Positions 1 through 64,000 of a stretch of DNA of 64,000 bases are shown here, piece after piece. A program made the position numbers and the translations under genes. The notes beneath the pieces were generated by a model. It had not been told where the DNA came from and ran no database searches. It saw only the letters and a list, made by a program, of their open reading frames with translations. The number at the start of each line of letters is the position of its first letter. The first letter of the stretch is position 1. The stretch is from an uncultured Clostridia bacterium (GTDB lineage Bacteria; Bacillota; Peptococcia; Peptococcales; Peptococcaceae), in assembly GCA_944391285.1 (NCBI GenBank), contig CALXSY010000003.1, forward strand, positions 1-64,000. Direction: 5' to 3'.

Positions 1-100
1 CAGTACGTTGCTTAAATCTTAATTTTGACTACCATAAGGGTGTTTTTGTTCTGTCCGTACAAATTGGGGCAGTACATATTCCGTCTTGGGGGTTTATTAT
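1..100. other. Window edge, no gene recognised
   Basis: I see no convincing gene here. Short open frames exist on both strands but lack ribosome binding sites and recognisable motifs. The stretch lies downstream of the CAT-like gene, and no clear terminator hairpin could be made out. Confidence 0.5.
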
Positions 101-721
101 TCAGCTTAATTTTTTTATTTCTGCTTGCAGGTTTGCCAGAAATTTGCCGGCATGACTTCCGTCCATTTGCGTATGGTGAAATTGAAAAGAAAGTGAAAGA
201 TAATATCTGAACCATTTTCTTTTATATTTCCCCCAAAAAACAAAAGGATTATTAATACCGCTGTTCATGCCGATGATACCGTCAATCTCCGTATCAATAA
301 TTGCTGATGTGCCGATTACCATACATTCAGACGATAAATCTCTGTCCTTACAGCTTAAAGAAACTTCTGCGGTATATTTTAGATAATCAGCGTTATATTT
401 GCTCAAATTTTCGTCAAACAAAATATCGCAGGAGTTGACCTCACCCTCTATATTTTTCACAATGGTATTAACAGCCAATGTATCATATTGCAGCATCTTT
501 TCGCCCACCGGCAAAAGATAAAACTCATTAATACCGACCGCCGCTTTGCCGATACAATAGCCTATTAACATATTGAGCTTCAGCTTCTTTTTCTTGCTTA
601 TGTGCACCAGATTGGTAATATCAAAAGTTTTAAATAGCGTGACCATCGGATTAGGCGCTTTGAGCCAAAGCCCATATGCGTGAGCGCGCTTTGTCTCATT
701 TGGATTTACTTCCTTTGGCAT
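101..721 (-). CDS. CatA-like O-acetyltransferase (chloramphenicol acetyltransferase family)
   Basis: This is a type-A chloramphenicol acetyltransferase-fold protein of about 206 residues, close to the family's usual 210-220. The C-terminal FHHTQMDG segment matches the catalytic HHxxxDG signature: the His is the general base that transfers acetyl from acetyl-CoA to a hydroxyl. A TTG lies 12 nt upstream in frame, but it sits inside the GGAGG ribosome binding site, so I chose the ATG. Many CatA-like proteins in Firmicute genomes have no proven resistance role, so chloramphenicol as substrate is not established. It is the last gene of a minus-strand run of small accessory genes (VOC, XRE, GNAT), the kind of mixture found in acquired or defence-related patches. 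Confidence 0.85.
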   Translation of the reverse strand: MPKEVNPNETKRAHAYGLWLKAPNPMVTLFKTFDITNLVHISKKKKLKLNMLIGYCIGKAAVGINEFYLLPVGEKMLQYDTLAVNTIVKNIEGEVNSCDILFDENLSKYNADYLKYTAEVSLSCKDRDLSSECMVIGTSAIIDTEIDGIIGMNSGINNPFVFWGKYKRKWFRYYLSLSFQFHHTQMDGSHAGKFLANLQAEIKKLS

Positions 722-738
722 TTTATCCTCCAAATTAT

Positions 739-1197
739 TTATCTCAGGCAGGCATTAATAAACTTCATAGGCACATTCATGCGTTCTGCGACCTGTTCCG
801 GCGTCATTCCGCTATCTAAGAAACGCTTGCAAACGACTTTCATATTTTCGCCGACTTCAATAATATGCTTATCTAGGTCATAAAACCGCACAACACGCTG
901 CCCCCAAGAATGTTCTATAATCGAGTGGACATATTCAATATCCAACTCTTTCAGCTTTTCAGTAAATTTATCAAAATCATCTTCCTCAAAGTAAATTTCA
1001 AAATTGTTGCCGCCAAATGAAATTTCTTTTGTGCCGATAAAATCTTTATAGGTTTCTGCGCTCTGCAAAGCCAGCCCTCCCGTTAAGGTTTTATTTGCTC
1101 CAAAATCCATAATGACATGAAATCCAAAAACTTTTTTATAAAACTCTACTGATTTATCTATATCCGTTACCACCAACATAGGATTTTTCATTTTCAT
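739..1197 (-). CDS. VOC-superfamily (glyoxalase/bleomycin resistance-like) protein
   Basis: The first 125 residues have the paired beta-alpha-beta-beta-beta pattern of vicinal oxygen chelate proteins: N-terminal MLVVTDIDKSVEFYKKVFGF and a C-terminal half ending in FYDLDKHIIEVGE, which carries the usual metal-ligand Glu. About 30 C-terminal residues follow and contain a short helical segment (MTPEQVAERMNV) that resembles a helix-turn-helix; its role is unclear. The start is the ATG placed 8 nt after GGAGG; a GTG 15 nt further upstream overlaps that site. The substrate cannot be told: members include dioxygenases, glyoxalases and antibiotic-binding proteins. It lies 17 nt upstream of the acetyltransferase gene and is probably cotranscribed with it. 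Confidence 0.8.
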   Translation of the reverse strand: MKMKNPMLVVTDIDKSVEFYKKVFGFHVIMDFGANKTLTGGLALQSAETYKDFIGTKEISFGGNNFEIYFEEDDFDKFTEKLKELDIEYVHSIIEHSWGQRVVRFYDLDKHIIEVGENMKVVCKRFLDSGMTPEQVAERMNVPMKFINACLR

Positions 1198-1225
1198 TTC
1201 TACTACCTCCACAAACTGCGGCTTA

Positions 1226-1675
1226 TCATTTGCTTAAATTCTGCCAATATTTCAATTTGGGCAGCATATCTGCCATATATGCTCGCACTTGCTCGGCAGA
1301 GTAATTTTCGTTTGCCATGTGTTTTGCACAGAAATTAAGCAAATCCTCAATGTTGTCATAAGTAAATTTGCCGTCCGAATAGCACCATTTGCAATACTCT
1401 TCATTGAAAGCTCCATCTTTCTCTTTGCTAATAATGCCATCATCAAGGGGCATACCGCAGCATTGACAAATAAGTTTTCTTGGTGAGCCTAAAAGTGTGT
1501 TAATTGAAACATCAAAAAACTTCGAAAGCAATTTTAGCGTTTCTGTATTGGGAACTGTTTCACCGTTCTCCCAGCGTGATACTGCTTGTCTGGTGACAAA
1601 TACTTTTTCTGCCAGCTCATCTTGTGACAGCCCTTTTTGTGTTCGCAGTTTAAATATAATATCTTTAGTATCCAT
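1226..1675 (-). CDS. XRE-family transcriptional regulator with C-terminal zinc-ribbon domain
   Basis: Residues 1-60 are a lambda-repressor-type helix-turn-helix (LRTQKGLSQDELAEKV, then VTRQAVSRWENGETVPN). A linker follows, and then a Cys-rich module, CQCCGMPLDDG with a later CKWC pair, typical of the putative zinc-ribbon domain fused to XRE regulators in Firmicutes. The ATG is preceded by GGAGG at good spacing; an in-frame ATG 33 nt upstream has no such site. It is probably a local regulator of the VOC and acetyltransferase genes downstream of it in the same direction. Ligand and target operator are unknown. Confidence 0.85.
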   Translation of the reverse strand: MDTKDIIFKLRTQKGLSQDELAEKVFVTRQAVSRWENGETVPNTETLKLLSKFFDVSINTLLGSPRKLICQCCGMPLDDGIISKEKDGAFNEEYCKWCYSDGKFTYDNIEDLLNFCAKHMANENYSAEQVRAYMADMLPKLKYWQNLSK

Positions 1676-1752
1676 TAAAGCCGCCTCCTTAGCAATATTA
1701 TAATGCATACTTTTCTAACAAGCAAGCAACCCGCTGTTGCTATGAGCCTATT

Positions 1753-2196
1753 TCAAATATATTTTCGCAAGTAAACCATGTCTATCAACTGTACATCACC
1801 ATCATAAATTGGATGGTCATAGTTATCAAGAAAAAAGTTTTCGACGATATGTGAACGAACAAATCCGCACTTTTCATAAAAGGGGATTGTTGATGGGCTG
1901 TCACCCGTTCCAACCTGCAATATCGAATACTCTCCCTGATATTTTTTGACAATAAACTCAATTAACGCTTTACCGTAGCCTTTGCCTTGAAACTGCGGAT
2001 CTGTGGCAAGATTTTTTATTTCAAGCACTCCGCCGCCGACATCTAGCACAACACATTCAGCCTTTATGCCATTATCTTCTAAAACATACATCATGCCTTT
2101 ATCTAGATAACGATCGATCATATCTTCTTGTTCATCTGCCAAAAGAAGTAAATCAAGGTATTGCTTTTTATCTTCTTTTATTTCTTTTATATTCAT
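1753..2196 (-). CDS. GNAT-family N-acetyltransferase
   Basis: A single GNAT domain of about 147 residues. Motif A is clear: LEIKNLATDPQFQGKGYGKAL contains the Q-x-x-G-x-G/A acetyl-CoA pyrophosphate loop (QGKGYG). IPFYEKCGFVRS is the C-terminal beta-bulge segment common to the family. The start is the ATG following GAGGC; an in-frame GTG 18 nt upstream overlaps that site. The acceptor substrate cannot be inferred. It is the most upstream of four same-strand accessory genes. Confidence 0.85.
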   Translation of the reverse strand: MNIKEIKEDKKQYLDLLLLADEQEDMIDRYLDKGMMYVLEDNGIKAECVVLDVGGGVLEIKNLATDPQFQGKGYGKALIEFIVKKYQGEYSILQVGTGDSPSTIPFYEKCGFVRSHIVENFFLDNYDHPIYDGDVQLIDMVYLRKYI

Positions 2197-2288
2197 AGTA
2201 TCTGCCTCATACACTTATTTTTTATTTCTATTCTAAAAAATGGGTAATTCCTTGCCGGAACTGCCCATTAAATTTGCTTGTATATTTT

Positions 2289-4202
2289 TTAATAGAGCTT
2301 TGCTCCAGCCGGAATATGGTCATCTACCATCAGCAAATGCAGTCTTTCCTCGCCTTCCTCTTTATGCACGGCAGAGATAAGCATGCCGCAGGAATCAATG
2401 CCCATCATTGCTCTCGGCGGCAGATTTACTATGGCAATACAAGTTTTGCCGATTACATCTTCCGGCTCATAATATTCATGAATACCGCTTAGGATTGTCC
2501 GATTTTCGCCGCTGCCGTCGTCTAAAGTGAATTTCAGGAGCTTTTTAGACTTAGGCACTGCTTCGCAAGCAATAACCTTTACCGCCCGGAAATCGGATTT
2601 AGAGAAGGTCTCAAAATCCACAAACTCCTTAAACAAAGGCTCGATTTCTACTTTAGAGAAATCAATTTTTTCCGGCTCGGCTTTGGGAGCTTCCACAGCC
2701 TTGTCAGCCTTAGCGGCAGCCTCACCCTGCAAACGCATGGTGGGGAATAAAATAACGTCACGGATTGATTGAGCTTTAGTCAAAAGCATAACCAAACGGT
2801 CAATGCCGATACCCAAACCACCGGTCGGCGGCAAGCCGTATTCCAAAGCAGTGATATAATCCTCGTCCATGGGATGAGCCTCATCATCGCCTTTTTCCTT
2901 TTCCTCTACTTGCTTTTTAAAACGCTCGTATTGGTCGATAGGGTCGTTTAACTCGGAGAATGCATTGGCATGCTCTCTGCCGACGATGAATAATTCAAAT
3001 CTATCGGTCATCTCGGGATTTTCCGGATTGCGCTTAGCCAAGGGAGAAACCTCGATAGGATATTCGGTAATAAAGGTCGGCTGAATCAGCTTTTCTTCAG
3101 CAGCAGCCTCGAATAATTCGCTCAAGATTTTTCCTTTTGGCATATCGGTTGTGTCAATATCATATTTTGCGGCACAAGCTTTCAACTCTTCCAAACTGGC
3201 AGTATAATAATCAATGCCCGCATATTTTTTTACAGCCTCTGCCATGGTCATGCGCTGCCAAGGGCTCTCTAAATCAACGCTGTATTCCTCATAATTAATC
3301 ACTGCACTGCCGCAAACTTTTCTGGCAACGGTGCGAATCATATCTTCGGTGATATCCATCATATCGGTATAATCGCCATAAGCTTGATATAATTCCAGCA
3401 AGGTGAATTCGGGGTTATGACGGGTGTCGATGCCTTCGTTGCGGAATACTCTGCCGATTTCATATACCCGCTCCAAACCGCCGACAATCAAGCGTTTTAA
3501 GTGCAATTCTAAGGCGATGCGCATATAAAGCTGCATGTCCAAAGCATTGTGATGGGTGACAAAAGGTCTGGCAGCAGCACCGCCGGCGATAGTATGCAAA
3601 ACCGGAGTTTCTACTTCCAAGAAATTTTTGCCGTCTAAATATTCACGGATAGCCGAAACAATCTTGCTGCGCATAACAAAGGTATTTTTAGCCTCTTTAT
3701 TCATGATTAAATCAACATATCTCTGGCGGTAACGGGCTTCGACGTCGGTTAAACCATGGAATTTTTCCGGCAACGGACGCAGGGATTTGCTTAAATGGGT
3801 ATATTCCAAAACGGAGATACTCAATTCTCCTCTTTCGGTGATGAAAACCTTGCCTCTGATGCCGATGATATCGCCGATATCAGCTTTTTTAAACAGCCAA
3901 TGGCTGTCCTCGCCGGCTACATCTAAGCGGGAATAAATTTGAATATTGCCGCTTAAATCCTCAACATTGCCGAATCCGGCTTTGCCTTGACCGCGCTTAG
4001 CCATCAGTCTACCGGCAATGGTTACTTCTGTAGCGTCTTTGATTAATTGTTCTTGATTAGCTATAATCTCTGCAATATGATGAGAAGGTACAAACTTTTG
4101 ACCAAAAGGATTAATTCCCTTTTCTTTTAACGCTTCCATCTTTTCTATGCGTACCTGCATCAATTGATTTATTTCTCTGTCTGCTTTTGCTTCCTTAGCC
4201 AA
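2289..4202 (-). CDS. lysS: Lysyl-tRNA synthetase (class II) with fused C-terminal tRNA-binding domain
   Basis: Charges tRNA-Lys with lysine in the cytosol. Residues about 1-500 are a complete bacterial class II LysRS: OB-fold anticodon-binding domain ([16 protein letters not shown]), motif 2 region ([18 protein letters not shown]) and motif 3 ([14 protein letters not shown]). An Ala/Lys-rich linker ([18 protein letters not shown]) follows. The last ~110 residues ([20 protein letters not shown] through the acidic end) are a Trbp111/MetG-C/EMAPII-type OB-fold tRNA-binding domain. At 637 residues it is about 140 longer than usual LysS. The start is TTG, 9 nt after AGAGGAG. It follows greA by 15 nt, probably one transcript. 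Confidence 0.95.
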
Positions 4203-4217
4203 TGTTATGCTCCTCTC

Positions 4218-4703
4218 TTACTCATGATCGACTTTTAATATCTCATATTGCACAATACCGCTGGGGCTTTCAACATCAACTATATCTCCGACTCTGTGGC
4301 CAATGATAGCTTTGCCTACGGGAGATTCGTTGGAAATACGGTTATTCATCGGATCAGCTTCGACGGTACCGACAATTTTATATTCCTCTTCCTCGTCTTC
4401 ATCATCGCCTACAAAACGAATAGTTACTTTAGCGCCGATGGTAATTGTGCCGTCGTCAACTTTGATGCCGTCTTCAATAACCTGTACGTTGCTGAGCATT
4501 TCTTCTAAGCGCTGAATTTCGCCTTCAATAAAAGCCTGCTCATTTTTAGCATCATCATACTCGGAGTTTTCACTCAAGTCACCAAAGCCGATAGCTTGTT
4601 TTAAGCGTTCTGCTACTTCTTTGCGGCGAACTGTTTTTAAGTTTTCTAATTCCTGCTGCAGCTTTTCTAAGCCTTCCTGGGTTAAAAATACGTTCTTCTC
4701 CAT
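4218..4703 (-). CDS. greA: Transcription elongation factor GreA
   Basis: GreA rescues backtracked RNA polymerase by stimulating cleavage of the 3' end of the transcript. The 161-residue length is standard. The N-terminal coiled coil carries the conserved [16 protein letters not shown] segment, whose acidic residues at the tip promote cleavage, and the C-terminal FKBP-like domain ends with [23 protein letters not shown]. It is the first gene of a greA-lysS pair. A consensus promoter lies upstream, with a hairpin followed by a U-rich stretch in the leader. Confidence 0.97.
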
Positions 4704-4755
4704 TATTATGCGCTCCTTTTATCTATAGTCAATTTCAATCAGCAATAAAACTAAA

Positions 4756-4775
4756 CACCGACTTTTTAGCCGGTG
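4756..4775 (-). terminator. Terminator-like hairpin in the greA leader
   Basis: In the transcribed direction this folds as an 8-bp stem (CACCGGCT / AGTCGGTG, one G-U pair) with an AAAA tetraloop, followed by TTTAGTTTTATT. It lies roughly 10-30 nt after the expected transcription start and about 50 nt before the greA start codon. It could end a share of transcripts early and leave a ~40-nt leader RNA. Function is inferred only from structure. Confidence 0.45.
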
Positions 4776-4790
4776 CAGGATACTCATATT

Positions 4791-4819
4791 ATTATATATA
4801 AATCCTTGATTTTTGTCAA
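4791..4819 (-). promoter_or_regulatory. greA-lysS promoter
   Basis: Perfect housekeeping consensus on the minus strand: TTGACA, 17-nt spacer, TATAAT. Confidence 0.8.
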
Positions 4820-4938
4820 GCAAAAGTATGTTTTTTCCCCCTTTTGCATAATGAAATTTTGTTTATCAAAAATAAATATTCGATAAAGTTTTTCAGGAAA
4901 ATAATATATTTCCCTTTATTTTTCCCAATAGTATATGC

Positions 4939-4944
4939 TATAAT
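4939..4944 (+). promoter_or_regulatory. gap promoter (extended -10)
   Basis: TATAAT preceded by TGC (extended -10). The -35 at 17-nt spacing (TTATTT) is weak, so the element probably relies on the TG motif. It lies about 50 nt upstream of the gap start. Confidence 0.6.
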
Positions 4945-4994
4945 AGTTTTAAGGTAGCATAATAATACATAAATATGTAAGGAGGATTTTTCTT

Positions 4995-5999
4995 ATGGCT
5001 ATCAAACTTGGTATTAATGGTTTTGGACGTATCGGCAGACTGTGCCTCAGAGTAGCTATGGGTCGTGACGATGTTGAGGTAGTAGCAATTAACAGCACTT
5101 CCGATCCCCAAGGCACTGCCCATTTGTTTGAATTTGATTCTACTCACGGCACTTACAAAGGCGAGGTGTCTTATGACGAAAATCATTTGATCATCGACGG
5201 CAAAGCTATTACTTTAGTTTCTACCAGAGATCCTAAAGAAATTAAATGGGGCGAATTAGGTGTAGATGTAGTTTTAGAGTGCACCGGCAAATTCAAAGGC
5301 CGCTCCGACGCTGCTGTACATTTGGAAAACGGCGCTAAAAAGGTTATCATCTCTGCTCCCGGCAAAGATGTCGACAATACTATCGTTATGGGTGTCAATG
5401 AAAACACCTACGACCCCGCTGCACAGGATATTTTATCCAACGCATCCTGCACCACCAACTGCCTGGCTCCTATCGTTAAAGTAATTAACGATAATTACAC
5501 CATTAAAGCCGGCATGATGACCACTGTTCACTCTTTCACCAATGACCAAAAGAACTTAGACAGCCGTCATAAGGATTACCGCCGGGCTCGCGGCTGCACA
5601 CAGTCAATTGTGCCCACTACCACCGGTGCTGCCAAAGCTATCGGCTTAGTTATCCCGGAGTTAAACGGCAAATTAAACGGTATGGCGCTTCGTGTGCCGA
5701 CTCCCAATGTTTCCTTGGTTGATTTGGTGCTTACATTAGAAGAAAACGTTACTGCTGAAGAAGTCAATGCTAAGTTTAAAGCTGCTGCTGAAGGTGAGCT
5801 CAAAGGTTATTTAGCTTACACCGAAAAACCATTGGTTTCCATCGATTTCAACGGCAACAGTGCTTCCGGCATTGTTGACGCCCTCTCCACTATGGTGGTA
5901 GGCGGCAATATGCTTAAAGTCTTAGGCTGGTACGACAACGAATGGGGCTACAGCTGCCGGGTTGTTGATTTAGCTAAATATGTAGGCGAAAGATTATAA
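4995..5999 (+). CDS. gap: Glyceraldehyde-3-phosphate dehydrogenase, type I
   Basis: NAD-dependent oxidation and phosphorylation of glyceraldehyde 3-phosphate in glycolysis/gluconeogenesis. The 334-residue length is standard. The N-terminal Rossmann motif is KLGINGFGRIGRL; the catalytic centre is SNASCTTNCLAP with the nucleophilic Cys; WYDNEWGYSCRVVDL is the C-terminal signature. It has a good ribosome binding site (AAGGAGG) and its own terminator, so it appears monocistronic; no pgk or tpi follows, unlike many clostridial gap operons. Confidence 0.97.
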   Translation: MAIKLGINGFGRIGRLCLRVAMGRDDVEVVAINSTSDPQGTAHLFEFDSTHGTYKGEVSYDENHLIIDGKAITLVSTRDPKEIKWGELGVDVVLECTGKFKGRSDAAVHLENGAKKVIISAPGKDVDNTIVMGVNENTYDPAAQDILSNASCTTNCLAPIVKVINDNYTIKAGMMTTVHSFTNDQKNLDSRHKDYRRARGCTQSIVPTTTGAAKAIGLVIPELNGKLNGMALRVPTPNVSLVDLVLTLEENVTAEEVNAKFKAAAEGELKGYLAYTEKPLVSIDFNGNSASGIVDALSTMVVGGNMLKVLGWYDNEWGYSCRVVDLAKYVGERL

Positions 6000-6006
6000 A
6001 ATATTT

Positions 6007-6036
6007 CCCGATAGGATAACCTATCGGGATTTTTTT
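6007..6036 (+). terminator. gap terminator
   Basis: Stem CCCGATAGG / CCTATCGGG with an ATAA loop, followed by a run of seven T, directly after the gap stop codon. Confidence 0.85.
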
Positions 6037-6051
6037 ATGCCAAATTGCCAT

Positions 6052-6078
6052 AAAAAATCCGCCGGAAAGTCCGACGGA
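6052..6078 (-). terminator. Terminator of the dsr operon
   Basis: On the minus strand: stem TCCGTCGGA / TCCGGCGGA (one G-U pair) with a CTT loop, followed by TTTTTTA, 7 nt after the dsrM stop codon. Confidence 0.8.
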
Positions 6079-6085
6079 ATTTTTA

Positions 6086-7081
6086 TTATTCATCTTTGTC
6101 CAAAGGCAAGCCTACGGCACGCATCTTATCGCGGAATTCGTCTTCGTATTCCTCATAAGTATGAACCTTAACAACCGGGTTCCACGGATTTTCGTGTCTA
6201 ACCATACGGTTATTGTTAGCCATGTTACGAGTCGGGCTGAAGAAGATACCGCCGGCATGCATGAGTTTGCTCAAGGGGAAGTAAATCAACAATACGCAAA
6301 CCAAGGCTAAATGGATATAGAACATAATGCTGATGTCACCGGGAACAGTAGGATTGAAAGTAACCCAACCCATAGCCAATTCTTTAATTCTGGTTACGTC
6401 AACATGGGTTAAATAACGCATCAAAATGCCGCTGCAGCCAATGCCCAACAATAAGAACAACGGGAAATAGTCATTCAATAAGCTGATGTAACGAACCTTA
6501 TCAAGGAACAATCGGCGGCACAAAAGCAAGCCTAAGCCGGCAACCATGATAAAGCCGGTCAAATACAATGCTTGTAAGTTAACCCAGAACACACCGTCAA
6601 TTTTTTCCCATAATTGGACAAAGCCCGGAACAGGATCGGTAATAAAGCGCAAATGACGAACCAAAACGAAGAAAAAGCCCCAGTGGAACATCAAGGCAAA
6701 CAGCCAAAGCCATTTTTCCCATTGGTAAGCCAAGTTGCCGTCTTCGGTCAATTCAGCTTTAGTGTTTCTAAATAAGGAGCGGAAGGTCAAAACTTCCAAA
6801 ATCATTCTTACTACTACCCAGCCTTTGCTGGATGGGTTTTCAATTTTATTTTGTTTGATGAAATCCAAGGATTTTTGCTGACCGCAAGTAGTCGGAATTC
6901 TAAAAGGTACCGGTGATTTTGCCCATTTTACGATGCGATAGATAAAGCCAATGATAAAGCAGGCTACCGCTACATAAGGCAAAACAATGCCAAATAGAGC
7001 ACTTAATCCGAGTACTTCGACGCCAATATAGGTAATTGCGATAATGGCAACTACTAATAATAAGCCTACAAGTATACTCAT
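6086..7081 (-). CDS. dsrM: DsrM, membrane cytochrome b subunit of the DsrMKJOP complex
   Basis: A NarI-like integral membrane subunit of 331 residues that oxidises menaquinol and passes electrons to DsrK. About six hydrophobic helices are visible: two at residues 1-50 and the rest after residue 120. His residues within helices (FALMFHWGFFFVLVRH; FYIHLALVCVLL) are the likely heme b ligands. A soluble tail (KVHTYEEYEDEFRDKMRAVGLPLDKDE) closes the protein. It is the last gene of the operon, whereas sulfate reducers usually have dsrM first. Its ATG follows GGAGG 40 nt after the dsrP stop. Confidence 0.9.
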   Translation of the reverse strand: MSILVGLLLVVAIIAITYIGVEVLGLSALFGIVLPYVAVACFIIGFIYRIVKWAKSPVPFRIPTTCGQQKSLDFIKQNKIENPSSKGWVVVRMILEVLTFRSLFRNTKAELTEDGNLAYQWEKWLWLFALMFHWGFFFVLVRHLRFITDPVPGFVQLWEKIDGVFWVNLQALYLTGFIMVAGLGLLLCRRLFLDKVRYISLLNDYFPLFLLLGIGCSGILMRYLTHVDVTRIKELAMGWVTFNPTVPGDISIMFYIHLALVCVLLIYFPLSKLMHAGGIFFSPTRNMANNNRMVRHENPWNPVVKVHTYEEYEDEFRDKMRAVGLPLDKDE

Positions 7082-7120
7082 CGTTTTTCCTCCATTCTTC
7101 TGTGAATCAATGTCAGTATT

Positions 7121-8395
7121 TTATTCGTCTTCGTCTTCTCTGTCTTTGTCACGGGCAACGGTATCAACAAACATACCTTTTTCCGTGGTCAATTTCAAAG
7201 CCAAGCCGGCTCTGTCCTCAGGAACGTAAGCACCGGGATCACGGTCCTTTTTAACTACAACTACCAATTTAAAGAGGATGGTCGCAATCAAAATACCGAT
7301 AGCAAAAATACCGACAATTATCAAAAACTCCACAGCAGTCATATGGTAAGAAGCAATTTCACCAAAGGGAGTTTCAGATAAACCACCGATGATGAAGGTC
7401 AAACCTTTTTCAATATACATTGAAAGAAATACCAAGGCACAAGCAAAACCTAATTTAACCGGATTTTCTCTGTTTTGGCGCGGAATCAATAAGAACAGCG
7501 CAAAAACAACACAGATTACAAATACAATCATAAACGGTACAAATTGGTTATGTCCATGTAAACCAAAGAATAAATACTGCAACGCAGCTTTATGACTGGG
7601 CACATTGGAATAAAAAGCAGTAAAGAATTCGCAGCCTACCATGAAAATAGTTGCGGTGTATGCATAAGCAATGATTACCGACAATTTTTTGATAGCATTC
7701 CAGCCTGCATCGAATCCGCATAATTTTTTGAGCAAGAAGCAGATCAAAATGATTAAAGAAGGACCGGTTGCAAAAGCACTGGCTAAGAATTTAGCCGGCA
7801 GCATAGCAGTCAAGAAGTAATGACGGCTGGGCAAACCGGAATACAGGAATGCTGTTACGATATGGATACTGAAAGCGAAAGGAATAGAAACCAATGCCAA
7901 AGCCTTAACCCATTTTTTATAATGTAAGCCTTTGTTTTCCGCTTGCAGTACAGAATAACCAACAACTAAGTTTAACAATAAATAGCAGGGCAAAACTACC
8001 GAATCCCAGAACAACATGGAGTGCGGAGTTGCATAGATATAAACGTTAAACAATTTCATCGGCGAACCGATGTCCACTACTACGAATAAGAGTGCCATGA
8101 TTACGGCAGGAATAGCCAAGAATTCACCGACAACAGTAATGCGTCCGAATTCTTTAACATTGTGCAAATAATATGGCAAAACGATCATAACACCACCGGC
8201 AGCTACACCGACAAAGAATGTTAAGTGACCGATATACATACCCCAGGAGATATCACGGCTCATACCAGTGACCGTAAATCCTTGAGTCATTTGGTAAAGA
8301 TAAGCTGCAAAGCCTACTGCAATGAGGGCGATTAAAAACAGTACCCAAGCCCAGTATGATTTGCTGGTTCTTTTGATTAGCGCTTTTTCAATCAT
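7121..8395 (-). CDS. dsrP: DsrP, NrfD-like integral membrane subunit
   Basis: A 424-residue polytopic membrane protein of the NrfD/PsrC family with about ten hydrophobic helices (SYWAWVLFLIALIAVGFAAY onward). The family exchanges electrons between menaquinol and a periplasmic-side iron-sulfur partner, here DsrO encoded directly upstream. GMYIGHLTFFVGVAAGGVM is a typical NrfD segment. The C-terminus is charged (VARDKDREDEDE) and probably cytoplasmic. The gene lies 16 nt after dsrO with its own GGAGGG ribosome binding site. Confidence 0.93.
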   Translation of the reverse strand: MIEKALIKRTSKSYWAWVLFLIALIAVGFAAYLYQMTQGFTVTGMSRDISWGMYIGHLTFFVGVAAGGVMIVLPYYLHNVKEFGRITVVGEFLAIPAVIMALLFVVVDIGSPMKLFNVYIYATPHSMLFWDSVVLPCYLLLNLVVGYSVLQAENKGLHYKKWVKALALVSIPFAFSIHIVTAFLYSGLPSRHYFLTAMLPAKFLASAFATGPSLIILICFLLKKLCGFDAGWNAIKKLSVIIAYAYTATIFMVGCEFFTAFYSNVPSHKAALQYLFFGLHGHNQFVPFMIVFVICVVFALFLLIPRQNRENPVKLGFACALVFLSMYIEKGLTFIIGGLSETPFGEIASYHMTAVEFLIIVGIFAIGILIATILFKLVVVVKKDRDPGAYVPEDRAGLALKLTTEKGMFVDTVARDKDREDEDE

Positions 8396-8411
8396 TGATT
8401 AATCTCCCTCC

Positions 8412-9197
8412 TTAAATAATGTAGTACACTTTAGGCTTGGTGCCTAAGTTGATCTTGCGCTGTAAGGTGAAGTTTTCGGCAATCAATTTGCTTACTTTGG
8501 ACTCCGGATCATTTAAATCACCAAAGCTGATAGCTCCACCGGCAGCTTCTACACATAAAGGCAATTGACCTACAGCTACACGCTCAGCACAGAAGTTGCA
8601 TTTTTCTACAACACCTTTCATGCGAGTCGGATAAGCGTAGTTTACTTCATCTAAGTAATCACGAGGATTTACGAAGTTAAAGCTTCTTGCGCCGTAAGGA
8701 CAAGCAGCCATGCAGTTACGGCAGCCGATGCAGCGGTGCATATCCATTAAAACAATACCTTGATCGTTGGTAAAGGTTGCTTTAGTAGGGCATACCCGGA
8801 CACATACCGGAGATTCACAGTGGTTGCACAAAGCTACGAAATCTTTATCGGCAAATTTCTCTGCCAAACGCTCGGTAGTCTCACCAGCAAAAAGATTAAC
8901 ATATTTTTCTGCCCAAATCCATTTAACTTCGTCTTTTTCATTAGGCACATTAGGCACATTGTGGAATGCATGGCAAACTTTCTGCAATTCAGCGATTTTT
9001 TCACTGTCAATTTCACGCATATCGATTACCATACCCATAGCTGTGCCTTTCAGGCGTTTAACATTCTTTTGGTAAGTTCCGGTAGTAGCGGTGGTAGCAG
9101 CGGAGGCAACAGAAGATGCGCCTATCGCAGCAGCAGAAACGCCAGCGGCACATAATGTACCTAATTTCAAGAACTTACGTCTGCTCATTTTTTCCAT
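8412..9197 (-). CDS. dsrO: DsrO, Tat-exported ferredoxin-like iron-sulfur subunit
   Basis: Residues 1-34 are a twin-arginine signal peptide (SRRKFLK, a hydrophobic stretch, then ASA), so the protein acts outside the membrane. Cys groups for [4Fe-4S] clusters are visible: C75 in CHAFHNVP, C124/127/132/136 (CNHCESPVCVRVCP), C156/159/162/166 (CIGCRNCMAACP) and C200/203/215. It wires the tri-heme DsrJ to the membrane subunit DsrP. Length (261) and cluster pattern fit DsrO/HmcB-type proteins, and the flanking dsrJ and dsrP fix the identity. Confidence 0.93.
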   Translation of the reverse strand: MEKMSRRKFLKLGTLCAAGVSAAAIGASSVASAATTATTGTYQKNVKRLKGTAMGMVIDMREIDSEKIAELQKVCHAFHNVPNVPNEKDEVKWIWAEKYVNLFAGETTERLAEKFADKDFVALCNHCESPVCVRVCPTKATFTNDQGIVLMDMHRCIGCRNCMAACPYGARSFNFVNPRDYLDEVNYAYPTRMKGVVEKCNFCAERVAVGQLPLCVEAAGGAISFGDLNDPESKVSKLIAENFTLQRKINLGTKPKVYYII

Positions 9198-9202
9198 CTT
9201 GC

Positions 9203-9625
9203 TTATACCTCCTCACTTACATTGCTATCAGTAACCGGCTCAAGATGGCATTCCCAGCAGGAAGGATCAACATTGGAATACTCATGACATTTCAAGCAGA
9301 AATCTTCATAGTTGGAGTGGCACTCAAAGCAGGTGTTTTCCAAACTAGCCAAGTATTCGCGACCATCTTCGGTTACGATCATTCTGTTACCATTGCGCAC
9401 CACTTCCACTTTCCATTCGCTTAATACTTTCATGTGGTTAGCACGCATATAGTCTGTATCATAGATACAGCTGGCATCATCACCCAAAGCATTGATAGCC
9501 GGGGTGTCTAAACTGATTTCTACATCAGGACTTACACTATCACTGCCGATGCTGGACCAAATGGGGAAGGTGACAATGGCCAGAAAAATCACTAATGCAA
9601 TAATAATTTTAGTTGGTTTGTACAT
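9203..9625 (-). CDS. dsrJ: DsrJ, tri-heme cytochrome c
   Basis: A 140-residue protein anchored or exported by an N-terminal hydrophobic helix (residues 7-23). It has exactly three CXXCH heme c sites: CFECH (99-103), CLKCH (110-114) and CWECH (123-127). The segment C53-IYDTDYMRANHM matches the DsrJ region whose Cys serves as an unusual heme ligand in characterised DsrJ. Its start overlaps the dsrK stop (TAATG). Heme attachment needs the ResB/CcsA system, encoded in the same operon. Confidence 0.95.
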   Translation of the reverse strand: MYKPTKIIIALVIFLAIVTFPIWSSIGSDSVSPDVEISLDTPAINALGDDASCIYDTDYMRANHMKVLSEWKVEVVRNGNRMIVTEDGREYLASLENTCFECHSNYEDFCLKCHEYSNVDPSCWECHLEPVTDSNVSEEV

Positions 9626-11238
9626 TATTCATCATCCTCCTCCACATTTTGCAGGGGCTCGAAACGTAAATTCTCCTCACGTTTTTTCTCACCGGTCATA
9701 ACTAAAGCGTTGCCCAACAACTCATGAACACCGCAAACTTCTACGCCGGGATTCCAATATTTCATTAATGCCGGCAATGCAGCTCTGTCGATAGCACAAA
9801 CGCAGGCTAACATATTAACGCCGTGTTTTTCTTTTACATATTTAACAGCATTAGCTCTGGGGAAACCGCCGCGCATACGCATTTCCATGTTTTCATCGTT
9901 GCCTAAGCCGGCACCGCTGCCGCAGCAGAAAGTATTTTCACGGATAGTTTCTTCAGGCATTTCATACCATTCAACACAGTGATCCAAAATATAGCGCGGT
10001 TCATCTAACAAGCCCATGGCTCTGGCAGGGTTGCAGGAGTCATGATAGGTAGCAATAACACCTTTGTTTCTGCTGGGATCTAATTTTACTTTATTGTGTT
10101 TCAGCAAGTCAGCAGTGAATTCACAAACGTGAATCATCTTGGTGCCGGCAGCATTGTGGAAAACAGTGCCGGTAACAGGACTTACCGGAACCTCCAGATT
10201 GTCAGGAGCCGGACCATTCATAGTATCCATGTATTGGTTGATTACGCGCCACATATGACCGCACTCACCGCCGATGATGAATTTTACACCCAAACGTTTA
10301 GCTTCAGCATAAATTTTAGCATTCAAGCGTTTCATCATTTCATTGGAGGTAAATAAACCAAAGTTACCACCCTCGGAGTTATAGGTACTTAAGGTGTAGT
10401 CTAAGCCCATCTCATGGAAGAGCATCAGCTGACCCATCAAGCTATAAGTACCGGGAGTAGCAAATACGTCACCGGACGGCGGAACATACAAAATTTCTGC
10501 ACCTTTTCTGTTGTAGGAAAGGTCTAAGCGCACACCGGTAATATCCTCAATATCATCATTAATCATATCGAACGAGTCCACGATACCATGAGGTTGGATA
10601 CCTAAGTGGTTGCCTTTCATGTAGCAGGCAGAAACCGGTCCCATGATCCAGTCAATGCTTAAGCCTAAAAGACCCAATAATTCCCGAGCCAACATGGTGA
10701 TCTCTGCTGTGTCGATACCATATGGGCAAAATACTGAGCAGCGGCGGCATTCGGTGCATTGGAAGAAATAGTAGAACCATTCTTTCAATACCGGCAAGGT
10801 TAACTCCCTTGCACCAACCATTTTCGCCATGTACTTTCCGGCTAAGGTATATTCTTTACGATATACCGAACGCAAGAGCTCAGCTCTCAATACCGGCATG
10901 TTTTTGGGATCGCCGGAACCTAAAAAGAAATGACATTTGTCGGCACAAGCACCGCAGCGCACACAGACGTCCATAAATAATTTTAAAGAACGGAATCTCT
11001 GCAAGCGGTCTCTCAAACCATCGAGAACGATCTCTTTCCAATTCTCCGGTAATTGCCAGTCTTCATCTGTAGTCTGCCAAGTCCGGGGATTGGGCATATC
11101 CACAATCTTCAAACTTTCCGGCTTGCAAGCATAACTGTAAGTGCCCGGTTTGTATACAGTGGGAGTATCCATCCAACTGGTCATAGGCGGCTTATAGTTA
11201 ATCTTCAACAAATCTGCTGGCTTTGCAAGTTTTGTCAT
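9625..11238 (-). CDS. dsrK: DsrK, HdrD-like cytoplasmic iron-sulfur catalytic subunit
   Basis: A soluble 537-residue subunit that takes electrons from DsrM and, in the characterised system, is thought to reduce the DsrC trisulfide. Two ferredoxin [4Fe-4S] motifs are seen: C92xxC95xxC98xxxC102 (CVRCGACADKC) and C161xxC164xxC167xxxC171 (CTECRRCSVFCP). Later come HdrD/CCG-type Cys segments: DSCNPAR and TFCCGSGAGLGND, the site of the special [4Fe-4S] cluster in HdrB/HdrD relatives. It is encoded directly before dsrJ. Its natural partner DsrC is not in this window. Confidence 0.94.
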   Translation of the reverse strand: MTKLAKPADLLKINYKPPMTSWMDTPTVYKPGTYSYACKPESLKIVDMPNPRTWQTTDEDWQLPENWKEIVLDGLRDRLQRFRSLKLFMDVCVRCGACADKCHFFLGSGDPKNMPVLRAELLRSVYRKEYTLAGKYMAKMVGARELTLPVLKEWFYYFFQCTECRRCSVFCPYGIDTAEITMLARELLGLLGLSIDWIMGPVSACYMKGNHLGIQPHGIVDSFDMINDDIEDITGVRLDLSYNRKGAEILYVPPSGDVFATPGTYSLMGQLMLFHEMGLDYTLSTYNSEGGNFGLFTSNEMMKRLNAKIYAEAKRLGVKFIIGGECGHMWRVINQYMDTMNGPAPDNLEVPVSPVTGTVFHNAAGTKMIHVCEFTADLLKHNKVKLDPSRNKGVIATYHDSCNPARAMGLLDEPRYILDHCVEWYEMPEETIRENTFCCGSGAGLGNDENMEMRMRGGFPRANAVKYVKEKHGVNMLACVCAIDRAALPALMKYWNPGVEVCGVHELLGNALVMTGEKKREENLRFEPLQNVEEDDE

Positions 11239-11250
11239 AATAACACCCCT

Positions 11251-11826
11251 CTATTCTCCTTCTTTTTGGTTGTCTATATAGTTACTGCACCTCATAAAGG
11301 TACTAGTATCCACCGATTCATTAAGCAGATTAGCTTTTTGCAAGATATCATTGGTCTCTTTAATTTGCTTAATCCGCAGTTGGTAAATTAATTCACGGCT
11401 TTCGACGTAAATATCAAATCCCAGTAAAGCCATGGTATCAATATAGCCGCAGAAATCATCCAGCTCTTCTTTTGTGAGCTCTCCCTTAGCTATTTCCTGC
11501 TCAAAGGCTTGAGCAAGCAGAGGTTTAAACGCTAAAATAAACGAAACAGCCTGCGAAGGCTTAACATCCTGTACTGCCCTAATGCGCAAAATCATTTCCA
11601 GCTCGCTGTAGATTTTGTCGGCATCGCACTCTCCGGCTAACTCATTTAAAATTTTGTCCATCGACAAATAAATATTGCTGCCGACCGGATTGGTAAAGGT
11701 GTTTTGATGTTTTTCAAAATACTGCACACTTTGCTCCGGATAAGATTTAATCAGTAATTCAAACCAATCTTCCAAAAGTTTTTTATGATGTTTTTTTACT
11801 AGGGCAGCCACGCTCCCTTGTTTCAT
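11251..11826 (-). CDS. RsbRD N-terminal domain-like protein in the dsr operon
   Basis: A 191-residue, mostly helical soluble protein. The opening (LVKKHHKKLLEDWFELLIKSYP), a central acidic helical stretch, then RAVQDVKPSQAVSFILAFKPLL and GFDIYVESRELIYQLRIKQIK fit the globin-like RsbRD N-terminal domain found in stressosome co-antagonists. The STAS partner domain of full RsbR proteins is absent. It lies 12 nt upstream of dsrK and behind ccsA, so it is cotranscribed with the complex. A sensory or regulatory role is inference; the RsbW-like anti-sigma factor encoded 3 kb away makes a link worth testing. Confidence 0.7.
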   Translation of the reverse strand: MKQGSVAALVKKHHKKLLEDWFELLIKSYPEQSVQYFEKHQNTFTNPVGSNIYLSMDKILNELAGECDADKIYSELEMILRIRAVQDVKPSQAVSFILAFKPLLAQAFEQEIAKGELTKEELDDFCGYIDTMALLGFDIYVESRELIYQLRIKQIKETNDILQKANLLNESVDTSTFMRCSNYIDNQKEGE

Positions 11827-11844
11827 ATTTACACCTCCTTCGTT

Positions 11845-12648
11845 TTAGCTTATATAGCTATGCAGCCCCGGCAATAGATAGCTTACGCCAAAGAAAGTAA
11901 ATATTACCGCTACAAAACCTATAATGCTTAAAATTGCGGTTTTTTTGCCGCGCCAGCCTCTCATTAAACGAATATGCAGATAAATCGCATACACCAGCCA
12001 AGTCACTAAAGCAAAAGTTTCCTTGGGGTCCCAAGACCAAAATGTGCCCCAAGCATACTCCGCCCACACAGCACCGGTGATCAGCATAATCGTTAAAAAA
12101 GGCATGCCGACAAAAACCATTTTATATGAAACCTCGTCCAAAACTTCCGCTTCCGGCATTTTTTGCAGCTTACCCTGCTCCCGCAGCAAATAAGCTATTG
12201 CCAAGCCGAAAGAAATAGCAAAGGTACCATAAGCAATAACAGCCGCTGTCACATGAAAGGACAGCCAATAACTTCTTAATGAAGGATTAAGCGGATTAAC
12301 CGACATATCCAAATTTAACAGCCAGCAGCTTAAAGCAATTGAAATAGGCATGATAAAAGCGCCGATTTGGCTTAAAGCAAACTTTTTTAATAAAATTAAG
12401 TATATTATGCCAATAGCCAAAGCAAAGCACATGCCAAATTCAAAGCCGTTATTCAAAGGCAAACCTTGAATCAAGATGCCTCTCAGCACAACTAAGATGC
12501 CGTTAACGGCAACAGCCAGCACCGTAACAATTACTGCGGCTTTTTTGACCTTCTCATTGCTTTGGAAAAACTGATACACATCTAAGACGAAAGCGCCGAC
12601 ATATAAACAAAGCATCGCCCAAAGAATCGGCAACTGCAAGCTGCTCAC
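11845..12648 (-). CDS. ccsA: Cytochrome c biogenesis protein CcsA/ResC family
   Basis: A heme-handling membrane protein of system II cytochrome c maturation, 267 residues with about eight helices. The tryptophan-rich signature is clear at about 200-210 (WGTFWSWDPKE), with flanking His residues H132 and H225 as likely heme ligands. The start is GTG after GGGGG, beginning 2 nt after the resB stop codon. Together with ResB it would deliver and attach heme to the three CXXCH sites of DsrJ. Confidence 0.92.
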   Translation of the reverse strand: MSSLQLPILWAMLCLYVGAFVLDVYQFFQSNEKVKKAAVIVTVLAVAVNGILVVLRGILIQGLPLNNGFEFGMCFALAIGIIYLILLKKFALSQIGAFIMPISIALSCWLLNLDMSVNPLNPSLRSYWLSFHVTAAVIAYGTFAISFGLAIAYLLREQGKLQKMPEAEVLDEVSYKMVFVGMPFLTIMLITGAVWAEYAWGTFWSWDPKETFALVTWLVYAIYLHIRLMRGWRGKKTAILSIIGFVAVIFTFFGVSYLLPGLHSYIS

Positions 12649-12650
12649 AC

Positions 12651-13811
12651 TTATTTCCCCCTTAAATTGGTTTCAAAATCCTCTTTCATTTTTCTCATTA
12701 TTTCCGGAGATTTGCAATAAACTCTCCCTTGCCAAGCGCCGTCTTTGGCTTGGCGCAGATAAATCTCCCGATAACGGCTGCTCCAGAACATTACCGAAGC
12801 TAAGCAGGCTATGATAAAGCCCAAAAATACGACTTTACTGCCTTGGGCATATTTAATCTGCAAAATCGTATAATTATTCTCACCGCCGTATTCCATACTT
12901 ATGCCGTCTTTAAAAGCAAACGGCTCACCCAAAATTAAAGTATAGGTTTGTTCTTCACCTTTGTACCTGACATGCACAAAAACTTCCTCATCGCTTAATC
13001 CATGAGCTATCAAGGTTAAATCATCGCTTACATCCACTGCCAAATCCTCCGGCAGAGAATAAACCCCATCAGCCTCCGCATTTACTCCCTCTAAAGAAAG
13101 CAAAAAGTGATATTTGTAGGAATTTTGATAAATAGTCAAATCTTTATAAATCAGCGGATGATTAACCATACTTTGACCGCTGGCTACAACCTCGCCGTCC
13201 TTGGTTAAATCCAAAGTAGTAACCCAGTTATCAACCGCTCCTTGGTCATCATAAACGGTTTCAAATTTTTCCACAACAATTTCATAGCCTTCGCCAATTT
13301 TAGCCGCTACAGCACTAGGCAGCGCCACCTTTTGCCCGTCAGTGCAGATTACTGCCCCGCTCACTGCAAAAGAAACTAAAAAAGCGCCGATAATGATGAT
13401 TAAAATGGCTAAATGCAGCACATGGGGAGCAAATAAGCTTGCCTTTCCCTTTTGCGCAAAAATGCAAATCCCTTGCTCATTTTCCGCTGTATCCATTTTA
13501 AAGCCCATCTTTTTTAAGACAGCCGTTATTTCATCTTGGCTGCAATTTTCAGCCTGAGCAATATTTTCATAGCCTGAGCCAGCAAAGTCGGCTTTAGCTT
13601 TTCTGCGACTGATCCGCCAAGCCCCCGGCAAATGCAAGACGGTGCAGCTGAATAGATTGAGCCAAAAAACAGCCATCAATAGCCTAAACATCCAGCTGGA
13701 GTAGATCTCCATATCTCCGTACACCGCTGCCACAGCATATAAACCGGCCATAGCTGCCAGTAGATAAATAGCTAATTTTAAAGAAGCCAAAGAGCGCAAA
13801 AACTTATGCAA
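12651..13811 (-). CDS. resB: Cytochrome c biogenesis protein ResB
   Basis: ResB (Ccs1) partners with CcsA to attach heme to apocytochrome c outside the membrane. The 386-residue protein has three N-terminal helices (about 10-30, 40-62 and 130-155), a large extracytoplasmic domain rich in beta segments, and a last helix (VVFLGFIIACLASVMFWSSR), the normal ResB layout. The start is TTG, five bases after AAAGGAGG. It is the first gene of the eight-gene operon that ends with dsrM. Confidence 0.9.
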   Translation of the reverse strand: MHKFLRSLASLKLAIYLLAAMAGLYAVAAVYGDMEIYSSWMFRLLMAVFWLNLFSCTVLHLPGAWRISRRKAKADFAGSGYENIAQAENCSQDEITAVLKKMGFKMDTAENEQGICIFAQKGKASLFAPHVLHLAILIIIIGAFLVSFAVSGAVICTDGQKVALPSAVAAKIGEGYEIVVEKFETVYDDQGAVDNWVTTLDLTKDGEVVASGQSMVNHPLIYKDLTIYQNSYKYHFLLSLEGVNAEADGVYSLPEDLAVDVSDDLTLIAHGLSDEEVFVHVRYKGEEQTYTLILGEPFAFKDGISMEYGGENNYTILQIKYAQGSKVVFLGFIIACLASVMFWSSRYREIYLRQAKDGAWQGRVYCKSPEIMRKMKEDFETNLRGK

Positions 13812-13855
13812 TTTCTTTACCTCCTTTTATCAATACTTAGTAGCCTATCCAATTT

Positions 13856-13861
13856 ATTATA
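13856..13861 (-). promoter_or_regulatory. Promoter of the resB-ccsA-dsr operon (extended -10)
   Basis: TATAAT with an upstream TG (TGGTATAAT) on the minus strand, about 45 nt before the resB start. The -35 is poor (TTGCAA at only 15 nt, or TATTGC at 17 nt), suggesting a need for an activator or an alternative sigma factor. Confidence 0.5.
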
Positions 13862-14026
13862 CCAGAAAGTTTTTATTTGCAATAGGTCTTTAAAGGATTT
13901 TTTTCGCCAAAATAGAGCAAAATTTTTTCTTATATTTTATCGAATACATAGGGCGTTCTTTTTTTACAACTATATTGTGCAATTTATCACTAACAAACAA
14001 CATTTTTTGTCCTTTTTCGCTTAAGC

Positions 14027-14758
14027 TTAATCTTGAATTTTCTCCCGCATTTTATTTAATGCCTTGCGCTCCAAGCGGGAAACCTGCATCTGCGACAGAT
14101 TAAGCAGCTCTCCAACCTTGCTCTGCGTCATTTCCTCAAAGTAACGATAATAGATTATCTGCCGCTCTGTTTCGTCCAGTTCCTCCATAGCCGCCTTTAA
14201 GTCGTGCTTATGCTCAATAGCCGCCAGATTATTATCGTCACTGCCTAAAATATTGATCAAAGTCGAGGTCTCATCATCTGTGCCGCTTGCCGACAAGGAA
14301 ACCGCCTGCATGGCGTTTTTAGCCTCTCTGGTTTCTTTAAGCAAATTAACATCGGCAGACAAAATCTTTGCCAGCTCACTTTCGCTGGCTTCTCTGCCTT
14401 TTTGCTTCAAAAACTCGCTTTCTGCCTTGTTTAATAAGGGAGCTAAATCACGATATTTGCGCGGCACTGATACTTGCCAAACATTGTCCCGGTAATAATT
14501 GAGGAGTTTACCGCTCACCGTGCGATAGGCATAGGTTTTAAAGCGGATACCTTTATCCGCTTCAAAACGCCTTAAGGCGTCATAAACGGCAATCCGCGCT
14601 ACCTGCATCATATCTTCCTTTTCCCTTTGGACATAGCACTGGGATTGACACCAATATTTAATTAACGGTTCCATCGCTTTTAATACAGCTTCCGCATGAG
14701 GCTCGTCTGGACAGCTTTTGTATAAAAGCACTAACTCTTCTACGTCTAATTTTTCCAT
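14027..14758 (-). CDS. Sigma-70 family factor, SigB/SigF/SigG subgroup
   Basis: A 243-residue sigma factor without region 1.1. Region 2 (about 40-110) includes EKEDMMQVARIAVYDALRRFEADKGIRFKTYA; region 3 follows; region 4 (about 185-240) has the HTH MTQSKVGELLNLSQMQVSRLERKAL, closest in pattern to SigF/SigB. It is encoded directly after its probable anti-sigma kinase, with the stop and start overlapping. No spoIIAA/rsbV anti-antagonist gene is adjacent, which argues against the canonical spoIIA operon. It could be a general stress or envelope-stress sigma factor. Confidence 0.85.
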   Translation of the reverse strand: MEKLDVEELVLLYKSCPDEPHAEAVLKAMEPLIKYWCQSQCYVQREKEDMMQVARIAVYDALRRFEADKGIRFKTYAYRTVSGKLLNYYRDNVWQVSVPRKYRDLAPLLNKAESEFLKQKGREASESELAKILSADVNLLKETREAKNAMQAVSLSASGTDDETSTLINILGSDDNNLAAIEHKHDLKAAMEELDETERQIIYYRYFEEMTQSKVGELLNLSQMQVSRLERKALNKMREKIQD

Positions 14759-15153
14759 CAGTGTTTTAACGTCAGCTTACCGCCAACGACCCCTTTCTCA
14801 AAATACATTTCGTCCAACAACTCCTGCATCAACAAAAGCCCGCGACCATGCTCCGAAAGCACATCAGTCTCTCTTTTGGGGCACACTTCCAGCTTTTTAT
14901 CACCGCAATCATACACCCAAAAGCAAAATTGTCCTGCTTCGATCTGACAGCTGACTTTTACACAGCGATCTTTGCCATTAATATTGCCATACAAAAACGC
15001 ATTATTCACGCTCTCCCTCAGGCACAAAGCAATATCCAAGCACTGCTCCCTGTCAACTGCCTGAGCTTTTAAATACTGCGCTATTTCCTTTATAAAAGCA
15101 TCTATTTCTTCCACAGCTTTTAAGCTAAATTCCATTTTCTTTTCTATCTCCAT
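14758..15153 (-). CDS. Anti-sigma factor, RsbW/SpoIIAB-like serine kinase
   Basis: A GHKL-ATPase-fold protein of about 131 residues. The N box is visible (CLRESVNNAFLYGN with the Glu and Asn), and the G boxes are represented by YDCGDK and HGRGLLLMQELLDE. Such proteins bind and silence a sigma factor and phosphorylate an anti-sigma antagonist. The gene overlaps the sigma gene by one base, which strongly suggests a cognate pair. The ATG used here is not preceded by a clear ribosome binding site; an in-frame ATG 18 nt further in has GGAG 12 nt upstream and is an alternative start. Confidence 0.85.
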   Translation of the reverse strand: MEIEKKMEFSLKAVEEIDAFIKEIAQYLKAQAVDREQCLDIALCLRESVNNAFLYGNINGKDRCVKVSCQIEAGQFCFWVYDCGDKKLEVCPKRETDVLSEHGRGLLLMQELLDEMYFEKGVVGGKLTLKH

Positions 15154-15532
15154 CAATTAAACTTTGAAAAGCCTCTCTTGCTCTTTTACTTATTAATGAA
15201 GCGATCAGTGGATCAGCCCCTAAATGATCAGCCATGATCAGTTTTAATCCTGCCCATTCTTCCGCCAAAGCCTGCAATCTTTTAGGCAAGCCTTGCGCCA
15301 AATGATTGCCTACCGTAAGAAATATCGGTGCTAAGATTATTTCCCTAATATTTTTTTCTGCCAGCTCCCGCACCTTATCTTCTAAAGACGGCGCGGCAAA
15401 CTCTACAAAAGCCACCTCTACCTGCCAGGCGGGATTCTGTGCTTTAACCATTTCACCCAGCAGGCGTATCTCCGCATTGGCAGCTTCTCTCCTGGAGCCA
15501 TGCCCCAATACGATTAATGTCTTAGATGTCAA
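15125..15532 (-). CDS. Sirohydrochlorin chelatase, CbiX/SirB family (short form)
   Basis: A single-domain class II chelatase of 135 residues, the size of short CbiX proteins that act as dimers. VLGHGSRREAANAEIRLL carries the metal-binding His of the HGSR signature, and APIFLTVGNHLAQGLPKRL the second active-site His. It inserts Co2+ (cobalamin route) or Fe2+ (siroheme route) into sirohydrochlorin; sequence alone cannot decide. Given the dsr complex next door, siroheme supply for a dissimilatory sulfite reductase is an attractive guess. The start is TTG and overlaps the end of pspC by 11 nt. Confidence 0.88.
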   Translation of the reverse strand: MTSKTLIVLGHGSRREAANAEIRLLGEMVKAQNPAWQVEVAFVEFAAPSLEDKVRELAEKNIREIILAPIFLTVGNHLAQGLPKRLQALAEEWAGLKLIMADHLGADPLIASLISKRAREAFQSLIDGDRKENGI

Positions 15533-15734
15533 TATAATCTGTCTCCTCAGGAATCAACAAAGCCATTGCTGCATATGCCAAAACGATTGCTATAATGCTC
15601 ATCGGCAAAACAATACAAATCAAAACGAAAGCTACTCTGACTACTGTAGGATCTATACCAAAATATTTAGCTATGCCGCCGCAAACTCCGGCCACTTTTC
15701 TTTCTTCACCTTTAGTTCTTCTCAACTTTTTCAT
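15522..15734 (-). CDS. PspC-domain membrane protein
   Basis: A 70-residue phage-shock-protein-C domain: KKLRRTKGEERKVAGVCGGIAKYFGIDPTVVRVAFV followed by one long hydrophobic helix (VLICIVLPMSIIAIVLAYAAMALLI). PspC proteins sense or counter envelope stress at the membrane. I chose the ATG after GGCGGTGA over an ATG 15 nt upstream. It is the first gene of the overlapping set pspC-cbiX-anti-sigma-sigma, which points to an envelope-stress role for the sigma factor. Confidence 0.88.
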   Translation of the reverse strand: MKKLRRTKGEERKVAGVCGGIAKYFGIDPTVVRVAFVLICIVLPMSIIAIVLAYAAMALLIPEETDYIDI

Positions 15735-15764
15735 AAATATCACCGCCATTTTTTATTTTACATC

Positions 15765-15792
15765 TTGTTTTATTTTCGAAATGTAGTACAAT
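15765..15792 (+). promoter_or_regulatory. Probable promoter of the small coiled-coil membrane protein gene
   Basis: TTGTTT, 16-nt spacer, TACAAT on the plus strand, about 30 nt before the start codon. Confidence 0.45.
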
Positions 15793-15823
15793 AAAACTAA
15801 CTACTTTCAAAGGAGGATAATCC

Positions 15824-16126
15824 ATGCACACATTTTTACTATTGATCGCTTCCCTGGCCAGCTTATGCTTGGTAGTTTTCAGCTACCTGGCTTTGACCTC
15901 GCAGCTTTCTTTAACTTTATATGTGCTCTTGTCTTTAAGTATTTCCGTCATTCTGCTCTTTGGCTGCGAATATCTTTTGCACAAGTGCTACCGTTTGAAA
16001 AAATCTCTCAAAACTGCCAATACTTCCTCTGGCAAGCAGCAGCAGGAATTTCAAGCTTTAAACGAGAAAATCGCCACCTTGGAAAAAGAGCTGGCTGAGG
16101 AAAAAGCTAAAACCGTCAATAATTAA
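15824..16126 (+). CDS. Small membrane protein with C-terminal coiled coil, function unknown
   Basis: I do not recognise a family. The 100-residue protein has two hydrophobic helices (about 3-27 and 30-48), a short basic linker (HKCYRLKKSLK), then a charged heptad-like tail (FQALNEKIATLEKELAEEKAK) likely to form a cytoplasmic coiled coil. This architecture resembles LapA-like or small septal/scaffold proteins, but no signature is decisive. AAAGGAGG precedes the ATG. Its end overlaps the convergent downstream gene by 4 nt. Confidence 0.75.
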   Translation: MHTFLLLIASLASLCLVVFSYLALTSQLSLTLYVLLSLSISVILLFGCEYLLHKCYRLKKSLKTANTSSGKQQQEFQALNEKIATLEKELAEEKAKTVNN

Positions 16127-16743
16127 CAAATCATTCCTCTGGTTTCTTCACGCTGAAGGAGCCGGAGGAATATTTCTTCGTAGAGATTTTCCCAAAACTT
16201 TCTTACTCTTTTCCAGTTGCTGCGTAAATATATTTCCTCATCGTCGTCCAATAATTGCTGAGTACTCAGCTTTTCTTCTATTTTTTCCAACTCCGCACCG
16301 TCCAAAAGCAACCCGTCTAAAAAGTTATAGGTATCACTCAGCTCACTCATATTAAGCTTTTCCTGCCATTGGGACTGGATGAGCTGAAAAATCAGCCAAT
16401 ATCCTATAAAAGCCTTGCTCACAGCTACCGTACGTTTTTTGTCAAAAATCGGATGGGTATTGCTGTAAGCGGCAATAGTACATATTTTGTCCCAAGCATT
16501 TTTCCTTACCACATCGAGCCGCTCTTCTTCAATCATGCCGAAGCGCACCATTTGATTAAACATCTCGGAAATTTCCTTGGTGCCTAAGCCTTTGGGCAGA
16601 ATATAGCCTTCTAATTCTTCTTCCGCGCAGGCTGCTGCCAAAGCAGTAATAAGCCAGAAATACTCTTCGGACAAAAAGATATCTTGTAGTTTATTCGGTT
16701 CAATATTTTCGATATTTACCGCTTGTTTTTGTCGATTGAGCAT
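16123..16743 (-). CDS. Hypothetical soluble helical protein
   Basis: A 206-residue protein, rich in acidic residues and predicted largely helical, with no recognised motif and no signal peptide. Recognisable patches are IFLSEEYFWLITALAAACAEEE and VSKAFIGYWLIFQLIQSQWQEK. It has GGAGGG before the ATG and a plausible promoter (TTGCAA, 16 nt, TATAAT) just upstream, so it is likely a real single-gene unit. Function unknown. Confidence 0.75.
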   Translation of the reverse strand: MLNRQKQAVNIENIEPNKLQDIFLSEEYFWLITALAAACAEEELEGYILPKGLGTKEISEMFNQMVRFGMIEEERLDVVRKNAWDKICTIAAYSNTHPIFDKKRTVAVSKAFIGYWLIFQLIQSQWQEKLNMSELSDTYNFLDGLLLDGAELEKIEEKLSTQQLLDDDEEIYLRSNWKRVRKFWENLYEEIFLRLLQREETRGMIC

Positions 16744-16780
16744 TTTTAGCCCTCCAAAATAGATAATTCTTTACTTTTAT

Positions 16781-16808
16781 ATTATATCATACCCCCTAAA
16801 GATTGCAA
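16781..16808 (-). promoter_or_regulatory. Promoter of the hypothetical gene
   Basis: Minus-strand TTGCAA, 16-nt spacer, TATAAT, about 35 nt before the ATG. Confidence 0.5.
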
Positions 16809-16898
16809 TGATTTTCTTAAAAAAGTAGGTGCGGAAATCCCTCTGATAAGTTATATTTTTATTTTGAGCTGGGATAATGTTTTTTTAACGAAAAGCCC

Positions 16899-16927
16899 TT
16901 GCATTTTTATCCTCTTTCTGCTATGAT
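16899..16927 (+). promoter_or_regulatory. tyrS promoter
   Basis: TTGCAT, 17-nt spacer, TATGAT with an upstream TGC (extended -10); it feeds the T-box leader. Confidence 0.65.
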
Positions 16928-16933
16928 TATTTT

Positions 16934-17217
16934 GTATGCGAAATACTTAAATATTGTACAAGCGATGATTGAGACCAGTAAGGATTGCGGTGTTTTTCAG
17001 AGAATCGGCGGTTGGTGCAAGCCGATAAAGCTCCATTCCCCAATACCCTCATGAGTGCTTGTCTGAAAAAAGTAGGACAAGCCGTTTGGCAAGCGTTATT
17101 TTGCCCGAGTAGTTTAGGAAAATTACTCACTGAGAAATATTTCGCGAGAAATATTTGTTTTCAGAGGTGGTACCGCATTTTTGCCCTCTGTAGTCCTTAG
17201 ACTACGAGGCTTTTTTT
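16934..17217 (+). promoter_or_regulatory. T-box riboswitch leader of tyrS
   Basis: The canonical T-box sequence AGGTGGTACCGC is present at 17165-17176. Upstream stem I elements are visible: the AGAGA bulge and the GGTTGGTGCAAGCC segment. A UAC at 17044-17046 is the likely Tyr specifier codon, matching the downstream tyrS. The terminator arm is a stem around GTAGTC / GACTAC closed by GCC/GGC and followed by seven T (17183-17217). Uncharged tRNA-Tyr would stabilise the antiterminator and let transcription reach tyrS. The specifier is assigned by position and by fit to the gene; I did not fold the whole leader. Confidence 0.92.
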
Positions 17218-17242
17218 ATATCTTTGTTAAGGAGAGAGATTG

Positions 17243-18466
17243 ATGGAAATTTACGAAGAACTGCAAAGAAGAGGCTTGATTGCCCAAGTAACCGACGAAG
17301 AAGAAATCCGAGAGCTGATTAATACCGGCGGCGCCCGTTTTTATATTGGCTTTGACCCTACCGCCGACAGTTTGCATGTCGGGCATTTTATGGCGCTGTG
17401 CCTGATGAAACGCCTGCAAATGGCAGGCAATAAACCCATTGTTTTAATCGGCGGCGGTACCGGCATGGTCGGCGATCCTTCCGGCAGAACCGATATGCGC
17501 ACCATGATGACCCCGGAAACTATTCAGCACAACTGCGACTGCTTCCGCCAGCAGATGGAAAGATTTATTGAGTTTGGCGAAGATAAGGCCATCATGGTCA
17601 ACAACGCTGACTGGCTGATGAATTTAAAATATGTCGAGCTTTTGAGAGAAGTTGGTGCTTATTTCTCTGTTAACAATATGCTCCGTGCCGAATGCTACAA
17701 GCAGCGCATGGAAAGAGGCTTGTCCTTCTTAGAATTCAACTACATGATCATGCAGTCTTATGACTTCCTCTATTTACATGAGCATTACGGCTGCAATATG
17801 CAGTTCGGCGGCAATGACCAGTGGAGCAATATGCTCGGCGGCACTGATTTAATCCGCAAAAAAACCGGTGATGATGCTTATGCCATGACCATCACTTTAT
17901 TATTAAACAGCGAAGGAAAAAAAATGGGCAAAACCGCTAAAGGCGCTGTTTGGCTGGATCCCAACAAAACCTCGCCCTTTGAGTTTTACCAATACTGGCG
18001 CAATGTCGATGACAGCGATGTCATGAAATGCTTACGTATGCTGACCTTTATTCCATTAGAAGAAATCGAGAAAATGGAAAAATGGGAAGACAACCGCATC
18101 AATGAGAAAAAAGAAATCTTAGCTTACGAGTTAACTTCCTTAGTTCATGGCGCTGAAGAAGCTAAAAAAGCCCAAGATGCCGCTCATGCATTATTCTCCG
18201 GCGGCGGTGATGATTCCAATATGCCTACCACCGCTTTAACTGCCGCTGATTTGACCGACGGCGCTATCAATATCATCGACCTTTTAATCGCCTGCAAATT
18301 AAGCGCCAGCAAAAGCGAAGCTCGCCGCTTGATTACCCAAGGCGGCATCAGCGTTAATGAAGAAAAGATTGACGCTATCGAAAAAAGCTTTAGTGCCGAA
18401 GAATTAACCAGCGGCTTAAAAATCCGCAAGGGCAAAAAGGTTTATCACAAAGCTCTTTTGCAGTAG
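17243..18466 (+). CDS. tyrS: Tyrosyl-tRNA synthetase
   Basis: Charges tRNA-Tyr. Class I motifs are visible: HVGHFMALCLMKRLQ (HIGH-like), LEFNYMIMQSYDF and GGNDQWSNMLGG for tyrosine binding, and KMGKTAKGAVW (KMSKS-like). The C-terminal S4 domain (SASKSEARRLITQGGISVNEEK) binds tRNA. The length of 407 residues is usual for the TyrS1 type. The ATG is preceded by AAGGAGAGAG; an in-frame TTG just before it is less likely. Controlled by the T-box leader above. Confidence 0.97.
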   Translation: MEIYEELQRRGLIAQVTDEEEIRELINTGGARFYIGFDPTADSLHVGHFMALCLMKRLQMAGNKPIVLIGGGTGMVGDPSGRTDMRTMMTPETIQHNCDCFRQQMERFIEFGEDKAIMVNNADWLMNLKYVELLREVGAYFSVNNMLRAECYKQRMERGLSFLEFNYMIMQSYDFLYLHEHYGCNMQFGGNDQWSNMLGGTDLIRKKTGDDAYAMTITLLLNSEGKKMGKTAKGAVWLDPNKTSPFEFYQYWRNVDDSDVMKCLRMLTFIPLEEIEKMEKWEDNRINEKKEILAYELTSLVHGAEEAKKAQDAAHALFSGGGDDSNMPTTALTAADLTDGAINIIDLLIACKLSASKSEARRLITQGGISVNEEKIDAIEKSFSAEELTSGLKIRKGKKVYHKALLQ

Positions 18467-18475
18467 TTTTTCTTT

Positions 18476-18502
18476 AAGGCTCTATCAAAGGGTAGAGCCT
18501 TA
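18476..18502 (+). terminator. tyrS terminator
   Basis: Stem AAGGCTCTA / TAGAGCCTT right after the tyrS stop. The following T stretch is short (TAATTTA). Confidence 0.65.
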
Positions 18503-18532
18503 ATTTACCAGTGAAATATTACTCTTTTTACC

Positions 18533-18561
18533 TTGACAGGTAAATTTTAATATGCTATAAT
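18533..18561 (+). promoter_or_regulatory. Strong promoter of the pyr operon
   Basis: Perfect TTGACA, 17-nt spacer, TATAAT with an extended -10 TGC. Only about 45 nt separate the expected start point from pyrC, too little for a PyrR-type attenuator. Confidence 0.85.
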
Positions 18562-18611
18562 TCATGTAATTTTGAGCAGTGTTATTATTTTCGGAAAGGA
18601 CGGTCATTTTG

Positions 18612-19904
18612 ATGATGTACATTTTCAAAGATGCCCATATTTATCTGGAAAATGAATTTAAACGCGCTAGTCTTATCGTTAATAACGGCATTATCCAAGC
18701 TGTCGATTTTAACGGCAGCAGTGTTTCCAATTTTAACGGTTCTATTGTTGATTGCTCTAACTATTACATATTCCCCGGTTTGGCTGATGTTCATGTACAT
18801 TTTCGCGAGCCGGGGTTTTCTTATAAAGAGACAATCAAATCAGGCTCAAATGCGGCTGCTCACGGCGGTTATACCACCGTTTCGACTATGCCTAATTTAA
18901 ACCCGGTGCCTGACTCTTTAGAAAATTTAAAAGTACAGTTGGATATCATTCAAAAAGACAGCTTGATCGACATTATCCCCTACGGTGCTATTACAGTAGG
19001 TGAAATGGGCGAAAAGTTATCTGATTTAGACGAGCTTGCACCTTATGTCTGCGCCTTTACCGATGACGGCAGAGGTGTACAAAATGAGCAAATGATGCTG
19101 CAAGCTATGCAAAAAGCCAAAAGTTTAAATAAAATTATCGCTGCTCACTGCGAGGATAATTCCCTCTTAAACGGCGGCTATATCCATGACGGCGAATATG
19201 CCAAAAAACACAATCACAAAGGCATATCCTCCGAGAGTGAGTGGAAACAGGTGGAACGGGATTTAAAATTAGTCGAAAAAAGCGGCTGTGCTTATCATGT
19301 CTGCCATATTTCCACTAAAGAAACGGTTGAATTGATTCGCCAAGCGAAAAAGCAAGGATTAAACGTCACTTGCGAAACTGCTCCCCACTATCTTTTGCTG
19401 ACCGATAATGATTTGCAAGAGGACGCTCGCTTTAAGATGAATCCTCCCTTGCGTTCTGAGGAAGATAAGGCAGCTTTAATCGAAGGAATCCTTGACGGAA
19501 CTATTGAGCTTATCGCTACTGACCATGCTCCCCATACTTTAGAGGAAAAAAGCCAAGAATTGGCAAAAAGTCCTATGGGCATAGTCGGTTTGGAGACAGC
19601 GTTTCCTTTGATGTACACTCATTTTGTCAAAAAAGGAATTCTCTCTCTCGAAAAACTGATTCAGCTGATGAGTATAAATCCTAATAATCGCTTTTACGGC
19701 AATATGACTGACAAAGGCTTACAAGTCGGACAAAAAGCCGACTTCACCGTTTACGATTTAAATCAAGCTTACACTATTGATCCCAATAAATTTTACACCC
19801 AAGGTCGCTCCTGTCCCTTTGACGGCTGGGAAGTTTTCGGTCGTTGCTTAGGCACTTGGGCTAATGGCAAAATCGCCTTTTTAGACGATGCACTTATTAA
19901 TTAA
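18612..19904 (+). CDS. pyrC: Dihydroorotase
   Basis: Cyclises N-carbamoyl-aspartate to dihydroorotate, the third step of pyrimidine synthesis. A 430-residue amidohydrolase: metal-binding DVHVHFREPGFSYKET, TTVSTMPN, AAHCEDN, HISTKETVEL and IATDHAPHTLEEK carry the zinc ligands and the catalytic Asp. Two adjacent ATGs follow GGAAAGGACGG; I took the first. It opens a seven-gene operon. Confidence 0.96.
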   Translation: MMYIFKDAHIYLENEFKRASLIVNNGIIQAVDFNGSSVSNFNGSIVDCSNYYIFPGLADVHVHFREPGFSYKETIKSGSNAAAHGGYTTVSTMPNLNPVPDSLENLKVQLDIIQKDSLIDIIPYGAITVGEMGEKLSDLDELAPYVCAFTDDGRGVQNEQMMLQAMQKAKSLNKIIAAHCEDNSLLNGGYIHDGEYAKKHNHKGISSESEWKQVERDLKLVEKSGCAYHVCHISTKETVELIRQAKKQGLNVTCETAPHYLLLTDNDLQEDARFKMNPPLRSEEDKAALIEGILDGTIELIATDHAPHTLEEKSQELAKSPMGIVGLETAFPLMYTHFVKKGILSLEKLIQLMSINPNNRFYGNMTDKGLQVGQKADFTVYDLNQAYTIDPNKFYTQGRSCPFDGWEVFGRCLGTWANGKIAFLDDALIN

Positions 19905-19915
19905 AGGAGGAACAT

Positions 19916-20650
19916 ATGAAGCAGAGTATCTACACTATCATTGAAAATGAAGCATTAACATCAAGTATCTATCGTATGGTACTTGAAGGAGACACCTCTT
20001 CTCTTACTAATAGCGGACAATTTATCAATATCAAATTAGACGGATTTTTCCTGCGCAGACCTATTTCCGTTTGCGATTATGACGAAAACACCTTAACTAT
20101 CATCTATAAAGTAGTTGGTCACGGCACTGAAAGCTTAAGCCAATACAAAAAAGGTCAAACCTTAGATATCCTCTGTGGTTTAGGCAATGGCTATGATACT
20201 TCTTTAAGCGGCGATAGCCCATTATTGGTCGGCGGCGGTGTGGGAGTCCCACCTCTCTACCATTTAGCCAAAAGCTTGATTGCTCAAGGGAAATCTGTGC
20301 AGATAATCTTAGGCTTTAATACTGCTGAAGAAGTATTTTACGAAGCAGAATTCGCCCAATTAGGCGCTAAAGTGTATGTAGCTACTGTGGACGGCTCCAA
20401 AGGAACCAAAGGATTTGTCACCGATGCTTTAGCATTGACCTCTCCTTACAGCTATGTCTACACCTGCGGTCCGGAGCCAATGCTCAAAGCACTCTATGGC
20501 AAAACTGACGTAAGCGGTCAATACAGCTTTGAAGAACGCATGGGCTGCGGCTTTGGCGCTTGCATGGGTTGCACCTGTGAAACCAAATACGGGCACAAAC
20601 GCATTTGCAAAGATGGTCCGGTATTAGTAAAGGAGGAGATCATATGGTAG
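19916..20650 (+). CDS. pyrK: Dihydroorotate dehydrogenase electron transfer subunit
   Basis: An FAD and [2Fe-2S] protein that lets the class 1B PyrD use NAD+. The 244-residue protein has a ferredoxin-reductase fold: FLRRPISVCDY for FAD, LLVGGGVGVPPLY for the nucleotide, and a C-terminal cluster site CGFGACMGCTC with one more Cys in KRICKDGPV. AAAGGAGG precedes the ATG; its stop overlaps pyrD by 7 nt, fitting stoichiometric assembly. Confidence 0.95.
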   Translation: MKQSIYTIIENEALTSSIYRMVLEGDTSSLTNSGQFINIKLDGFFLRRPISVCDYDENTLTIIYKVVGHGTESLSQYKKGQTLDILCGLGNGYDTSLSGDSPLLVGGGVGVPPLYHLAKSLIAQGKSVQIILGFNTAEEVFYEAEFAQLGAKVYVATVDGSKGTKGFVTDALALTSPYSYVYTCGPEPMLKALYGKTDVSGQYSFEERMGCGFGACMGCTCETKYGHKRICKDGPVLVKEEIIW

Positions 20651-21555
20651 AGACAAAAGTTAGATTATGCGGGGTGGATTTGGACAATCCTATCATTCCT
20701 GCCAGCGGCACTTTTGGCTTTGGCTATGAGTTTGCCCAAATTTACGATATCAACTGCCTGGGCTCTCTTTCATTCAAAGGTACTACCTTAGAGCCTCGTT
20801 TTGGCAATGCTACGCCCCGTATCGCTGAAACCCCTTCGGGAATGCTCAATGCCGTTGGTTTGCAAAACCCCGGATTAGATAAAGTTATCGCCGAAGAATT
20901 ACCCAAGCTCAGAGCTTGCTTCAAGAAGCCTATTATGGCTAATATCAGCGGTTTCTCCTTAGATGAATATTTGACCTGTGCCCAAGCTTTAGATAAAGAA
21001 GAGCAAGTGGCATGGTTAGAAATCAATATCAGCTGCCCCAATGTTCACGGCGGCGGCATGGCATTCGGCACCTGTGCCGCTTCGGCTGCTCAGGTAACCA
21101 AAGCGGTGAAAGAAGTAACCACCAAGCCTTTAATTATCAAACTCTCCCCCAATGTCACCGATATTGCCGAGATTGCCAAATCGGTAGAAGATGCCGGTGC
21201 TGACGGCATCAGCTTGGTTAATACATTCTTAGGTATGCGTATAGATTTAGCTAAAAAGAAACCACTTTTAGCTAATAAAACCGGCGGACTTTCCGGCCCT
21301 GCCATCTTCCCCCTGGCGTTAAGAATGGTTTATCAAGTTTACGATGCAGTAAAAATTCCGATCGTCGGCATGGGCGGCGTTTCAAGCGCTGAAGATGTCA
21401 TCGAAATGATCTTAGCCGGTGCTACGGCGGTGCAAGTGGGTGCGGCTAACTTAATCGATCCTTACATCTGCCCGCAGATCATTGAAGATTTGCCGAAGGT
21501 GATGGAAAAATATCATATTAACTCACTGACAGAAATTATCGGAGGTGCACACTAA
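20644..21555 (+). CDS. pyrD: Dihydroorotate dehydrogenase, class 1B catalytic subunit
   Basis: An FMN enzyme that oxidises dihydroorotate to orotate. The 303-residue TIM barrel shows ISCPNVHGGGMAFGT, with the active-site Cys expected of class 1B nearby (GTCAASAAQ), KLSPNVTDI, and the FMN phosphate site VGMGGVSSAEDVIEMILAGATAVQVG. The ATG after GGAGGAGATC inside the end of pyrK is the start. Partner of PyrK. Confidence 0.96.
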   Translation: MVETKVRLCGVDLDNPIIPASGTFGFGYEFAQIYDINCLGSLSFKGTTLEPRFGNATPRIAETPSGMLNAVGLQNPGLDKVIAEELPKLRACFKKPIMANISGFSLDEYLTCAQALDKEEQVAWLEINISCPNVHGGGMAFGTCAASAAQVTKAVKEVTTKPLIIKLSPNVTDIAEIAKSVEDAGADGISLVNTFLGMRIDLAKKKPLLANKTGGLSGPAIFPLALRMVYQVYDAVKIPIVGMGGVSSAEDVIEMILAGATAVQVGAANLIDPYICPQIIEDLPKVMEKYHINSLTEIIGGAH

Positions 21556-22250
21556 TGCCAAAGGATGTCATCATCGCTTGTGATTTCAACTCCCAAGAGG
21601 CAACTTTGAAATTTTTGGACAATTTTTCCAATGAAAAACCTTTTGTCAAAATCGGCATGGAGCTTTATTATGCTTGCGGTCCGGCAATCGTCGAAAAAAT
21701 CAAAGACCGTGGGCACAAAGTATTTTTGGACTTAAAACTGCATGATATCCCCAATACCGTGAAAAAAGCTTTAAGCGTTTTAGCTGATTTAGAGGTTGAT
21801 ATGACCAATGTCCACGCTTCCGGCACCATCAGCATGATGGAAGCCGCCGCCGAAGGATATTATGCCAAAAATCCCAACGGCATCTTAATCGCTGTCACCC
21901 AGCTCACCTCTACTACCGAGGAAAGAATGCAAAAGGATTTATTAATCGATAAACCATTGCCTGATGTAGTCGCTCACTATGCGCTCAATACTAAAAAAGC
22001 AGGATTAAAAGGCGTAGTTTGCTCACCTTTGGAATCCCCTATTGTCCATGAGCTCTGCGGCAGTGACTTTTTAACAGTTACCCCGGGCATTCGTTTTGCT
22101 ACTGATGCCAAAGGTGACCAAGCCCGAGTTACTACTCCCGCTGATGCCAAAAAATTAGGCAGTGATTATATTGTAGTCGGTCGTTCCATCACCGGAGCGG
22201 CTGACCCTTACGAAGCTTATAAACAGTGTTTAGCTGATTTTCTCAATTAA
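21555..22250 (+). CDS. pyrF: Orotidine-5'-phosphate decarboxylase
   Basis: Makes UMP from OMP. A 231-residue TIM barrel with the catalytic lysine motif DLKLHDIPNTVKKA and a phosphate-binding tail (DYIVVGRSITGAADPYEAY). The start codon overlaps the pyrD stop (TAATG), with GGAGG 9 nt upstream inside pyrD. Confidence 0.96.
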   Translation: MPKDVIIACDFNSQEATLKFLDNFSNEKPFVKIGMELYYACGPAIVEKIKDRGHKVFLDLKLHDIPNTVKKALSVLADLEVDMTNVHASGTISMMEAAAEGYYAKNPNGILIAVTQLTSTTEERMQKDLLIDKPLPDVVAHYALNTKKAGLKGVVCSPLESPIVHELCGSDFLTVTPGIRFATDAKGDQARVTTPADAKKLGSDYIVVGRSITGAADPYEAYKQCLADFLN

Positions 22251-22269
22251 TTTTTGGAGGTAAATATTT

Positions 22270-22908
22270 ATGGAAAAGTTGATTGCAAAGGATTTACTCT
22301 CTATCGGCGCGGTATTTTTCCGTCCCGAAGAGCCATTTACCTGGGCAAGTGGTATCAAAAGCCCCATTTACTGCGACAATCGTTTAACTCTAACTGCACC
22401 GGAAGTTCGTACTCATATTGAAGAAGGCATTGCTCAAACTATCCGCACCCATTATCCGCAAGCAGAAGTACTAATGGGTACAGCTACTGCCGGCATTGCT
22501 CATGCTGCTATCACTGCTCACATCTTAAATCTGCCCATGGGTTATGTGCGCTCCGGTGCTAAAGACCACGGCAGACAAAACCAAATCGAAGGTCGTTTGG
22601 AAAAAGGTCAAAAAGTAGTTGTCATCGAAGATTTGATTTCCACTGCCGGTTCTGTTTTAGAAGTTGTCAATGTTTTAAGAGCTGCCGGCGCTGAAGTGTT
22701 AGGCGTAGTAAGCATTTTTACTTACGGTATGCAAAAAGGGTTGGAGCGCTTAGCTGAAGCTAAGGTTAAAAATATCAGCTTAACCAACTTTGACGTCATC
22801 GCTCAAGTAGCAGCTGAAGAAGGCTATATTAAAACTGAAGATATTGCCCGCCTGATGGCATTTAGAGCAAACCCCAGCGACGAAAGCTGGATCGGAGGTG
22901 CAAAATGA
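22270..22908 (+). CDS. pyrE: Orotate phosphoribosyltransferase
   Basis: Adds phosphoribose to orotate. The 212-residue type I PRTase shows the PRPP-binding motif [18 protein letters not shown] and the substrate segment [16 protein letters not shown]. Own ribosome binding site (GGAGG); the stop overlaps pyrB by 4 nt. Confidence 0.96.
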
Positions 22909-23819
22909 GACATTTAATCGATATTTTGGATTTGTCGGTGGAAGAAATCAATGAAATTCTCGCTACTGCCGAAGACATCATTGCCAACCCGGCTAAATAT
23001 GCGCACTCCTGCGCCGGCAAGCAATTAGCAACCCTTTTTTATGAGCCGTCCACCCGCACTCGTTTAAGCTTTGAATCCGCCATGCTCTCTTTAGGCGGCG
23101 AAGTTTTAGGCTTTTCTGAAGCTTCCAGCAGTTCTGCTTCCAAAGGCGAAAGTGTAGCCGATACTATTCGCGTAATCAGCTGCTATGCCGACATCGTAGC
23201 TATGCGCCATCCTAAAGAAGGTGCGCCCATGGTTGCCTCCATGTATTCCACTATTCCGGTGATCAATGCCGGTGACGGCGGGCACAATCACCCCACCCAA
23301 ACCTTGACCGATTTGCTCACCATCAAAAGAGAAAAAGGTCGCTTGAAAGATTTCACCATCGGTTTCTGCGGTGACTTAAAATTCGGCAGAACGGTTCATT
23401 CTCTTATCGAAGCCTTGTCCCGCTACGAAGGCATCAATATTGTGCTGATTTCGCCGGAAGAATTAAAACTCCCCAGCTATGTCAAAAAAGAAATCTTAAA
23501 AGCCAAAAATATTCCCTACACCCAAACTACGGATTTGCTGGAAGTTATGCCTCAATTAGATATTCTTTACATGACCAGAGTGCAGAAAGAGCGTTTCTTC
23601 AGCGAAGAGGAATATTTAAGACTCCGTGACAGCTATATTTTGACCGTAGAAAAGCTGGAGACTGCGAAAAAAGATTTAACTATCATGCATCCTCTGCCGA
23701 GAGTCAATGAAATCTCCGTAGCTGTTGACAATGATCCCAGAGCTTGCTACTTTAAGCAGGTGCAAAACGGCAAATACGCCCGCATGGCATTAATCTTAAA
23801 ACTTTTGGAGGTGCTCTAA
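22905..23819 (+). CDS. pyrB: Aspartate carbamoyltransferase, catalytic subunit
   Basis: Condenses carbamoyl phosphate with aspartate, the committed step. The 304-residue protein has the carbamoyl-phosphate motif [15 protein letters not shown] and [10 protein letters not shown] near the C-terminus. It is followed without a gap by pyrI, so the enzyme is expected to be the allosteric PyrB-PyrI holoenzyme. Confidence 0.97.
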
Positions 23820-24244
23820 TGAATATAGATTCTCTGCATAATGGTATCGTCATCGACCATATCAAAGCCGGCCGCAGCATGGAGATTTACAAATTTTTAA
23901 ACTTAGATGAATTGGACTGTTCCATTGCTATTATCAAAAATGTGCCCAGCAGCAAAATGGGCAAAAAAGACATCATCAAGATTGATGCTGTTTTAGATGT
24001 AGATTTAAATGCATTAGGATATATTGATTCCGGCATTACCATCAACTTGATTGAAGACGGCAAGAGAGTGAAAAAATATCACCCCGAACTGCCCGAATAC
24101 ATCTCCAATATCGTCAAATGCAAAAATCCCCGCTGCATAACGACTATTGAGCAAGAATTGCCTCACGTCTTTAAGCTCACCGACCGTGAAAACAAAATTT
24201 ACCGCTGCATTTACTGCGAAAGCAAAGCCGAATTGAGCCAATAA
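23819..24244 (+). CDS. pyrI: Aspartate carbamoyltransferase, regulatory subunit
   Basis: A 141-residue nucleotide-binding regulatory chain. The N-terminal allosteric domain (GIVIDHIKAGRSMEIYKFLN) and the C-terminal zinc site (CKNPRC then CIYC) are both intact. Brings CTP/ATP control to PyrB. Last gene of the operon; no carAB or pyrR is in the cluster. Confidence 0.96.
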   Translation: MNIDSLHNGIVIDHIKAGRSMEIYKFLNLDELDCSIAIIKNVPSSKMGKKDIIKIDAVLDVDLNALGYIDSGITINLIEDGKRVKKYHPELPEYISNIVKCKNPRCITTIEQELPHVFKLTDRENKIYRCIYCESKAELSQ

Positions 24245-24250
24245 ATTAAA

Positions 24251-24274
24251 TCCCCGTTTTTACGGGGATTTTTT
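24251..24274 (+). terminator. pyr operon terminator
   Basis: Stem TCCCCG / CGGGGA with a T-rich loop and six T after it, 6 nt past the pyrI stop; the T run overlaps the end of the convergent gene. Confidence 0.85.
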
Positions 24275-25007
24275 AGACTATATTGATCCTGTCGCTAAAG
24301 ACTGCTTGCAGCAATGAGAACTTAGCATCATCACATTCTCCGATAATTATATCCACCTTCGCCGGTACGATACTGATTAAAATGCTCATCATCAAATCCT
24401 CTCTGCCGGCGGAATTTCTTTCTTCTAAGGATAATTCCCTTAAATACTCCCGCTTCAAATCATTACCCTTTTCATCATACATCTCAAAATCGCCGTCTTT
24501 TTTTAAAAAAATCTTCACCAAGGGAATCTGCGGCACCTGCGCCCGCACCAAAAGCTGCAAGGCTTTAATGAACGCTTCTTCTTCCTCTTTTTGCTTTAAA
24601 GCTCGCATCAAGCGGTTAGTCAAGCTTTGATAGAAGCGTTTAAGATTAACTGCGCCGAAATGCACATAGCCATACATATTTATGCTCTGTTTACCACACA
24701 ATATCCGTAAGAGATCCAGATAAACATATTTCTTAGCCTCTTTGTGACGAGCGGCGATTTCATCTTTTAAATAGCTTAAAGCGTTTACCGGCAGTGCTGT
24801 TTTGCTTTTATTTTGCCAAATTTTTAAGCAGCTTTTAGCCAGATAATCTCTGTCGCACAGCCAAGCGCCCAAAGCAATTAATTCTGCCCAAGTATGCATA
24901 TTGTCGCTGGCTATCTCCAAAGTATTTTCCGTTATTTTAAGGGGGACGGTGCTTTCCTGCGCTATTTTTTTTAAAACATTTTTTTCGGCGTATATCAAAA
25001 AGGACAT
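24273..25007 (-). CDS. YtxC-family sporulation-associated protein
   Basis: A 244-residue soluble protein. Three blocks match the YtxC family: YGYVHFGAVNLKRFYQSLTN (family: fold around F-x-R-L-K-x-Y), EAFIKALQLLVRAQVPQIPLV, and EDLMMSILISIVPAKVDII close to the C-terminus. The family is restricted to spore formers and its molecular role is not known. Start ATG after GGTGAGG. It converges with the pyr operon. Confidence 0.8.
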   Translation of the reverse strand: MSFLIYAEKNVLKKIAQESTVPLKITENTLEIASDNMHTWAELIALGAWLCDRDYLAKSCLKIWQNKSKTALPVNALSYLKDEIAARHKEAKKYVYLDLLRILCGKQSINMYGYVHFGAVNLKRFYQSLTNRLMRALKQKEEEEAFIKALQLLVRAQVPQIPLVKIFLKKDGDFEMYDEKGNDLKREYLRELSLEERNSAGREDLMMSILISIVPAKVDIIIGECDDAKFSLLQAVFSDRINIV

Positions 25008-25122
25008 TTACCTCACCTCATCAGTCGTTTGCTTCTATTGTACGATTGAGAGAGTTGTAATATGCCCTGAAAAATAAACCTATCACGTTATATGCCTTAA
25101 AATAGGCATTAGCAATATTTCA

Positions 25123-25971
25123 TCATTTCCACCAATAAACGACACCGATGGCTCCCGGTCCCACATGCACGCCGATAATCGGTCCGATGGATTGAATTTT
25201 TACCTCGATACCGAACTGCTCAGCTAAGGAATCGGCCAAAACCTGCCCTTCTTCGGGGCAGTTGATATGATGAACAATTACTCCGCCGATTTCGTGCCCT
25301 TTGACTTCTTCCAGCATGCCGTTAACGATAGTTTCCACAGCTTTTTTCTTGGTGCGCACCTTGGCAAAAACATCAGTTTCACCGTCATTGACCGTTAAAA
25401 CGGGCTTAATCTGCAACAGATTGCCCAATAATGCTGAGGCTTTGCCAATGCGTCCGCCTTTTTTCAGATAATCCAAAACCTCCGGCGTGAAAATAAAACG
25501 GCTGTGAGTGCGGATATGCTCCGCTATCATGATGACTTCCGTCATGCTTGAACCATCGACGCCCGCCATGGCAGCATGCAAAGCGATAAAGCCCAGCTGC
25601 ATGCTGTTGCTGCCTGAGTCAAAAATTTCAATTTCGGCTTCTGGATATTTAGCTAAAAGCTGCTTTTTTACCATTAAGGCTGTGCTGTAAGTACCGCTCA
25701 TTTTTGAAGAAAGAAAAACGGCAAATATTTGATCTCCATTTTGAATTATTTTCTCAAAGGCATCCGTAATCTCTCCTACCGAAGGCTGTGATGAGGTGGG
25801 AATACTCTTTGCCTTGCTCATTCTTTCGTAAAAGCTTTTGTGGTCAATATCCAGCTCCCGAATATTCTCCCCATCTATCAAAACACTCAAGGAAACCAAA
25901 GTGATATCATATTTTTTTAATAATTCTTCAGGAATATATGATGTGCTGTCGGTTACAACTTTTATGCTCAT
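25123..25971 (-). CDS. DegV-family fatty acid-binding protein
   Basis: A 282-residue DegV protein; relatives (FakB) bind a fatty acid for phosphorylation by FakA. Signature segments: VTDSTSYIPEELLKKYDI, SSQPSVGEITDAFEKI, FAVFLSSKMSGTYSTA and the C-terminal IGPIIGVHVGPGAIGVVYW. No fakA-like kinase gene is nearby. A small palindrome (ATGCCTT / AAGGCAT type) lies downstream but lacks a T run. Confidence 0.93.
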   Translation of the reverse strand: MSIKVVTDSTSYIPEELLKKYDITLVSLSVLIDGENIRELDIDHKSFYERMSKAKSIPTSSQPSVGEITDAFEKIIQNGDQIFAVFLSSKMSGTYSTALMVKKQLLAKYPEAEIEIFDSGSNSMQLGFIALHAAMAGVDGSSMTEVIMIAEHIRTHSRFIFTPEVLDYLKKGGRIGKASALLGNLLQIKPVLTVNDGETDVFAKVRTKKKAVETIVNGMLEEVKGHEIGGVIVHHINCPEEGQVLADSLAEQFGIEVKIQSIGPIIGVHVGPGAIGVVYWWK

Positions 25972-26050
25972 CGTCTTTCTCCTTTCCCGTATTTCAGAAA
26001 TCAGCTTTGATTATAGTTTAGCATTTTCTTGGGATAAATGCAATGAAAAC

Positions 26051-26079
26051 TTGCACATTTAGTTCATTTATGCTAAAAT
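26051..26079 (+). promoter_or_regulatory. Promoter of the M29 aminopeptidase gene
   Basis: TTGCAC, 17-nt spacer, TAAAAT with TGC before it. Confidence 0.6.
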
Positions 26080-26113
26080 AATTTAGTAATTAAACTTTAA
26101 GGAGTGATATTTT

Positions 26114-27223
26114 ATGGATCCTCGCAATGAGATTTTAGCCAAAAATTTAGTAAATTATTCTACCGCAGTCAAAGCCGGTGATAAGGTCTATATACATATT
26201 ATCGGTCAAAGCGCCTATGAGTTGGGCAGATTATTAGTTAAAGAGGTTTACCGTGCCGGCGGCGTGCCCTTTTTAAAATTAGACGACACCACCTTGCAAA
26301 GAGAAATCATGCTCGGCTGCACTCAAGAGCAATTGGAATGGGAAAACAAATGGGAATTGGAAAAAATGAAGGAGATCGACTGCTATATCGCTGTGCGGGC
26401 AGCTGATAATGTCTCCGAATTATCTGATGTGCCTAAGGACAAACAAAATCTTTGGTCGGTTTGCTCCTCTCCTGTTTTAAACGAGCGGGTCAACAACACT
26501 CGCTGGGTAGTATTGCGCTATCCAAACTATGCAATGGCTCAGTTAGCCAACACCAGCTTAGAGGCTTTCAGCGACTATTACTATCGGGTTTGTAATCTTG
26601 ATTACAGCAAGATGAGCAAAGCCATGGATAATTTAGTTAATCTGATGAACCGCACCGACAAAGTACGCATCGTCGGCGAAGGCACCGATTTAAGCTTTTC
26701 CATCAAAGGTATTCCTGCCATCAAATGCGCCGGCAAGATGAATATCCCTGACGGTGAAGTTTATACTGCCCCGGTTAAAGAGTCCGTTAACGGTATCATC
26801 AGCTACAACACCCCTTCGGTGCATGAAGGCTTCACTTACGAAAATATCGTTTTTGAATTTGAAAACGGCAAAATCATTAAAGCTACTGCCAACGACAGCG
26901 AACGGATTAATCACGTCTTAGATATTGACGAAGGAGCTCGCTATATCGGCGAATTTGCCATCGGTGTCAATCCATTTATCAATGTCCCGATGAAAGACAC
27001 TTTATTTGACGAAAAAATCGCCGGCAGTATCCATTTCACCCCCGGCAGAGCCTATGAGGATGCCTTTAACGGCAATACCTCTTCTCTGCATTGGGATTTA
27101 GTCTATATCCAAACTCCCTCTTACGGCGGCGGAGAGATTTATTTTGACGATGTTTTAATCCGCAAAGACGGACGCTTTGTCTTAGAAGAATTAGACTCTC
27201 TCAATGTTGAAAACTTGAAGTAA
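26114..27223 (+). CDS. M29-family aminopeptidase
   Basis: A metal-dependent cytoplasmic aminopeptidase of 369 residues, the usual size of AmpS/PepS/AmpT proteins. The metal-ligand regions are visible in order: IPDGEVYTAP (Glu), YIGEFAIGVN (Glu), IHFTPGRAYED (His) and SSLHWDLVYI (His and Asp). Followed by its own terminator and then tldD/tldE, so the neighbourhood is devoted to peptide turnover. Confidence 0.92.
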   Translation: MDPRNEILAKNLVNYSTAVKAGDKVYIHIIGQSAYELGRLLVKEVYRAGGVPFLKLDDTTLQREIMLGCTQEQLEWENKWELEKMKEIDCYIAVRAADNVSELSDVPKDKQNLWSVCSSPVLNERVNNTRWVVLRYPNYAMAQLANTSLEAFSDYYYRVCNLDYSKMSKAMDNLVNLMNRTDKVRIVGEGTDLSFSIKGIPAIKCAGKMNIPDGEVYTAPVKESVNGIISYNTPSVHEGFTYENIVFEFENGKIIKATANDSERINHVLDIDEGARYIGEFAIGVNPFINVPMKDTLFDEKIAGSIHFTPGRAYEDAFNGNTSSLHWDLVYIQTPSYGGGEIYFDDVLIRKDGRFVLEELDSLNVENLK

Positions 27224-27228
27224 TCCAA

Positions 27229-27252
27229 AAGTCACCTTACGGTGACTTTTTG
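27229..27252 (+). terminator. Terminator after the M29 aminopeptidase gene
   Basis: Stem AAAGTCACC / GGTGACTTT followed by TT, between the aminopeptidase and tldD. Confidence 0.75.
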
Positions 27253-27287
27253 CTTAAGCTATAGAAACGATTTAAGGAGTGATTGGC

Positions 27288-28703
27288 TTGGATAACTTTT
27301 TAGATAATCGGCAGATTGCCGAAATATTAAAAGAAGCACAGAAAACCGGCGCCGACTTTGCGGAAATTTTTATTGAAGATAAGCATACCTGCTCTATTAA
27401 CAGCGACGGCGGCAAAATTGAACGCTTAAACGACGGTGAATCTTACGGCTTAGGTTTGCGTTTAATCAGCGGTGAAAAGGTCGCTTACGCCTCCACCAAT
27501 GATTTAAACTACGAAAACCTTTTAAAAATCGCCCAAAAAACAGCGCAGGCTATCCGCGGCGATGCCAAGGAGATTGATTTATCCTTCGAAAAACCGCTTG
27601 TGCAGAAATCAGCGGCACAGATTCGTCCGGAAAAAATTGATTTAGATGAAAAAATTGCTCAAGTAAAGCTGTGCGACCAGGCAGCTTTGGCAGAAGACGA
27701 GCACATTAAACGCACCATGGTCAGCTACAGCGACGTCAATCAGCATGTTTTGATTGCCAATACCAACGGCTTGTGGGTCGATGACGAACGTATTCGCACC
27801 CGCATAGCAATTAACGCTATCGCTCAAGATGAGAGTCAAATGCAAACAGGCTTTGAGTCCTTAGGCGGCAGTGCAGGCTTTGAACTGCTTACAGCTGACG
27901 CTGCCCAAATATTGGGGCAAAAGGCGGCTAAACGGGCTGTTGATTTGCTCTCCGCCCGCCCCTGCCCCGGCGGCAAAATGCCCGTTGTTCTTTCCTCTCA
28001 AGCCGGCGGCACCATGGTGCATGAGGCTTGCGGTCACGGCTTAGAGGGCGATTTGGTCGAAAAGAGCATGTCTGCTTACAAAAATCGGTTAGGCGAAAAA
28101 GTCGCCGCCGAGTGTATCAGCGTTGTGGATGATCCCACTTTAGAGGGCAAATATGGCTCTTATGCCTATGATGACGAAGGTGCAAGGGCGCAGAGCAATG
28201 TCTTGATTAAAGACGGAGTTTTAGAAAATTATATGTATGATTATCACACTGCCCAAAAGGTTGGCGCTGTTTCTACGGCAAACGGTCGTCGGGAATCCTA
28301 CCGCAAAAAGCCCGTTACCCGCATGAGCAATACCCTGATTCTCCCCGGCAAAGATGATCCGGAAAAAATTATCGCCTCAGTCCAAAAAGGGCTTTTGGTC
28401 ACCAAAATGGGCGGCGGTCAGGTTAATACTTTAAGCGGCGATTACGTCTTTGATGTGGCGGAGGGCTATATGATTATTGACGGTGAAATAGCCTATCAGG
28501 TCAAAGGGGCAACCTTAGCCGGCAACGGTCCCAAAAGCTTGCAGGATGTGGAAATGGTGGGAAATGATTTAGGCTTTGCCATCGGCACCTGCGGCAAATC
28601 AGGGCAAAGCGCCCCGGTGGCTGATGCTCAGCCTACTTTAAAGATTAACAATCTGGTGGTAGGCGGCACAGTAAGCGGCGATTTCGAGATTGAAAGGAGA
28701 TGA
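27288..28703 (+). CDS. tldD: TldD-family metalloprotease
   Basis: The zinc-bearing half of the TldD/TldE heterodimer, which degrades unfolded peptides and in some bacteria matures modified peptides. The active-site HExxxH is present (VHEACGHGLEGD) and GCSI-type downstream ligand residues are near the C-terminus (FAIGTCGKSGQSAPV). I chose the TTG after AAGGAGTGAT; a GTG 9 nt earlier falls inside that binding site. The stop overlaps the tldE ribosome binding site. Confidence 0.93.
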   Translation: MDNFLDNRQIAEILKEAQKTGADFAEIFIEDKHTCSINSDGGKIERLNDGESYGLGLRLISGEKVAYASTNDLNYENLLKIAQKTAQAIRGDAKEIDLSFEKPLVQKSAAQIRPEKIDLDEKIAQVKLCDQAALAEDEHIKRTMVSYSDVNQHVLIANTNGLWVDDERIRTRIAINAIAQDESQMQTGFESLGGSAGFELLTADAAQILGQKAAKRAVDLLSARPCPGGKMPVVLSSQAGGTMVHEACGHGLEGDLVEKSMSAYKNRLGEKVAAECISVVDDPTLEGKYGSYAYDDEGARAQSNVLIKDGVLENYMYDYHTAQKVGAVSTANGRRESYRKKPVTRMSNTLILPGKDDPEKIIASVQKGLLVTKMGGGQVNTLSGDYVFDVAEGYMIIDGEIAYQVKGATLAGNGPKSLQDVEMVGNDLGFAIGTCGKSGQSAPVADAQPTLKINNLVVGGTVSGDFEIERR

Positions 28704-28708
28704 CCTTG

Positions 28709-30040
28709 ATGGCTGATTTTACTAAATTGGCAGAAGAAATAATATTTAAGGCGAAGAAAAACGGTGCCGGTGATGCAGAAATCTACATTTCCCGCAGCTC
28801 ATCGATGGATATAAAGATTAAAAACAGCGAAGTAAGCGAAACCAATCTTGCCGAAAGCTTAGGAGTAGGTATCCGCCTAATCAAAAACAAACGTCAGGGC
28901 TATGCTTACGCCTGCGATTTATCGCCTAAAAATGTAGAAAAAGCGCTGAACATAGCTTTGCGCAATACCAATTTCAGCGACGAAGACCCCTACTTAAAAC
29001 TGCCCGCTAAACAAAATTATCAGAAATTAGACCTCTTTGATGAGGCTATTGACACTGCTCCTTTAGAAGAGAAAATAGCCTTGGCTAAAGAGGTAGAAGA
29101 ATTAAGCCAAGATATGCCTTACATCCAAAAGGTTGAGCACGCAGGCTTCCAAGAAAGCTTCGGCGAAGTCTGGCTTTATAACTCCAAAGGCGTCAATGCT
29201 CACGAAAAATACAGCTACTGCGCCTTGTATGCCACGCTTTTAAGTGAGAAAAACGGCGAACAGGACTCAGGCAGCGGTTTTAGCCAAGATCTCAAATTAG
29301 CCAATCTGAGTCCGCTTGCCTGCGCCGAAATGAGTGCCAAACGAGCCGGTCGTTTATTAGGCGCTAAATCCATGGCCAGCGCTAAATGCGCTGTCGTCTT
29401 TGAACCTTATATTGCAGCCCAGTTTATCTCCCTTTTAGCCGGCAGTTTCTCCGGCGAAAACGTTTTAAAGGGCAAATCCATGTATGCCAAGGATTTAAAG
29501 AGCCAAATTGCCCCGGAAAATTTCAGCTTAATCGACGACAGCTCTTTAAACGGACAATTAGGCTCAGCAAGCTTTGACGGCGAAGGCACCGCGGCTCAAA
29601 GAACTGCCATTATCCAACAGGGTGTGCTTAATAGCTTTTTGTACGACTGCAAAGCCGCCGCCCAAGCAAGCACAGTTTCCACAGCTAACTCGGGGCGTGG
29701 TTCTTATAAATCTGCCCCCTCCATCGCCACCACCAATTATTATGTAGAAAACGGCAGCACCGCTCCGGAAGAAATCATCGCCCAAACTTCCTACGGTTTA
29801 TATGTGACCAATATTTTAGGTGCGCACACCGCTAACACCTTAACCGGTGATTTTTCCTTCGGTGCCAGCGGCATCTTGATTGAAAAGGGCAAATTCACCG
29901 TCCCTATCCGCGGTGTCACCATCGCCGGCAATCTCAAAGATATTTTGGCAAATATTGATTTTGTCGGCAATGATTTAACCTTCTTCGGCGCGGAAGGCTC
30001 GCCTACTTTGCGGGTGCAAAATGTACAAATAAGCGGTTAA
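28709..30040 (+). CDS. tldE: TldE/PmbA-family protein
   Basis: Partner of TldD with the same fold but without the HExxxH motif: the equivalent stretch reads VFEPYIAAQFISLLAGSFSG. The 443-residue length is standard. It starts at the ATG after AAAGGAG (an ATG 9 nt earlier overlaps it). Adjacent position to tldD supports a heterodimer. No RiPP precursor or modification genes lie nearby. Confidence 0.92.
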   Translation: MADFTKLAEEIIFKAKKNGAGDAEIYISRSSSMDIKIKNSEVSETNLAESLGVGIRLIKNKRQGYAYACDLSPKNVEKALNIALRNTNFSDEDPYLKLPAKQNYQKLDLFDEAIDTAPLEEKIALAKEVEELSQDMPYIQKVEHAGFQESFGEVWLYNSKGVNAHEKYSYCALYATLLSEKNGEQDSGSGFSQDLKLANLSPLACAEMSAKRAGRLLGAKSMASAKCAVVFEPYIAAQFISLLAGSFSGENVLKGKSMYAKDLKSQIAPENFSLIDDSSLNGQLGSASFDGEGTAAQRTAIIQQGVLNSFLYDCKAAAQASTVSTANSGRGSYKSAPSIATTNYYVENGSTAPEEIIAQTSYGLYVTNILGAHTANTLTGDFSFGASGILIEKGKFTVPIRGVTIAGNLKDILANIDFVGNDLTFFGAEGSPTLRVQNVQISG

Positions 30041-30042
30041 CT

Positions 30043-30070
30043 AAAAAAGCCAAGCAACAGCTTGGCTTTT
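30043..30070 (+). terminator. tldD-tldE terminator
   Basis: Stem AAGCCAAGC / GCTTGGCTT with an AACA loop and T after it. Confidence 0.8.
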
Positions 30071-30126
30071 AGCATTATTAACTACTTTTTATCCTGTGTG
30101 AGGTAATATGTGTGTGTGAGTGCATT

Positions 30127-30162
30127 GCCCTTTTACCGACTCAAGGTAAAAGGGCAATTTTT
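30127..30162 (+). terminator. Second hairpin downstream of tldE
   Basis: Stem GCCCTTTTACC / GGTAAAAGGGC followed by AATTTTT on the plus strand. It may be a backup terminator or end an unseen short transcript. In the minus direction it lacks a T run. Confidence 0.55.
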
Positions 30163-30204
30163 GTGATTTGCGAAAATCTATAAATGGTTTCTGTAAAACA
30201 AAGT

Positions 30205-30351
30205 TTATTTTTGACTGTGGCAGCCTTTCGTGCACGCTCCGCAGTTAGCCCCGCAATGGCAGGACTTGCCGTTTTTCTTGTCATTATACATAGAGCGCAC
30301 AATCAAGGCTACCACCGCAATTAAGCCTAAGGAAATCAATACTGTTGCCAT
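30205..30351 (-). CDS. FeoB-associated Cys-rich membrane protein
   Basis: A 48-residue protein: one N-terminal membrane helix (residues 3-18, LISLGLIAVVALIV), a short basic turn, then a Cys/His cluster (CHCGANCGACTKGCH). This is the layout of the small FeoB-associated proteins encoded after feoB in many Firmicutes, thought to aid Fe2+ handling at the cytoplasmic mouth of FeoB. It begins 12 nt after the feoB stop with a good AAGGAGG site, so it is the last gene of the feo operon. Confidence 0.88.
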   Translation of the reverse strand: MATVLISLGLIAVVALIVRSMYNDKKNGKSCHCGANCGACTKGCHSQK

Positions 30352-30363
30352 ATGTTTTCCTCC

Positions 30364-32511
30364 TTATTCGGCAATTAGCTTAGCAGCTGTTTTTTCGAGC
30401 TTTTCCTCTGGGCTTTTTCTCACCAAAAGATAGACAAAGCCCACTAAAGCGATTAACGCTATGACTGTGCCGATGCCGAAGGTGCCGAAAAGGAACAGAT
30501 TGCCTAATTGATTGATAGTGAAAGCTACAAAGTAAGCAAATGCGCACTGATAGCCGATAGCAAAAGCAGTCCACTTGCCGTTATTCATCTCCCGGCGGAT
30601 AGCCCCCATAGCCGCAAAGCAAGGAGCGCACAGGAGATTGAAAATCAAGAAGGAGTAACCGCTTACTACTGTGAGCTGAGCGCCCAATAAGCCCCAAATT
30701 TCCACACCGTCTTCCGCCACCTCAGCAAAGCCGAAAATAATGCCTAAAGTAGCGACGATGTTTTCTTTTGCCACCAAACCGCCGATGGTAGCCACCGAGT
30801 ATTCCCAGCTGCCCCAGCCCAAAGGCGCAAAAATTACAGCAAAGGCACTGCCTACAGCCGCCAACAGGCTTTGGTTGATATCATCAGTTACGCCAAATCC
30901 TTGGTCGGTAAAGCCAAAACCCGACAAGAACCAAATAACGATAGTGGAAAGCAGGATAATGGTGCCGGCTTTTTTGATAAAGCTCCAGCCTCTCTCCCAC
31001 ATGCTGCGCAAAACATTCCCCACCGTGGGCCAATGATAAGCCGGCAATTCCATGACAAAGGGAGCAACCTCACCGGCAAACATTTTGGTTTTCTTTAAAA
31101 TAATGCCGGAGCAGATGATGGCGGCAATGCCCATAAAGTAAGCACTGGGGGCAACCCACCAAGCCCCGCCGAATACAGCGCCTGCCATTAACGCGATAAA
31201 GGGCAGTTTGGCACCGCAGGGAATAAAGGTGGTAGTCATGATGGTCATGCGTCTGTCACGGGTATTTTCAATTGTGCGGGATGCCATAATTCCCGGTATG
31301 CCGCAGCCGGTGCCGATAAGCATCGGGATAAAGGATTTGCCGCTCAGACCAAAGCGTCGGAATATTCTGTCCATTATAAAGGCGATGCGTGCCATATAGC
31401 CGCAGGATTCCAAAAATGCCAGGAAAATGAACAATACTAAGATTTGCGGTACAAAGCCCAGCACTGCACCGACACCGGCAACTATGCCGTCTAAAATCAA
31501 GCTTTGCAATAACGGAGCACAGCCGACTGCTACTAAAAAGCTCTCAATCGCCGGCGGAATAATTTCTTCGAAGAGCACGTCATTGGTCCAGTCTGTAACC
31601 CATGTGCCCACTGTAGTTACTGAAATATAATAAACTGCCGTCATAATTACCGCAAAAATCGGCAAAGCTAAAAATCTATTGGTCACTATGCGATCGATTT
31701 TATCGGATGTTGACATTTTGCTTTTACCGGTACGGCGCAAGCAGTCTTTAATCACTTTTTCGATAAAGCTATAGCGCTCGGCGATGATGATAGACTCGGC
31801 ATCGTCGTCCATTTCCTTTTCACACTCCGCTATATCCTTTTTAATATGCTCTAATTCGGCGCCGAAAGCTTGAAATTTTTGCATAACCAGCTCATCCTGC
31901 TCAAAAATTTTGATAGCATACCATCTCTGCTGGTTCAAAGGCAGGTCGTGCAGCAAGGCTTCTTCAATATGAGCCAAGGTATGCTCCACCGAACCGCTGT
32001 ATTTATGCATGATGCTGTGCAGCTTATTTTCTCTGCCGACAGCCAATACTTCATCAACCATCTCCTTGATGCCGGTGCCTTTCAAAGCGGAGATTGCCAC
32101 CACCTGGCAGCCCAAAGCTTTGCCCAGCTTAGCATAATCAATATTATCGCCGCTTTTCGCCAAAACATCACCCATATTAACAGCCAAAACCAGCGGAATA
32201 CCTAACTCTAAAAGCTGAGTAGTCAAATATAAGTTTCTCTCTAAATTAGTGCCATCAACAATATTTAAAATAACGTCCGGTTGTTCTTCCAGTAAAAATT
32301 TGCGGGTTATTACTTCTTCCGGTGTATAAGGTGATAAGGAATAAATCCCCGGCAAGTCAATAACGCTTATGCCTTTATGTCCTTTTAATTTGCCCTCTTT
32401 TTTCTCAACAGTAACTCCGGGCCAGTTGCCGACAAATTGGTTAGAACCGGTAAGGACGTTAAACAAAGTCGTTTTGCCCGAGTTGGGATTGCCGGCTAAT
32501 GCTATCTTCAT
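30364..32511 (-). CDS. feoB: Ferrous iron transporter FeoB
   Basis: The main Fe2+ importer under anaerobic conditions. The 715-residue protein has an N-terminal G domain (GNPNSGKTTLFN P loop, VIDLPGIYSL, NMGD in place of NKxD), a helical GDI region, and two gate domains in the membrane with the conserved GCGIPG and FIPCGAKLP segments. I start it at the ATG 7 nt after GGAGGAG; a TTG 18 nt upstream overlaps that site. Confidence 0.96.
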   Translation of the reverse strand: MKIALAGNPNSGKTTLFNVLTGSNQFVGNWPGVTVEKKEGKLKGHKGISVIDLPGIYSLSPYTPEEVITRKFLLEEQPDVILNIVDGTNLERNLYLTTQLLELGIPLVLAVNMGDVLAKSGDNIDYAKLGKALGCQVVAISALKGTGIKEMVDEVLAVGRENKLHSIMHKYSGSVEHTLAHIEEALLHDLPLNQQRWYAIKIFEQDELVMQKFQAFGAELEHIKKDIAECEKEMDDDAESIIIAERYSFIEKVIKDCLRRTGKSKMSTSDKIDRIVTNRFLALPIFAVIMTAVYYISVTTVGTWVTDWTNDVLFEEIIPPAIESFLVAVGCAPLLQSLILDGIVAGVGAVLGFVPQILVLFIFLAFLESCGYMARIAFIMDRIFRRFGLSGKSFIPMLIGTGCGIPGIMASRTIENTRDRRMTIMTTTFIPCGAKLPFIALMAGAVFGGAWWVAPSAYFMGIAAIICSGIILKKTKMFAGEVAPFVMELPAYHWPTVGNVLRSMWERGWSFIKKAGTIILLSTIVIWFLSGFGFTDQGFGVTDDINQSLLAAVGSAFAVIFAPLGWGSWEYSVATIGGLVAKENIVATLGIIFGFAEVAEDGVEIWGLLGAQLTVVSGYSFLIFNLLCAPCFAAMGAIRREMNNGKWTAFAIGYQCAFAYFVAFTINQLGNLFLFGTFGIGTVIALIALVGFVYLLVRKSPEEKLEKTAAKLIAE

Positions 32512-32550
32512 TTTACTCTCCTCCTTCAAACATGCATCTTTCCTGCTTAT

Positions 32551-32772
32551 TTACACAACCACGATAATTTCTGCATCGGCTTTGCGTAAAGATAATTCAT
32601 AGCCCCGCACCGTGATCTCCACCGGATCGCCCAGGGGAGCTACTTTGCGGATAAAAATATCCGTGCCTTTAGTTAAGCCCATATCCATGATCCTTCTTTT
32701 TACGGCGCCGCTGCCGTTGATTTTATCTATCCTGACAGTAGAGCCCACCTTTGCCTCTTTTAATGTCACCAT
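32551..32772 (-). CDS. feoA: FeoA-family protein (second of two)
   Basis: A 73-residue SH3-like FeoA domain (GSTVRIDKINGSGAVKRRIMDMGLTKGTDI ... PVEITVRGYELSLRKADAEIIVV). Supports FeoB activity. Three consecutive ATGs follow AAGGAG; the third gives the best spacing. It sits between the first feoA and feoB. Confidence 0.92.
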   Translation of the reverse strand: MVTLKEAKVGSTVRIDKINGSGAVKRRIMDMGLTKGTDIFIRKVAPLGDPVEITVRGYELSLRKADAEIIVVV

Positions 32773-32782
32773 CATCATCTCC

Positions 32783-32992
32783 TTAAACTAATATTTTTTC
32801 CGCCATTTCTCTGCTGATGGCGACTCTGCTATCTTTGATACTTACTATCAAATCCCCATTCAGACCGTTTAGCACCTTAACGGGCGAACCGACAACAAAG
32901 CCTAAATTTTCTAAATGCCTGCGCATTTGTGCATTGCCCAAGATGCGTTTAATATAGTTTTCTTCGCCTCTTTTAGCCATAGACAGGGGCAT
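32783..32992 (-). CDS. feoA: FeoA-family protein (first of two)
   Basis: A 69-residue FeoA domain (RILGNAQMRRHLENLGFVVGSPVKVLNGLNGDLIVSIKDSRVAISREMAEKILV). First gene of the feo operon, close behind an operator-rich promoter. The ATG chosen gives proper spacing from AAGGAG; an ATG 9 nt earlier abuts the site. Two diverged FeoA copies next to one FeoB are common in clostridia. Confidence 0.9.
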   Translation of the reverse strand: MPLSMAKRGEENYIKRILGNAQMRRHLENLGFVVGSPVKVLNGLNGDLIVSIKDSRVAISREMAEKILV

Positions 32993-33013
32993 GATAATCA
33001 TCTCCTTACTAAT

Positions 33014-33089
33014 ATTAGCTATTGCTAACTAATTAGCAAATTTAAAAGTTAGCTTCCGCTAACATGCTTCTATGTTAGCATACTCTAAC
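33014..33089. promoter_or_regulatory. Array of GTTAGC-N4-GCTAAC palindromes (metalloregulator operator)
   Basis: Three 16-bp palindromes lie at 33014-33029, 33048-33063 (exact) and 33074-33089 (one mismatch), with a further half site ATTAGC at 33032. The consensus resembles DtxR/IdeR/MntR-type boxes (TTAGG-n-CCTAA family) more than Fur boxes. The third covers the -10/spacer of the feo promoter and the others lie within the leader, fitting iron-dependent repression. Confidence 0.75.
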
Positions 33090-33100
33090 TTCTTTGTCAA
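33072..33100 (-). promoter_or_regulatory. feo operon promoter
   Basis: Minus-strand TTGACA, 17-nt spacer, TAACAT with an extended -10 TGC; overlapped by an operator palindrome. Confidence 0.75.
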
Positions 33101-33146
33101 GTATTTTTTCCCATTTTTTTATAAATTTTTTCTCCTTTTCCGCTTT

Positions 33147-33175
33147 GCATATTTTATTTATTTTTCTTCATACTA
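33147..33175 (+). promoter_or_regulatory. Sigma-G-like promoter of spoVA
   Basis: GCATA, 17-nt spacer, CATACTA matches the forespore sigma-G pattern. The predicted start point falls at or just before the GAGGTGAT ribosome binding site, so the leader would be very short. Confidence 0.55.
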
Positions 33176-33193
33176 ACGATGAGGTGATTTGCG

Positions 33194-33844
33194 ATGAATA
33201 ATACATTTTTTCAAAACCAGCGCTCGCGGGAGAGCCTGCTGAGCCAATTAAAAACCATGAGTGAGAGCAAGATTGCTCAGCTCAAAAATGATTTGCAAAA
33301 AGAACACATCAGCTTAATTGCTGCCCAAGCCAACGCTCCCAGAAGGGAGCAAAAAAATTATGACACCTTGATTTTGCATAATGAGCAGCAGATGAAAATA
33401 GTTAACGACTATCAGCACACTCAATATCAACGGCTTATAGCTTCTGATGCGCCCAAAAAGCCTATCGTAAAAAATACGCTGCGCGCCTTTTTAGTCGGAG
33501 GCTTGATTTGTGTCATCGCCCAGCTGGTGATGAATTTTTTAACTATCAACACCACCTTGGAAACCAAAACTATCAGCGGCTTAGCCAGTGTTTCCATCAT
33601 TGTGCTCACCGCCATCTTAACCGGTTTGGGCATTTATGACGAAATCGGTCGTTTCGGCGGTGCCGGCTCCATGGTGCCGATCAGCGGTTTCGCCAATTCC
33701 ATTGTCTCTGCCGCGATGGAGTTTAAACGGGAAGGCATGGTTTACGGCATCGGTGCCAAAATTTTTACCGTCGCCGGGCCGGTTATTTTATACGGCACCG
33801 TAGCTTCGGTTTTAATCGGGCTGATAGCCTATTTGGGAGCGTGA
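33194..33844 (+). CDS. spoVAC: Stage V sporulation protein AC with long N-terminal extension
   Basis: Part of the inner spore membrane channel that loads dipicolinic acid into the forespore and releases it in germination. The conserved core begins near residue 84 (KKPIVKNTLRAFLVGGLICVIAQ) and has about four helices including GRFGGAGSMVPISGFANSIVSAAMEFKREG. The ~65-75 residues before it are charged and helical, and appear to be extra compared with the ~150-residue SpoVAC of Bacillus. Followed 4 nt later by spoVAD. Confidence 0.94.
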   Translation: MNNTFFQNQRSRESLLSQLKTMSESKIAQLKNDLQKEHISLIAAQANAPRREQKNYDTLILHNEQQMKIVNDYQHTQYQRLIASDAPKKPIVKNTLRAFLVGGLICVIAQLVMNFLTINTTLETKTISGLASVSIIVLTAILTGLGIYDEIGRFGGAGSMVPISGFANSIVSAAMEFKREGMVYGIGAKIFTVAGPVILYGTVASVLIGLIAYLGA

Positions 33845-33848
33845 GATT

Positions 33849-34853
33849 ATGGGGACAAAAATCGGTCAACGAACTTATCAATTCAGCGAAGACATTTACA
33901 TTCATTCCTATGCTACTGTTGTAGGGCGCAAGGAATATAGCGGACCTTTAGCCGCAGGCTTTGATTATCATTTTGCGGACAATCTGCACGGTGAGGCTTC
34001 CTGGGAAAAAGCAGAGCAGAAAATGCAGCAATACGCTTTGGAATTAGCTCTCTCTAAAGGCAGTCTGGATCCTTCTGTCTTGGATTTCTTTTTAGGCGGC
34101 GATTTGCTCAATCAAATTATTGCCACCACCTTCACCGCCCGCAATCTAACTTCACCCTTTTTGGGCTTATACGGCGCCTGCTCGACCTTTGCCGAAGGAT
34201 TGTTTTTGGCGGCATGCCTCATCGACGGCGGTTTTGCCCAATATACGGCTGTCAACGCCTCCAGCCATCATGACAGCGTAGAGCGGCAGCTGCGCTATCC
34301 CACTGAGATGGGTGTTCAGCGCTTAATGACTGCTCAGTGGACAGCCACCGCCGCCGGCTCCTACATTTTAGGCAGACAAACCAGCCCCTTTCGTATTACT
34401 CAAGCAGTTCCCGGACGAGTAGTGGATATGGGCATCAGCGACAACAACGACATGGGCTCAGCTATGGCTCCTGCCGCCGCCGACACCATCGCTGCTTATT
34501 TAACCGATACCAAGGACGAAAAACTTCCTGATTTAATTATCACCGGCGATTTAGGAGTATTAGGCGGGCAAATCTGCCTCAAGCTTCTGCTCAATCAAGG
34601 CTGGGATGTGAAAAATATTTATAATGACTGCGGCATTTTGCTCTACACCACCGAGCAGGACACCCACAGCGGCGGCAGCGGCAGCGGCTGTTCGGCGGCA
34701 GTTTTGGGTGCTTACTGCCTGCCCAGGCTGGAAGTTAAGCAATTAAATAAGGTGCTTTTAGTGGGCACCGGCGCTCTTTTAAGTCCTGCCTCCACCCAGC
34801 AGGGAGAAACTATCCCCTGTATTGCTCATGGTATTGTTATCGAAAGTAGGTGA
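33849..34853 (+). CDS. spoVAD: Stage V sporulation protein AD
   Basis: A 334-residue thiolase-fold protein that binds dipicolinate on the spore inner membrane. Recognisable blocks: FLGLYGACSTFAEGLFLAA (the position of the thiolase Cys), NASSHHDSVERQLRYP, ITGDLGVLGGQICLKLL and GSGSGCSAAVLGAYCLP. In operon with spoVAC and spoVAE. Confidence 0.96.
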   Translation: MGTKIGQRTYQFSEDIYIHSYATVVGRKEYSGPLAAGFDYHFADNLHGEASWEKAEQKMQQYALELALSKGSLDPSVLDFFLGGDLLNQIIATTFTARNLTSPFLGLYGACSTFAEGLFLAACLIDGGFAQYTAVNASSHHDSVERQLRYPTEMGVQRLMTAQWTATAAGSYILGRQTSPFRITQAVPGRVVDMGISDNNDMGSAMAPAAADTIAAYLTDTKDEKLPDLIITGDLGVLGGQICLKLLLNQGWDVKNIYNDCGILLYTTEQDTHSGGSGSGCSAAVLGAYCLPRLEVKQLNKVLLVGTGALLSPASTQQGETIPCIAHGIVIESR

Positions 34854-34857
34854 AAAT

Positions 34858-35220
34858 ATGTTTGAAGGTCTTTTGCAAGCTTTTATTGTCGGCGGGTTAA
34901 TTTGTGTCATCGCTCAGCTGGCAATGGAGTTAACGCCCTTTCAAATCACTCCCGCTCATATCTTAGTCAGCTATGTCACCATCGGGGCAGTCTTGAGTGC
35001 AGCGGGACTTTATCAGCCGCTGGTAGACTTTGCCGGCGCCGGAGCCACGGTGCCTTTATCGGGCTTTGGGCATTTGCTGGCGCAGGGAGCAATCGAAAAG
35101 GTTGCCGAAGATGGGTTAATCGGCGCTTTTACCGGCGGGTTGTCTTCGGCGGCTTTGGGCATCACTGTCGCCATCATTCTCGGCTTTACTACTGCCATGC
35201 TTTTCAATCCCAAAGGCTGA
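34858..35220 (+). CDS. spoVAE: Stage V sporulation protein AE (SpoVAEb)
   Basis: A 120-residue membrane protein, homologous to SpoVAC (shared AFIVGGLICVIAQ and FAGAGATVPLSGFGHLLAQGA blocks). Completes the minimal spoVAC-AD-AE set typical of Clostridia. The ATG follows AGGTGAAAAT, 4 nt after spoVAD. Confidence 0.94.
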   Translation: MFEGLLQAFIVGGLICVIAQLAMELTPFQITPAHILVSYVTIGAVLSAAGLYQPLVDFAGAGATVPLSGFGHLLAQGAIEKVAEDGLIGAFTGGLSSAALGITVAIILGFTTAMLFNPKG

Positions 35221-35272
35221 CAGTAAAATTTAACTTATAGTTTCAGTTAAAAAGTCCTTGCCTCCTCCCCCC

Positions 35273-35325
35273 TTGACAATAGTCCGAAATCAGATTATAA
35301 TCTAAACATCATCCGATTTCGGACT
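35273..35325 (+). promoter_or_regulatory. marR-MATE promoter with inverted-repeat operator
   Basis: Perfect TTGACA, 17 nt, TATAAT. Inverted 11-bp arms AGTCCGAAATC (35281-35291, in the spacer) and GATTTCGGACT (35315-35325, after the start point) frame the -10, which itself lies in AGATTATAATCT. Fits autorepression by the MarR protein. Confidence 0.75.
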
Positions 35326-35342
35326 AAAAGGAGGTTTTTAAT

Positions 35343-35792
35343 GTGACTGCCACCGAGCAAGATAAACTTTTGCAAGAATACAACCGGCTTTACAAAGAAA
35401 ACTGTGAGCTTTATGCTGAAGCAGCCAAATCCTTGGGGATTTCTGAAGGCGCTATGTGGATTTTATATACCTTGCATCTTTACAATCGTCCTTTTACCCA
35501 AAGCGAGCTTTGCGAAGAGGTGTTTATGCCCAAGCAAACCGTTAATTCTGCCTTAAAAAAGCTTCAGCAGGAGGGCTATATTCTTTTGCAATTTAGCGAA
35601 AACAATAAAAAAAGCAAGCAAATTATTCTGACTGTGGCAGGCAAAGCCTTAGCGGATAACACCGTTGCCAAAATTATCGCCGCCGAAAAAAATGTCTTTG
35701 GACATTTCAGCGCCGACAAAATCCGCGAGCTTCTTGATTGCTATGACCGCTATATTGACTGCTTGCGCCTGGAAATGAAAAATCAGCTGTAA
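35343..35792 (+). CDS. MarR-family transcriptional regulator
   Basis: A 149-residue winged-helix protein: YNRPFTQSELCEEVFMPKQTVNSALKKLQQEGYILLQFSENNKKSKQIILTVAGKAL. The start is GTG after AAAGGAGG, within ATGTGA, where the overlapping ATG is closed at once by TGA. Probably represses itself and the MATE pump 17 nt downstream, sensing a pump substrate. Confidence 0.9.
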   Translation: MTATEQDKLLQEYNRLYKENCELYAEAAKSLGISEGAMWILYTLHLYNRPFTQSELCEEVFMPKQTVNSALKKLQQEGYILLQFSENNKKSKQIILTVAGKALADNTVAKIIAAEKNVFGHFSADKIRELLDCYDRYIDCLRLEMKNQL

Positions 35793-35809
35793 ACGGAAAG
35801 GAAATTACC

Positions 35810-37135
35810 ATGCAAAACAATTTGCTTACCGCCAATATTAAGGGAGTATATTATAAATATCTTTCTGCCGCCTTCGGCAGCGCACTGATTATCTGCATTT
35901 ACTGCACAGTCGATACGGCTGTTGTCGGGCATTACGCCGGTCCCAACGGTATTTCCGCCCTGGCTATTGTCATGCCTATTTGGACTATTCTTTACAGTCT
36001 CGGTACGTTAACCGGCATCGGCGGTTCTATTTTGTACAGTACCGCTAAAGGCAAGGACAATATTCATCAAGCCCAGCAGTTTTTTACTGCTTCTTTATAT
36101 CTCACTGTTACTATCGGCGTCCTTTGCTGGCTGGGCATCTGCCTTTTTGAAGATGCATTGCTGCGTTTTTTCGGCGCTAATGAACTTTTGCTGCCTATCG
36201 CTAAGGAATATTTATTAGCCATCAAATTTGTCATTCCCCTTTTTCCTCTTTCTCAAATGCTATCCGCCTTTTTGCGCAATGACAATGACCCGATTCGTGC
36301 GACCATAGCCGTTTTAAGCGGCGGCATTTTTAATGTTTTCGGCGATATTTATTTTGTATTTACCTTAGATATGGGCGTTTTTGGTGCTGGATTGGCTACG
36401 GCTATCGGCGATGCTATTACTATTATAATTTTAATTTCCCACTTTTTCAGCAAGAAAAATTCTTTAATGCTTGCCAAGGTGCATTTTTTTTATACCAAAG
36501 CCAAAGCGATTTTTGTCAATGGCTTCTCTACCTTTTTTACCGATATTGCCATGGGCATTATCACTGTTTTGTTTAACCGCCAAATTCTCTACTACGCCGG
36601 CTTAGATGCTTTGGCAGTCTATGGAGTCATCACTCAGCTGGCAATGACCGTCCAAAGCTCATCCTATTGCATAGGACAAGCCGCTCAGCCGTTAATCAGC
36701 ATTAACTATGGCGCTGCTCATTTTGATAGGGTTAAAAGAACTTTGAGATACAGCTTGGTCACTTCTGCCGTCTTTGGCTTGTGTTGGTTCGGTTTGGTAA
36801 GCGCTGTGCCTAATGTCTTTGTCAATATTTTTATGACGCCTACTGACAGCGTTTTAGCCATTGCCCCAAATATTATCCGTATTTACGTTATCTCCTTTTT
36901 GCTTCTGCCTTTCAATATTTTTGCCGCTTATTATTTTCAAACCATTCTCAAACCCCACACCTCTTTTATTTTCTCCATCATGCGCGGGTTAGTTTTAAGC
37001 GGCTTCTTTATAATTATCCTGCCTTTAGCTTTCGGCGCTGATTATGTTTGGTTTGCTATGCTCTTTACCGAAATTATAATCGCCATCGCCTCTGTTTTCT
37101 TTATCAAACGCTATACGGCTCAATTAGGCAAATAA
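35810..37135 (+). CDS. MATE-family efflux transporter
   Basis: A 441-residue, ~12-helix cation-coupled drug/toxin exporter. The two halves share the MATE pattern: YCTVDTAVVGHYAGPNGISALAIVMPIW early and QAAQPLISINYGAAHFDRVKRTLRYS in the second half. Cotranscribed with the MarR gene; a shared hairpin ends the unit. Confidence 0.93.
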   Translation: MQNNLLTANIKGVYYKYLSAAFGSALIICIYCTVDTAVVGHYAGPNGISALAIVMPIWTILYSLGTLTGIGGSILYSTAKGKDNIHQAQQFFTASLYLTVTIGVLCWLGICLFEDALLRFFGANELLLPIAKEYLLAIKFVIPLFPLSQMLSAFLRNDNDPIRATIAVLSGGIFNVFGDIYFVFTLDMGVFGAGLATAIGDAITIIILISHFFSKKNSLMLAKVHFFYTKAKAIFVNGFSTFFTDIAMGIITVLFNRQILYYAGLDALAVYGVITQLAMTVQSSSYCIGQAAQPLISINYGAAHFDRVKRTLRYSLVTSAVFGLCWFGLVSAVPNVFVNIFMTPTDSVLAIAPNIIRIYVISFLLLPFNIFAAYYFQTILKPHTSFIFSIMRGLVLSGFFIIILPLAFGADYVWFAMLFTEIIIAIASVFFIKRYTAQLGK

Positions 37136-37138
37136 AAA

Positions 37139-37166
37139 AGCCGGAAGGATTTCCTTCCGGTTTTTT
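37139..37166. terminator. Bidirectional terminator between MATE and lysE-like genes
   Basis: Stem CCGGAAGGA / TCCTTCCGG with A-rich left and T-rich right flanks; serves both converging genes. Confidence 0.85.
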
Positions 37167-37779
37167 AGACGCTCAGTATTTTGTATAATTCCCAAAACAG
37201 CTTTAAACCATAAAACATGATTACTGTGCCGCAGATTATATTGAGCAAGCGCAAAGTCCTTGCCGTAATTTTAGCGGCAAAGGTTGAAAGCACTAACGCC
37301 AAGGTGTTGAACCAGCAAAAAGAAGCGCCGGTCACCCCTAAAATAAAGTATGCCGCTTTCTCAGCCGGCAGAGTGGTATAAAAAGCCCCCAAAAGCAGAC
37401 TGCCGTCCAGAATTGCCTGAGGATTGCACCAGGTCACCACGCAGGCAGCAATGATAATTTGCCGCCACGGCAAAACATTTTTTTCATAAACCAGTTCCTC
37501 TGGCTTGGACAAAATCAGCTTGATGCCGATAAGCACTACCACTGTTCCGCCTATGATTAAAACAGCAATTTTTAACGCCTGATAGCTGCTTAAGACCATG
37601 CCTATGCCAAAAAAACAAGCCAATGCCAAGGTTATATCAAAAAAAGCGACGATCAATGCCACCGTTACCGCCCGTTGTCTGCGAGAATTTAAGGCAGTAT
37701 TGATTACAAACATATTTTGCATGCCGATAGGCGCTACATAAGCTAATCCCATCAAAAGCCCTTGCCAAAAGTATTCCAT
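37165..37779 (-). CDS. LysE/ArgO-family amino acid exporter
   Basis: A 204-residue, six-helix exporter. The N-terminal GLLMGLAYVAPIGMQNMFVINTAL matches the ArgO/LysE signature (PIGPQN-like), and TWCNPQAILDGSLLLGAFY is the conserved second loop. Exports basic or other amino acids. It begins 6 nt after the nitroreductase gene, probably cotranscribed. Confidence 0.9.
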   Translation of the reverse strand: MEYFWQGLLMGLAYVAPIGMQNMFVINTALNSRRQRAVTVALIVAFFDITLALACFFGIGMVLSSYQALKIAVLIIGGTVVVLIGIKLILSKPEELVYEKNVLPWRQIIIAACVVTWCNPQAILDGSLLLGAFYTTLPAEKAAYFILGVTGASFCWFNTLALVLSTFAAKITARTLRLLNIICGTVIMFYGLKLFWELYKILSV

Positions 37780-37785
37780 GCCTTT

Positions 37786-38460
37786 TTAATCCACCCACTC
37801 AAAATTTTCCTTGCCGGCGCCTAATTCAAAATGCAGCTTCACGATTCCCAAATCAATCTGCGAATAAAAGCCTCCGGTAGCTTCAGCCTTTACCTGCCTG
37901 TCGCCAATCAAGGTAAAAAGAAATTTTTGCTGATTGACAGCTGTCGGTGCTAAGGCTGCCATTTCCACGCCGTTCCTAAACCATTGGGGAATTGGTTCGG
38001 CGGCTTTATAAAGCTTCTCTAAGGGCTTGTTTTTATGAGCAATACCCTTAGTTTCACCATAGCCAAAAGCGATAACACAGACTAATTTTTCTTTCGCCTG
38101 CAATTTCAGAGGTATTTTGCCTTTAGCAAAGGTTAGGGCAACCCAGCAAGTGTTAAGTCCCAGCATTTGCATAGTTAGAACCAATTTTTCGCCGTAATAA
38201 CCACATCTTTCGTCCAAATCCTCACTTTTTTCACCCACCAGGGCAATATAGTTTTTGGCGTTGCGAAATTTGCCGTAGTGTGCCAGCAAGCTTTTAAAAG
38301 CTTGGGGCTCATCGGTAAACATCTGTATATTTAAGCCGCTCAACTGATTGATTGCGGCAATTTTCTCTTGCAAGGCTTCGACAATCTCCGGCGCTATTTT
38401 TTTGTCCTGATAACTGCGCACCGAATGCCGTTCCTGAATTGCTTGGATAATATCCATCAT
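37786..38460 (-). CDS. Nitroreductase-family protein (TM1586 type)
   Basis: A 224-residue FMN-binding reductase. RHSVRSYQDKKIAPEIVEAL opens the domain with the FMN-phosphate Arg residues; YGEKLVLTMQMLGLNTCWVALTF and the C-terminal block (PQWFRNGVEMAALAPTAVNQQ; GIVKLHFELGA) fit the putative TM nitroreductase subfamily. Physiological substrate unknown. Two adjacent ATGs follow GGGGTGAG. Confidence 0.88.
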   Translation of the reverse strand: MMDIIQAIQERHSVRSYQDKKIAPEIVEALQEKIAAINQLSGLNIQMFTDEPQAFKSLLAHYGKFRNAKNYIALVGEKSEDLDERCGYYGEKLVLTMQMLGLNTCWVALTFAKGKIPLKLQAKEKLVCVIAFGYGETKGIAHKNKPLEKLYKAAEPIPQWFRNGVEMAALAPTAVNQQKFLFTLIGDRQVKAEATGGFYSQIDLGIVKLHFELGAGKENFEWVD

Positions 38461-38496
38461 CTCACCCCTCTTTAGCTCAATATTTCTTCAGCAAAA

Positions 38497-38529
38497 ATGC
38501 TCTATGCACAAAAACTGCACATAGAGCAT
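38497..38529 (-). terminator. Terminator of the DUF134 gene
   Basis: Inverted arms ATGCTCTATG / CATAGAGCAT, with TTTTT following in the minus direction, 15 nt after the stop codon. Confidence 0.65.
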
Positions 38530-38543
38530 CAACTGCCGCTTTT

Positions 38544-38927
38544 TTACTCTTGCGGCGCTTCTTCATTTTTTGCATTATCATGCTTGCGATGACAGCAGCT
38601 GTCATTGTGACAGCAGTCTGTATCGGAGCCATCACACAAAGTATAATCGCCGCCTTCGATGCTTAAGCTTTTGCCGTTTACTAAGGCATCGGCCAGCTTA
38701 CGGCGAGCATCATTGTAAATCCATTGAACCGTGGTGCGGGCAACTTTCATCTGGCCTGCGCACATCTCCTGTGTAAAACCTTCCAAATCAATCAGGCGGA
38801 TGGTCTCATATTCATCAATACTCATGCTGATATGATCCTGCCCGTCTTTATCTAACGGTCCAAACTGACAATTATCCGGCATCATGCAAATCTTTCTACA
38901 TTTTTTAGGTCTTGGCACGGCTCTCAC
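38544..38927 (-). CDS. DUF134 (UPF0251) DNA-binding protein
   Basis: A 127-residue protein with a sigma-70 region 4-like HTH: ISMSIDEYETIRLIDLEGFTQEMCAGQMKVARTTVQWIYNDARRKLADALV. The N-terminus has the family's RPKKCRKIC start. A Cys/His-rich tail (CDGSDTDCCHNDSCCHRKH) may bind metal. Targets unknown; the family often sits near NifX/NifB-like or ATPase genes, none of which is here. Confidence 0.88.
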   Translation of the reverse strand: MRAVPRPKKCRKICMMPDNCQFGPLDKDGQDHISMSIDEYETIRLIDLEGFTQEMCAGQMKVARTTVQWIYNDARRKLADALVNGKSLSIEGGDYTLCDGSDTDCCHNDSCCHRKHDNAKNEEAPQE

Positions 38928-38955
38928 CTCACACTCATTATCTAATAAATTTACC

Positions 38956-40500
38956 CTATTTAGCGTACTCTACGGCTCTGGTTTCTCTGGTAACGATTAC
39001 TTTGATTTGACCTGGGTATTCCAATTCAGCTTCAATGCGTTTAACGATATCACGGGAAATCCGTGCTGCCTCTACATCGTCAATCTTATCCGGTTTAACG
39101 ATAACTCGGATTTCGCGACCGGCTTGAATAGCATAACACTTATCAACACCGTCAAAGCTGTTGGCGATTTCCTCCAATTTTTCCAACCGGCGCAAATATG
39201 CTTCCAAAGTCTCACGGCGTGCGCCGGGACGGGCAGCAGAGATAGCATCGGCAGCAGCTACCAAAACTGCTTCAACAGTAGTCGGCTCGACATCGCCGTG
39301 GTGCGCCATGATAGCATTAACAACCTCTTTGCTTTCACGGTAACGTTTAGCCAAATCAGCACCGATAGTAATATGCGGTCCTTCCACCTCGTGATCCACT
39401 GCTTTACCGATATCATGCAGCAAACCGGCTCTTTTAGCCAGCTGTACATCTACGCCTAATTCAGCAGCCATAATTCCTGCCAAATGAGCAACCTCGATGG
39501 AGTGCTTCAAAACATTTTGCCCATAGCTGGTGCGGTATTTCAACCGACCCAAGAGCTTGATAATTTCCGGATGCAATCCCTGCACTCCGGTATCAAAGGT
39601 AGCTTGCTCGCCTTCCTCACGAATACGAGTTTCCACCTCTTTTTGCGCTTTCTCCACCATTTCCTCAATACGAGCAGGATGGATACGTCCGTCAACAATC
39701 AATTTCTCCAAAGCAATACGGGCGATTTCTCTTTTAATAGGATCAAAGCCCGAAAGAATGACTGCTTCCGGAGTATCATCAATAATTAAATCTATGCCTG
39801 TTAAATTCTCCAAAGTACGAATATTTCTGCCCTCACGACCGATGATTCGTCCCTTCATTTCATCATTAGGCAAAGCCACGACAGAAACAGTCGTTTCTGC
39901 CACATAATCGGCAGCACACCGCTGAATAGCCTGAGAAATAATCTCCTGGGCATTCTTCTCGGCTTGCTCCTTGGCATTATTTTCTAATTCTTTGATTAAA
40001 ATTGCTGTTTCATACTTGATTTCTTCTTCAACCTTGTTCAGCAAATATTCCCGAGCCTCATCGCTGGTTAATCCAGCCAAGCGTTCTAACTCTGCTACTT
40101 GCTTTTCATAAAGCTCATTGACCTGGGCTTTAAGTTTTTCTACTTGCGCTTCTGCTTTTTGCATCGCTTCTTCTTTACGCTCCATAGCGTCCATTTTGCG
40201 ATCCAAAGCATCTTCTTTTTGATTTAAGCGTTTTTCCGTTTTTTGTACTTCGGCACGTCTTTCTTTAACTTCTTTTTCTGCCTCATTGCGAATACGATAA
40301 GCCTCGTCTTTAGCTTCTAAAGCGGCGCTTTTCTTAATAGCTTCTACGTCTTTATTGGCATCATTGACAATTCTTTTGGCTTCATCTTCGGCAGATTTTA
40401 TAGCGGCTTCGGCAGTTTTCTTGCGTATTACATAACCGATGATACCGCCTATACACAAAGCTACTATACCTAAAATTGCAGGTACTAAAATATCCAGCAT
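38956..40500 (-). CDS. rny: Ribonuclease Y
   Basis: A membrane-anchored endoribonuclease that starts mRNA decay. The 514-residue protein has an N-terminal helix ([20 protein letters not shown]), a long coiled coil (about 25-200), a KH domain ([21 protein letters not shown]) and an HD domain ([16 protein letters not shown], the catalytic HD). Ribosome binding site GAGGAGG. A terminator-like hairpin precedes the gene inside its leader. Confidence 0.97.
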
Positions 40501-40583
40501 ACTTTACCTCCTCTCCCCTTTTTTTAAATTATTTTTTTCATAAGAACAAAACTTTTTTGCGCTGTTTATGTTTTTATTTTCAC

Positions 40584-40614
40584 AAAAAAAGCAAACCGAA
40601 CTTACGCGGTTTGC
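40584..40614 (-). terminator. Intrinsic terminator in the rny leader
   Basis: Minus strand: stem GCAAACCG / CGGTTTGC with an 8-nt loop followed by seven T. Confidence 0.75.
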
Positions 40615-40735
40615 TTCCATCTACATATAAATATCCGTTACACAACAAAAAAAGCCCCTATCCAGCTTTATATATGCTTTTTTAATTTATATATAGTAAT
40701 CTGCCTTAAGCAGCCACAAAAACACAAACAGTTCC
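40584..40735 (-). ncRNA. Candidate ~150-nt small RNA or attenuated leader upstream of rny
   Basis: Bounded by a strong promoter and an intrinsic terminator, with no open frame of note. The GGAACT near the 5' end could pair with AGTTC in the terminator loop. I do not recognise a known RNA family (not clearly 6S, and no riboswitch signature). Confidence 0.35.
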
Positions 40736-40741
40736 TTTATT

Positions 40742-40770
40742 ATTGTAGCGTGAAAAAGCCTTTCTGTCAA
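40742..40770 (-). promoter_or_regulatory. Promoter of the rny leader
   Basis: Minus-strand TTGACA, 17-nt spacer, TACAAT. Confidence 0.75.
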
Positions 40771-40834
40771 GCTTTAGTGACAAGTTTTATTATAATAATT
40801 TGAAATTACTATCTTTAAATTATTCTTGCGCAAA

Positions 40835-41902
40835 CTAACGGCTTTTTTCTTCTTTGCTTCTCTTTAGCCCCTTCTTCAGCTTTTCCCACAAAAAACAAAC
40901 TATTGCGGTTATAACTGTCACGCTGGCTGCTCTTAAAATCAAGATGATGCTCATATCCAAGCCCGGCAGTCTTTGCAAAGCGTATTCGCACGCCAAAAGA
41001 AAAAACATATGCCATAAATAAATATTGTAGCTTTGGCGGTCCCAAAACAAGAATAACCTGCTTTGGCTGAAAGGCAAATTTTTCAGCTCATATGCCAGCA
41101 TAAACAAAAAAACTATAGCGCTGCTGAGATAAAAATGCTTCCACAATTCCACATACTGAAATTTCAAACCGCCGTACATGGTGTAATAATAAAAATGCAG
41201 GTAGCCCAATACTGCCGCTAAAAAGCAAAGGCTGATCAAAAGCTTGTTCTTTTCCAGCATTTGCAGAAACTGCTCATAATATCTGCCTATATAGCAGCCC
41301 AACAGCCAGTAAAACACATAGCTTACAAAGATGCGGTCGGTAAAATGATTGATCCCTCTTAAATCTATCAGGGCATTTGCCGAAGACCAAAAAAGTATAT
41401 TGACCGCCAATGCCGCGCCTAAAGCCACCGGCATGGAGCAGGAAGCTACTATTTTGCGCCACAGGGGCATCAAAAGATAAAACTGCACCAAGGCTACCAC
41501 AAAATAAAAATGCGAAGCCACATTGCCTAAACAAAGAAACTTAAGCCATTCAACTATGCCTAATCTGTAAGCGCCTATAGCGCAAAAGGCTAAATAATAA
41601 ACCGTTACCGCCACCGCATAAGGAATAATTATTTTGCTGGCTCGCCTGAGGTAAAATTCTTTGGCACTGAAGGGACGGTCAAATTTTAAAAAGAGCTTTA
41701 CACCGCTTAAAAACAAAAAACCGTAAACTGCCACCGAGCAGATATTCCACGGCAGATAAACAACCATAAACTGCCACGAATTTTTCTCCAACCCTACCAT
41801 ACCGGCTGATAAGGTATGAATAGCAAGCACCATCAGGCAAAAGAGAACATTTAAAATGGATATTTCAACTTTTTTTGCAGATTTTTGCACATTTTGCGCC
41901 AT
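40835..41902 (-). CDS. Acyltransferase family 3 membrane protein
   Basis: A ~355-residue integral membrane acyltransferase (OatA/WecH-like) with about ten helices. Family features: VLFCLMVLAIHTLS with the catalytic-type His in the first helix, FLFLSGVKLFLKF, then YLRRASKIIIPYAVAV with the Arg following helix 3. It probably O-acetylates a cell-surface glycan or lipid. Start at the ATG after AAGGTGA; a GTG 9 nt upstream lies in that site. It begins 10 nt after the recX stop. Confidence 0.87.
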   Translation of the reverse strand: MAQNVQKSAKKVEISILNVLFCLMVLAIHTLSAGMVGLEKNSWQFMVVYLPWNICSVAVYGFLFLSGVKLFLKFDRPFSAKEFYLRRASKIIIPYAVAVTVYYLAFCAIGAYRLGIVEWLKFLCLGNVASHFYFVVALVQFYLLMPLWRKIVASCSMPVALGAALAVNILFWSSANALIDLRGINHFTDRIFVSYVFYWLLGCYIGRYYEQFLQMLEKNKLLISLCFLAAVLGYLHFYYYTMYGGLKFQYVELWKHFYLSSAIVFLFMLAYELKNLPFSQSRLFLFWDRQSYNIYLWHMFFLLACEYALQRLPGLDMSIILILRAASVTVITAIVCFLWEKLKKGLKRSKEEKSR

Positions 41903-41912
41903 ATTTTTCACC

Positions 41913-42371
41913 TTACTGCTTATTTTGGGGCGAATTTTTTGCCCTTTCTATATTTTCCAATGCTCTGCGCGCCGCCTGATTGGTAAATCCCCGCCCTAAT
42001 AAATAGCGCATCAGCTTGTCCTTGCTTTCAGCCGGACGCTTCAAGGCTATTTTCTGCGCCAGCTCTTCTTCTACCTCCGGGCACATATTTTCTGCCAAGG
42101 CTTGATTGATAATCTGAGCCTTGACGCCTCTTTTTCTCAGCTCGACATAGATTTTCTTGCTGCCGCAGGGATTGAAATTAATTTTATCTCTTATAAAGGC
42201 TCCGGCATAGGCCGAGTCATTCAGATAGCCGTACTCCTTGAGCTTAGCCAAAACCTCCAAAATATCCTCCCTGCCGCAGCCTTTTTCCTGCAAATATTTC
42301 GCCATCTCATATTCGCTGCGCATGCGCGCATTCAAATATTTGACTGCTTTTTTCAAGACTTCCTCTTCCAT
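41913..42371 (-). CDS. recX: RecX regulatory protein
   Basis: A 152-residue helical three-repeat protein that modulates RecA filaments. AVKYLNARMRSEYEMAKYLQEKG, LKEYGYLNDSAYAGAFIRDKI and LLGRGFTNQAARRALENI are the RecX repeats. Its start overlaps the recA stop (TAATG), the usual linkage. Confidence 0.93.
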   Translation of the reverse strand: MEEEVLKKAVKYLNARMRSEYEMAKYLQEKGCGREDILEVLAKLKEYGYLNDSAYAGAFIRDKINFNPCGSKKIYVELRKRGVKAQIINQALAENMCPEVEEELAQKIALKRPAESKDKLMRYLLGRGFTNQAARRALENIERAKNSPQNKQ

Positions 42372-43546
42372 TATTCCTCCATGTCAAAAAAGTCGTCGTC
42401 CAAAAATTCCGCGCCTTCCAGCAAATCTCCCATGCCTTCAGCACCGTCAAAACGCTCTATTTCTGCATCCTCCGCCAATAAATCAGCTCTTTTGGCGTCC
42501 AAATCCACATTATCCTGCGCCAAAATTGCCCGAATCTTGCTTTCAATCTCGCCGGAAATATCAGCATTGGCTTCCAAAAACTTTTTGGAGTTTTCTCTGC
42601 CCTGTCCCATGCGCTCGCCTTCATAAGAATACCAAGCGCCGCTTTTTTTAACGATATTTAATTCTACCGCAATATCCAGCAAATCGCCCATTTTAGAGAT
42701 ACCTTCGCCAAACATCAAATCAAACTCGGCGGTTTTAAAAGGCGGAGCTACTTTATTTTTGACAACTTTTATGCGAGTACGGTTGCCAATGACATCGCTG
42801 CCTTGCTTAATTGCCTCTACTCTACGCACGTCTAAACGCACCGAAGCATAAAACTTCAGCGCCCGTCCGCCGGTAGTAGTTTCCGGATTACCGTAAGACA
42901 CGCCGATTTTTTCCCGGATTTGGTTGATAAAAATCAAAGTGGTATTGTTAATATTAACATTAGCAGTAAGCTTACGCAAAGCCTGACTCATCAAACGAGC
43001 CAATAAACCCACATGGCTATCTCCCATTTCGCCTTCGATTTCCGAGCGAGGAGTTAATGCTGCAACTGAATCAATAACTACGATATCCACAGCTCCGCTG
43101 CGCACAAGGGCATCGGTTATTTCCAAAGCTTGTTCGCCGTGATCCGGCTGGCTTACATATAAATTGTCGATATCTACGCCGATTTTCTTAGCATAAATTG
43201 GATCCAACGCATGCTCAGCGTCGATATAAGCGGCAATACCGCCTTGTTTTTGGCATTCGGCAACGATATGCAGAGCTACGGTCGTTTTACCGGAAGACTC
43301 AGGACCGTAAATTTCGATAATACGTCCTTTGGGCACTCCGCCAACCCCCAATGCGCAATCCAAGGAAATCGAGCCGGTAGGAATAGCCTCGATCTCGATT
43401 TTTTGTTTGTCACCTAAGCGCATCAAAGCCCCTTTGCCGAAAGTTTTGTCGATTTCTGCCAAGGCTTTTTCCAAAGCTTCCTGTCTTTTGCCAAACTCCG
43501 CCGCCGGAGTTTTATATTTTAACTTTTTCTTATCTTTTTCTGCCAT
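42371..43546 (-). CDS. recA: RecA recombinase
   Basis: ATP-dependent strand exchange and SOS coprotease. Walker [19 protein letters not shown] Walker [15 protein letters not shown], and the [21 protein letters not shown] loop L2 are intact. At 391 residues it has a C-terminal tail about 35-40 residues longer than E. coli RecA, very acidic ([15 protein letters not shown]). No Firmicute LexA box (CGAAC-N4-GTTCG) is visible in the upstream region. Confidence 0.98.
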
Positions 43547-43581
43547 GATTCTGCCTCCTAATAATTTTACATTTATGCTTT

Positions 43582-43610
43582 ATTTTATCATGAATTTTAG
43601 CATATTTCAA
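43582..43610 (-). promoter_or_regulatory. recA promoter
   Basis: Minus-strand TTGAAA, 17-nt spacer, TAAAAT. Confidence 0.6.
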
Positions 43611-43700
43611 CAAAAAGAAAGCTGCTTTGCCAAACAATTTATGCTTGTTTTTTTTAAATCTCTTTATTGGCTTGTAATTTTTAGTTTTTATGGCGTATTG

Positions 43701-43729
43701 TTGACTTTTGGCGATATTTTTGTTAAAAT
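43701..43729 (+). promoter_or_regulatory. Promoter of the lipid kinase-thiN pair
   Basis: TTGACT, 17-nt spacer, TAAAAT with an extended -10 TG. Confidence 0.65.
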
Positions 43730-43760
43730 ACTCTTAAGTTTGTTTAAAGGAGCATGCCTT

Positions 43761-44648
43761 ATGAAGCATATGCTTTTTATCATCAACCCCAAGGCCGGGA
43801 TGCAGAAAATTTCCCGTCCGTTATTATCAATTATTCAAACATTTTCCGACGGCGGCTTTTTGCCTACTGTTTTAACTACCCAAAAACAAGGCGACGCCAC
43901 GGAATTCGTGCGCTTATACGGCAAAGATAACGATTTAATCGTTTGTTCCGGCGGCGATGGCACCTTTAATGAGGTAGTGGAAGGCTTAAAAACCGGTGAT
44001 TTGGATTTGCCTATCGGTTATTTGCCGGCCGGCAGTACCAATGATTTTGCCAACAGCTTAAATCTTTCCACCGATCTGGGCAAAGCCGCCAAGGATATCG
44101 TGCAAGGAGAAGAATACCATATCGATTTGGGCTTATACAATAACCGCTACTTTTCTTATGTCGCTTGCTGCGGTGCTTTTGCCAAAACCTCTTACAGCAC
44201 GCCGCAAAATATTAAAAATATCCTCGGGCATCTGGCTTATGTATTAAACGGAGTCAAGGATTTGCCGTCCTTCCAAAAAGAGCATATCCGTATTGAAACC
44301 AACGGTCAAACCTACGAAGACGATTATATTTACTGCGGAGTAAGCAACGCTACCGTTTTAGGCGGAGTGTTGAAATTTGATGAGCTTTTGGTGGATATGA
44401 GCGACGGTTTATTTGAAATCATGCTGGTAAAATTCCCGACCAATCCTTTGGATTTAGAAAAAATCGTGCGGGCATTGGTAAGCGGCAATTATGCCGACTG
44501 CCCGATGATCGAGTTTATTCATACCTCTGAGGTTGATTTCTATTTCGAATATCCAGTACCTTGGTCTATTGACGGCGAGTATGATCCCGGAGATACCCAT
44601 GTGCATATCCAAAATATGCCCAAAGCCTTGCGTGTAATCAAACGCTGA
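43761..44648 (+). CDS. Diacylglycerol kinase-family lipid kinase (DgkB/YegS type)
   Basis: Phosphorylates diacylglycerol or a related lipid in the cytoplasm. The 295-residue protein has FIINPKAGMQK, the nucleotide-binding CSGGDGTFNEVVEGL and LPIGYLPAGSTNDFANSL, and the C-terminal WSIDGEYDPG element. The reading frame is open far upstream through recA, but AAAGGAG and the promoter fix this ATG. Followed by thiN. Confidence 0.93.
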   Translation: MKHMLFIINPKAGMQKISRPLLSIIQTFSDGGFLPTVLTTQKQGDATEFVRLYGKDNDLIVCSGGDGTFNEVVEGLKTGDLDLPIGYLPAGSTNDFANSLNLSTDLGKAAKDIVQGEEYHIDLGLYNNRYFSYVACCGAFAKTSYSTPQNIKNILGHLAYVLNGVKDLPSFQKEHIRIETNGQTYEDDYIYCGVSNATVLGGVLKFDELLVDMSDGLFEIMLVKFPTNPLDLEKIVRALVSGNYADCPMIEFIHTSEVDFYFEYPVPWSIDGEYDPGDTHVHIQNMPKALRVIKR

Positions 44649-44676
44649 GGTCGGATTATTAGGTAAGGAGATTATT

Positions 44677-45303
44677 ATGCAGCGTTGTGTTGTTATTGCC
44701 GGAGCAGAAATCAATGATTATGCTTATCTTAAAAGCCGGCTTTTAGAAGATGATTATATTATCTGCTGTGACAGCGGTCTTAAACATTGCTCAGCTTTAG
44801 GAGTAATGCCTAATCTTATAGTCGGCGATTTCGACTCCCACGAAAAACCCCGTCTCCCCGTTGAAACTATTGTTCTGCCCTGTGAAAAGGACGATACCGA
44901 CACCTTTTTTGCGGTCAAGGAAGCTATTAGGCGAGGCTTTGAAAATTTTTTATTGCTGGGAGTCATCGGCGGCAGACTGGATCATAGCTTAGGCAATATA
45001 TCTGCCTTAGTTTATTTAGATAGTTTAGGTAAAACGGCTTTAGCCATTGATGATTATTCGGAGATGGAGATAATTTCGCAAAAAACTGCTTGCATCCCGG
45101 ATAGCTTTCCCTATTTTTCTGTTATAAATATCAGCGGCACTGCCAAAGATATCACCATTAAAAATGCCAAATATCCCTTGGAGAAAAGCCAAATAACCTG
45201 GGAATATCAATTCGGCGTGAGCAATGAGGTTTTGCCGGGGAAAACTGCAGAAGTTTCCTTAGGCGAAGGGAGATTGCTGGTAATCAAAGTGCGCAAAGCC
45301 TAA
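44677..45303 (+). CDS. thiN: Thiamine pyrophosphokinase
   Basis: Converts thiamine to thiamine diphosphate. A 208-residue protein with DDYIICCDSGLKHCSALGVMPNLIVGDFDSH, DDTDTFFAVKEAI and GVIGGRLDHSLGNI, all family hallmarks. Cotranscribed with the lipid kinase gene. Confidence 0.94.
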   Translation: MQRCVVIAGAEINDYAYLKSRLLEDDYIICCDSGLKHCSALGVMPNLIVGDFDSHEKPRLPVETIVLPCEKDDTDTFFAVKEAIRRGFENFLLLGVIGGRLDHSLGNISALVYLDSLGKTALAIDDYSEMEIISQKTACIPDSFPYFSVINISGTAKDITIKNAKYPLEKSQITWEYQFGVSNEVLPGKTAEVSLGEGRLLVIKVRKA

Positions 45304-45337
45304 AAAAGCGATGGAAAAATCCATCGCTTTTATTTTT
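45302..45337. terminator. Bidirectional terminator between thiN and the subtilase gene
   Basis: Stem GCGATGG / CCATCGC with A-rich left and T-rich right flanks. Confidence 0.85.
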
Positions 45338-47321
45338 TGCTGATTTCCACCCAGCCATAGCTTTCTAACTGATTATACAAAGGCAGGCTTTCACTGCTGA
45401 TGATGCTGATCCGCCATAATCCTTTGGCGGCAGAATTCAAAGTAAATGTTTTTTCGCTCTCCTTTTCCTCGCCGAAGCTTATGCCAAAATATTCGCTCCT
45501 TTGCACGATTTGCCCGTCCGGAGCGCAGATTTCTACCATAATACGCCCATGAGGCAGGCTTTTGTCGTCCCAAGACAATTTTTCCAAGCTTACTTTGATT
45601 TCCATCTCTCCGTCTTTTTCCGCTTGCCAATAATAATCCCAAACCTCGCCGGCTTTTAAATCAAACTGAGCCTTTAATGTTTCTGCTAAATTATCCACCC
45701 GCTCAATTTTATAAAGCAAGGCAGTGCTGTTCAGCCGGTTTTCTCCTACCTTGGTGCGCACCAATGCCGTATAGGAACCCTTTGACGAAAGTTTAACATT
45801 AACCGGCAGATAATTGGTGCTTTTAGCCTCCACCACCACCTTATAAGGCACTTCCAGCCAGGCTTGATCGCTGGTTAGATAAACCTCCCGCACCTCATCG
45901 TCCTTATTTTCCAAGCGAATATAACCGTCCTCCTGATAAAGCTCAATTTGCGCCTCGCTTGCCGCTGTCCACTGAGCCTGTACCAAACCGTTGCCTTGCC
46001 TGCACCAGTCATAGCCCAGGCTTTGGGCGGCTTTGGCAAAATTAACAGCAAAATTCTCCCGCTCTGCTCCTTGAGCCAAAGTATGGGCGGCACAAGCAGT
46101 AGCTGTCGCTGCCGCTACGCTGGTGCCTTCATCAAACATATATTTTTCGCCGAACCATTGGGGCACTATGCTCACAGCACAAGCCGGAGCAATGACAAAA
46201 TCAGTATACTCAGCGGCTCGGGGGCTGTAAGAGGGAATAAAATCCTCCGGCAAATTGATTCCTCGCCCTCGGCTGTAGCCTTCTTTAGTAATCAAAGCTC
46301 CCACTGCCAAAACTCCTTCAGCTTTTGCCGGATAGCTGATGCTGTCATTATTAGTGCCGTAATTACCGCCGGCAGCCACTACCGGCACCTTTTGCAGCCG
46401 GGCATTTTCCAAAGCCTGTAAAAGATTTGCGCCGGGCTCAAGATTCAGCGGCAGGCTTAAGCTTAGATTGATGATATCCGCTCCGTCTGCCAGGGCAGCG
46501 TTTATGCCTTTTGCCAGATTCTCCTGGCTGGCTTGTCCTTCTTGGGTAAAAATTTGATAGATTAATAAGCGGCTGTCCTTGGCTAATCCCTGATACTCCT
46601 CGCTCTCTGCGCCGATTAAGCCGGCGATAAAGGTGCCGTGCCCCAGATAATCGGAGCTCAGCTGCAAGCTTTCGTTATCTTCCGCAATGGCAGTCAAGGC
46701 TAAATTGATCCTGCCCTTAGCAGTTTCAAGGCTTAGATAATCTTTGGTTTCATTGTACAAACCAATCTCCTTTTCATCGCCGAAATCCAAATCTCCGTCG
46801 CTATCTACATAAACCATTGCTCCGTCAGCGGTTCTGACTAACAAGACGGCATATTCTCCCGTGCTCTCTAAATAAGGATAGGCGCTCAAATCATAAATGC
46901 CGCAGTAATATTTCGCCGCTTCTGCTGTCTTAGGCAGTCCATAGCGCCGATTGTCCAAATAAAGCCCAGCGCCCAAACTTTTTGATACTTTTTGCAGCTT
47001 CACCGCGCCGTCGGCGGTGTAGTTGCGGTAAATATCAATTTTACCCTGCAAGCCATCGGCGCCTGCATCGATGCCGCTGTCAATCACCGCAATTTTTAAA
47101 GGGCAGGAATTGTCTAAATCAATCCCCATCCTTTGGGCTATCTCCTGATTAAAGGCTTGATAATCGCTGTCGTTGGGATATAAAGGCAAAAAGGGATTGC
47201 TAAACTCGCTGTTTTGCTCCTTTTCGCTGGCTAACGCTTGGTAATTAATCAAGGTTAGCAAAACCACAAAAACGCCAAAAGCTATTTTAAACAAAAAAGT
47301 GCTTGTCCAAGTTTTATTCAT
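45330..47321 (-). CDS. Secreted S8-family serine protease (subtilase)
   Basis: A 663-residue exported protease. Residues 12-31 form a signal helix ending near QALAS. The catalytic triad is D81 (IAVIDSGIDAG), H228 (YLGHGTFIAG) and S401 (DEGTSVAAATAT), with oxyanion N320 (AAGGNYG). About 145 residues between Asp and His are an insertion containing YVDSDGDLDFGDE, a Ca-loop-like motif as in TPPII-type subtilases. After the catalytic domain come ~200 residues of beta-rich domains. No separate propeptide (I9) is evident. Monocistronic. Confidence 0.92.
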   Translation of the reverse strand: MNKTWTSTFLFKIAFGVFVVLLTLINYQALASEKEQNSEFSNPFLPLYPNDSDYQAFNQEIAQRMGIDLDNSCPLKIAVIDSGIDAGADGLQGKIDIYRNYTADGAVKLQKVSKSLGAGLYLDNRRYGLPKTAEAAKYYCGIYDLSAYPYLESTGEYAVLLVRTADGAMVYVDSDGDLDFGDEKEIGLYNETKDYLSLETAKGRINLALTAIAEDNESLQLSSDYLGHGTFIAGLIGAESEEYQGLAKDSRLLIYQIFTQEGQASQENLAKGINAALADGADIINLSLSLPLNLEPGANLLQALENARLQKVPVVAAGGNYGTNNDSISYPAKAEGVLAVGALITKEGYSRGRGINLPEDFIPSYSPRAAEYTDFVIAPACAVSIVPQWFGEKYMFDEGTSVAAATATACAAHTLAQGAERENFAVNFAKAAQSLGYDWCRQGNGLVQAQWTAASEAQIELYQEDGYIRLENKDDEVREVYLTSDQAWLEVPYKVVVEAKSTNYLPVNVKLSSKGSYTALVRTKVGENRLNSTALLYKIERVDNLAETLKAQFDLKAGEVWDYYWQAEKDGEMEIKVSLEKLSWDDKSLPHGRIMVEICAPDGQIVQRSEYFGISFGEEKESEKTFTLNSAAKGLWRISIISSESLPLYNQLESYGWVEISKK

Positions 47322-47390
47322 CGCTTTTCCTCACTGTTTTTATTTTAACGTACGCCTAAAATATTCGGCACATCTTTTAGCTTCCCTTGA

Positions 47391-47454
47391 CAAAAAAAAG
47401 GCTTATTTTCCCTTTAAATCGTTAATTTATCCGATCTAAAGCAAAAATAAGCCT
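47391..47454 (-). terminator. Long-stem terminator of the Mbeg1-like gene
   Basis: Minus strand: outer arms AGGCTTATTTT / AAAATAAGCCT and inner arms CTTTAGATCG / CGATTTAAAG (G-U tolerant), then eight T. Confidence 0.8.
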
Positions 47455-47467
47455 CTTTGCAGCACTA

Positions 47468-48610
47468 TTAGAAGGTTTCGTCTATTTTGCGCAGTATTTT
47501 ATTGTCTCTGATTGCTTCTTTTTTGATTTCCCCCATGAGGCGTTTTAATAAATCATTGAGCAAATCCTTTTTCTCTTTGTCCAAACCGCTGTAGGTTTTA
47601 AGTATACTCCGCCAATGATGCAAAAAATCCCCTTCCGTTAATTCCCACAAGGTTCTCGCTCTGCCCGATGCTAAAATATTAAACAAGGCTTCGACAAACT
47701 CTTCCTTTTCCTCGTTGGTGCAGGTTTTCAGCCAGTTGCGGAGTACATTGTCCGTATAGCGCCCAAACTGGGAGCGGCTTTCCAAATAAACAAAGCTCTT
47801 GCCCATAACCTCCCAGGACAAAGGAGCATGCTGCAAAAAAGCTTTGGCACTGCTGGAAATTACCTGATAGGATTCCTCATGCTCTAAAAGCATGCCCACT
47901 ATTGAAGACTCCGGGATAAAAGTATGAATAAGCGGCGAAACCAACTTATATTCTTCGGTCTGCAAAAATTCCTCCTGAAATCCCGGTCCGTCATTATTGT
48001 AAACGCCTTTAAGGCGCTTCTTTATTTCTTCCGGCGCTTTGACCGCGGCATAAACTGCCAGATTTCCGCCTTTGGAGTGACCGCCGGTATAGATTGCTTT
48101 ATTAGGGATTTGCTCGGAGATGTATTTTAAATATTCCAAAGCTTCTTGCTGCGAAGCTACATAGGGCGCATAGCTCATGATCAAATCCTCTTTCCAGCCC
48201 AGCAAGGTATCATCGGTGCCGCGGTAAGCCACATATATTTCGCCGTTGGGCAATAAAAAAGTTACCGCCGCAAACTGCATGGTTGTTTCCTCGTCATTGT
48301 GGCAAATATAGCCCAAAATTTTCACCTCGCTGAAGCGCTTGGTTTGCGCCGCTAAATGCAAAGCTCCCACTATCTCCTCTACTTTAATCAGCGCCAAGCG
48401 ATTGTTTTCCTTGCCGTCCACAGCCAGGCTAACATCTCTCAAGCTGGGAGCCAATCCCGGGGTAATGGTATGAATTTTCTCCGCCTTTGCTAAATCCAAA
48501 TAGGCGATAACCGAAAAAATGAGGCTGTCTACTTCATTAAACCCATCTGCCTCAAAGCTTAAATCTCCCCGCCATTTTAAATAGCTGAAGATATTATTCT
48601 TTCCCCCCAT
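47468..48610 (-). CDS. Mbeg1-like (DUF2974) alpha/beta-hydrolase
   Basis: A 380-residue cytosolic protein of the DUF2974/Mbeg1-like family. VAYRGTDDTLLGWKEDLIMSY and the nucleophile elbow YTGGHSKGGNLAVYAA (GHSKG, Ser nucleophile) are typical of class 3-like lipases; PESSIVGMLLEHEE near the acid residue is also conserved. Biological substrate unknown. Confidence 0.85.
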   Translation of the reverse strand: MGGKNNIFSYLKWRGDLSFEADGFNEVDSLIFSVIAYLDLAKAEKIHTITPGLAPSLRDVSLAVDGKENNRLALIKVEEIVGALHLAAQTKRFSEVKILGYICHNDEETTMQFAAVTFLLPNGEIYVAYRGTDDTLLGWKEDLIMSYAPYVASQQEALEYLKYISEQIPNKAIYTGGHSKGGNLAVYAAVKAPEEIKKRLKGVYNNDGPGFQEEFLQTEEYKLVSPLIHTFIPESSIVGMLLEHEESYQVISSSAKAFLQHAPLSWEVMGKSFVYLESRSQFGRYTDNVLRNWLKTCTNEEKEEFVEALFNILASGRARTLWELTEGDFLHHWRSILKTYSGLDKEKKDLLNDLLKRLMGEIKKEAIRDNKILRKIDETF

Positions 48611-48638
48611 TATCGCTCCTCCTTAATTTTAGATACGC

Positions 48639-48670
48639 AAAAAGAGGAGATTTGCGCTCCCCTCTTTTTT
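48639..48670 (-). terminator. mbl terminator
   Basis: Minus-strand GAGGGGAG / CTCCTC hairpin (one bulged base) followed by TTTTT. Confidence 0.7.
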
Positions 48671-48687
48671 CTCATCATCCTCTGGCT

Positions 48688-49707
48688 TTACATTCCGCCG
48701 TTATTGGAGCTGTTTTCTAACACGCTCAAATTTTGCAATGCCATGCCTGTCCCTAAAGCAACGCAGGAAATGGCGCCCTCGGGAATATACGTCGGCAAGC
48801 CTGTCCGCTCGGAAATCAAAGTATCCAATCCGTGCAACAAAGAACCGCCGCCGGTCATTACGATACCTCTGTTCATAATATCTCCTGCCAATTCCGGCGG
48901 AGTTTTCTCCAATACTTCCTTAACCGCTGCCACAATATCCTCAACCTGCTCGGTGATAGCTTTATTGATCTCTGCCGAAGTGATAGTAATAACTTTAGGC
49001 AGACCGGTCATTAAATCCCGGCCTTTGATTTCGGTGGAACGGTCATCATCTAAGCCTAACATAGCTGTGCCGATTTCCTTTTTAGCTTCCTCAGCGGTAC
49101 GCTCACCGATAACCATATTGAAATAGCGTCTGACATAGCGCACGATAGCTTCGTCAAATTTATCGCCGCCTACCCGAATGGATTTGCTGCATACTACGCC
49201 GCCTAAGGATAATACGGCAATATCAGTAGTGCCGCCGCCGATATCAACAACCATGCTGCCATGAGGTTCAGAAATATCGATGCCTGCACCCAAAGCTGCC
49301 GCTACCGGCTCTTCGATTAAATAAGCGGATTTGGCGCCGGCGGCTAAAGCTGCCTGCTTAACAGCTCTTTCTTCTACGCTGGTTACTCCCGAAGGGATAC
49401 AAACCATAACACGGGGCTTAAAGAAGCTTCTTTTGCCTACGGCTTTATCGATAAAGTATTTCAGCATTTTCTCTGTTACGTTATAATCAGCAATAACACC
49501 ATCTCTTAAAGGACGAATAGCCACAATATTGCCCGGAGTTTTACCTAGCATCTCCCGTGCCGACTCGCCTACTGCTATAACCTTTTTAGTATTGTTATCT
49601 ATCGCTACCACAGAAGGCTCATTTAATACTATCCCATTTTTCTTCACATACACCAGCACACTGGCGGTACCTAAATCGATTGCAATGTCTTCTCCTTTAA
49701 AAAACAC
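48688..49707 (-). CDS. mbl: Rod shape-determining protein Mbl (MreB family)
   Basis: An actin-like filament protein that directs lateral wall synthesis. The 339 residues include DLGTASVLVYVKKNG, VDIGGGTTDIAVLSLGG and GIVMTGGGSLLHGLD nucleotide-binding motifs. The start is GTG after GGAGAGAAAACAA. The position directly downstream of spoIIID mirrors the spoIIID-mbl linkage of Bacillus, which favours Mbl over MreB; no mreCD follows. Confidence 0.92.
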   Translation of the reverse strand: MFFKGEDIAIDLGTASVLVYVKKNGIVLNEPSVVAIDNNTKKVIAVGESAREMLGKTPGNIVAIRPLRDGVIADYNVTEKMLKYFIDKAVGKRSFFKPRVMVCIPSGVTSVEERAVKQAALAAGAKSAYLIEEPVAAALGAGIDISEPHGSMVVDIGGGTTDIAVLSLGGVVCSKSIRVGGDKFDEAIVRYVRRYFNMVIGERTAEEAKKEIGTAMLGLDDDRSTEIKGRDLMTGLPKVITITSAEINKAITEQVEDIVAAVKEVLEKTPPELAGDIMNRGIVMTGGGSLLHGLDTLISERTGLPTYIPEGAISCVALGTGMALQNLSVLENSSNNGGM

Positions 49708-49858
49708 TTGTTTTCTCTCCTTTATTTTATATTATTAGTCATCTTTTAGTATAAGTATTTCCCTAAATTGTCTGAAGTACACATCTTCTCTATTTTATAT
49801 TTTATTTCTTTTTGCGCAAATAAACAAGTGTTATTTTTTTATTTTCAGCATTTTTTTA

Positions 49859-50155
49859 TTATTTTTTCGGCAACGGTCTTTTATCATTAGTATTAGCAGA
49901 TTCGCCAAATAAATGAGAATACTTTTGCTTGGTTGCTTCGCCGCCTCTCAAATGTCTTTCGGCTTTGTTGGTTTCCAATATTTTTTTTACTTCTTCGTAA
50001 AGCTCCTTGTTTAACTCCGGCAGTCTCTCGGTTATATCCTTGTGCACTGTCGATTTGCTTATACCGAAGCGCTTGGCGCTTTCCCGCACTGTGGCGTTAT
50101 GTTTTAAACAATAATTTGCTATTTCCAATACCCTTTGCTCAATATAATTTTTCAA
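49859..50155 (-). CDS. spoIIID: SpoIIID mother-cell transcription regulator
   Basis: A sequence-specific DNA-binding protein acting in the mother cell during sporulation. Core: ATVRESAKRFGISKSTVHKDITERLPELN (HTH), then AERHLRGGEATKQKYSHLF. An upstream GTG overlaps the GGAGGA site; the TTG 9 nt further in gives an N-terminus MKNYIEQRVLEIA that aligns with SpoIIID of other species (M-x-x-YI-x-x-R), so I use it. The C-terminal tail is ~12 residues longer than the common clostridial form. Confidence 0.93.
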   Translation of the reverse strand: MKNYIEQRVLEIANYCLKHNATVRESAKRFGISKSTVHKDITERLPELNKELYEEVKKILETNKAERHLRGGEATKQKYSHLFGESANTNDKRPLPKK

Positions 50156-50396
50156 GAAGTCCACTCCTCCGCACCCATCTATTGATAGATTTATATGCGC
50201 AAGATTCGCGACTTATGAATATTATAGCCTACTTTTGGCAAAACATTTGGTATTTTATCCAACAACACTTTTAATCTACGTTTGTTATTTCGCTTTTCTC
50301 CTTTTTAAATCCTTCCCCTTAGGTAAATTATTATCTTTATTACCCTGTCACAATGCTAAAATTTCGTTTGCTAATAAAATATGTCAAGCCAAATTG

Positions 50397-50420
50397 AACT
50401 TTTGACTATGGTTAAAAGTT
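50397..50420. promoter_or_regulatory. Inverted repeat next to the LysR-A promoter
   Basis: AACTTTTGAC-TATG-GTTAAAAGTT, arms matching at 9 of 10 positions, ending 3 bp before the -35. A candidate autoregulatory site for the LysR protein. Confidence 0.5.
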
Positions 50421-50423
50421 AAC

Positions 50424-50452
50424 TTGTCTATTGTTTGCCGATATGCTATAAT
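50424..50452 (+). promoter_or_regulatory. Promoter of LysR regulator A
   Basis: TTGTCT, 17-nt spacer, TATAAT with an extended -10 TGC. Confidence 0.7.
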
Positions 50453-50529
50453 TAATATATTAATATATAAATTTTTTATTATTGCCAAACTTTTTTCAAT
50501 CTTCATTTTCGTTGAAAGGAAAGATATGC

Positions 50530-51438
50530 ATGAAAATAGAACAACTTTACTATTTTTCTGTGGTAGTCAAAGAAGGATCTATCTCAGATGCCGCAAATAA
50601 AATCTTTATGACCCCACAAACTATTAGTAAATCTATTGCTAACTTAGAAAAAGAGTTAGGTGCTGAGCTATTAACAAGACATCCTAAAGGAGTCGAGCTT
50701 ACCAAAGCCGGTCAGCTTTTTTACAAAAAAGTTGATAAGCTTTTGCACGATTATGGTCAGCTTAAAGCAGATTTCATCACTGAAGACAACACAAATGATT
50801 TTTCTCTAAGCAGCAAAGTTGAATTATATAACACCGCTTATATCAATGCAGAAATAATCGAACATATTATGCAAGAAATGTCCGCCCAGTATCCACATAT
50901 TGAAATTTCTTTTCTCGAACTTCCTTCTGAACTCATCATTCCCAGAGTTATTCAAAACAATAGCCTAGGTCTGCTGACTTGCATCACAGAGTATTTCCGT
51001 GATGTATATAAAGAAATGTATTCTGATGATATTGTATATGAAACTATGCGGCAGGAAGATTTGGGAATTTTAGTGAATGCAAAGTCACCTTTAGTCAAAT
51101 TAAAAAACATCTCTTTATTTGATGTCTTTGAACACCCCATCGTTTCTTACCATAGCCGCGATTTTTCTAAGTTACAATTTTTTTCTTCTAAAACCCTGCC
51201 AAATGCCAATATCGTTACCCGCTCTTCCAACAAAAGGGTTGCCTTGCAAGCAGTACAGAATAAAGGAGCAGTCATGCTAAGCGTGCGCTCCTACGAAAAC
51301 TGCTCAAGCCACATAAAATTTATTCCGCTTAAAGAAAATTTGCATATATCAACCCTTTTAATTAAACGGTCTTGTTTAAACGGAATGGCAGAAAATAAAA
51401 TAATTCAAAAAATCAGAGAATGTTACTCTGAATCTTAA
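50530..51438 (+). CDS. LysR-family regulator A
   Basis: A 302-residue LTTR. N-terminal HTH: MKIEQLYYFSVVVKEGSISDAANKIFMTPQTISKSIANLEKELGAELLTR; the rest is an effector-binding domain. AAAGGAAAG precedes the ATG. It converges on permease A, with a shared terminator. Its likely target is the phosphodiesterase A-permease A operon; the effector would be the imported compound or its product. Confidence 0.9.
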   Translation: MKIEQLYYFSVVVKEGSISDAANKIFMTPQTISKSIANLEKELGAELLTRHPKGVELTKAGQLFYKKVDKLLHDYGQLKADFITEDNTNDFSLSSKVELYNTAYINAEIIEHIMQEMSAQYPHIEISFLELPSELIIPRVIQNNSLGLLTCITEYFRDVYKEMYSDDIVYETMRQEDLGILVNAKSPLVKLKNISLFDVFEHPIVSYHSRDFSKLQFFSSKTLPNANIVTRSSNKRVALQAVQNKGAVMLSVRSYENCSSHIKFIPLKENLHISTLLIKRSCLNGMAENKIIQKIRECYSES

Positions 51439-51439
51439 A

Positions 51440-51473
51440 CAAAAAAGCTCCTATTTTATAGGAGCTTTTTTAT
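51440..51473. terminator. Bidirectional terminator between lysR A and permease A
   Basis: Stem AGCTCCTAT / ATAGGAGCT, with A run left and T run right. Confidence 0.85.
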
Positions 51474-51481
51474 AGCGATTT

Positions 51482-52885
51482 TTACATAAGCCCAATCAAA
51501 TACCAGTAAGGAACCATAATCACCATAATGGCAATTAATAAAAGCAGTGACTTGATTGTACAGATTTTTATCATATCGCCCATTTTAACCATACCGAAAG
51601 CAAACAAAATCAAGTATGCCGGGTATTCATACGGGAAAAATACAATTTCTTTTGCAATATATAATGTGACAATATGCGCCATAGGCTCAAATCCAGCTGC
51701 CAGGCAATATTGTGCAATTGGTCCCGGCAAAACAGCAGTCATAGCGAACGGTGACAAAACAAAATTAACCAGTGCCGCAAAAACAGCTGTGCCCAAAATG
51801 CCCCAATAATGACCTAAGCCTGCAATAAAAGGTACGCAAGCATTAGTAATTGCTGTACTTAAGCCTAATTGTGTTGCAATAGATCCTATACCTAAAAAAC
51901 CACCGATAACAAACATATTGTCCCAAGGAATATTTCTGATGCTGCTGTTATCAGCCAAGTTAACTCCCGGTAGATAGCAGATGATAACTGTAAAAAGGAA
52001 ACCATAAACAGCATCTAAGCCATGAAGCGGTTGCGAGAAAAGGCAGATAGCCAATATCACCAATACAACCACACCTTTTTTTTCTTCACTCTTCATTTTT
52101 CCAAGACCGGCATACTCATTTACAAAATATTCTTTACCTTTAACCGCATTTATTGTATTAGTACTTGTCTTCTCATACCATTTCAATGCCAGCCAAACCA
52201 AAAACATGGCAAAAAAAGGAATCGGCAGTGTATAATACATCAGTTGATACCATGTCAGGTTAAAACCCTCAATAACCATACCGGCTGAAGCATTCACTAA
52301 AGTTATCGTAATCGGACAATATAAGAATACCCCCAGCAAAATGCCGGCAATAGCAGCTGTCCAAGTAATAACTAAACTTTCCTTATCCCCAGGTTTAAGC
52401 TCTAATGACGAGTAAAGGGCGTAAGCAAAGGCAAACACCAAAACCATAGTTAACACGAAACCTACAAACATAATTACAAGACCAGTGAAAAACAATCCCC
52501 AAATCAACCCTTTAAAGGTGCCTCCGGTTTTTATAATACACCAAAGACCTAAGCGGTTTAAAATACCTGTTTTCTCTAAGATGCCTATTAAAACCATTGC
52601 TGTAATTGCTGTCAGCAGGTTGGTAGAAGTCCAAGCTGAAAACGCCATTTCAAATGTTGTTGCTCCACTGAGCACCCAACCGGTAGACATTATGAGAATA
52701 ACCGCAAAACCATTAAGGATTTCAAATGCCAAAAGAAATATGCCAAATATCGTAAATACTAAAAATCTTTGGAGCTGCACAGTATACACATCACTCAAAG
52801 GGAGAAACAGAGGTATTATTGAAATAATGATAGAAATAAGCCATTTAACGATTAGCCCTTTATTATTTTTTACTTGTACAGACAT
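51482..52885 (-). CDS. SLC13/ion-transporter-superfamily anion permease A
   Basis: A 467-residue membrane protein with about 12 helices, of the divalent-anion:Na+ symporter/IT type. Indicative segments: the re-entrant-loop-like STNLLTAITAMVLIGILEKTGIL and the second-half NFVLSPFAMTAVLPGPIAQYC. Substrates in this superfamily are di/tricarboxylates, sulfate and other organic anions; the substrate here is unknown. It is second in an operon with phosphodiesterase A, separated by a conserved hairpin. Confidence 0.82.
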   Translation of the reverse strand: MSVQVKNNKGLIVKWLISIIISIIPLFLPLSDVYTVQLQRFLVFTIFGIFLLAFEILNGFAVILIMSTGWVLSGATTFEMAFSAWTSTNLLTAITAMVLIGILEKTGILNRLGLWCIIKTGGTFKGLIWGLFFTGLVIMFVGFVLTMVLVFAFAYALYSSLELKPGDKESLVITWTAAIAGILLGVFLYCPITITLVNASAGMVIEGFNLTWYQLMYYTLPIPFFAMFLVWLALKWYEKTSTNTINAVKGKEYFVNEYAGLGKMKSEEKKGVVVLVILAICLFSQPLHGLDAVYGFLFTVIICYLPGVNLADNSSIRNIPWDNMFVIGGFLGIGSIATQLGLSTAITNACVPFIAGLGHYWGILGTAVFAALVNFVLSPFAMTAVLPGPIAQYCLAAGFEPMAHIVTLYIAKEIVFFPYEYPAYLILFAFGMVKMGDMIKICTIKSLLLLIAIMVIMVPYWYLIGLM

Positions 52886-52980
52886 AAAATTCCTCCTTTA
52901 CGATGTTATATTTTTAATATTATTATTATTCTATTAATTTCATATTTATTATCTTTTAGCTAAAGATATTTAATTGTGAA

Positions 52981-53016
52981 TTTTAGAACGGCAAAGCAAA
53001 GTTTGCCGCTCTAAAA
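52981..53016 (-). promoter_or_regulatory. Intercistronic hairpin A
   Basis: A 15-bp stem in the minus-strand RNA, arms TTTTAGAGCGGCAAA and TTTGCCGTTCTAAAA with one G-U pair, 6-nt loop, 6 nt after the phosphodiesterase A stop. No good T run follows, so it may be a stability or processing element or a leaky terminator. Shares AGAnCGGCAAA with hairpin B. Confidence 0.6.
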
Positions 53017-53022
53017 ACTATC

Positions 53023-55023
53023 TTACTTCAGCGCTTGATAAATAATGCCTCCTTCGCATTTGTCAGGAACCGGAGCCCCCTGCAAACTGCAAATTGTCGG
53101 AACAATATCTACCTGATGCACTCGTCTTGCCATCACAAAGTTTTCCTTAATACCTTTCCCAGCCGCAAAGAACAAGCATTTCATGGAAAACTCGTAACTT
53201 TCTGTGCTGCTGAACGATGCTGCGTGATCCTGGGTGCAGTGTGGATGAAGGATAAAATAAAGGTCTCCTACTCTGTCACCATACAGCCCCAAGGCTTCCA
53301 TGCCGTCACGTTTAACTATACAGTCAACAATTCTTTCATTAGTTTGCGGATCTCTATATGCATATAAATCGTCAATAATTTTATCTAACAAAGCATCATA
53401 ATCTTCCGGTTCTACACATCCTTGCGGATCTCTGCCTTTCAAGTTAACATAAATATATCCGCTTCTCTGGCTTACCGCAGTAGTATGTGCCCAGTCAATC
53501 TGCGTTTTTCCCTTTTCATCTTTCATGGTTTTGACATAACCCAAGCTTTGCATAATATCTACGACAATTCCCCATGAATCAGCAATCAAAGGTTTCGGAT
53601 AACCATATTTGCGCGGCAGACCGGCATGATCAGATACTACGAAAATAGCTGTTTCGCCGTCATCCAAATGGTAAAGCATTTTTCCTAATGTCGCATCAAT
53701 ATTTTGATAATATTTGACTAAAAGCTCGTGGAAATTTTCATACCGCGGACTTTCCGGGCAAATATCGGAAAGCATGTTATGATTGGCACAATCAATGGAA
53801 TGCATATGGCAATAGAAAAGATCCCACTCCTTATTATCCAGCAGATAATTAATAGCATCAGCATGCCAATCCATATTTAACGCCCAAGTTTCCTGACCAA
53901 TATACGGATATGGTCTGCCGGCATTTGATGGCTGAATAAACGGTCCTATATGTTCCAGCAACTCTTGCGCAATTGCCGGCGGATATGTTGTTTTTTCGTT
54001 AGCTTTCAGCCGGCACGCTGCAGAAACATACAACTCCATTTCATCTGCATCGGGGCTTAATTTATAAAGCCTCATCTTATAGGCAACCTCACGTTTTATA
54101 TCGCCTTCCAGCATGCTGTCATATATCCAGCCGCTCCACTCACCTAACCGGACTTCACCTAATAATTTGTCCTCTTTCTTGCTGGCATAAAGCTTCAATG
54201 AGCGATATTGACCGTTTTCCGGCAGCAATAAACCGGTTCTTCTCAATATTCCGTTGTTCATCGGCAAAGTAACTTCCAACGCACCGTCCGGCAGCTCCAT
54301 GCCCCAATTTTCTGCCGGTCTGATGGCTGTTTCAAACTTATTAATAATCGACATCCACTCTGCTTCATTGCCTACAGCAGTTCCTTCATTAACATGACCA
54401 ACTTCAAATAAGCCGCTGAAGTGCTCATCTCCGTCTGTATTGGTATCCGTATCAGTTACGTCAAACTTTTTGCTTTCAACAGTTTCTGTCATAACACAGC
54501 CGGCACCGGTATCATTTTTGCCGGCATACTTGGAAATCAGCTCAAAATCTCCTTTTTTACCAAAATACAGCTTATCTAAATCAATAATATTTTGCCCCAT
54601 ACATTCCGAGTTGCTGCCGTCCACATAAATAACATTTTCTTTGCTGGTAGGCGGCCAAGCAGTTGGATAGTTAAATACTATCGATTTCTTCCCGGCTTTG
54701 GCATATACATCCCAAATAAACTCTGCGCGAATCTGTTTGGAGTTCCAGCCTAAATCCAAGTCATCTAAATCTCTGCCGGCAGTGTGATTCCAAAAACAAG
54801 TTATCCCATGAGTTCCCGGCCAAGCTCCGGTGGCCAAGGTTGCCCAACAAGGCGGGGTAATGGTCGGCAAAGCGCCAATCATACCAACATTTTCAGTAGT
54901 TACACCAATGTCTCTCATTTTTTGAAAATTTGGCATTTTCCCTTGTTCTATTAACGTATTAACAAATTTAGGATCGGCACCATCAAAACCAATAACCATA
55001 ACTTTCTTTACTTTTTCCGTCAT
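53023..55023 (-). CDS. Alkaline phosphatase-superfamily (NPP-type) phosphodiesterase A
   Basis: A 666-residue type I phosphodiesterase/nucleotide pyrophosphatase-fold enzyme without signal peptide, hence cytoplasmic. Metal/catalytic residues: D14 (VIGFDGAD), T56 nucleophile (PTITPPCWATLATG), D and H in SIDCANH, DH in VVSDHAG, and the last His in QDHAASF. The CxPxR formylglycine motif of sulfatases is absent. Long insert of ~250 residues between T56 and the second metal motif (beta-rich, MELPDGALEVTLP). First gene of an operon with permease A. Substrate unknown: phosphodiester, phosphonate or another anionic ester. Confidence 0.85.
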   Translation of the reverse strand: MTEKVKKVMVIGFDGADPKFVNTLIEQGKMPNFQKMRDIGVTTENVGMIGALPTITPPCWATLATGAWPGTHGITCFWNHTAGRDLDDLDLGWNSKQIRAEFIWDVYAKAGKKSIVFNYPTAWPPTSKENVIYVDGSNSECMGQNIIDLDKLYFGKKGDFELISKYAGKNDTGAGCVMTETVESKKFDVTDTDTNTDGDEHFSGLFEVGHVNEGTAVGNEAEWMSIINKFETAIRPAENWGMELPDGALEVTLPMNNGILRRTGLLLPENGQYRSLKLYASKKEDKLLGEVRLGEWSGWIYDSMLEGDIKREVAYKMRLYKLSPDADEMELYVSAACRLKANEKTTYPPAIAQELLEHIGPFIQPSNAGRPYPYIGQETWALNMDWHADAINYLLDNKEWDLFYCHMHSIDCANHNMLSDICPESPRYENFHELLVKYYQNIDATLGKMLYHLDDGETAIFVVSDHAGLPRKYGYPKPLIADSWGIVVDIMQSLGYVKTMKDEKGKTQIDWAHTTAVSQRSGYIYVNLKGRDPQGCVEPEDYDALLDKIIDDLYAYRDPQTNERIVDCIVKRDGMEALGLYGDRVGDLYFILHPHCTQDHAASFSSTESYEFSMKCLFFAAGKGIKENFVMARRVHQVDIVPTICSLQGAPVPDKCEGGIIYQALK

Positions 55024-55070
55024 ATTGCAGCCTCCTATATCTTTAATTAGAAAAATTTTTCTATATTTTT

Positions 55071-55099
55071 ATTATATATTACTGCTTTTTATAATGCAA
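55071..55099 (-). promoter_or_regulatory. Promoter of phosphodiesterase A operon
   Basis: Minus-strand TTGCAT, 17-nt spacer, TATAAT. Confidence 0.65.
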
Positions 55100-55109
55100 A
55101 CAACTTAAT

Positions 55110-55136
55110 TTTGAGAGTTTTTTCGATATGCTCAAA
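55110..55136. promoter_or_regulatory. LysR-type inverted repeat upstream of phosphodiesterase A
   Basis: TTTGAG-N15-CTCAAA, starting 11 bp upstream of the -35, where LysR activators bind. Arms are 6 bp with partial extension in A/T. Confidence 0.5.
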
Positions 55137-55311
55137 TTTTTTTTGAATTGTTTTTTATATTTGAGGTGTATCTTCTATGTGTTTTAGCTGTTTAAGCTGA
55201 AAATCTTCTTGCAATTAATAAAAAAACAGCAAAACAATAGTTTCGCCATTAACAATATTGCTTTATTTTTTGATACCCTATCTAACAACATACCACAATT
55301 CTTTCTGCAAC

Positions 55312-55341
55312 AAAAAAAGCGCTTTGATTTCTCAAAGCGCT
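55312..55341 (-). terminator. Terminator after permease B
   Basis: Minus strand: stem AGCGCTTTGA / TCAAAGCGCT followed by TTTTTTT; separates operon B from operon A. Confidence 0.85.
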
Positions 55342-55359
55342 AAATTAATCATACATTTT

Positions 55360-56823
55360 TTAAAACAAAACATTGCCCAAAGGCATAAATACTAAAAGCA
55401 TTGCCAAAGTAGCAGCCACCATTGCAATAACTGCAGCCATCATAATATATCTGCTGGAAATATGCTCCGCTTGCGAATAAATCAAAGCTCCATAGAAAGA
55501 CGAAGCTGGAAGTAAAAATGCCGTTTGCGCCATCAAGCACATTAATACAGCCATCATATGCAAATTTAAACCAAGGCTTTCTGAATATGGCATAATTACC
55601 GCAATCATCAGAAGCATTACAACTGTATTATTGGCAAAGTTCGTTAAAATTAAAGTAATTACAAATACAATAACTGTAAAGGTAAAGGCACTATGCCCAC
55701 CCAAAATTGGATTGACTAAAGACATAACCCAAGCAGATATACCTGTTGCTTCGTTGGTCAGCATCGGTGAAAAAGTAAAGGCTATTGCCATCAAAAGTAC
55801 CGAATCCCAAACTATCATGCTGGCTGTTTTTGAAACATCCAGCATAGGCTTGCCATCAATTTTGACTAAGACCATAATTGCAGTTAGAAGCCAGGAAACA
55901 CCCAAAGTTCCCAAACGACTATATGTTTGCACAAAAGCATTATCTCCTAAAAAACTAACTAATCCTGTAAGCATCATCATTACCAAAAAGACTATTAAAT
56001 ATATCCCGGCAAATTTTTGTCTTTTGTTCATCGGCGGCAAGTCTTTAAATACCATTGCTGCATCAGCATTTTTTAAAGCAGATAAATCAATACGCAAAAC
56101 AAATTTCATCATTAAAATAAAAAGTATTAAAGCTGCTGTACATCCGCAAATAAGCAGGATAGAGGCTGAGACAATATTTATTTCCGTCATCGGTGTCATG
56201 CCATAAAAGAAACCCATGACAGATACAAATGCGGACTTATATGGTAAAGATATTATGCCGCAAACAAAAGCAAACATTAAACCTACCACCATAGCAGCAC
56301 AATATTTGCTTTTCCGAGGTATGCCGGCAGTTTCTGCTATTTTATAAACCATCTCCCACATAACAAAAAGCAAAGGCATTTCTCCGCCTAAAGCCACAAT
56401 GATATATAAGCCCAGAATTAAAGCACCTGTCAAAAGCCAAGGTCTGCCCTCAATAATTTTTCTGGTGATGATCCATCTAACTAAATAGTCGAAAACCCCG
56501 GTTTGCGCCACAGCAAATATTACCGCCATAGCAAACACGCACATAATTACCAGGCTATTGCCAAAGGACGATGTGCAAACAGCAGCTGAGTTCTCGCCAA
56601 AAATAATCATGGCAATAAGTCCCATCAAGCTGGGCCAAAACATGCCTACTAAAGACCAAAGATAAACTAACCCTAATAAAATACCCAAATATTTCATACC
56701 AAGCGGCGTAACTGTACTAAAAGGAGGTAAAAAACCAACGCCGAACATTAAAATGAGACCAATAACTGAATGAATATAATATTTTTTATCTTTTGATAAT
56801 TTTCCTTTTGTTTCTACGCTCAT
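55360..56823 (-). CDS. SLC13/DASS-type anion permease B
   Basis: A 487-residue permease with about 12-13 helices of the same superfamily as permease A but quite diverged. GNSLVIMCVFAMAVIFAVAQTG and the second-half NFANNTVVMLLMIAVIMPYSE resemble the paired SNT-like substrate loops of DASS carriers. Second gene of operon B, 94 nt after phosphodiesterase B with hairpin B between. Substrate unknown. Confidence 0.82.
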   Translation of the reverse strand: MSVETKGKLSKDKKYYIHSVIGLILMFGVGFLPPFSTVTPLGMKYLGILLGLVYLWSLVGMFWPSLMGLIAMIIFGENSAAVCTSSFGNSLVIMCVFAMAVIFAVAQTGVFDYLVRWIITRKIIEGRPWLLTGALILGLYIIVALGGEMPLLFVMWEMVYKIAETAGIPRKSKYCAAMVVGLMFAFVCGIISLPYKSAFVSVMGFFYGMTPMTEINIVSASILLICGCTAALILFILMMKFVLRIDLSALKNADAAMVFKDLPPMNKRQKFAGIYLIVFLVMMMLTGLVSFLGDNAFVQTYSRLGTLGVSWLLTAIMVLVKIDGKPMLDVSKTASMIVWDSVLLMAIAFTFSPMLTNEATGISAWVMSLVNPILGGHSAFTFTVIVFVITLILTNFANNTVVMLLMIAVIMPYSESLGLNLHMMAVLMCLMAQTAFLLPASSFYGALIYSQAEHISSRYIMMAAVIAMVAATLAMLLVFMPLGNVLF

Positions 56824-56852
56824 AATGTTTCCTCCTTAATCATATTGAAAAT

Positions 56853-56887
56853 ATCCAAAGAACAGCTTTATTTGCCGTTCTCTGGAT
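56853..56887 (-). promoter_or_regulatory. Intercistronic hairpin B
   Basis: Minus-strand RNA forms a 14-bp stem (ATCCAGAGAACGGC / GCTGTTCTTTGGAT, two G-U pairs) with a 7-nt loop, between phosphodiesterase B and permease B. It matches hairpin A in position and in the AGAnCGGCAAA core. Confidence 0.6.
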
Positions 56888-56917
56888 AACCCTCATTAAA
56901 TTTTCATTGCAGCATTA

Positions 56918-58948
56918 TTAATCTTCCAAAATCTGATAAATTGGTGCTCCCTCAGCATTTGCCGGCATTCTTACGCCGCCAAGCACTGCTACAGTAGGAG
57001 CCACATCCACCTCACGAATGACACGTGTGGTTTTAAAGTTTTTCTTGATTCCTTTGCCTGCTGCAGCAAAAATAGGTGATTGCGATGTGTGTGCAAGCCC
57101 TCTTGCAGTTGATAGTCCATCACCATGATCGCCTAAATGTCTATCAGTCTGCATAACTATCAAATCCCCGCACTCTGGTCCACCTAAACCAATTACAGCT
57201 GCATCTTTATTGCGCAATACTAAAGAATATGGGCAATGACCTTTTTCATCTTTCATATTGTAAAAATGCGTAATAATATCTGCTTCCAAATCATATTTAT
57301 CTGCCGGATCAACAATACCAGTTGCATACTTACCTTTTAAATTAATATATATTTCATTCATACGCGTAAATACTGCCTTAGTTTTACTCCAATCTATTTC
57401 TTGTAACGGATTACCATCATCATCATATAAAACTTCAGTATATCCCCAATCGCGCATAAATGTAGCATCAACACCTGCTCCGGCATAATCGGAATAACCT
57501 TGTTGTTCTGTACAAGTCAAACCATGATCTGATATCAAGAAAATTGTCCAACCTTCATCTAATAAATGTAAAAAGCGCCCTAAATAGTAATCATTCTGCT
57601 TAGATATTTCAACCAAAAATCTTTGATAATCCTCAGCAGGTAATGTTCCGCCGCCGTTAGCAAATGCAATAAACATATGCTTGATAGCGTCATCGTTATG
57701 AACATGCGAAAAAATGACCTCTATACCTTTTTTCTCAATCATATAATGTAAACTGTCAGCCCACCACCGCATAGTACGCATCCAGTTTTCCAGCATGCAA
57801 TCCTCAATCAACTCTTTATCTACGGAGCCAAGATTGGAAACCGGCGGTGGAAATCCAATATTTTCAATAATTTCTTTATGCAAAGACTTCGGTGAGAATA
57901 CACTGTCATCTGCAATATCAATACCAGCAGAAATCCACATTCTTACTTTACTGCCGTCTTCAGCAATTTCCAAAACTCTCATATTACGAGCAACTTCAAA
58001 AGTCTTATCTTTTTTTATAGCTTCATCAACAATACCTTCAACAAATTCCTTGTTTTTAATTACAACTATAGGTTCGTTGGATTTTTTGTTTTTATAAATT
58101 GCTACTTTATCGTAAACACCGTCTTCATTTTTAGTCAACAATGCCTGCCGTCTAATTAGACCTTGTGAAAATAAAATTATAAATTCTTTAGCATCATCAG
58201 GTACCGCTATACTCCACCCCTCAGCTTTTTTGATTGGAGATAAACTAGCATCTAAGGGTTGCGCTGTCATATCACTTTTTGCTCCTTTTGGCAAACGGAT
58301 AATCTTTATATCGGGAGCGGTTGCCATTTGATGCTGATACTCTTTTTGATCGCCTAAATCGGTAGCATTTTTCGGAGTATCCTCCATCTCAATATCAGTG
58401 ATTACGCACATATGAGAAGTTTCACCGGCAGCTTTTTTAAACGTCACCACTTCGATATTTTCTGAAGCAACAGCAACATACTCCCAGTCTTTTTGTCCCA
58501 TTCCCATGCAAATACCTTCTGGCTGTGTGCCATCAACTACATATAAATTTTTACTGTCGCTGCTCGGCGGCCATGAAGATCCAGGCCAATGCCAAACAAG
58601 GGTTTTTTTGCCCGCTTCAGCAAAGACATTCCATACTTGCTCTGCTTGGCACAATCTAGAGTCAAGTGCATAACCAAAGGTATCCAATTTTTCGGGGTTT
58701 TGTCTCCAAAAGTCAGTAATGCCATGAGTCATTGGATAAGCACCAGTAGCCAAGGTAGTCCACATTGGAGGAGTAATAGTTGGCATTGCTCCCAACAAAA
58801 CCAGATCTTCTCTAGCTGAACCCCTTTCTAAAAACTTTTGTAAGTTAGGCATATAACCTTGTTCCATATGATATTTAGTTAAAACAGGATCCATTCCATC
58901 GATACCTAAAACTAATATTTTGTCAGCAATGTTTGTAGCTTTTAGCAT
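56918..58948 (-). CDS. Alkaline phosphatase-superfamily (NPP-type) phosphodiesterase B
   Basis: A 676-residue paralogue of phosphodiesterase A. Shared blocks: LGIDGMDPV (D17), MPTITPPMWTTLATGAYPMTHGI (T59), the WPPSS segment, NDDAIKH (D and H), FLISDHGL (DH) and GDHGDG (last His). No signal peptide. The insert between metal motifs is diverged from A, suggesting a different but related substrate. The start is the ATG 8 nt after AAAGGAGA; an ATG 45 nt upstream has no site. First gene of operon B. Confidence 0.85.
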   Translation of the reverse strand: MLKATNIADKILVLGIDGMDPVLTKYHMEQGYMPNLQKFLERGSAREDLVLLGAMPTITPPMWTTLATGAYPMTHGITDFWRQNPEKLDTFGYALDSRLCQAEQVWNVFAEAGKKTLVWHWPGSSWPPSSDSKNLYVVDGTQPEGICMGMGQKDWEYVAVASENIEVVTFKKAAGETSHMCVITDIEMEDTPKNATDLGDQKEYQHQMATAPDIKIIRLPKGAKSDMTAQPLDASLSPIKKAEGWSIAVPDDAKEFIILFSQGLIRRQALLTKNEDGVYDKVAIYKNKKSNEPIVVIKNKEFVEGIVDEAIKKDKTFEVARNMRVLEIAEDGSKVRMWISAGIDIADDSVFSPKSLHKEIIENIGFPPPVSNLGSVDKELIEDCMLENWMRTMRWWADSLHYMIEKKGIEVIFSHVHNDDAIKHMFIAFANGGGTLPAEDYQRFLVEISKQNDYYLGRFLHLLDEGWTIFLISDHGLTCTEQQGYSDYAGAGVDATFMRDWGYTEVLYDDDGNPLQEIDWSKTKAVFTRMNEIYINLKGKYATGIVDPADKYDLEADIITHFYNMKDEKGHCPYSLVLRNKDAAVIGLGGPECGDLIVMQTDRHLGDHGDGLSTARGLAHTSQSPIFAAAGKGIKKNFKTTRVIREVDVAPTVAVLGGVRMPANAEGAPIYQILED

Positions 58949-59019
58949 TTGAATATCTCCTTTTTTTGAATTTTCTGTATTTATTATGCGCATATATAAA
59001 TACGATGTCTACATTTATA

Positions 59020-59048
59020 ATTATAATAAAAGAAGATTTTTATGTAAA
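59020..59048 (-). promoter_or_regulatory. Promoter of phosphodiesterase B operon
   Basis: Minus-strand TTTACA, 17-nt spacer, TATAAT. Confidence 0.65.
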
Positions 59049-59061
59049 GCCAATCTTTGTT

Positions 59062-59110
59062 GCTTTTTTCTCTCTAATGCAATTATAAATTGCATTAGAG
59101 AGAAAAAAGC
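59062..59110. repeat. Perfect 49-bp inverted repeat (23-bp arms, 3-nt centre)
   Basis: Both arms read GCTTTTTTCTCTCTAATGCA plus ATT inward, with ATA at the centre and no mismatch. It ends 13 bp upstream of the -35 of operon B, and its distal edge forms the T run of the LysR-B terminator. It could be the operator of LysR B, a second terminator, or a trace of a duplication or insertion. Confidence 0.85.
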
Positions 59111-59131
59111 CAGGATATGTATTCCTGGCTT
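59103..59131 (-). terminator. Terminator of LysR regulator B
   Basis: Minus-strand stem AAAGCCAGG / CCTGGCTTT then TTTC, immediately after the lysR stop and overlapping the inverted repeat. Confidence 0.75.
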
Positions 59132-60058
59132 TTATACTGTTCCATATACTTTTACAAAATAATCTACAAATTTTATTATTAGCTCAGGAGCATTTTTCGG
59201 AACCAAAAGCCCATGACCAACTTCTATTTTGGGTTGTAAAGGTATTATTTTTACATCATTATACTTATTAATTTGTGTCGAATTAAGTAAAGCAAATTCT
59301 GTAGTAACAATAGCTTCTGTGCCATTTACTAAAGCAGTTTCACAGCTTTGGCTTGAACCAGAAACCCTTATTTTTCTTCCTTTAAACCCATATTTTTTAA
59401 TGCAATATAGGAAAAAATTTTCCCGACCAAATGATTCACTATAAGAAACTATTGGTACATTTTCCAAATCTTTAATGTTTACACTTTTATGTTTGCTTAT
59501 TGGCATTGCACTATTCATCAGCAAAACTAAAGGTTCTACTTTTAAAAAATATATATCAAAACTTTCTTCCAGAGTTTCTTTTAATGTCAAATAATCGTTT
59601 TTTTCAAACAATGCAAAAATTAATTGCGCAGAATAATCCTTTGCCAAAATTTTATCAAAAACATACATTGGCTCCTTATATTCAGCAAAATAGATAAAAC
59701 TTGGATGTTCCTGAATAAAATGATTGACAATACTATTAAAAGGCAAAAAAAATGTCGGTGCTAATAAAATTTGGAATACTTCTCCCAAGCTGTTGCCTTC
59801 TACTTTTCGAGGAGACAACTCGTAAATTTTCTTTTTAATATCAATAATCTGCTTGCAATATTGGTAAAGTTTCTCTCCTTCTTCGGTGGGAAAAACTCCG
59901 TTGCGGTTGCGATGAATTAGTTTTACTGCCAACTCTTCCTCTAATTGCTTTATTGCTCTGCTAATATTTTGGTGAGTTACATACAACATTTCTCCTGCTT
60001 TTGTCATTGAACGCAAATCAACTATCGCTACGAAATATTCCAATTGCTCCAAGTACAT
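59132..60058 (-). CDS. LysR-family regulator B
   Basis: A 308-residue LTTR: MYLEQLEYFVAIVDLRSMTKAGEMLYVTHQNISRAIKQLEEELAVKLIHRNRNG is the HTH; the effector domain follows. The start is the ATG after GGAGG; an upstream frame extension lacks a site. Same direction and directly upstream of operon B, so the likely controller of that operon. It is only distantly similar to regulator A. Confidence 0.9.
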   Translation of the reverse strand: MYLEQLEYFVAIVDLRSMTKAGEMLYVTHQNISRAIKQLEEELAVKLIHRNRNGVFPTEEGEKLYQYCKQIIDIKKKIYELSPRKVEGNSLGEVFQILLAPTFFLPFNSIVNHFIQEHPSFIYFAEYKEPMYVFDKILAKDYSAQLIFALFEKNDYLTLKETLEESFDIYFLKVEPLVLLMNSAMPISKHKSVNIKDLENVPIVSYSESFGRENFFLYCIKKYGFKGRKIRVSGSSQSCETALVNGTEAIVTTEFALLNSTQINKYNDVKIIPLQPKIEVGHGLLVPKNAPELIIKFVDYFVKVYGTV

Positions 60059-60187
60059 AAAAACAACCTCCATTCGCCAAAAATATAACTTCATTTTGCT
60101 ATTTTCATCCTAATTGCTTACCCTCATTATTATAGCACATTATATCTCAATCTTCTATCTTAATAGCAAAAATACGGTTAATGCTCA

Positions 60188-60435
60188 TTAATTTTTTATT
60201 AATAGGAATTCTCCTTGCAAATTAAGCGCATGATTCATCGGAGCAGAACCCTGCCCTAAATCCAGCATAAAAACCAAAGCTCCGGAAAAATACGCCTTAG
60301 CCCTCTGCGCAAAGACTTCAAGCTTATAGACTTTGGCAAGATTAGCAGCAAGAGCGCTAAAAAGGATACTGCTTGTTCCGTGAATATTAACATTGGCAAT
60401 GTGCTTGCCGTAAAACCATTGCGTCTTGCCGTTCT
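60188..60435 (-). pseudogene. Unidentified gene remnant
   Basis: One frame reads as a protein-like stretch of ~80 residues (starts YKNGKTQWFYGKHIANVN, includes FAQRAKAYFSGALVFM, ends GEFLLIKN then stop), but it has no start and is preceded by a stop two codons earlier. I do not recognise the family. Lies next to the ParB-like remnant. Confidence 0.4.
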
Positions 60436-60485
60436 TATAGAATTAATCATTGGCTGTGACAGCCTTTAAACAAGAAAACGCAAGG

Positions 60486-60644
60486 CTAAAGATGTGTACA
60501 CTTGTTCTCTTGGATAGAATTCAGCAAATATTCCTGCTCCTCAACAGCTAAATAAGACACCTCAACCGCTGGATGAAAGGACATCAATTTTTCGTCAACC
60601 ATATCCAACAACTTAGAGATTAACTCAGTTAGCCGAATATAGCG
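60486..60644 (-). pseudogene. ParB/RepB-like partition protein remnant
   Basis: A 52-codon fragment without start: RYIRLTELISKLLDMVDEKL then SFHPAVEVSYLAVEEQEYLL, ending ENKCTHL-stop. This strongly resembles the central part of ParB-like proteins carried by integrative conjugative elements in Firmicutes (pattern RYIRLT-LI--LLD-VDE). A shifted frame after the stop continues the homology (SLAFSCLKA, like SLAQALRLKKL), so it is a frameshifted relic. Confidence 0.6.
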
Positions 60645-60707
60645 TTAAGCGCCTTACGCTGTTTAGTTCATTTTGTCCTAACAGTTCATCCGATCTTACT
60701 CCTAATA

Positions 60708-60737
60708 AATTCGTGCTTATTAGGCACGAATTTTCTT
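60708..60737 (+). terminator. Terminator-like hairpin in the decayed region
   Basis: Stem AATTCGTGC / GCACGAATT followed by TTCTTT on the plus strand; no intact gene precedes it. Confidence 0.45.
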
Positions 60738-60796
60738 TGAGTTTTATCATAGTTTTTTCCCTCTTTCCCTTGTTCAAAATTTATTCTTTTATAAAA

Positions 60797-61207
60797 TTAT
60801 GATTTTGAACCAAGGAATATAGCAAACATACTTGCAAATAATACCGCTGATCTGACAACTAAGCCTTTGATAAAGTTTTTCATTGAAACGAAGCCATAAC
60901 TGTACAGCAGCATTTCACTTCCTGTTTCATAGGAAAATAATAATGCGGCAATCATGAATACCATTGGAAAATTGATTGCCGCAATTTCTTCTAATAATCT
61001 AATACTCTGAATATACGCCAAAAATATAATCAATACGAAAATTTGTCCAGCATTGAAGCCATTGTATTTACGGGTCAAAAGCAATATTAAAGTAGCAATA
61101 AACATTGTCAATGCTTTTATTTTCTGCACATTGCTTCGCCTAAAGTTTTTATACTCTTTACTAAAACATAAGTAACTTTGGAATCGTAATGAACATTCTT
61201 TTTCCAC
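60797..61207 (-). CDS. Hypothetical membrane protein (possibly remnant)
   Basis: A 136-residue open frame with three to four hydrophobic segments (MFIATLILLLTRK, IFVLIIFLAYIQSI, FPMVFMIAALLFSY, VVRSAVLFASMFAIFLG). No family recognised. The start is a weak GTG without a clear ribosome binding site; the real start may be an internal ATG before the first helix. It sits in a decayed patch, so it could be the C-terminal part of a lost transporter. Confidence 0.4.
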   Translation of the reverse strand: MEKECSLRFQSYLCFSKEYKNFRRSNVQKIKALTMFIATLILLLTRKYNGFNAGQIFVLIIFLAYIQSIRLLEEIAAINFPMVFMIAALLFSYETGSEMLLYSYGFVSMKNFIKGLVVRSAVLFASMFAIFLGSKS

Positions 61208-61338
61208 CGGTATTTTTAAATACCGACAATACAGCTAATAATTACGCTATCATCAAAATACTCGGCACTACATCATATTTCCTGATTGTTTGTTTTATTA
61301 GTCCATTTATTTACTATTTCACCAATAAAGCTGAATAA
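61189..61338 (+). pseudogene. Fragment of a membrane protein
   Basis: A short plus-strand frame of 49 codons ending NTDNTANNYAIIKILG, then a hydrophobic helix (TSYFLIVCFISPFIYYF) and TNKAE-stop. It overlaps the opposite-strand frame and lacks a ribosome binding site. Looks like the tail of a transporter gene that has been lost. Confidence 0.3.
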
Positions 61339-61461
61339 TCATATGAGTTAACCAAACTTTTGCGTATTTATTTTACACAATAAGTAATTTAGCATGGCTG
61401 CAACTCCATCCTCAAGCTCTAATTGTTCTCAGACATCTTCTCAGCCTCATATGCGCCACAC

Positions 61462-61502
61462 TTGACAAAAATCCGCATAAATGCTATAATGAACTATGTT
61501 CA
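61462..61502 (+). promoter_or_regulatory. tetR promoter with TGAAC-N3-GTTCA operator
   Basis: TTGACA, 17 nt, TATAAT (extended -10 TGC). The palindrome TGAACTATGTTCA begins at the last base of the -10 and covers the start point, so the regulator likely represses itself. Confidence 0.8.
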
Positions 61503-61517
61503 CCAATAGGAGGCTTT

Positions 61518-62075
61518 ATGAATAATATAGTAATATCAAAAGAAGAAATTTTACATACTACCCGAGAGCTGATTATGGAACAAGGCTGGTCAGAGGTCAA
61601 TATTCGCTCTGTTGCCGCTGCCTGCGGTGTTTCAGTAGGCTCTATTTACAACTATTTTTCCTCCAAAGCCGAATTAGTCGGCGCTTTAGTGGAAAATGTC
61701 TGGTATGAAGTTTTTCATCATTCTCCAGAAATGGAGGTTATGCAGGATACCTGCTCGTGCCTCAGCTGGATATATAATCGTTTAGAATACGGCTGCCGGC
61801 AATATCCCGGATTTTTCAGCAAGCATTCCCTGCGCTTTATGCAGGAAGAAAAAAGCGACGGCAAACGGCTGATGCAGCATACTTGGCAGCATATTTTAGA
61901 CAAGCTGAGTGCGGTGCTCAAGCACGATCCCAAGATTCGTGCTGATGCTTTTGATGAAAATTTCAGCGCTGAAGAATTTGCTGAGATTCTCTTTTCACTT
62001 ATTCTGGCGGCGCTTTTGCGGCAGGATTTTGATCCTTCCGCTGTTTTAAAGCTTGTTCGCAAAACTCTATATTAA
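61518..62075 (+). CDS. TetR-family transcriptional regulator
   Basis: A 185-residue TetR protein. HTH: ILHTTRELIMEQGWSEVNIRSVAAACGVSVGSIYNYFSSKAELVGALV. C-terminal domain is helical with an LIFxLILAALL-like segment. AGGAGG precedes the ATG. It likely controls itself and the downstream membrane protein through matching operators. Ligand unknown. Confidence 0.92.
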   Translation: MNNIVISKEEILHTTRELIMEQGWSEVNIRSVAAACGVSVGSIYNYFSSKAELVGALVENVWYEVFHHSPEMEVMQDTCSCLSWIYNRLEYGCRQYPGFFSKHSLRFMQEEKSDGKRLMQHTWQHILDKLSAVLKHDPKIRADAFDENFSAEEFAEILFSLILAALLRQDFDPSAVLKLVRKTLY

Positions 62076-62100
62076 AATCCCACCCGCGGGTGGGATTTTT
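62075..62100 (+). terminator. tetR terminator
   Basis: Stem AAATCCCACCC / GGGTGGGATTT with a GC turn, followed by TT. Confidence 0.85.
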
Positions 62101-62103
62101 CCC

Positions 62104-62135
62104 AGAGCAAATTGAACGTTGTTCAAATATGCTCT
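62104..62135. promoter_or_regulatory. Second TetR operator
   Basis: The core TTGAACGTTGTTCAA (62112-62126) is the same TGAAC-N3-GTTCA as in the tetR promoter, embedded in a wider palindrome AGAGCA...TGCTCT. Located upstream of the membrane protein gene. Confidence 0.7.
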
Positions 62136-62157
62136 CTCTGAAAGGATGTGGCTTTTC

Positions 62158-62592
62158 ATGAAAGTTAAACGCAATACCCTGCTGCTAATCGCCTGCTTGG
62201 TCTGGAGCGCAGCAGGCTTTAATATTCTGCGTATCGGCATTATGGCTTATCCTGCCTACCTCACAGCAATCAATCTGCTGTTATCCGGAGTAGTCTTTAG
62301 CATTTTTCAGCACTTCATCTTTGGGCGGCTGGTGGTTAAGCACACTGCCAGAATCAGTGCCTTTGAAGAAGAGCGGCATTACTTTTTCAAATTTTTTGAT
62401 AAAAAATCCTTTATTATCATGGCAATTATGATGAGCGGCGGTATCGGTTTACGGGTGTCGGGCTTAGCGCCGGAAAGATTTATTGCTGTGTTTTATTCCG
62501 GATTAGGAGCGGCATTGCTTTTAGCCGGCATTTTGTTTGGTTATCATTACGGCAAAGCAATGTTTGCTACCGGACAAAATAAAGCCGGGTAA
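62158..62592 (+). CDS. Four-helix membrane protein under TetR control, function unknown
   Basis: A 144-residue protein with four hydrophobic helices (about 7-23, 30-55, 83-100, 108-132). Contains an EEERHYFFKFFDKKSF cytoplasmic loop. I do not recognise a family. An in-frame ATG 12 nt upstream lies in AAAGGATG, so the start could be either. The shared operator makes it the likely target of the TetR regulator, perhaps a small efflux or stress protein. Confidence 0.75.
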   Translation: MKVKRNTLLLIACLVWSAAGFNILRIGIMAYPAYLTAINLLLSGVVFSIFQHFIFGRLVVKHTARISAFEEERHYFFKFFDKKSFIIMAIMMSGGIGLRVSGLAPERFIAVFYSGLGAALLLAGILFGYHYGKAMFATGQNKAG

Positions 62593-62626
62593 AAGTAAAA
62601 ACCGCCCTAGTTTACTTTGCCGCAAA

Positions 62627-64000
62627 TTATTCTGCCCAATAAATCTTTGCCCCCAGAGTTTGCAGCTCTTCGTCGTTTACAAAGACATGCATAATTTTTC
62701 CTTGGCTGTCCAGCAAGAGCTTAGCACCGTTTGTTGCTGTACAAAGCAAATAATCCCCTAAGGAATATAATTCAGCGGCGTCAAGCTTCGGATACAGCGC
62801 TTCTTCACTGCCTAAAAGAAGCAATTCTTCATCTTGAAGCAGCCAAACACTATCTCCGGCTATAGCAAAATCATTCACTCCGTAGCGCAAATACTCCACC
62901 GTTTCACCGTCATAAGCCAAAAGCTGTCCGTCGCTGCTCAAGCAATAAAGCTTATCTTTACCGCCGCTAATTTTCGCGGGCTGAATATTATACAGCAAGG
63001 TCACCTTTTGGCTCTCCGGCTCAACCTCCGCCCAATAATATTGCTTCTCTGCTGCTTGGTAAGCGGCAAGATAAACCTTATCCTGCCAAATTATCGGCTC
63101 ACCGATAGGATAGCTATCAACTGATGTATAGAGGCGGTTGAATACCAGATTATCCTGCTCGATTTCCACTTGCTCCTCCCCTTGCCACAGTTCTAAATTG
63201 CTGCCGCCTCTGCCGGTTACCAGCAGAGCATCATGATAAGGAGTGAAGGTTAGGGGCATCATGGTACTGCTTTCTATCTTTTGCACTAAACCGTTTTCGT
63301 CCCAGAGATGATAGATATTGCTGCCCATCATGCCTCCGGTGGCATATCCGCCCAAGAGATAATCGCCCAAATCCTCTAAGGCTAAAAGCGGAACCATCTC
63401 TGCCTCTAAGGCATAAACAGCTTCCCCATTCTTAGTCAGATCTGCATCCTTTACGCGCATCAAATTATTGTTTTGATCATAATAGTACAGATCGCCGTTA
63501 AAGATTGCCCAAGTTTGCAAGGAATTAGCGTTAGCCTGCAAATACTCGCTTAAATCAACTATTTCTGCTTTCTCGCCGGATAATTCTTTAGCGATAACTA
63601 CTGTTTGATTATCCTCCTGCCAGCTAACCTGGTAGCCTATTGCCTCGGCTACGGGGCGAATAGGCAGATAGGTTCGTCCGTCTTTAATGATCGGCTCTGT
63701 ATCCATTATCGTTTCTTCACCATTAACCATTAGCACAGCAGAACCGACCTGCAAAACCACTGTATTATCGTCTTTGGTAACAGTTATCTTTTGGTCTTCT
63801 GCCTCATATTCTACCTCTGCGCCTAAACTTTCCAGACATTTGCGCAGAGGAAGCTGAGTGCGATTATTTTTATCGATAAAGGGCAAACCATAGCCATCTG
63901 CTTCATTAAACTCAAGCACCGCTCCTTCCGCTACTACGTTAATGGCAGGCTCTTCGGCATAAGCCGCTTGTCCAATCACAGCTAAGCCTAAGGCTAAAAC
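62627..64000 (-). CDS. Copper amine oxidase N-terminal (stalk) domain protein, partial
   Basis: The gene runs off the right edge, so its start is missing. The visible N-terminus is the end of a signal peptide (ALGLAVIGQAAYA then EEP), so the protein is exported. Residues ~25-125 are a stalk domain: two copies of the pattern seen in RTQLPLRKCLESLGAEVEYE and RTYLPIRPVAEAIGYQVSW. The rest is a beta-propeller-like region with repeated LYYYDQNNNL / LYCLSSDGQLLAYDGE units (DUF5050-like). Such proteins sit at the cell surface in Firmicutes; the function is unknown. Not an amine oxidase: the catalytic domain is absent. Confidence 0.85.
   Translation of the reverse strand, partial: VLALGLAVIGQAAYAEEPAINVVAEGAVLEFNEADGYGLPFIDKNNRTQLPLRKCLESLGAEVEYEAEDQKITVTKDDNTVVLQVGSAVLMVNGEETIMDTEPIIKDGRTYLPIRPVAEAIGYQVSWQEDNQTVVIAKELSGEKAEIVDLSEYLQANANSLQTWAIFNGDLYYYDQNNNLMRVKDADLTKNGEAVYALEAEMVPLLALEDLGDYLLGGYATGGMMGSNIYHLWDENGLVQKIESSTMMPLTFTPYHDALLVTGRGGSNLELWQGEEQVEIEQDNLVFNRLYTSVDSYPIGEPIIWQDKVYLAAYQAAEKQYYWAEVEPESQKVTLLYNIQPAKISGGKDKLYCLSSDGQLLAYDGETVEYLRYGVNDFAIAGDSVWLLQDEELLLLGSEEALYPKLDAAELYSLGDYLLCTATNGAKLLLDSQGKIMHVFVNDEELQTLGAKIYWAE

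Follow-up and report, generated by a model that had tools for sequence, protein, structure and literature searches.

Intercistronic RNA hairpins between phosphodiesterase and anion permease genes in Peptococcaceae: probable stabilisers of the upstream message

In the cip-cel operon of Clostridium (Ruminiclostridium) cellulolyticum, according to the available portions of two reports (PMC4423207, PMC8219983), an intercistronic stem-loop closes the upstream gene at its 3' end, little U stands behind the stems of the stabilizer kind, and the downstream gene is reached by read-through and is less abundant. The free energies of the four stems tested there range from -13.5 to -24.0 kcal/mol, and the ratio of upstream to downstream transcript was largest with a U-poor one (PMC8219983). 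A second system is represented by the ABC importer operons of cellulolytic Clostridia, in which a stem with a reduced U-tract follows the first gene and the soluble partner exceeds the membrane part. Its description gives termination of 20.7 to 96.1% at these internal stems, and also a reporter assay in R. cellulolyticum in which a strong stem lacking its U-tract caused no termination whatsoever (PMC9045158).

The hairpins described here, named A and B, resemble the cip-cel stems in their position where the upstream gene ends, in the scarcity of U behind most stems of the kind, in the range of their free energies and in a downstream gene that would be reached by read-through. They differ in that the genes involved encode a phosphodiesterase (PDE) and an anion permease instead of a protein complex, in that such hairpins are found in dozens of paralogous operons, subject to the order of the genes, and in that their processing is a prediction. 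With the internal terminators of the ABC importer operons they share a stem after the first gene, a reduced U-tract and a predicted excess of the soluble partner over the membrane one, although most stems here are without even a discrete U-tract, and the U-run of hairpin A lies on the wrong side. Like ordinary intrinsic terminators, they are stable hairpins near a stop codon, but a tract of 6 U in 8 nt is lacking in A, in B and in 41 of the 52 strong stems compared, and the permease start is often within 40 nt. A stable stem-loop within an operon at the upstream gene's 3' end, one of the criteria for SRPS stabilisers, is present in both A and B, assuming co-transcription. The hairpins most likely work like SRPS stabiliser stem-loops. 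The kind of element is already known, and what is unusual here is its scale, the gene-order rule and the turnover of its sequence.

The window, as we call the whole 64-kb stretch of DNA analysed, carries both operons on its minus strand. In operon A, the first gene is an ORF of 666 amino acids, PDE A (53023-55023; Pfam PF01663, 4.5e-32), and the second, permease A (51482-52885), is an ORF with profile matches to the CitMHS / Na_sulph_symp family (DASS-like anion symporter). In operon B, the first ORF is PDE B (56918-58993; PF01663, 2.7e-24), whose start codon is uncertain between 58993 and 58948, and the second is permease B (55360-56823), of the CitMHS family. Both PDEs are type I phosphodiesterases / nucleotide pyrophosphatases of the alkaline phosphatase superfamily (PF01663), and by profile the kin of the family include phosphonoacetate hydrolase, PafA and nucleotide pyrophosphatases of known structure. 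Hairpin A is separated from permease A by an A+T-rich spacer of 95 nt (52886-52980, minus strand), the presumed place of endonucleolytic cleavage. Permease B starts 28 nt 3' of the core stem of hairpin B, and this spacer (56824-56851, minus strand), which contains the Shine-Dalgarno sequence AAGGAGG, is so short that no promoter can fit in it. Promoter-like sites on the minus strand were reported in neither of the two PDE-permease gaps, the scan being a weak test. From the short spacer we infer that PDE and permease are co-transcribed in both operons; operon B ends after its permease at a terminator-like hairpin with a U-tract detected by the terminator scan (55318-55341, minus strand). Two other inverted repeats were observed around these genes. 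A perfect one of 14 bp (51441-51471) lies between the convergent LysR and permease A genes and is likely a two-way terminator, and a perfect one of 23 bp with a loop of 3 nt (59062-59110) lies between a LysR gene and PDE B, where it overlaps the terminator-like hairpin of the LysR gene.

Hairpin A (52981-53016, minus strand) starts 6 nt behind the stop codon of PDE A, and folding of the minus-strand transcript gave a stem of 15 contiguous pairs, one of them G-U, closed by a 6-nt loop. The 54-nt stretch around it folds at -19.7 kcal/mol, a value not equalled by any of 200 dinucleotide shuffles (mean -7.1, z -5.3), and the plus strand is weaker (-16.3 kcal/mol), because there the G-U pair turns into an A-C mismatch. 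Hairpin B (56852-56888, minus strand) begins 29 nt past the stop codon of PDE B and has 15 contiguous pairs as well, two of them G-U, with a 7-nt loop. With its lower extension, up to about 56846-56895, it folds at -25.4 kcal/mol (z -7.6, matched by 0 of 200 dinucleotide shuffles), the same stretch on the plus strand giving -15.2 kcal/mol. Both hairpins are real, as supported by folding, shuffles and family comparison. The first-pass annotation had thus described hairpin A exactly, in position and in its 15 bp, and was right in giving both hairpins a like place and in reading their mismatches as G-U only on the transcribed strand; hairpin B is present as it claimed, although the 14 bp proposed at 56853-56887 were one pair short. 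An Rfam scan of the whole window at the gathering score matched neither hairpin to a family. The sole match in the window was a T-box leader (RF00230, 103.4 bits) at 16956-17191, and the ORF behind it presumably encodes a protein resembling a tyrosyl-tRNA synthetase.

Gaps between neighbouring genes were surveyed in the window, in 20 further stretches of its own genome (with the window, about 398 kb of 1.70 Mb) and at the PDE loci of relatives, which were picked from search hits rather than at random; the relatives' background consists of the flanks of PDE loci instead of whole genomes. Genes were called by a simple ORF procedure, a permease being a BLAST match to either permease of the window or to their matches. 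Gaps of 40-420 nt were counted, which drops 1 of the relatives' 52 PDE>permease pairs, after removal of duplicates (16 PDE>permease rows and others). With a fold-based criterion of at least 10 pairs and -12 kcal/mol or lower, hairpins were found in 12/12 own and 48/51 relatives' gaps when the PDE precedes the permease, so the hairpin predicted for homologous operons in the first reading was found at the same place. By contrast, they occur in only 1/6 own and 2/14 relatives' gaps in the reverse order, in 0/2 and 0/6 gaps between another gene and a permease, and in 45/120 and 29/78 other same-strand gaps. The three relatives' failures comprise two loci without a clear single hairpin (L131, L261) and one with only a short stem (L265). 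A thirteenth own PDE>permease case (C10, L010), outside these counts, also has a hairpin. A stricter test allowing no bulge, on own and family gaps together, gave 52/63 for PDE>permease, 2/20 for permease>PDE (p 6e-9) and 43/198 for other pairs (p 4e-18). When the first 120 nt of each gap were shuffled, z values of -3 or below were obtained in 12/12 own and 38/51 relatives' PDE>permease gaps, against 1/6 and 1/14 in permease>PDE gaps and 30/120 in the other own gaps. Clustering of the PDEs at 60% identity showed the hairpin in all members of 34 of the 37 clusters. These data support that the hairpin belongs to the end of the PDE gene, and that the order of the genes decides whether it comes to lie between them. 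U-poor stems were also found behind 15 of the 44 relatives' PDE genes preceding a gene not called permease, so stems may rather be a general feature of PDE ends, which would then differ in how far they terminate.

The inverted-repeat search was strand-symmetric, treating G-T and A-C mismatches alike. Among the 52 strong stems, which come from PDE>permease gaps in the own genome and in the family (802 positions), 43 G-U versus 11 A-C mismatches were counted on the transcribed strand (p 1.4e-5), and by 60% clusters 16 leaned toward G-U and 3 toward A-C (p 0.004). The 77 control stems from convergent gaps, each counted once, gave 47 G-U and 48 A-C. An excess of G-U on the transcribed strand means that the RNA structure is what is under selection, and the suggestion of selection on RNA made at first sight is well supported, its three mismatches in A and B being extended here to the whole family. 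The sequences of the stems, including those of the own genome, are unrelated among the PDE>permease hairpins, in such a way that even close paralogues have each a distinct stem at the same place: two PDEs 83% identical (L079 and L129), both with intact stems, and two 72% identical (L068 and L081). The stem is recognisably common in a tandem pair (L214, 84%), in which an A-U pair became G-C by changes on both sides, the one clear compensatory change. The element is therefore real, acts at the RNA level and is constrained in structure only, its place and shape being conserved over some 60 examined operons.

The reading that we favour, with a fair degree of confidence, is that both hairpins are intercistronic stem-loops in the RNA, each closing off its PDE cistron at the 3' end and protecting it, leading to more enzyme than transporter. 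Transcription would mostly pass the stem and reach the permease gene. An endonuclease, for which RNase Y is the likely candidate, would then cut in the A+U-rich spacer, and the stem would block 3'-to-5' exonucleases such as PNPase, in such a way that the PDE message would outlast that of the permease and the enzyme would be made in excess of the transporter. The cut, the protective effect and the PDE excess are what we infer; genes for both nucleases are present in the genome, RNase Y (787.9 bits) in the window itself at 38959-40473, and PNPase (1037.2 bits). The stem-to-start-codon spacer is of 40 nt or less in 30 of the 49 U-poor cases, which is too short to hold a promoter, so that expression of the permease there requires read-through. 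Probably, then, the hairpin shape is kept so that a single message yields enzyme in excess of transporter, and a role of the hairpin in setting the enzyme-to-permease ratio, as proposed in the first reading, would fit the sequence data. Hairpin A fits a stabiliser best. The stabilizer rule published in PMC8219983 asks for a U content of at most 5 and a poly(U) of at most 3 behind the stem. Applied to the first 10 nt past the full stem, it separates poorly on this material: hairpin A falls within these limits and hairpin B, with UUUU, outside them, and 9/11 own strong stems and 39/52 of all strong PDE>permease stems fall within them, but so do 118/170 operon-end stems.

The main rival, and more so for B than for A, is leaky internal termination, in which the stem would end part of the transcripts after the PDE gene and a weakened U-tract would tune the permease share, as shown for the ABC importer operons. 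We regard it as the less probable reading, though a serious one, since its layout and predicted outcome equal those of these operons (PMC9045158). Termination was judged by the maximal number of U in 8 nt, counted outward from the sixth pair, a score that also catches paired U-runs (as in L058). The U-tract of an intrinsic terminator (at least 6 U in 8) is absent from both hairpins, with at best 3/8 in A and 5/8 in B. In hairpin A there is no U-tract 3' of the stem, only 4 U in 10 nt with a longest run of 2, and the 3' arm ends in AAAA while the U-run belongs to the 5' side, opposite to the order in a terminator, all of which speaks against leakage there. Hairpin B is followed by UUUUC and was listed as terminator-like by a looser terminator scan, so it may terminate in part, possibly as a mixture. 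In the family, 11 of the 52 strong PDE>permease stems are U-rich, and the spacers behind them are longer than behind U-poor ones (p 0.004), as expected if a true terminator precedes a separate promoter. Against leaky termination as the general explanation, the remaining 41 never reach 6 U in 8, the mean U content of the first 8 nt is 36% versus 46% in convergent gaps, and a published strong stem failed to terminate once its U-tract was missing (PMC9045158). With convergent gaps counted from each side, U-rich stems make up 41/46 of their strong stems in the own genome and 74/108 in the relatives. Strong U-poor stems were found in 10/12 own PDE>permease gaps versus 8/120 other own gaps. Rho-dependent termination was rejected, as the best match to Rho in the window's genome (100% complete by estimate) scores 38.1 bits against a cut-off of 509.45.

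It is improbable that the stems are relics, that is, former PDE terminators whose U-tracts decayed once a permease gene joined behind and which have no present role. Every PDE end does tend to have a hairpin, many of them with U-tracts where no permease follows, as such an origin would predict. Stems free of selection would decay, yet the hairpin is kept throughout nearly all the PDE clusters, the mismatches favour G-U over A-C, the 83%-identical paralogues have quite different and still intact stems, and permease>PDE junctions are without stems.

We consider it very unlikely that a sequence-specific RNA- or DNA-binding protein recognises the word AGAnCGGCAAA, which the first-pass annotation had found in both stems, with protein binding to the hairpins as one of its suggestions. 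The match itself is real, with 10 of 11 letters in common on the same arm, AGAGCGGCAAA in hairpin A (53002-53012, minus strand) and AGAACGGCAAA in hairpin B (56871-56881, minus strand). It is near chance, however, the word occurring 16 times in the window's genome versus 14 for its reversed control, and at least 10 of 11 letters being common to 13 of the 1326 pairs among the 52 hairpins and to 2 of the 55 own pairs, in such a way that the other own stems are without it. Nor are the two copies structurally equivalent, because the last AAA is stem in A and loop in B, and the mismatch bias speaks for an RNA and not a DNA element. Binding of a protein through this word finds no support, and a sequence motif in the stems was rejected, the word being at control level and the stems unrelated. 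Least probable of all is a REP-like origin, in which copies of a mobile or repetitive palindrome landed behind PDE genes. Such a palindrome does stand behind several PDE genes of one relative (G003), but the stems of the window's genome are unrelated to one another and the G003 repeat is not enriched there (3 matches versus 5 for the control); a dispersed repeat was rejected as their source in this genome. The G003 palindrome, of about 38 nt (e.g., C32:6288-6325, C23:10104-10141 and C10:10114-10151) and at times with a U-run, gave 22 + 26 matches versus 5 + 5 for a control word in that genome, and is a possible source of new hairpins.

Returning to the stem-loop as a stabiliser, we tentatively propose, as a generalisation that is somewhat less likely than not, a portable 3' cap: in these Peptococcaceae, nearly every PDE gene preceding a permease gene would need an RNA stem at its end, of free sequence and open to wholesale replacement, and permease-first operons would go without. 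If true, the cap would amount to a natural experiment, over some 60 operons, on how the enzyme-to-transporter ratio is set through RNA stability, and the stoichiometry of a PDE family would be set by a structural RNA element invisible to sequence searches. The gene-order rule, with a stem if the PDE comes first and none if the permease does, serves as a clean control within the data. Because stem sequences turn over fast while their place stays fixed, a constraint on structure alone can be tested directly.

The PDE family itself is large. The Peptococcaceae-like genome of the window has 21 full-length PDE genes, the other 20 being 32-39% identical to PDE A, and one broken copy with several stop codons (G000:C4:26152-27177), clustered with PDE and permease genes that are intact. 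The nearest homologue of PDE A (L021, 59%) has its permease in front, with a gap of 28 nt. PDE genes were present in 12 of 12 family genomes searched and in several more distant ones, and in the relative G003 (3.0 Mb) PDE B gave 66 matches with E values of 1e-150 or lower. The expansion is very large for such small Peptococcaceae genomes, and the genes are often paired with an anion permease gene and near LysR genes. Our literature search, thin on subscription papers, found nothing on Peptococcaceae PDE operons with hairpins. In a scan of named organisms, PDE A alone as query gave no loci and the PDE alignment gave 79, the neighbours being Peptococcaceae MAGs and, farther away, Desulfosporosinus, Pelotomaculum and others. 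In three loci from Desulfosporosinus and other named genomes (L168, L184 and L197), the PDE homologue precedes a thioredoxin-like or transporter-like gene, and the three have a similar stem in common, CAGCTATCAGA...TCTGATAGCTG.

Follow-up and report, generated by a model that had tools for sequence, protein, structure and literature searches.

Organization of the region upstream of operon B

The window, a stretch of 64,000 nucleotides considered at its full length, carries three minus-strand genes around the element described here. LysR-B (59132-60094) is a regulator gene with a Pfam HTH_1 match (E 8e-20), PDE-B (56918-58948) belongs to the type I phosphodiesterase/nucleotide pyrophosphatase family and is the first gene of operon B, and a CitMHS/DASS-like anion transporter (55360-56823) is the second. 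The start of PDE-B was placed at the ATG with AAAGGAGAT before it, and for LysR-B the ATG at 60058 is probably the better start. The best solved relatives of LysR-B are BenM/CatM, and its DNA-binding domain is closest to that of BenM among solved structures. Between LysR-B and a TetR gene, an apparently decayed copy of a ParB/Noc-like gene was observed; this remnant (60496-60644) shares 81% identity over 149 bp with a longer gene elsewhere in the genome (L112:223-371), the family being named by eye.

The end of LysR-B is separated from the operon B promoter by a perfect palindrome at 59062-59110. It runs GCTTTTTTCTCTCTAATGCAATT-ATA-AATTGCATTAGAGAGAAAAAAGC, with two 23-bp arms (59062-59084 and 59088-59110) that match without a mismatch around a 3-nt centre. 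The preliminary description had given its 49-bp length, coordinates, arms and centre exactly, and had also located it correctly between the LysR-B terminator (stem 59133-59105) and the promoter (59048-59020). This promoter, TTTACA-17-TATAAT on the minus strand, is predicted from a match to the consensus at 11 of 12 positions, with the start expected near 59013; promoters and transcription starts throughout this work are consensus predictions. The intrinsic terminator of LysR-B (59105-59133, minus strand) has its T run (59104-59109) inside the promoter-distal arm, which agrees with the earlier remark that one arm edge doubles as the terminator T run, and the distal edge of the palindrome falls 2 bp inside the GC stem of that terminator. 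The palindrome itself has its T run outside 5' and its A run outside 3', the reverse of an intrinsic terminator. Two minus-strand dyads were delineated in this region: a core dyad, GCAA-TTTATAA-TTGC (59079-59093), with its centre at 59086, that is, at -73 from the predicted start, which we propose as a LysR-type recognition site, and a weaker dyad, GCAA-CAAAGAT-TGGC (59049-59063; centre about -43), which agrees with RCAA-N7-TTGY at 7 of 8 positions and is proposed as an activation site.

Long inverted repeats in the genome

The search for perfect inverted repeats covered 1.53 Mb, or 90%, of the 1.70 Mb genome. With a minimum arm length of 13 bp it returned 131, of which about 110 are terminator-like, with an A run first and a T run last. 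The longest of all is the palindrome, and its polarity is opposite to that of the terminator-like majority. Sequences simulated at the size of the genome, or with the AT-rich composition of the locality, yielded arms of at most 12-13 bp, which upholds the view that the palindrome is beyond chance, with the real genome leaving it less isolated than the simulation does. Since relatives too contain repeats with arms above 20 bp, length by itself is not unique to it.

Other repeats of this genome were inspected individually. An 18-bp-arm perfect palindrome stands directly upstream of a GntR-looking regulator gene (L110:2641-2680) and is a probable operator, and at the start of contig C2 two convergent terminators have T runs that pair as a 10-bp palindrome (L046:54-100). 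A palindrome in a coding region (L112:433-465) was considered as a further inverted duplication and set aside; its frame stays open, and no insertion was evident by inspection. The idea of a general arrangement, in which a terminator precedes a T-first hairpin and has its T run in common with it, was abandoned as a system, since such tandems with arms of at least 10 bp numbered only 2 among 193 terminators, namely this locus and the minor case on contig C2.

A dyad at a preferred distance in PDE promoters

The organism groups with Peptococcaceae, its two closest named hits being metagenome-assembled genomes of that family. A scan of G002, from another genus of the family, revealed a perfect palindrome with 29-bp arms just upstream of a PDE promoter, of the same layout and unrelated in sequence. 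This prompted a comparison of the sequences upstream of 125 PDE genes, drawn from this genome and its Peptococcaceae relatives with one genome per species. The PDE-B family is very large: type I phosphodiesterase genes are greatly expanded (this genome has 23 matches, the relative G003 has 55) and often stand beside CitMHS/DASS-like transporters and LysR genes.

Scanning spacers of 1-20 over the 125 regions, this locus being one of them, placed 7-nt-spacer dyads at the top (108 versus 59, z 7.1, half-site 5). The half-site and distance scans left this locus out. When all 4-mers were ranked at the 7-nt spacer, GCAA and ACAA were the top half-sites, and among 13 spacers by 120 distances from independently predicted promoters the best cell was spacer 7 at -73 to -75 (13 versus 2.5 expected), while 385 non-PDE promoters of this genome showed no excess in the same cell (12 versus 11.1). 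This observation is further strengthened by the frequency of RCAA-N7-TTGY, at 0.161 per PDE region versus 0.034 per control region, a wording of the motif that was settled after the first two palindromes had been seen, the spacer and distance scans being open. Inverted-repeat centres likewise accumulate in PDE promoters, with 9 of 35 at 72.5-76 bp versus 1.3 by permutation (0 of 5000 permutations as high), and these sites are to be read as not fully independent, as the PDE genes are paralogues and some of the species are close. What the sequences show, besides the palindrome, is this class of dyad, the distance at which it is favoured and an enrichment specific to PDE genes, and the central dyad of the palindrome, GCAA-N7-TTGC at -73, has the half-site, spacer and distance that PDE promoters favour. 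The dyad ACAA-N7-TTGT is kept in three congeneric species (L013, L015 and L016), which differ in the DNA upstream of it.

The palindrome had been presented as a single odd object; the comparison instead makes it one of a series centred about 74 bp upstream of predicted PDE starts across the family. In G002, the series comprises L174 (29-bp arms, centre -75) and two terminator-like members, L183 (21-bp arms, centre -75.5) and L179 (25-bp arms, centre -69). Shorter arms occur at L226 (11 bp, centre -74), at L051 in this genome (10 bp, centre -73), at L195 (13 bp with one mismatch, centre -75) and at L012 (9 bp, centre -73). Two further palindromes are L196, with 24-bp arms whose centre falls at -74 only if the second-best promoter is used, and L060, with 19-bp arms centred at -65.5. 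The palindromes near -74 have arms of 9-29 bp and are mutually unrelated in sequence. As separate observations, the terminator of the upstream gene and the operator dyad seem merged at L183 (about 4670) and L179 (about 19000), and tandem perfect hairpins of 16 and 15 bp lie upstream of the PDE gene at 3537 in L024 (G003).

A probable LysR-type operator

We consider it likely that the palindrome is the LysR-type operator region of operon B, most likely bound by LysR-B, with an outer symmetry that may have arisen by a template switch during replication. Half-sites spaced by 7 nt are typical of CcpC and BenM, and T-N11-A is the textbook form of a LysR half-site. The half-sites at 59079-59093 stand 7 nt apart, which supports the link to a LysR operator that had been suggested earlier, and they do so at the position shared by the PDE family. 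The central register is C-N11-G and departs from the T-N11-A box; several sister sites are C-N11-G and others T-N11-A. It is therefore firmer to say that the element works like a LysR-type operator than that it is a canonical one.

In general, a LysR-type regulator covers 50-60 bp; its recognition site often lies near -65 and its activation site in the -35 region (PMC8407307). For CcpC, a dyad at -66 is joined by a half-dyad at about -30 (PMC8514465). Here the putative recognition site falls at -73 from the predicted start, within the family peak of -73 to -75, and the second dyad, GCAA-N7-TGGC, lies 30 bp downstream against the -35 box, a distance that fits the known RBS/ABS spacing (PMC8407307, PMC8514465); at other loci the second dyad peaks at 30 and 32 bp, in partly orthologous cases. 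LysR-B adjoins its presumed target. Of the 18 LysR genes present in the stretches examined, 13 are no more than 3.5 kb away from a PDE gene. On the most economical reading, LysR-B is the first candidate regulator of operon B. A LysR-B tetramer would place one dimer at -73, on the central dyad, and its second dimer at -43, on the weaker dyad beside the -35 box, and a ligand would then switch the operon B promoter on or off. That a protein binds here, and which one, is inferred from sequence, as are the ligand, the start of transcription and the direction of regulation. The similarity noted for TTGCATTA near 55092, ahead of PDE-A, was set aside, as it looks like the -35 box of the PDE-A promoter. 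In the literature searched, no LysR-type operator was described as a perfect palindrome.

Origin of the extended symmetry

Symmetry beyond the central 15-25 bp is unneeded for LysR-type binding, which does not require perfect arms of 23 bp. Template switching at imperfect inverted repeats perfects them in E. coli (PMC7202029), and it can make perfect stems in one event (PMC8794818). The best explanation, held tentatively and rated slightly less likely than not, is that DNA polymerase switched template at an imperfect dyad, turning it into a perfect hairpin, and that the switch ended at the base of the LysR-B terminator stem. The folded terminator hairpin could have halted copying of the nascent strand near the distal edge, and the shared edge lets the distal arm act as the T run of the LysR-B terminator. 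In one weak comparison, the paralogous promoter L056 carries the proximal-arm sequence GAAAAAGCAA at the promoter-proximal position without a mirror arm, which would be consistent with a distal arm copied from the proximal one. It is also conceivable, if rather doubtful, that operators of a large set of LysR/PDE systems in Peptococcaceae repeatedly become long perfect palindromes (21-29 bp arms of differing sequence) at a fixed promoter distance, either with template switching as a standing source of new operator specificities or because a cruciform or extended symmetry is used in regulation.

The same kind of event could have produced a 23-nt inverted copy at the terminator hairpin with no regulatory role. 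The perfection of the arms, an edge 2 bp inside the terminator GC stem as a natural stopping point, and the creation and perfection of hairpins by template switching (PMC8794818, PMC7202029) are all in keeping with such a by-product. A random event, however, would not pick -73, and the centre sits at the family-wide dyad position with the favoured half-site, which leaves this account unlikely.

Other explanations

The palindrome could also be the operator of a dimeric regulator outside the LysR family that reads the long palindrome itself, for which the palindrome before the GntR-looking regulator gene of this genome provides a parallel. LysR genes accompany the PDE genes, however, and the 7-nt spacer with a paired second dyad is a LysR-type feature, which makes such a regulator quite improbable.

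At the RNA level, the palindrome might fold within a read-through transcript and form part of a double terminator, an insulator or an RNase III site separating LysR-B from operon B; such an element is less probable still. The minus-strand RNA fold is very stable (z -7.7), and the comparable G002 palindromes L183 and L179 are terminator-like as well. Against this, a complete LysR-B terminator already lies upstream, the tandem arrangement with a T-first hairpin is confined to the two cases counted above, and neither strand has a T run directly after the stem, so that the palindrome itself is no terminator and its identity as an intrinsic terminator was rejected on polarity. Searches against Rfam returned only sub-threshold chance matches to generic hairpins.

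A miniature mobile element, as had been suggested, or an assembly artefact is the least credible explanation, given that the perfect inverted repeat, albeit in a draft genome of 36 contigs, is present in a single copy (at up to 3 mismatches only its own two arms match in the genome), that its core is absent from 45 other genomes of the class and its arm from viral contigs, that no target-site duplication was seen by eye at its edges, and that an assembly fold-back is unlikely because independently assembled genomes carry palindromes at the same promoter position. The search for conservation in relatives likewise came back empty, with neither a counterpart of the intergenic DNA in the other genomes searched nor a clear LysR-B orthologue among the relatives examined.

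Implications and comparison with known systems

If the palindrome is read as a LysR-type operator, a single unusual element yields a rule that can be tested across a large gene family: LysR-type dyads would sit at -74 in PDE promoters, with a sequence that varies by locus. The more than 20 PDE matches here and the 55 in another genome form a natural set for studying the divergence of paralogous regulators and operators, and the same set lets one ask whether template switching rewrites both halves of an operator together.

Long inverted repeats in this genome are mainly bidirectional intrinsic terminators. The palindrome resembles them as a long perfect intergenic hairpin, but its T run comes first and its A run last, which leaves no U tract after the stem. 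With the quasipalindromes perfected by template switching in E. coli lacZ reporters (PMC7202029, PMC8794818), it shares perfect arms, a short loop, an adjacent strong hairpin and a site that was probably an imperfect dyad before, whereas the event here is a putative one.

The closest known parallels would be CcpC at citB and BenM at benA, where, as proposed here, two sites lie upstream of the start and one of them near the -35 box, in the general RBS/ABS layout. Unlike those sites, the present one is centred at -73 from the predicted start rather than at about -65, has C-N11-G in place of T-N11-A, and is perfectly symmetrical over 49 bp, and its LysR gene lies upstream in the same direction instead of being divergent.
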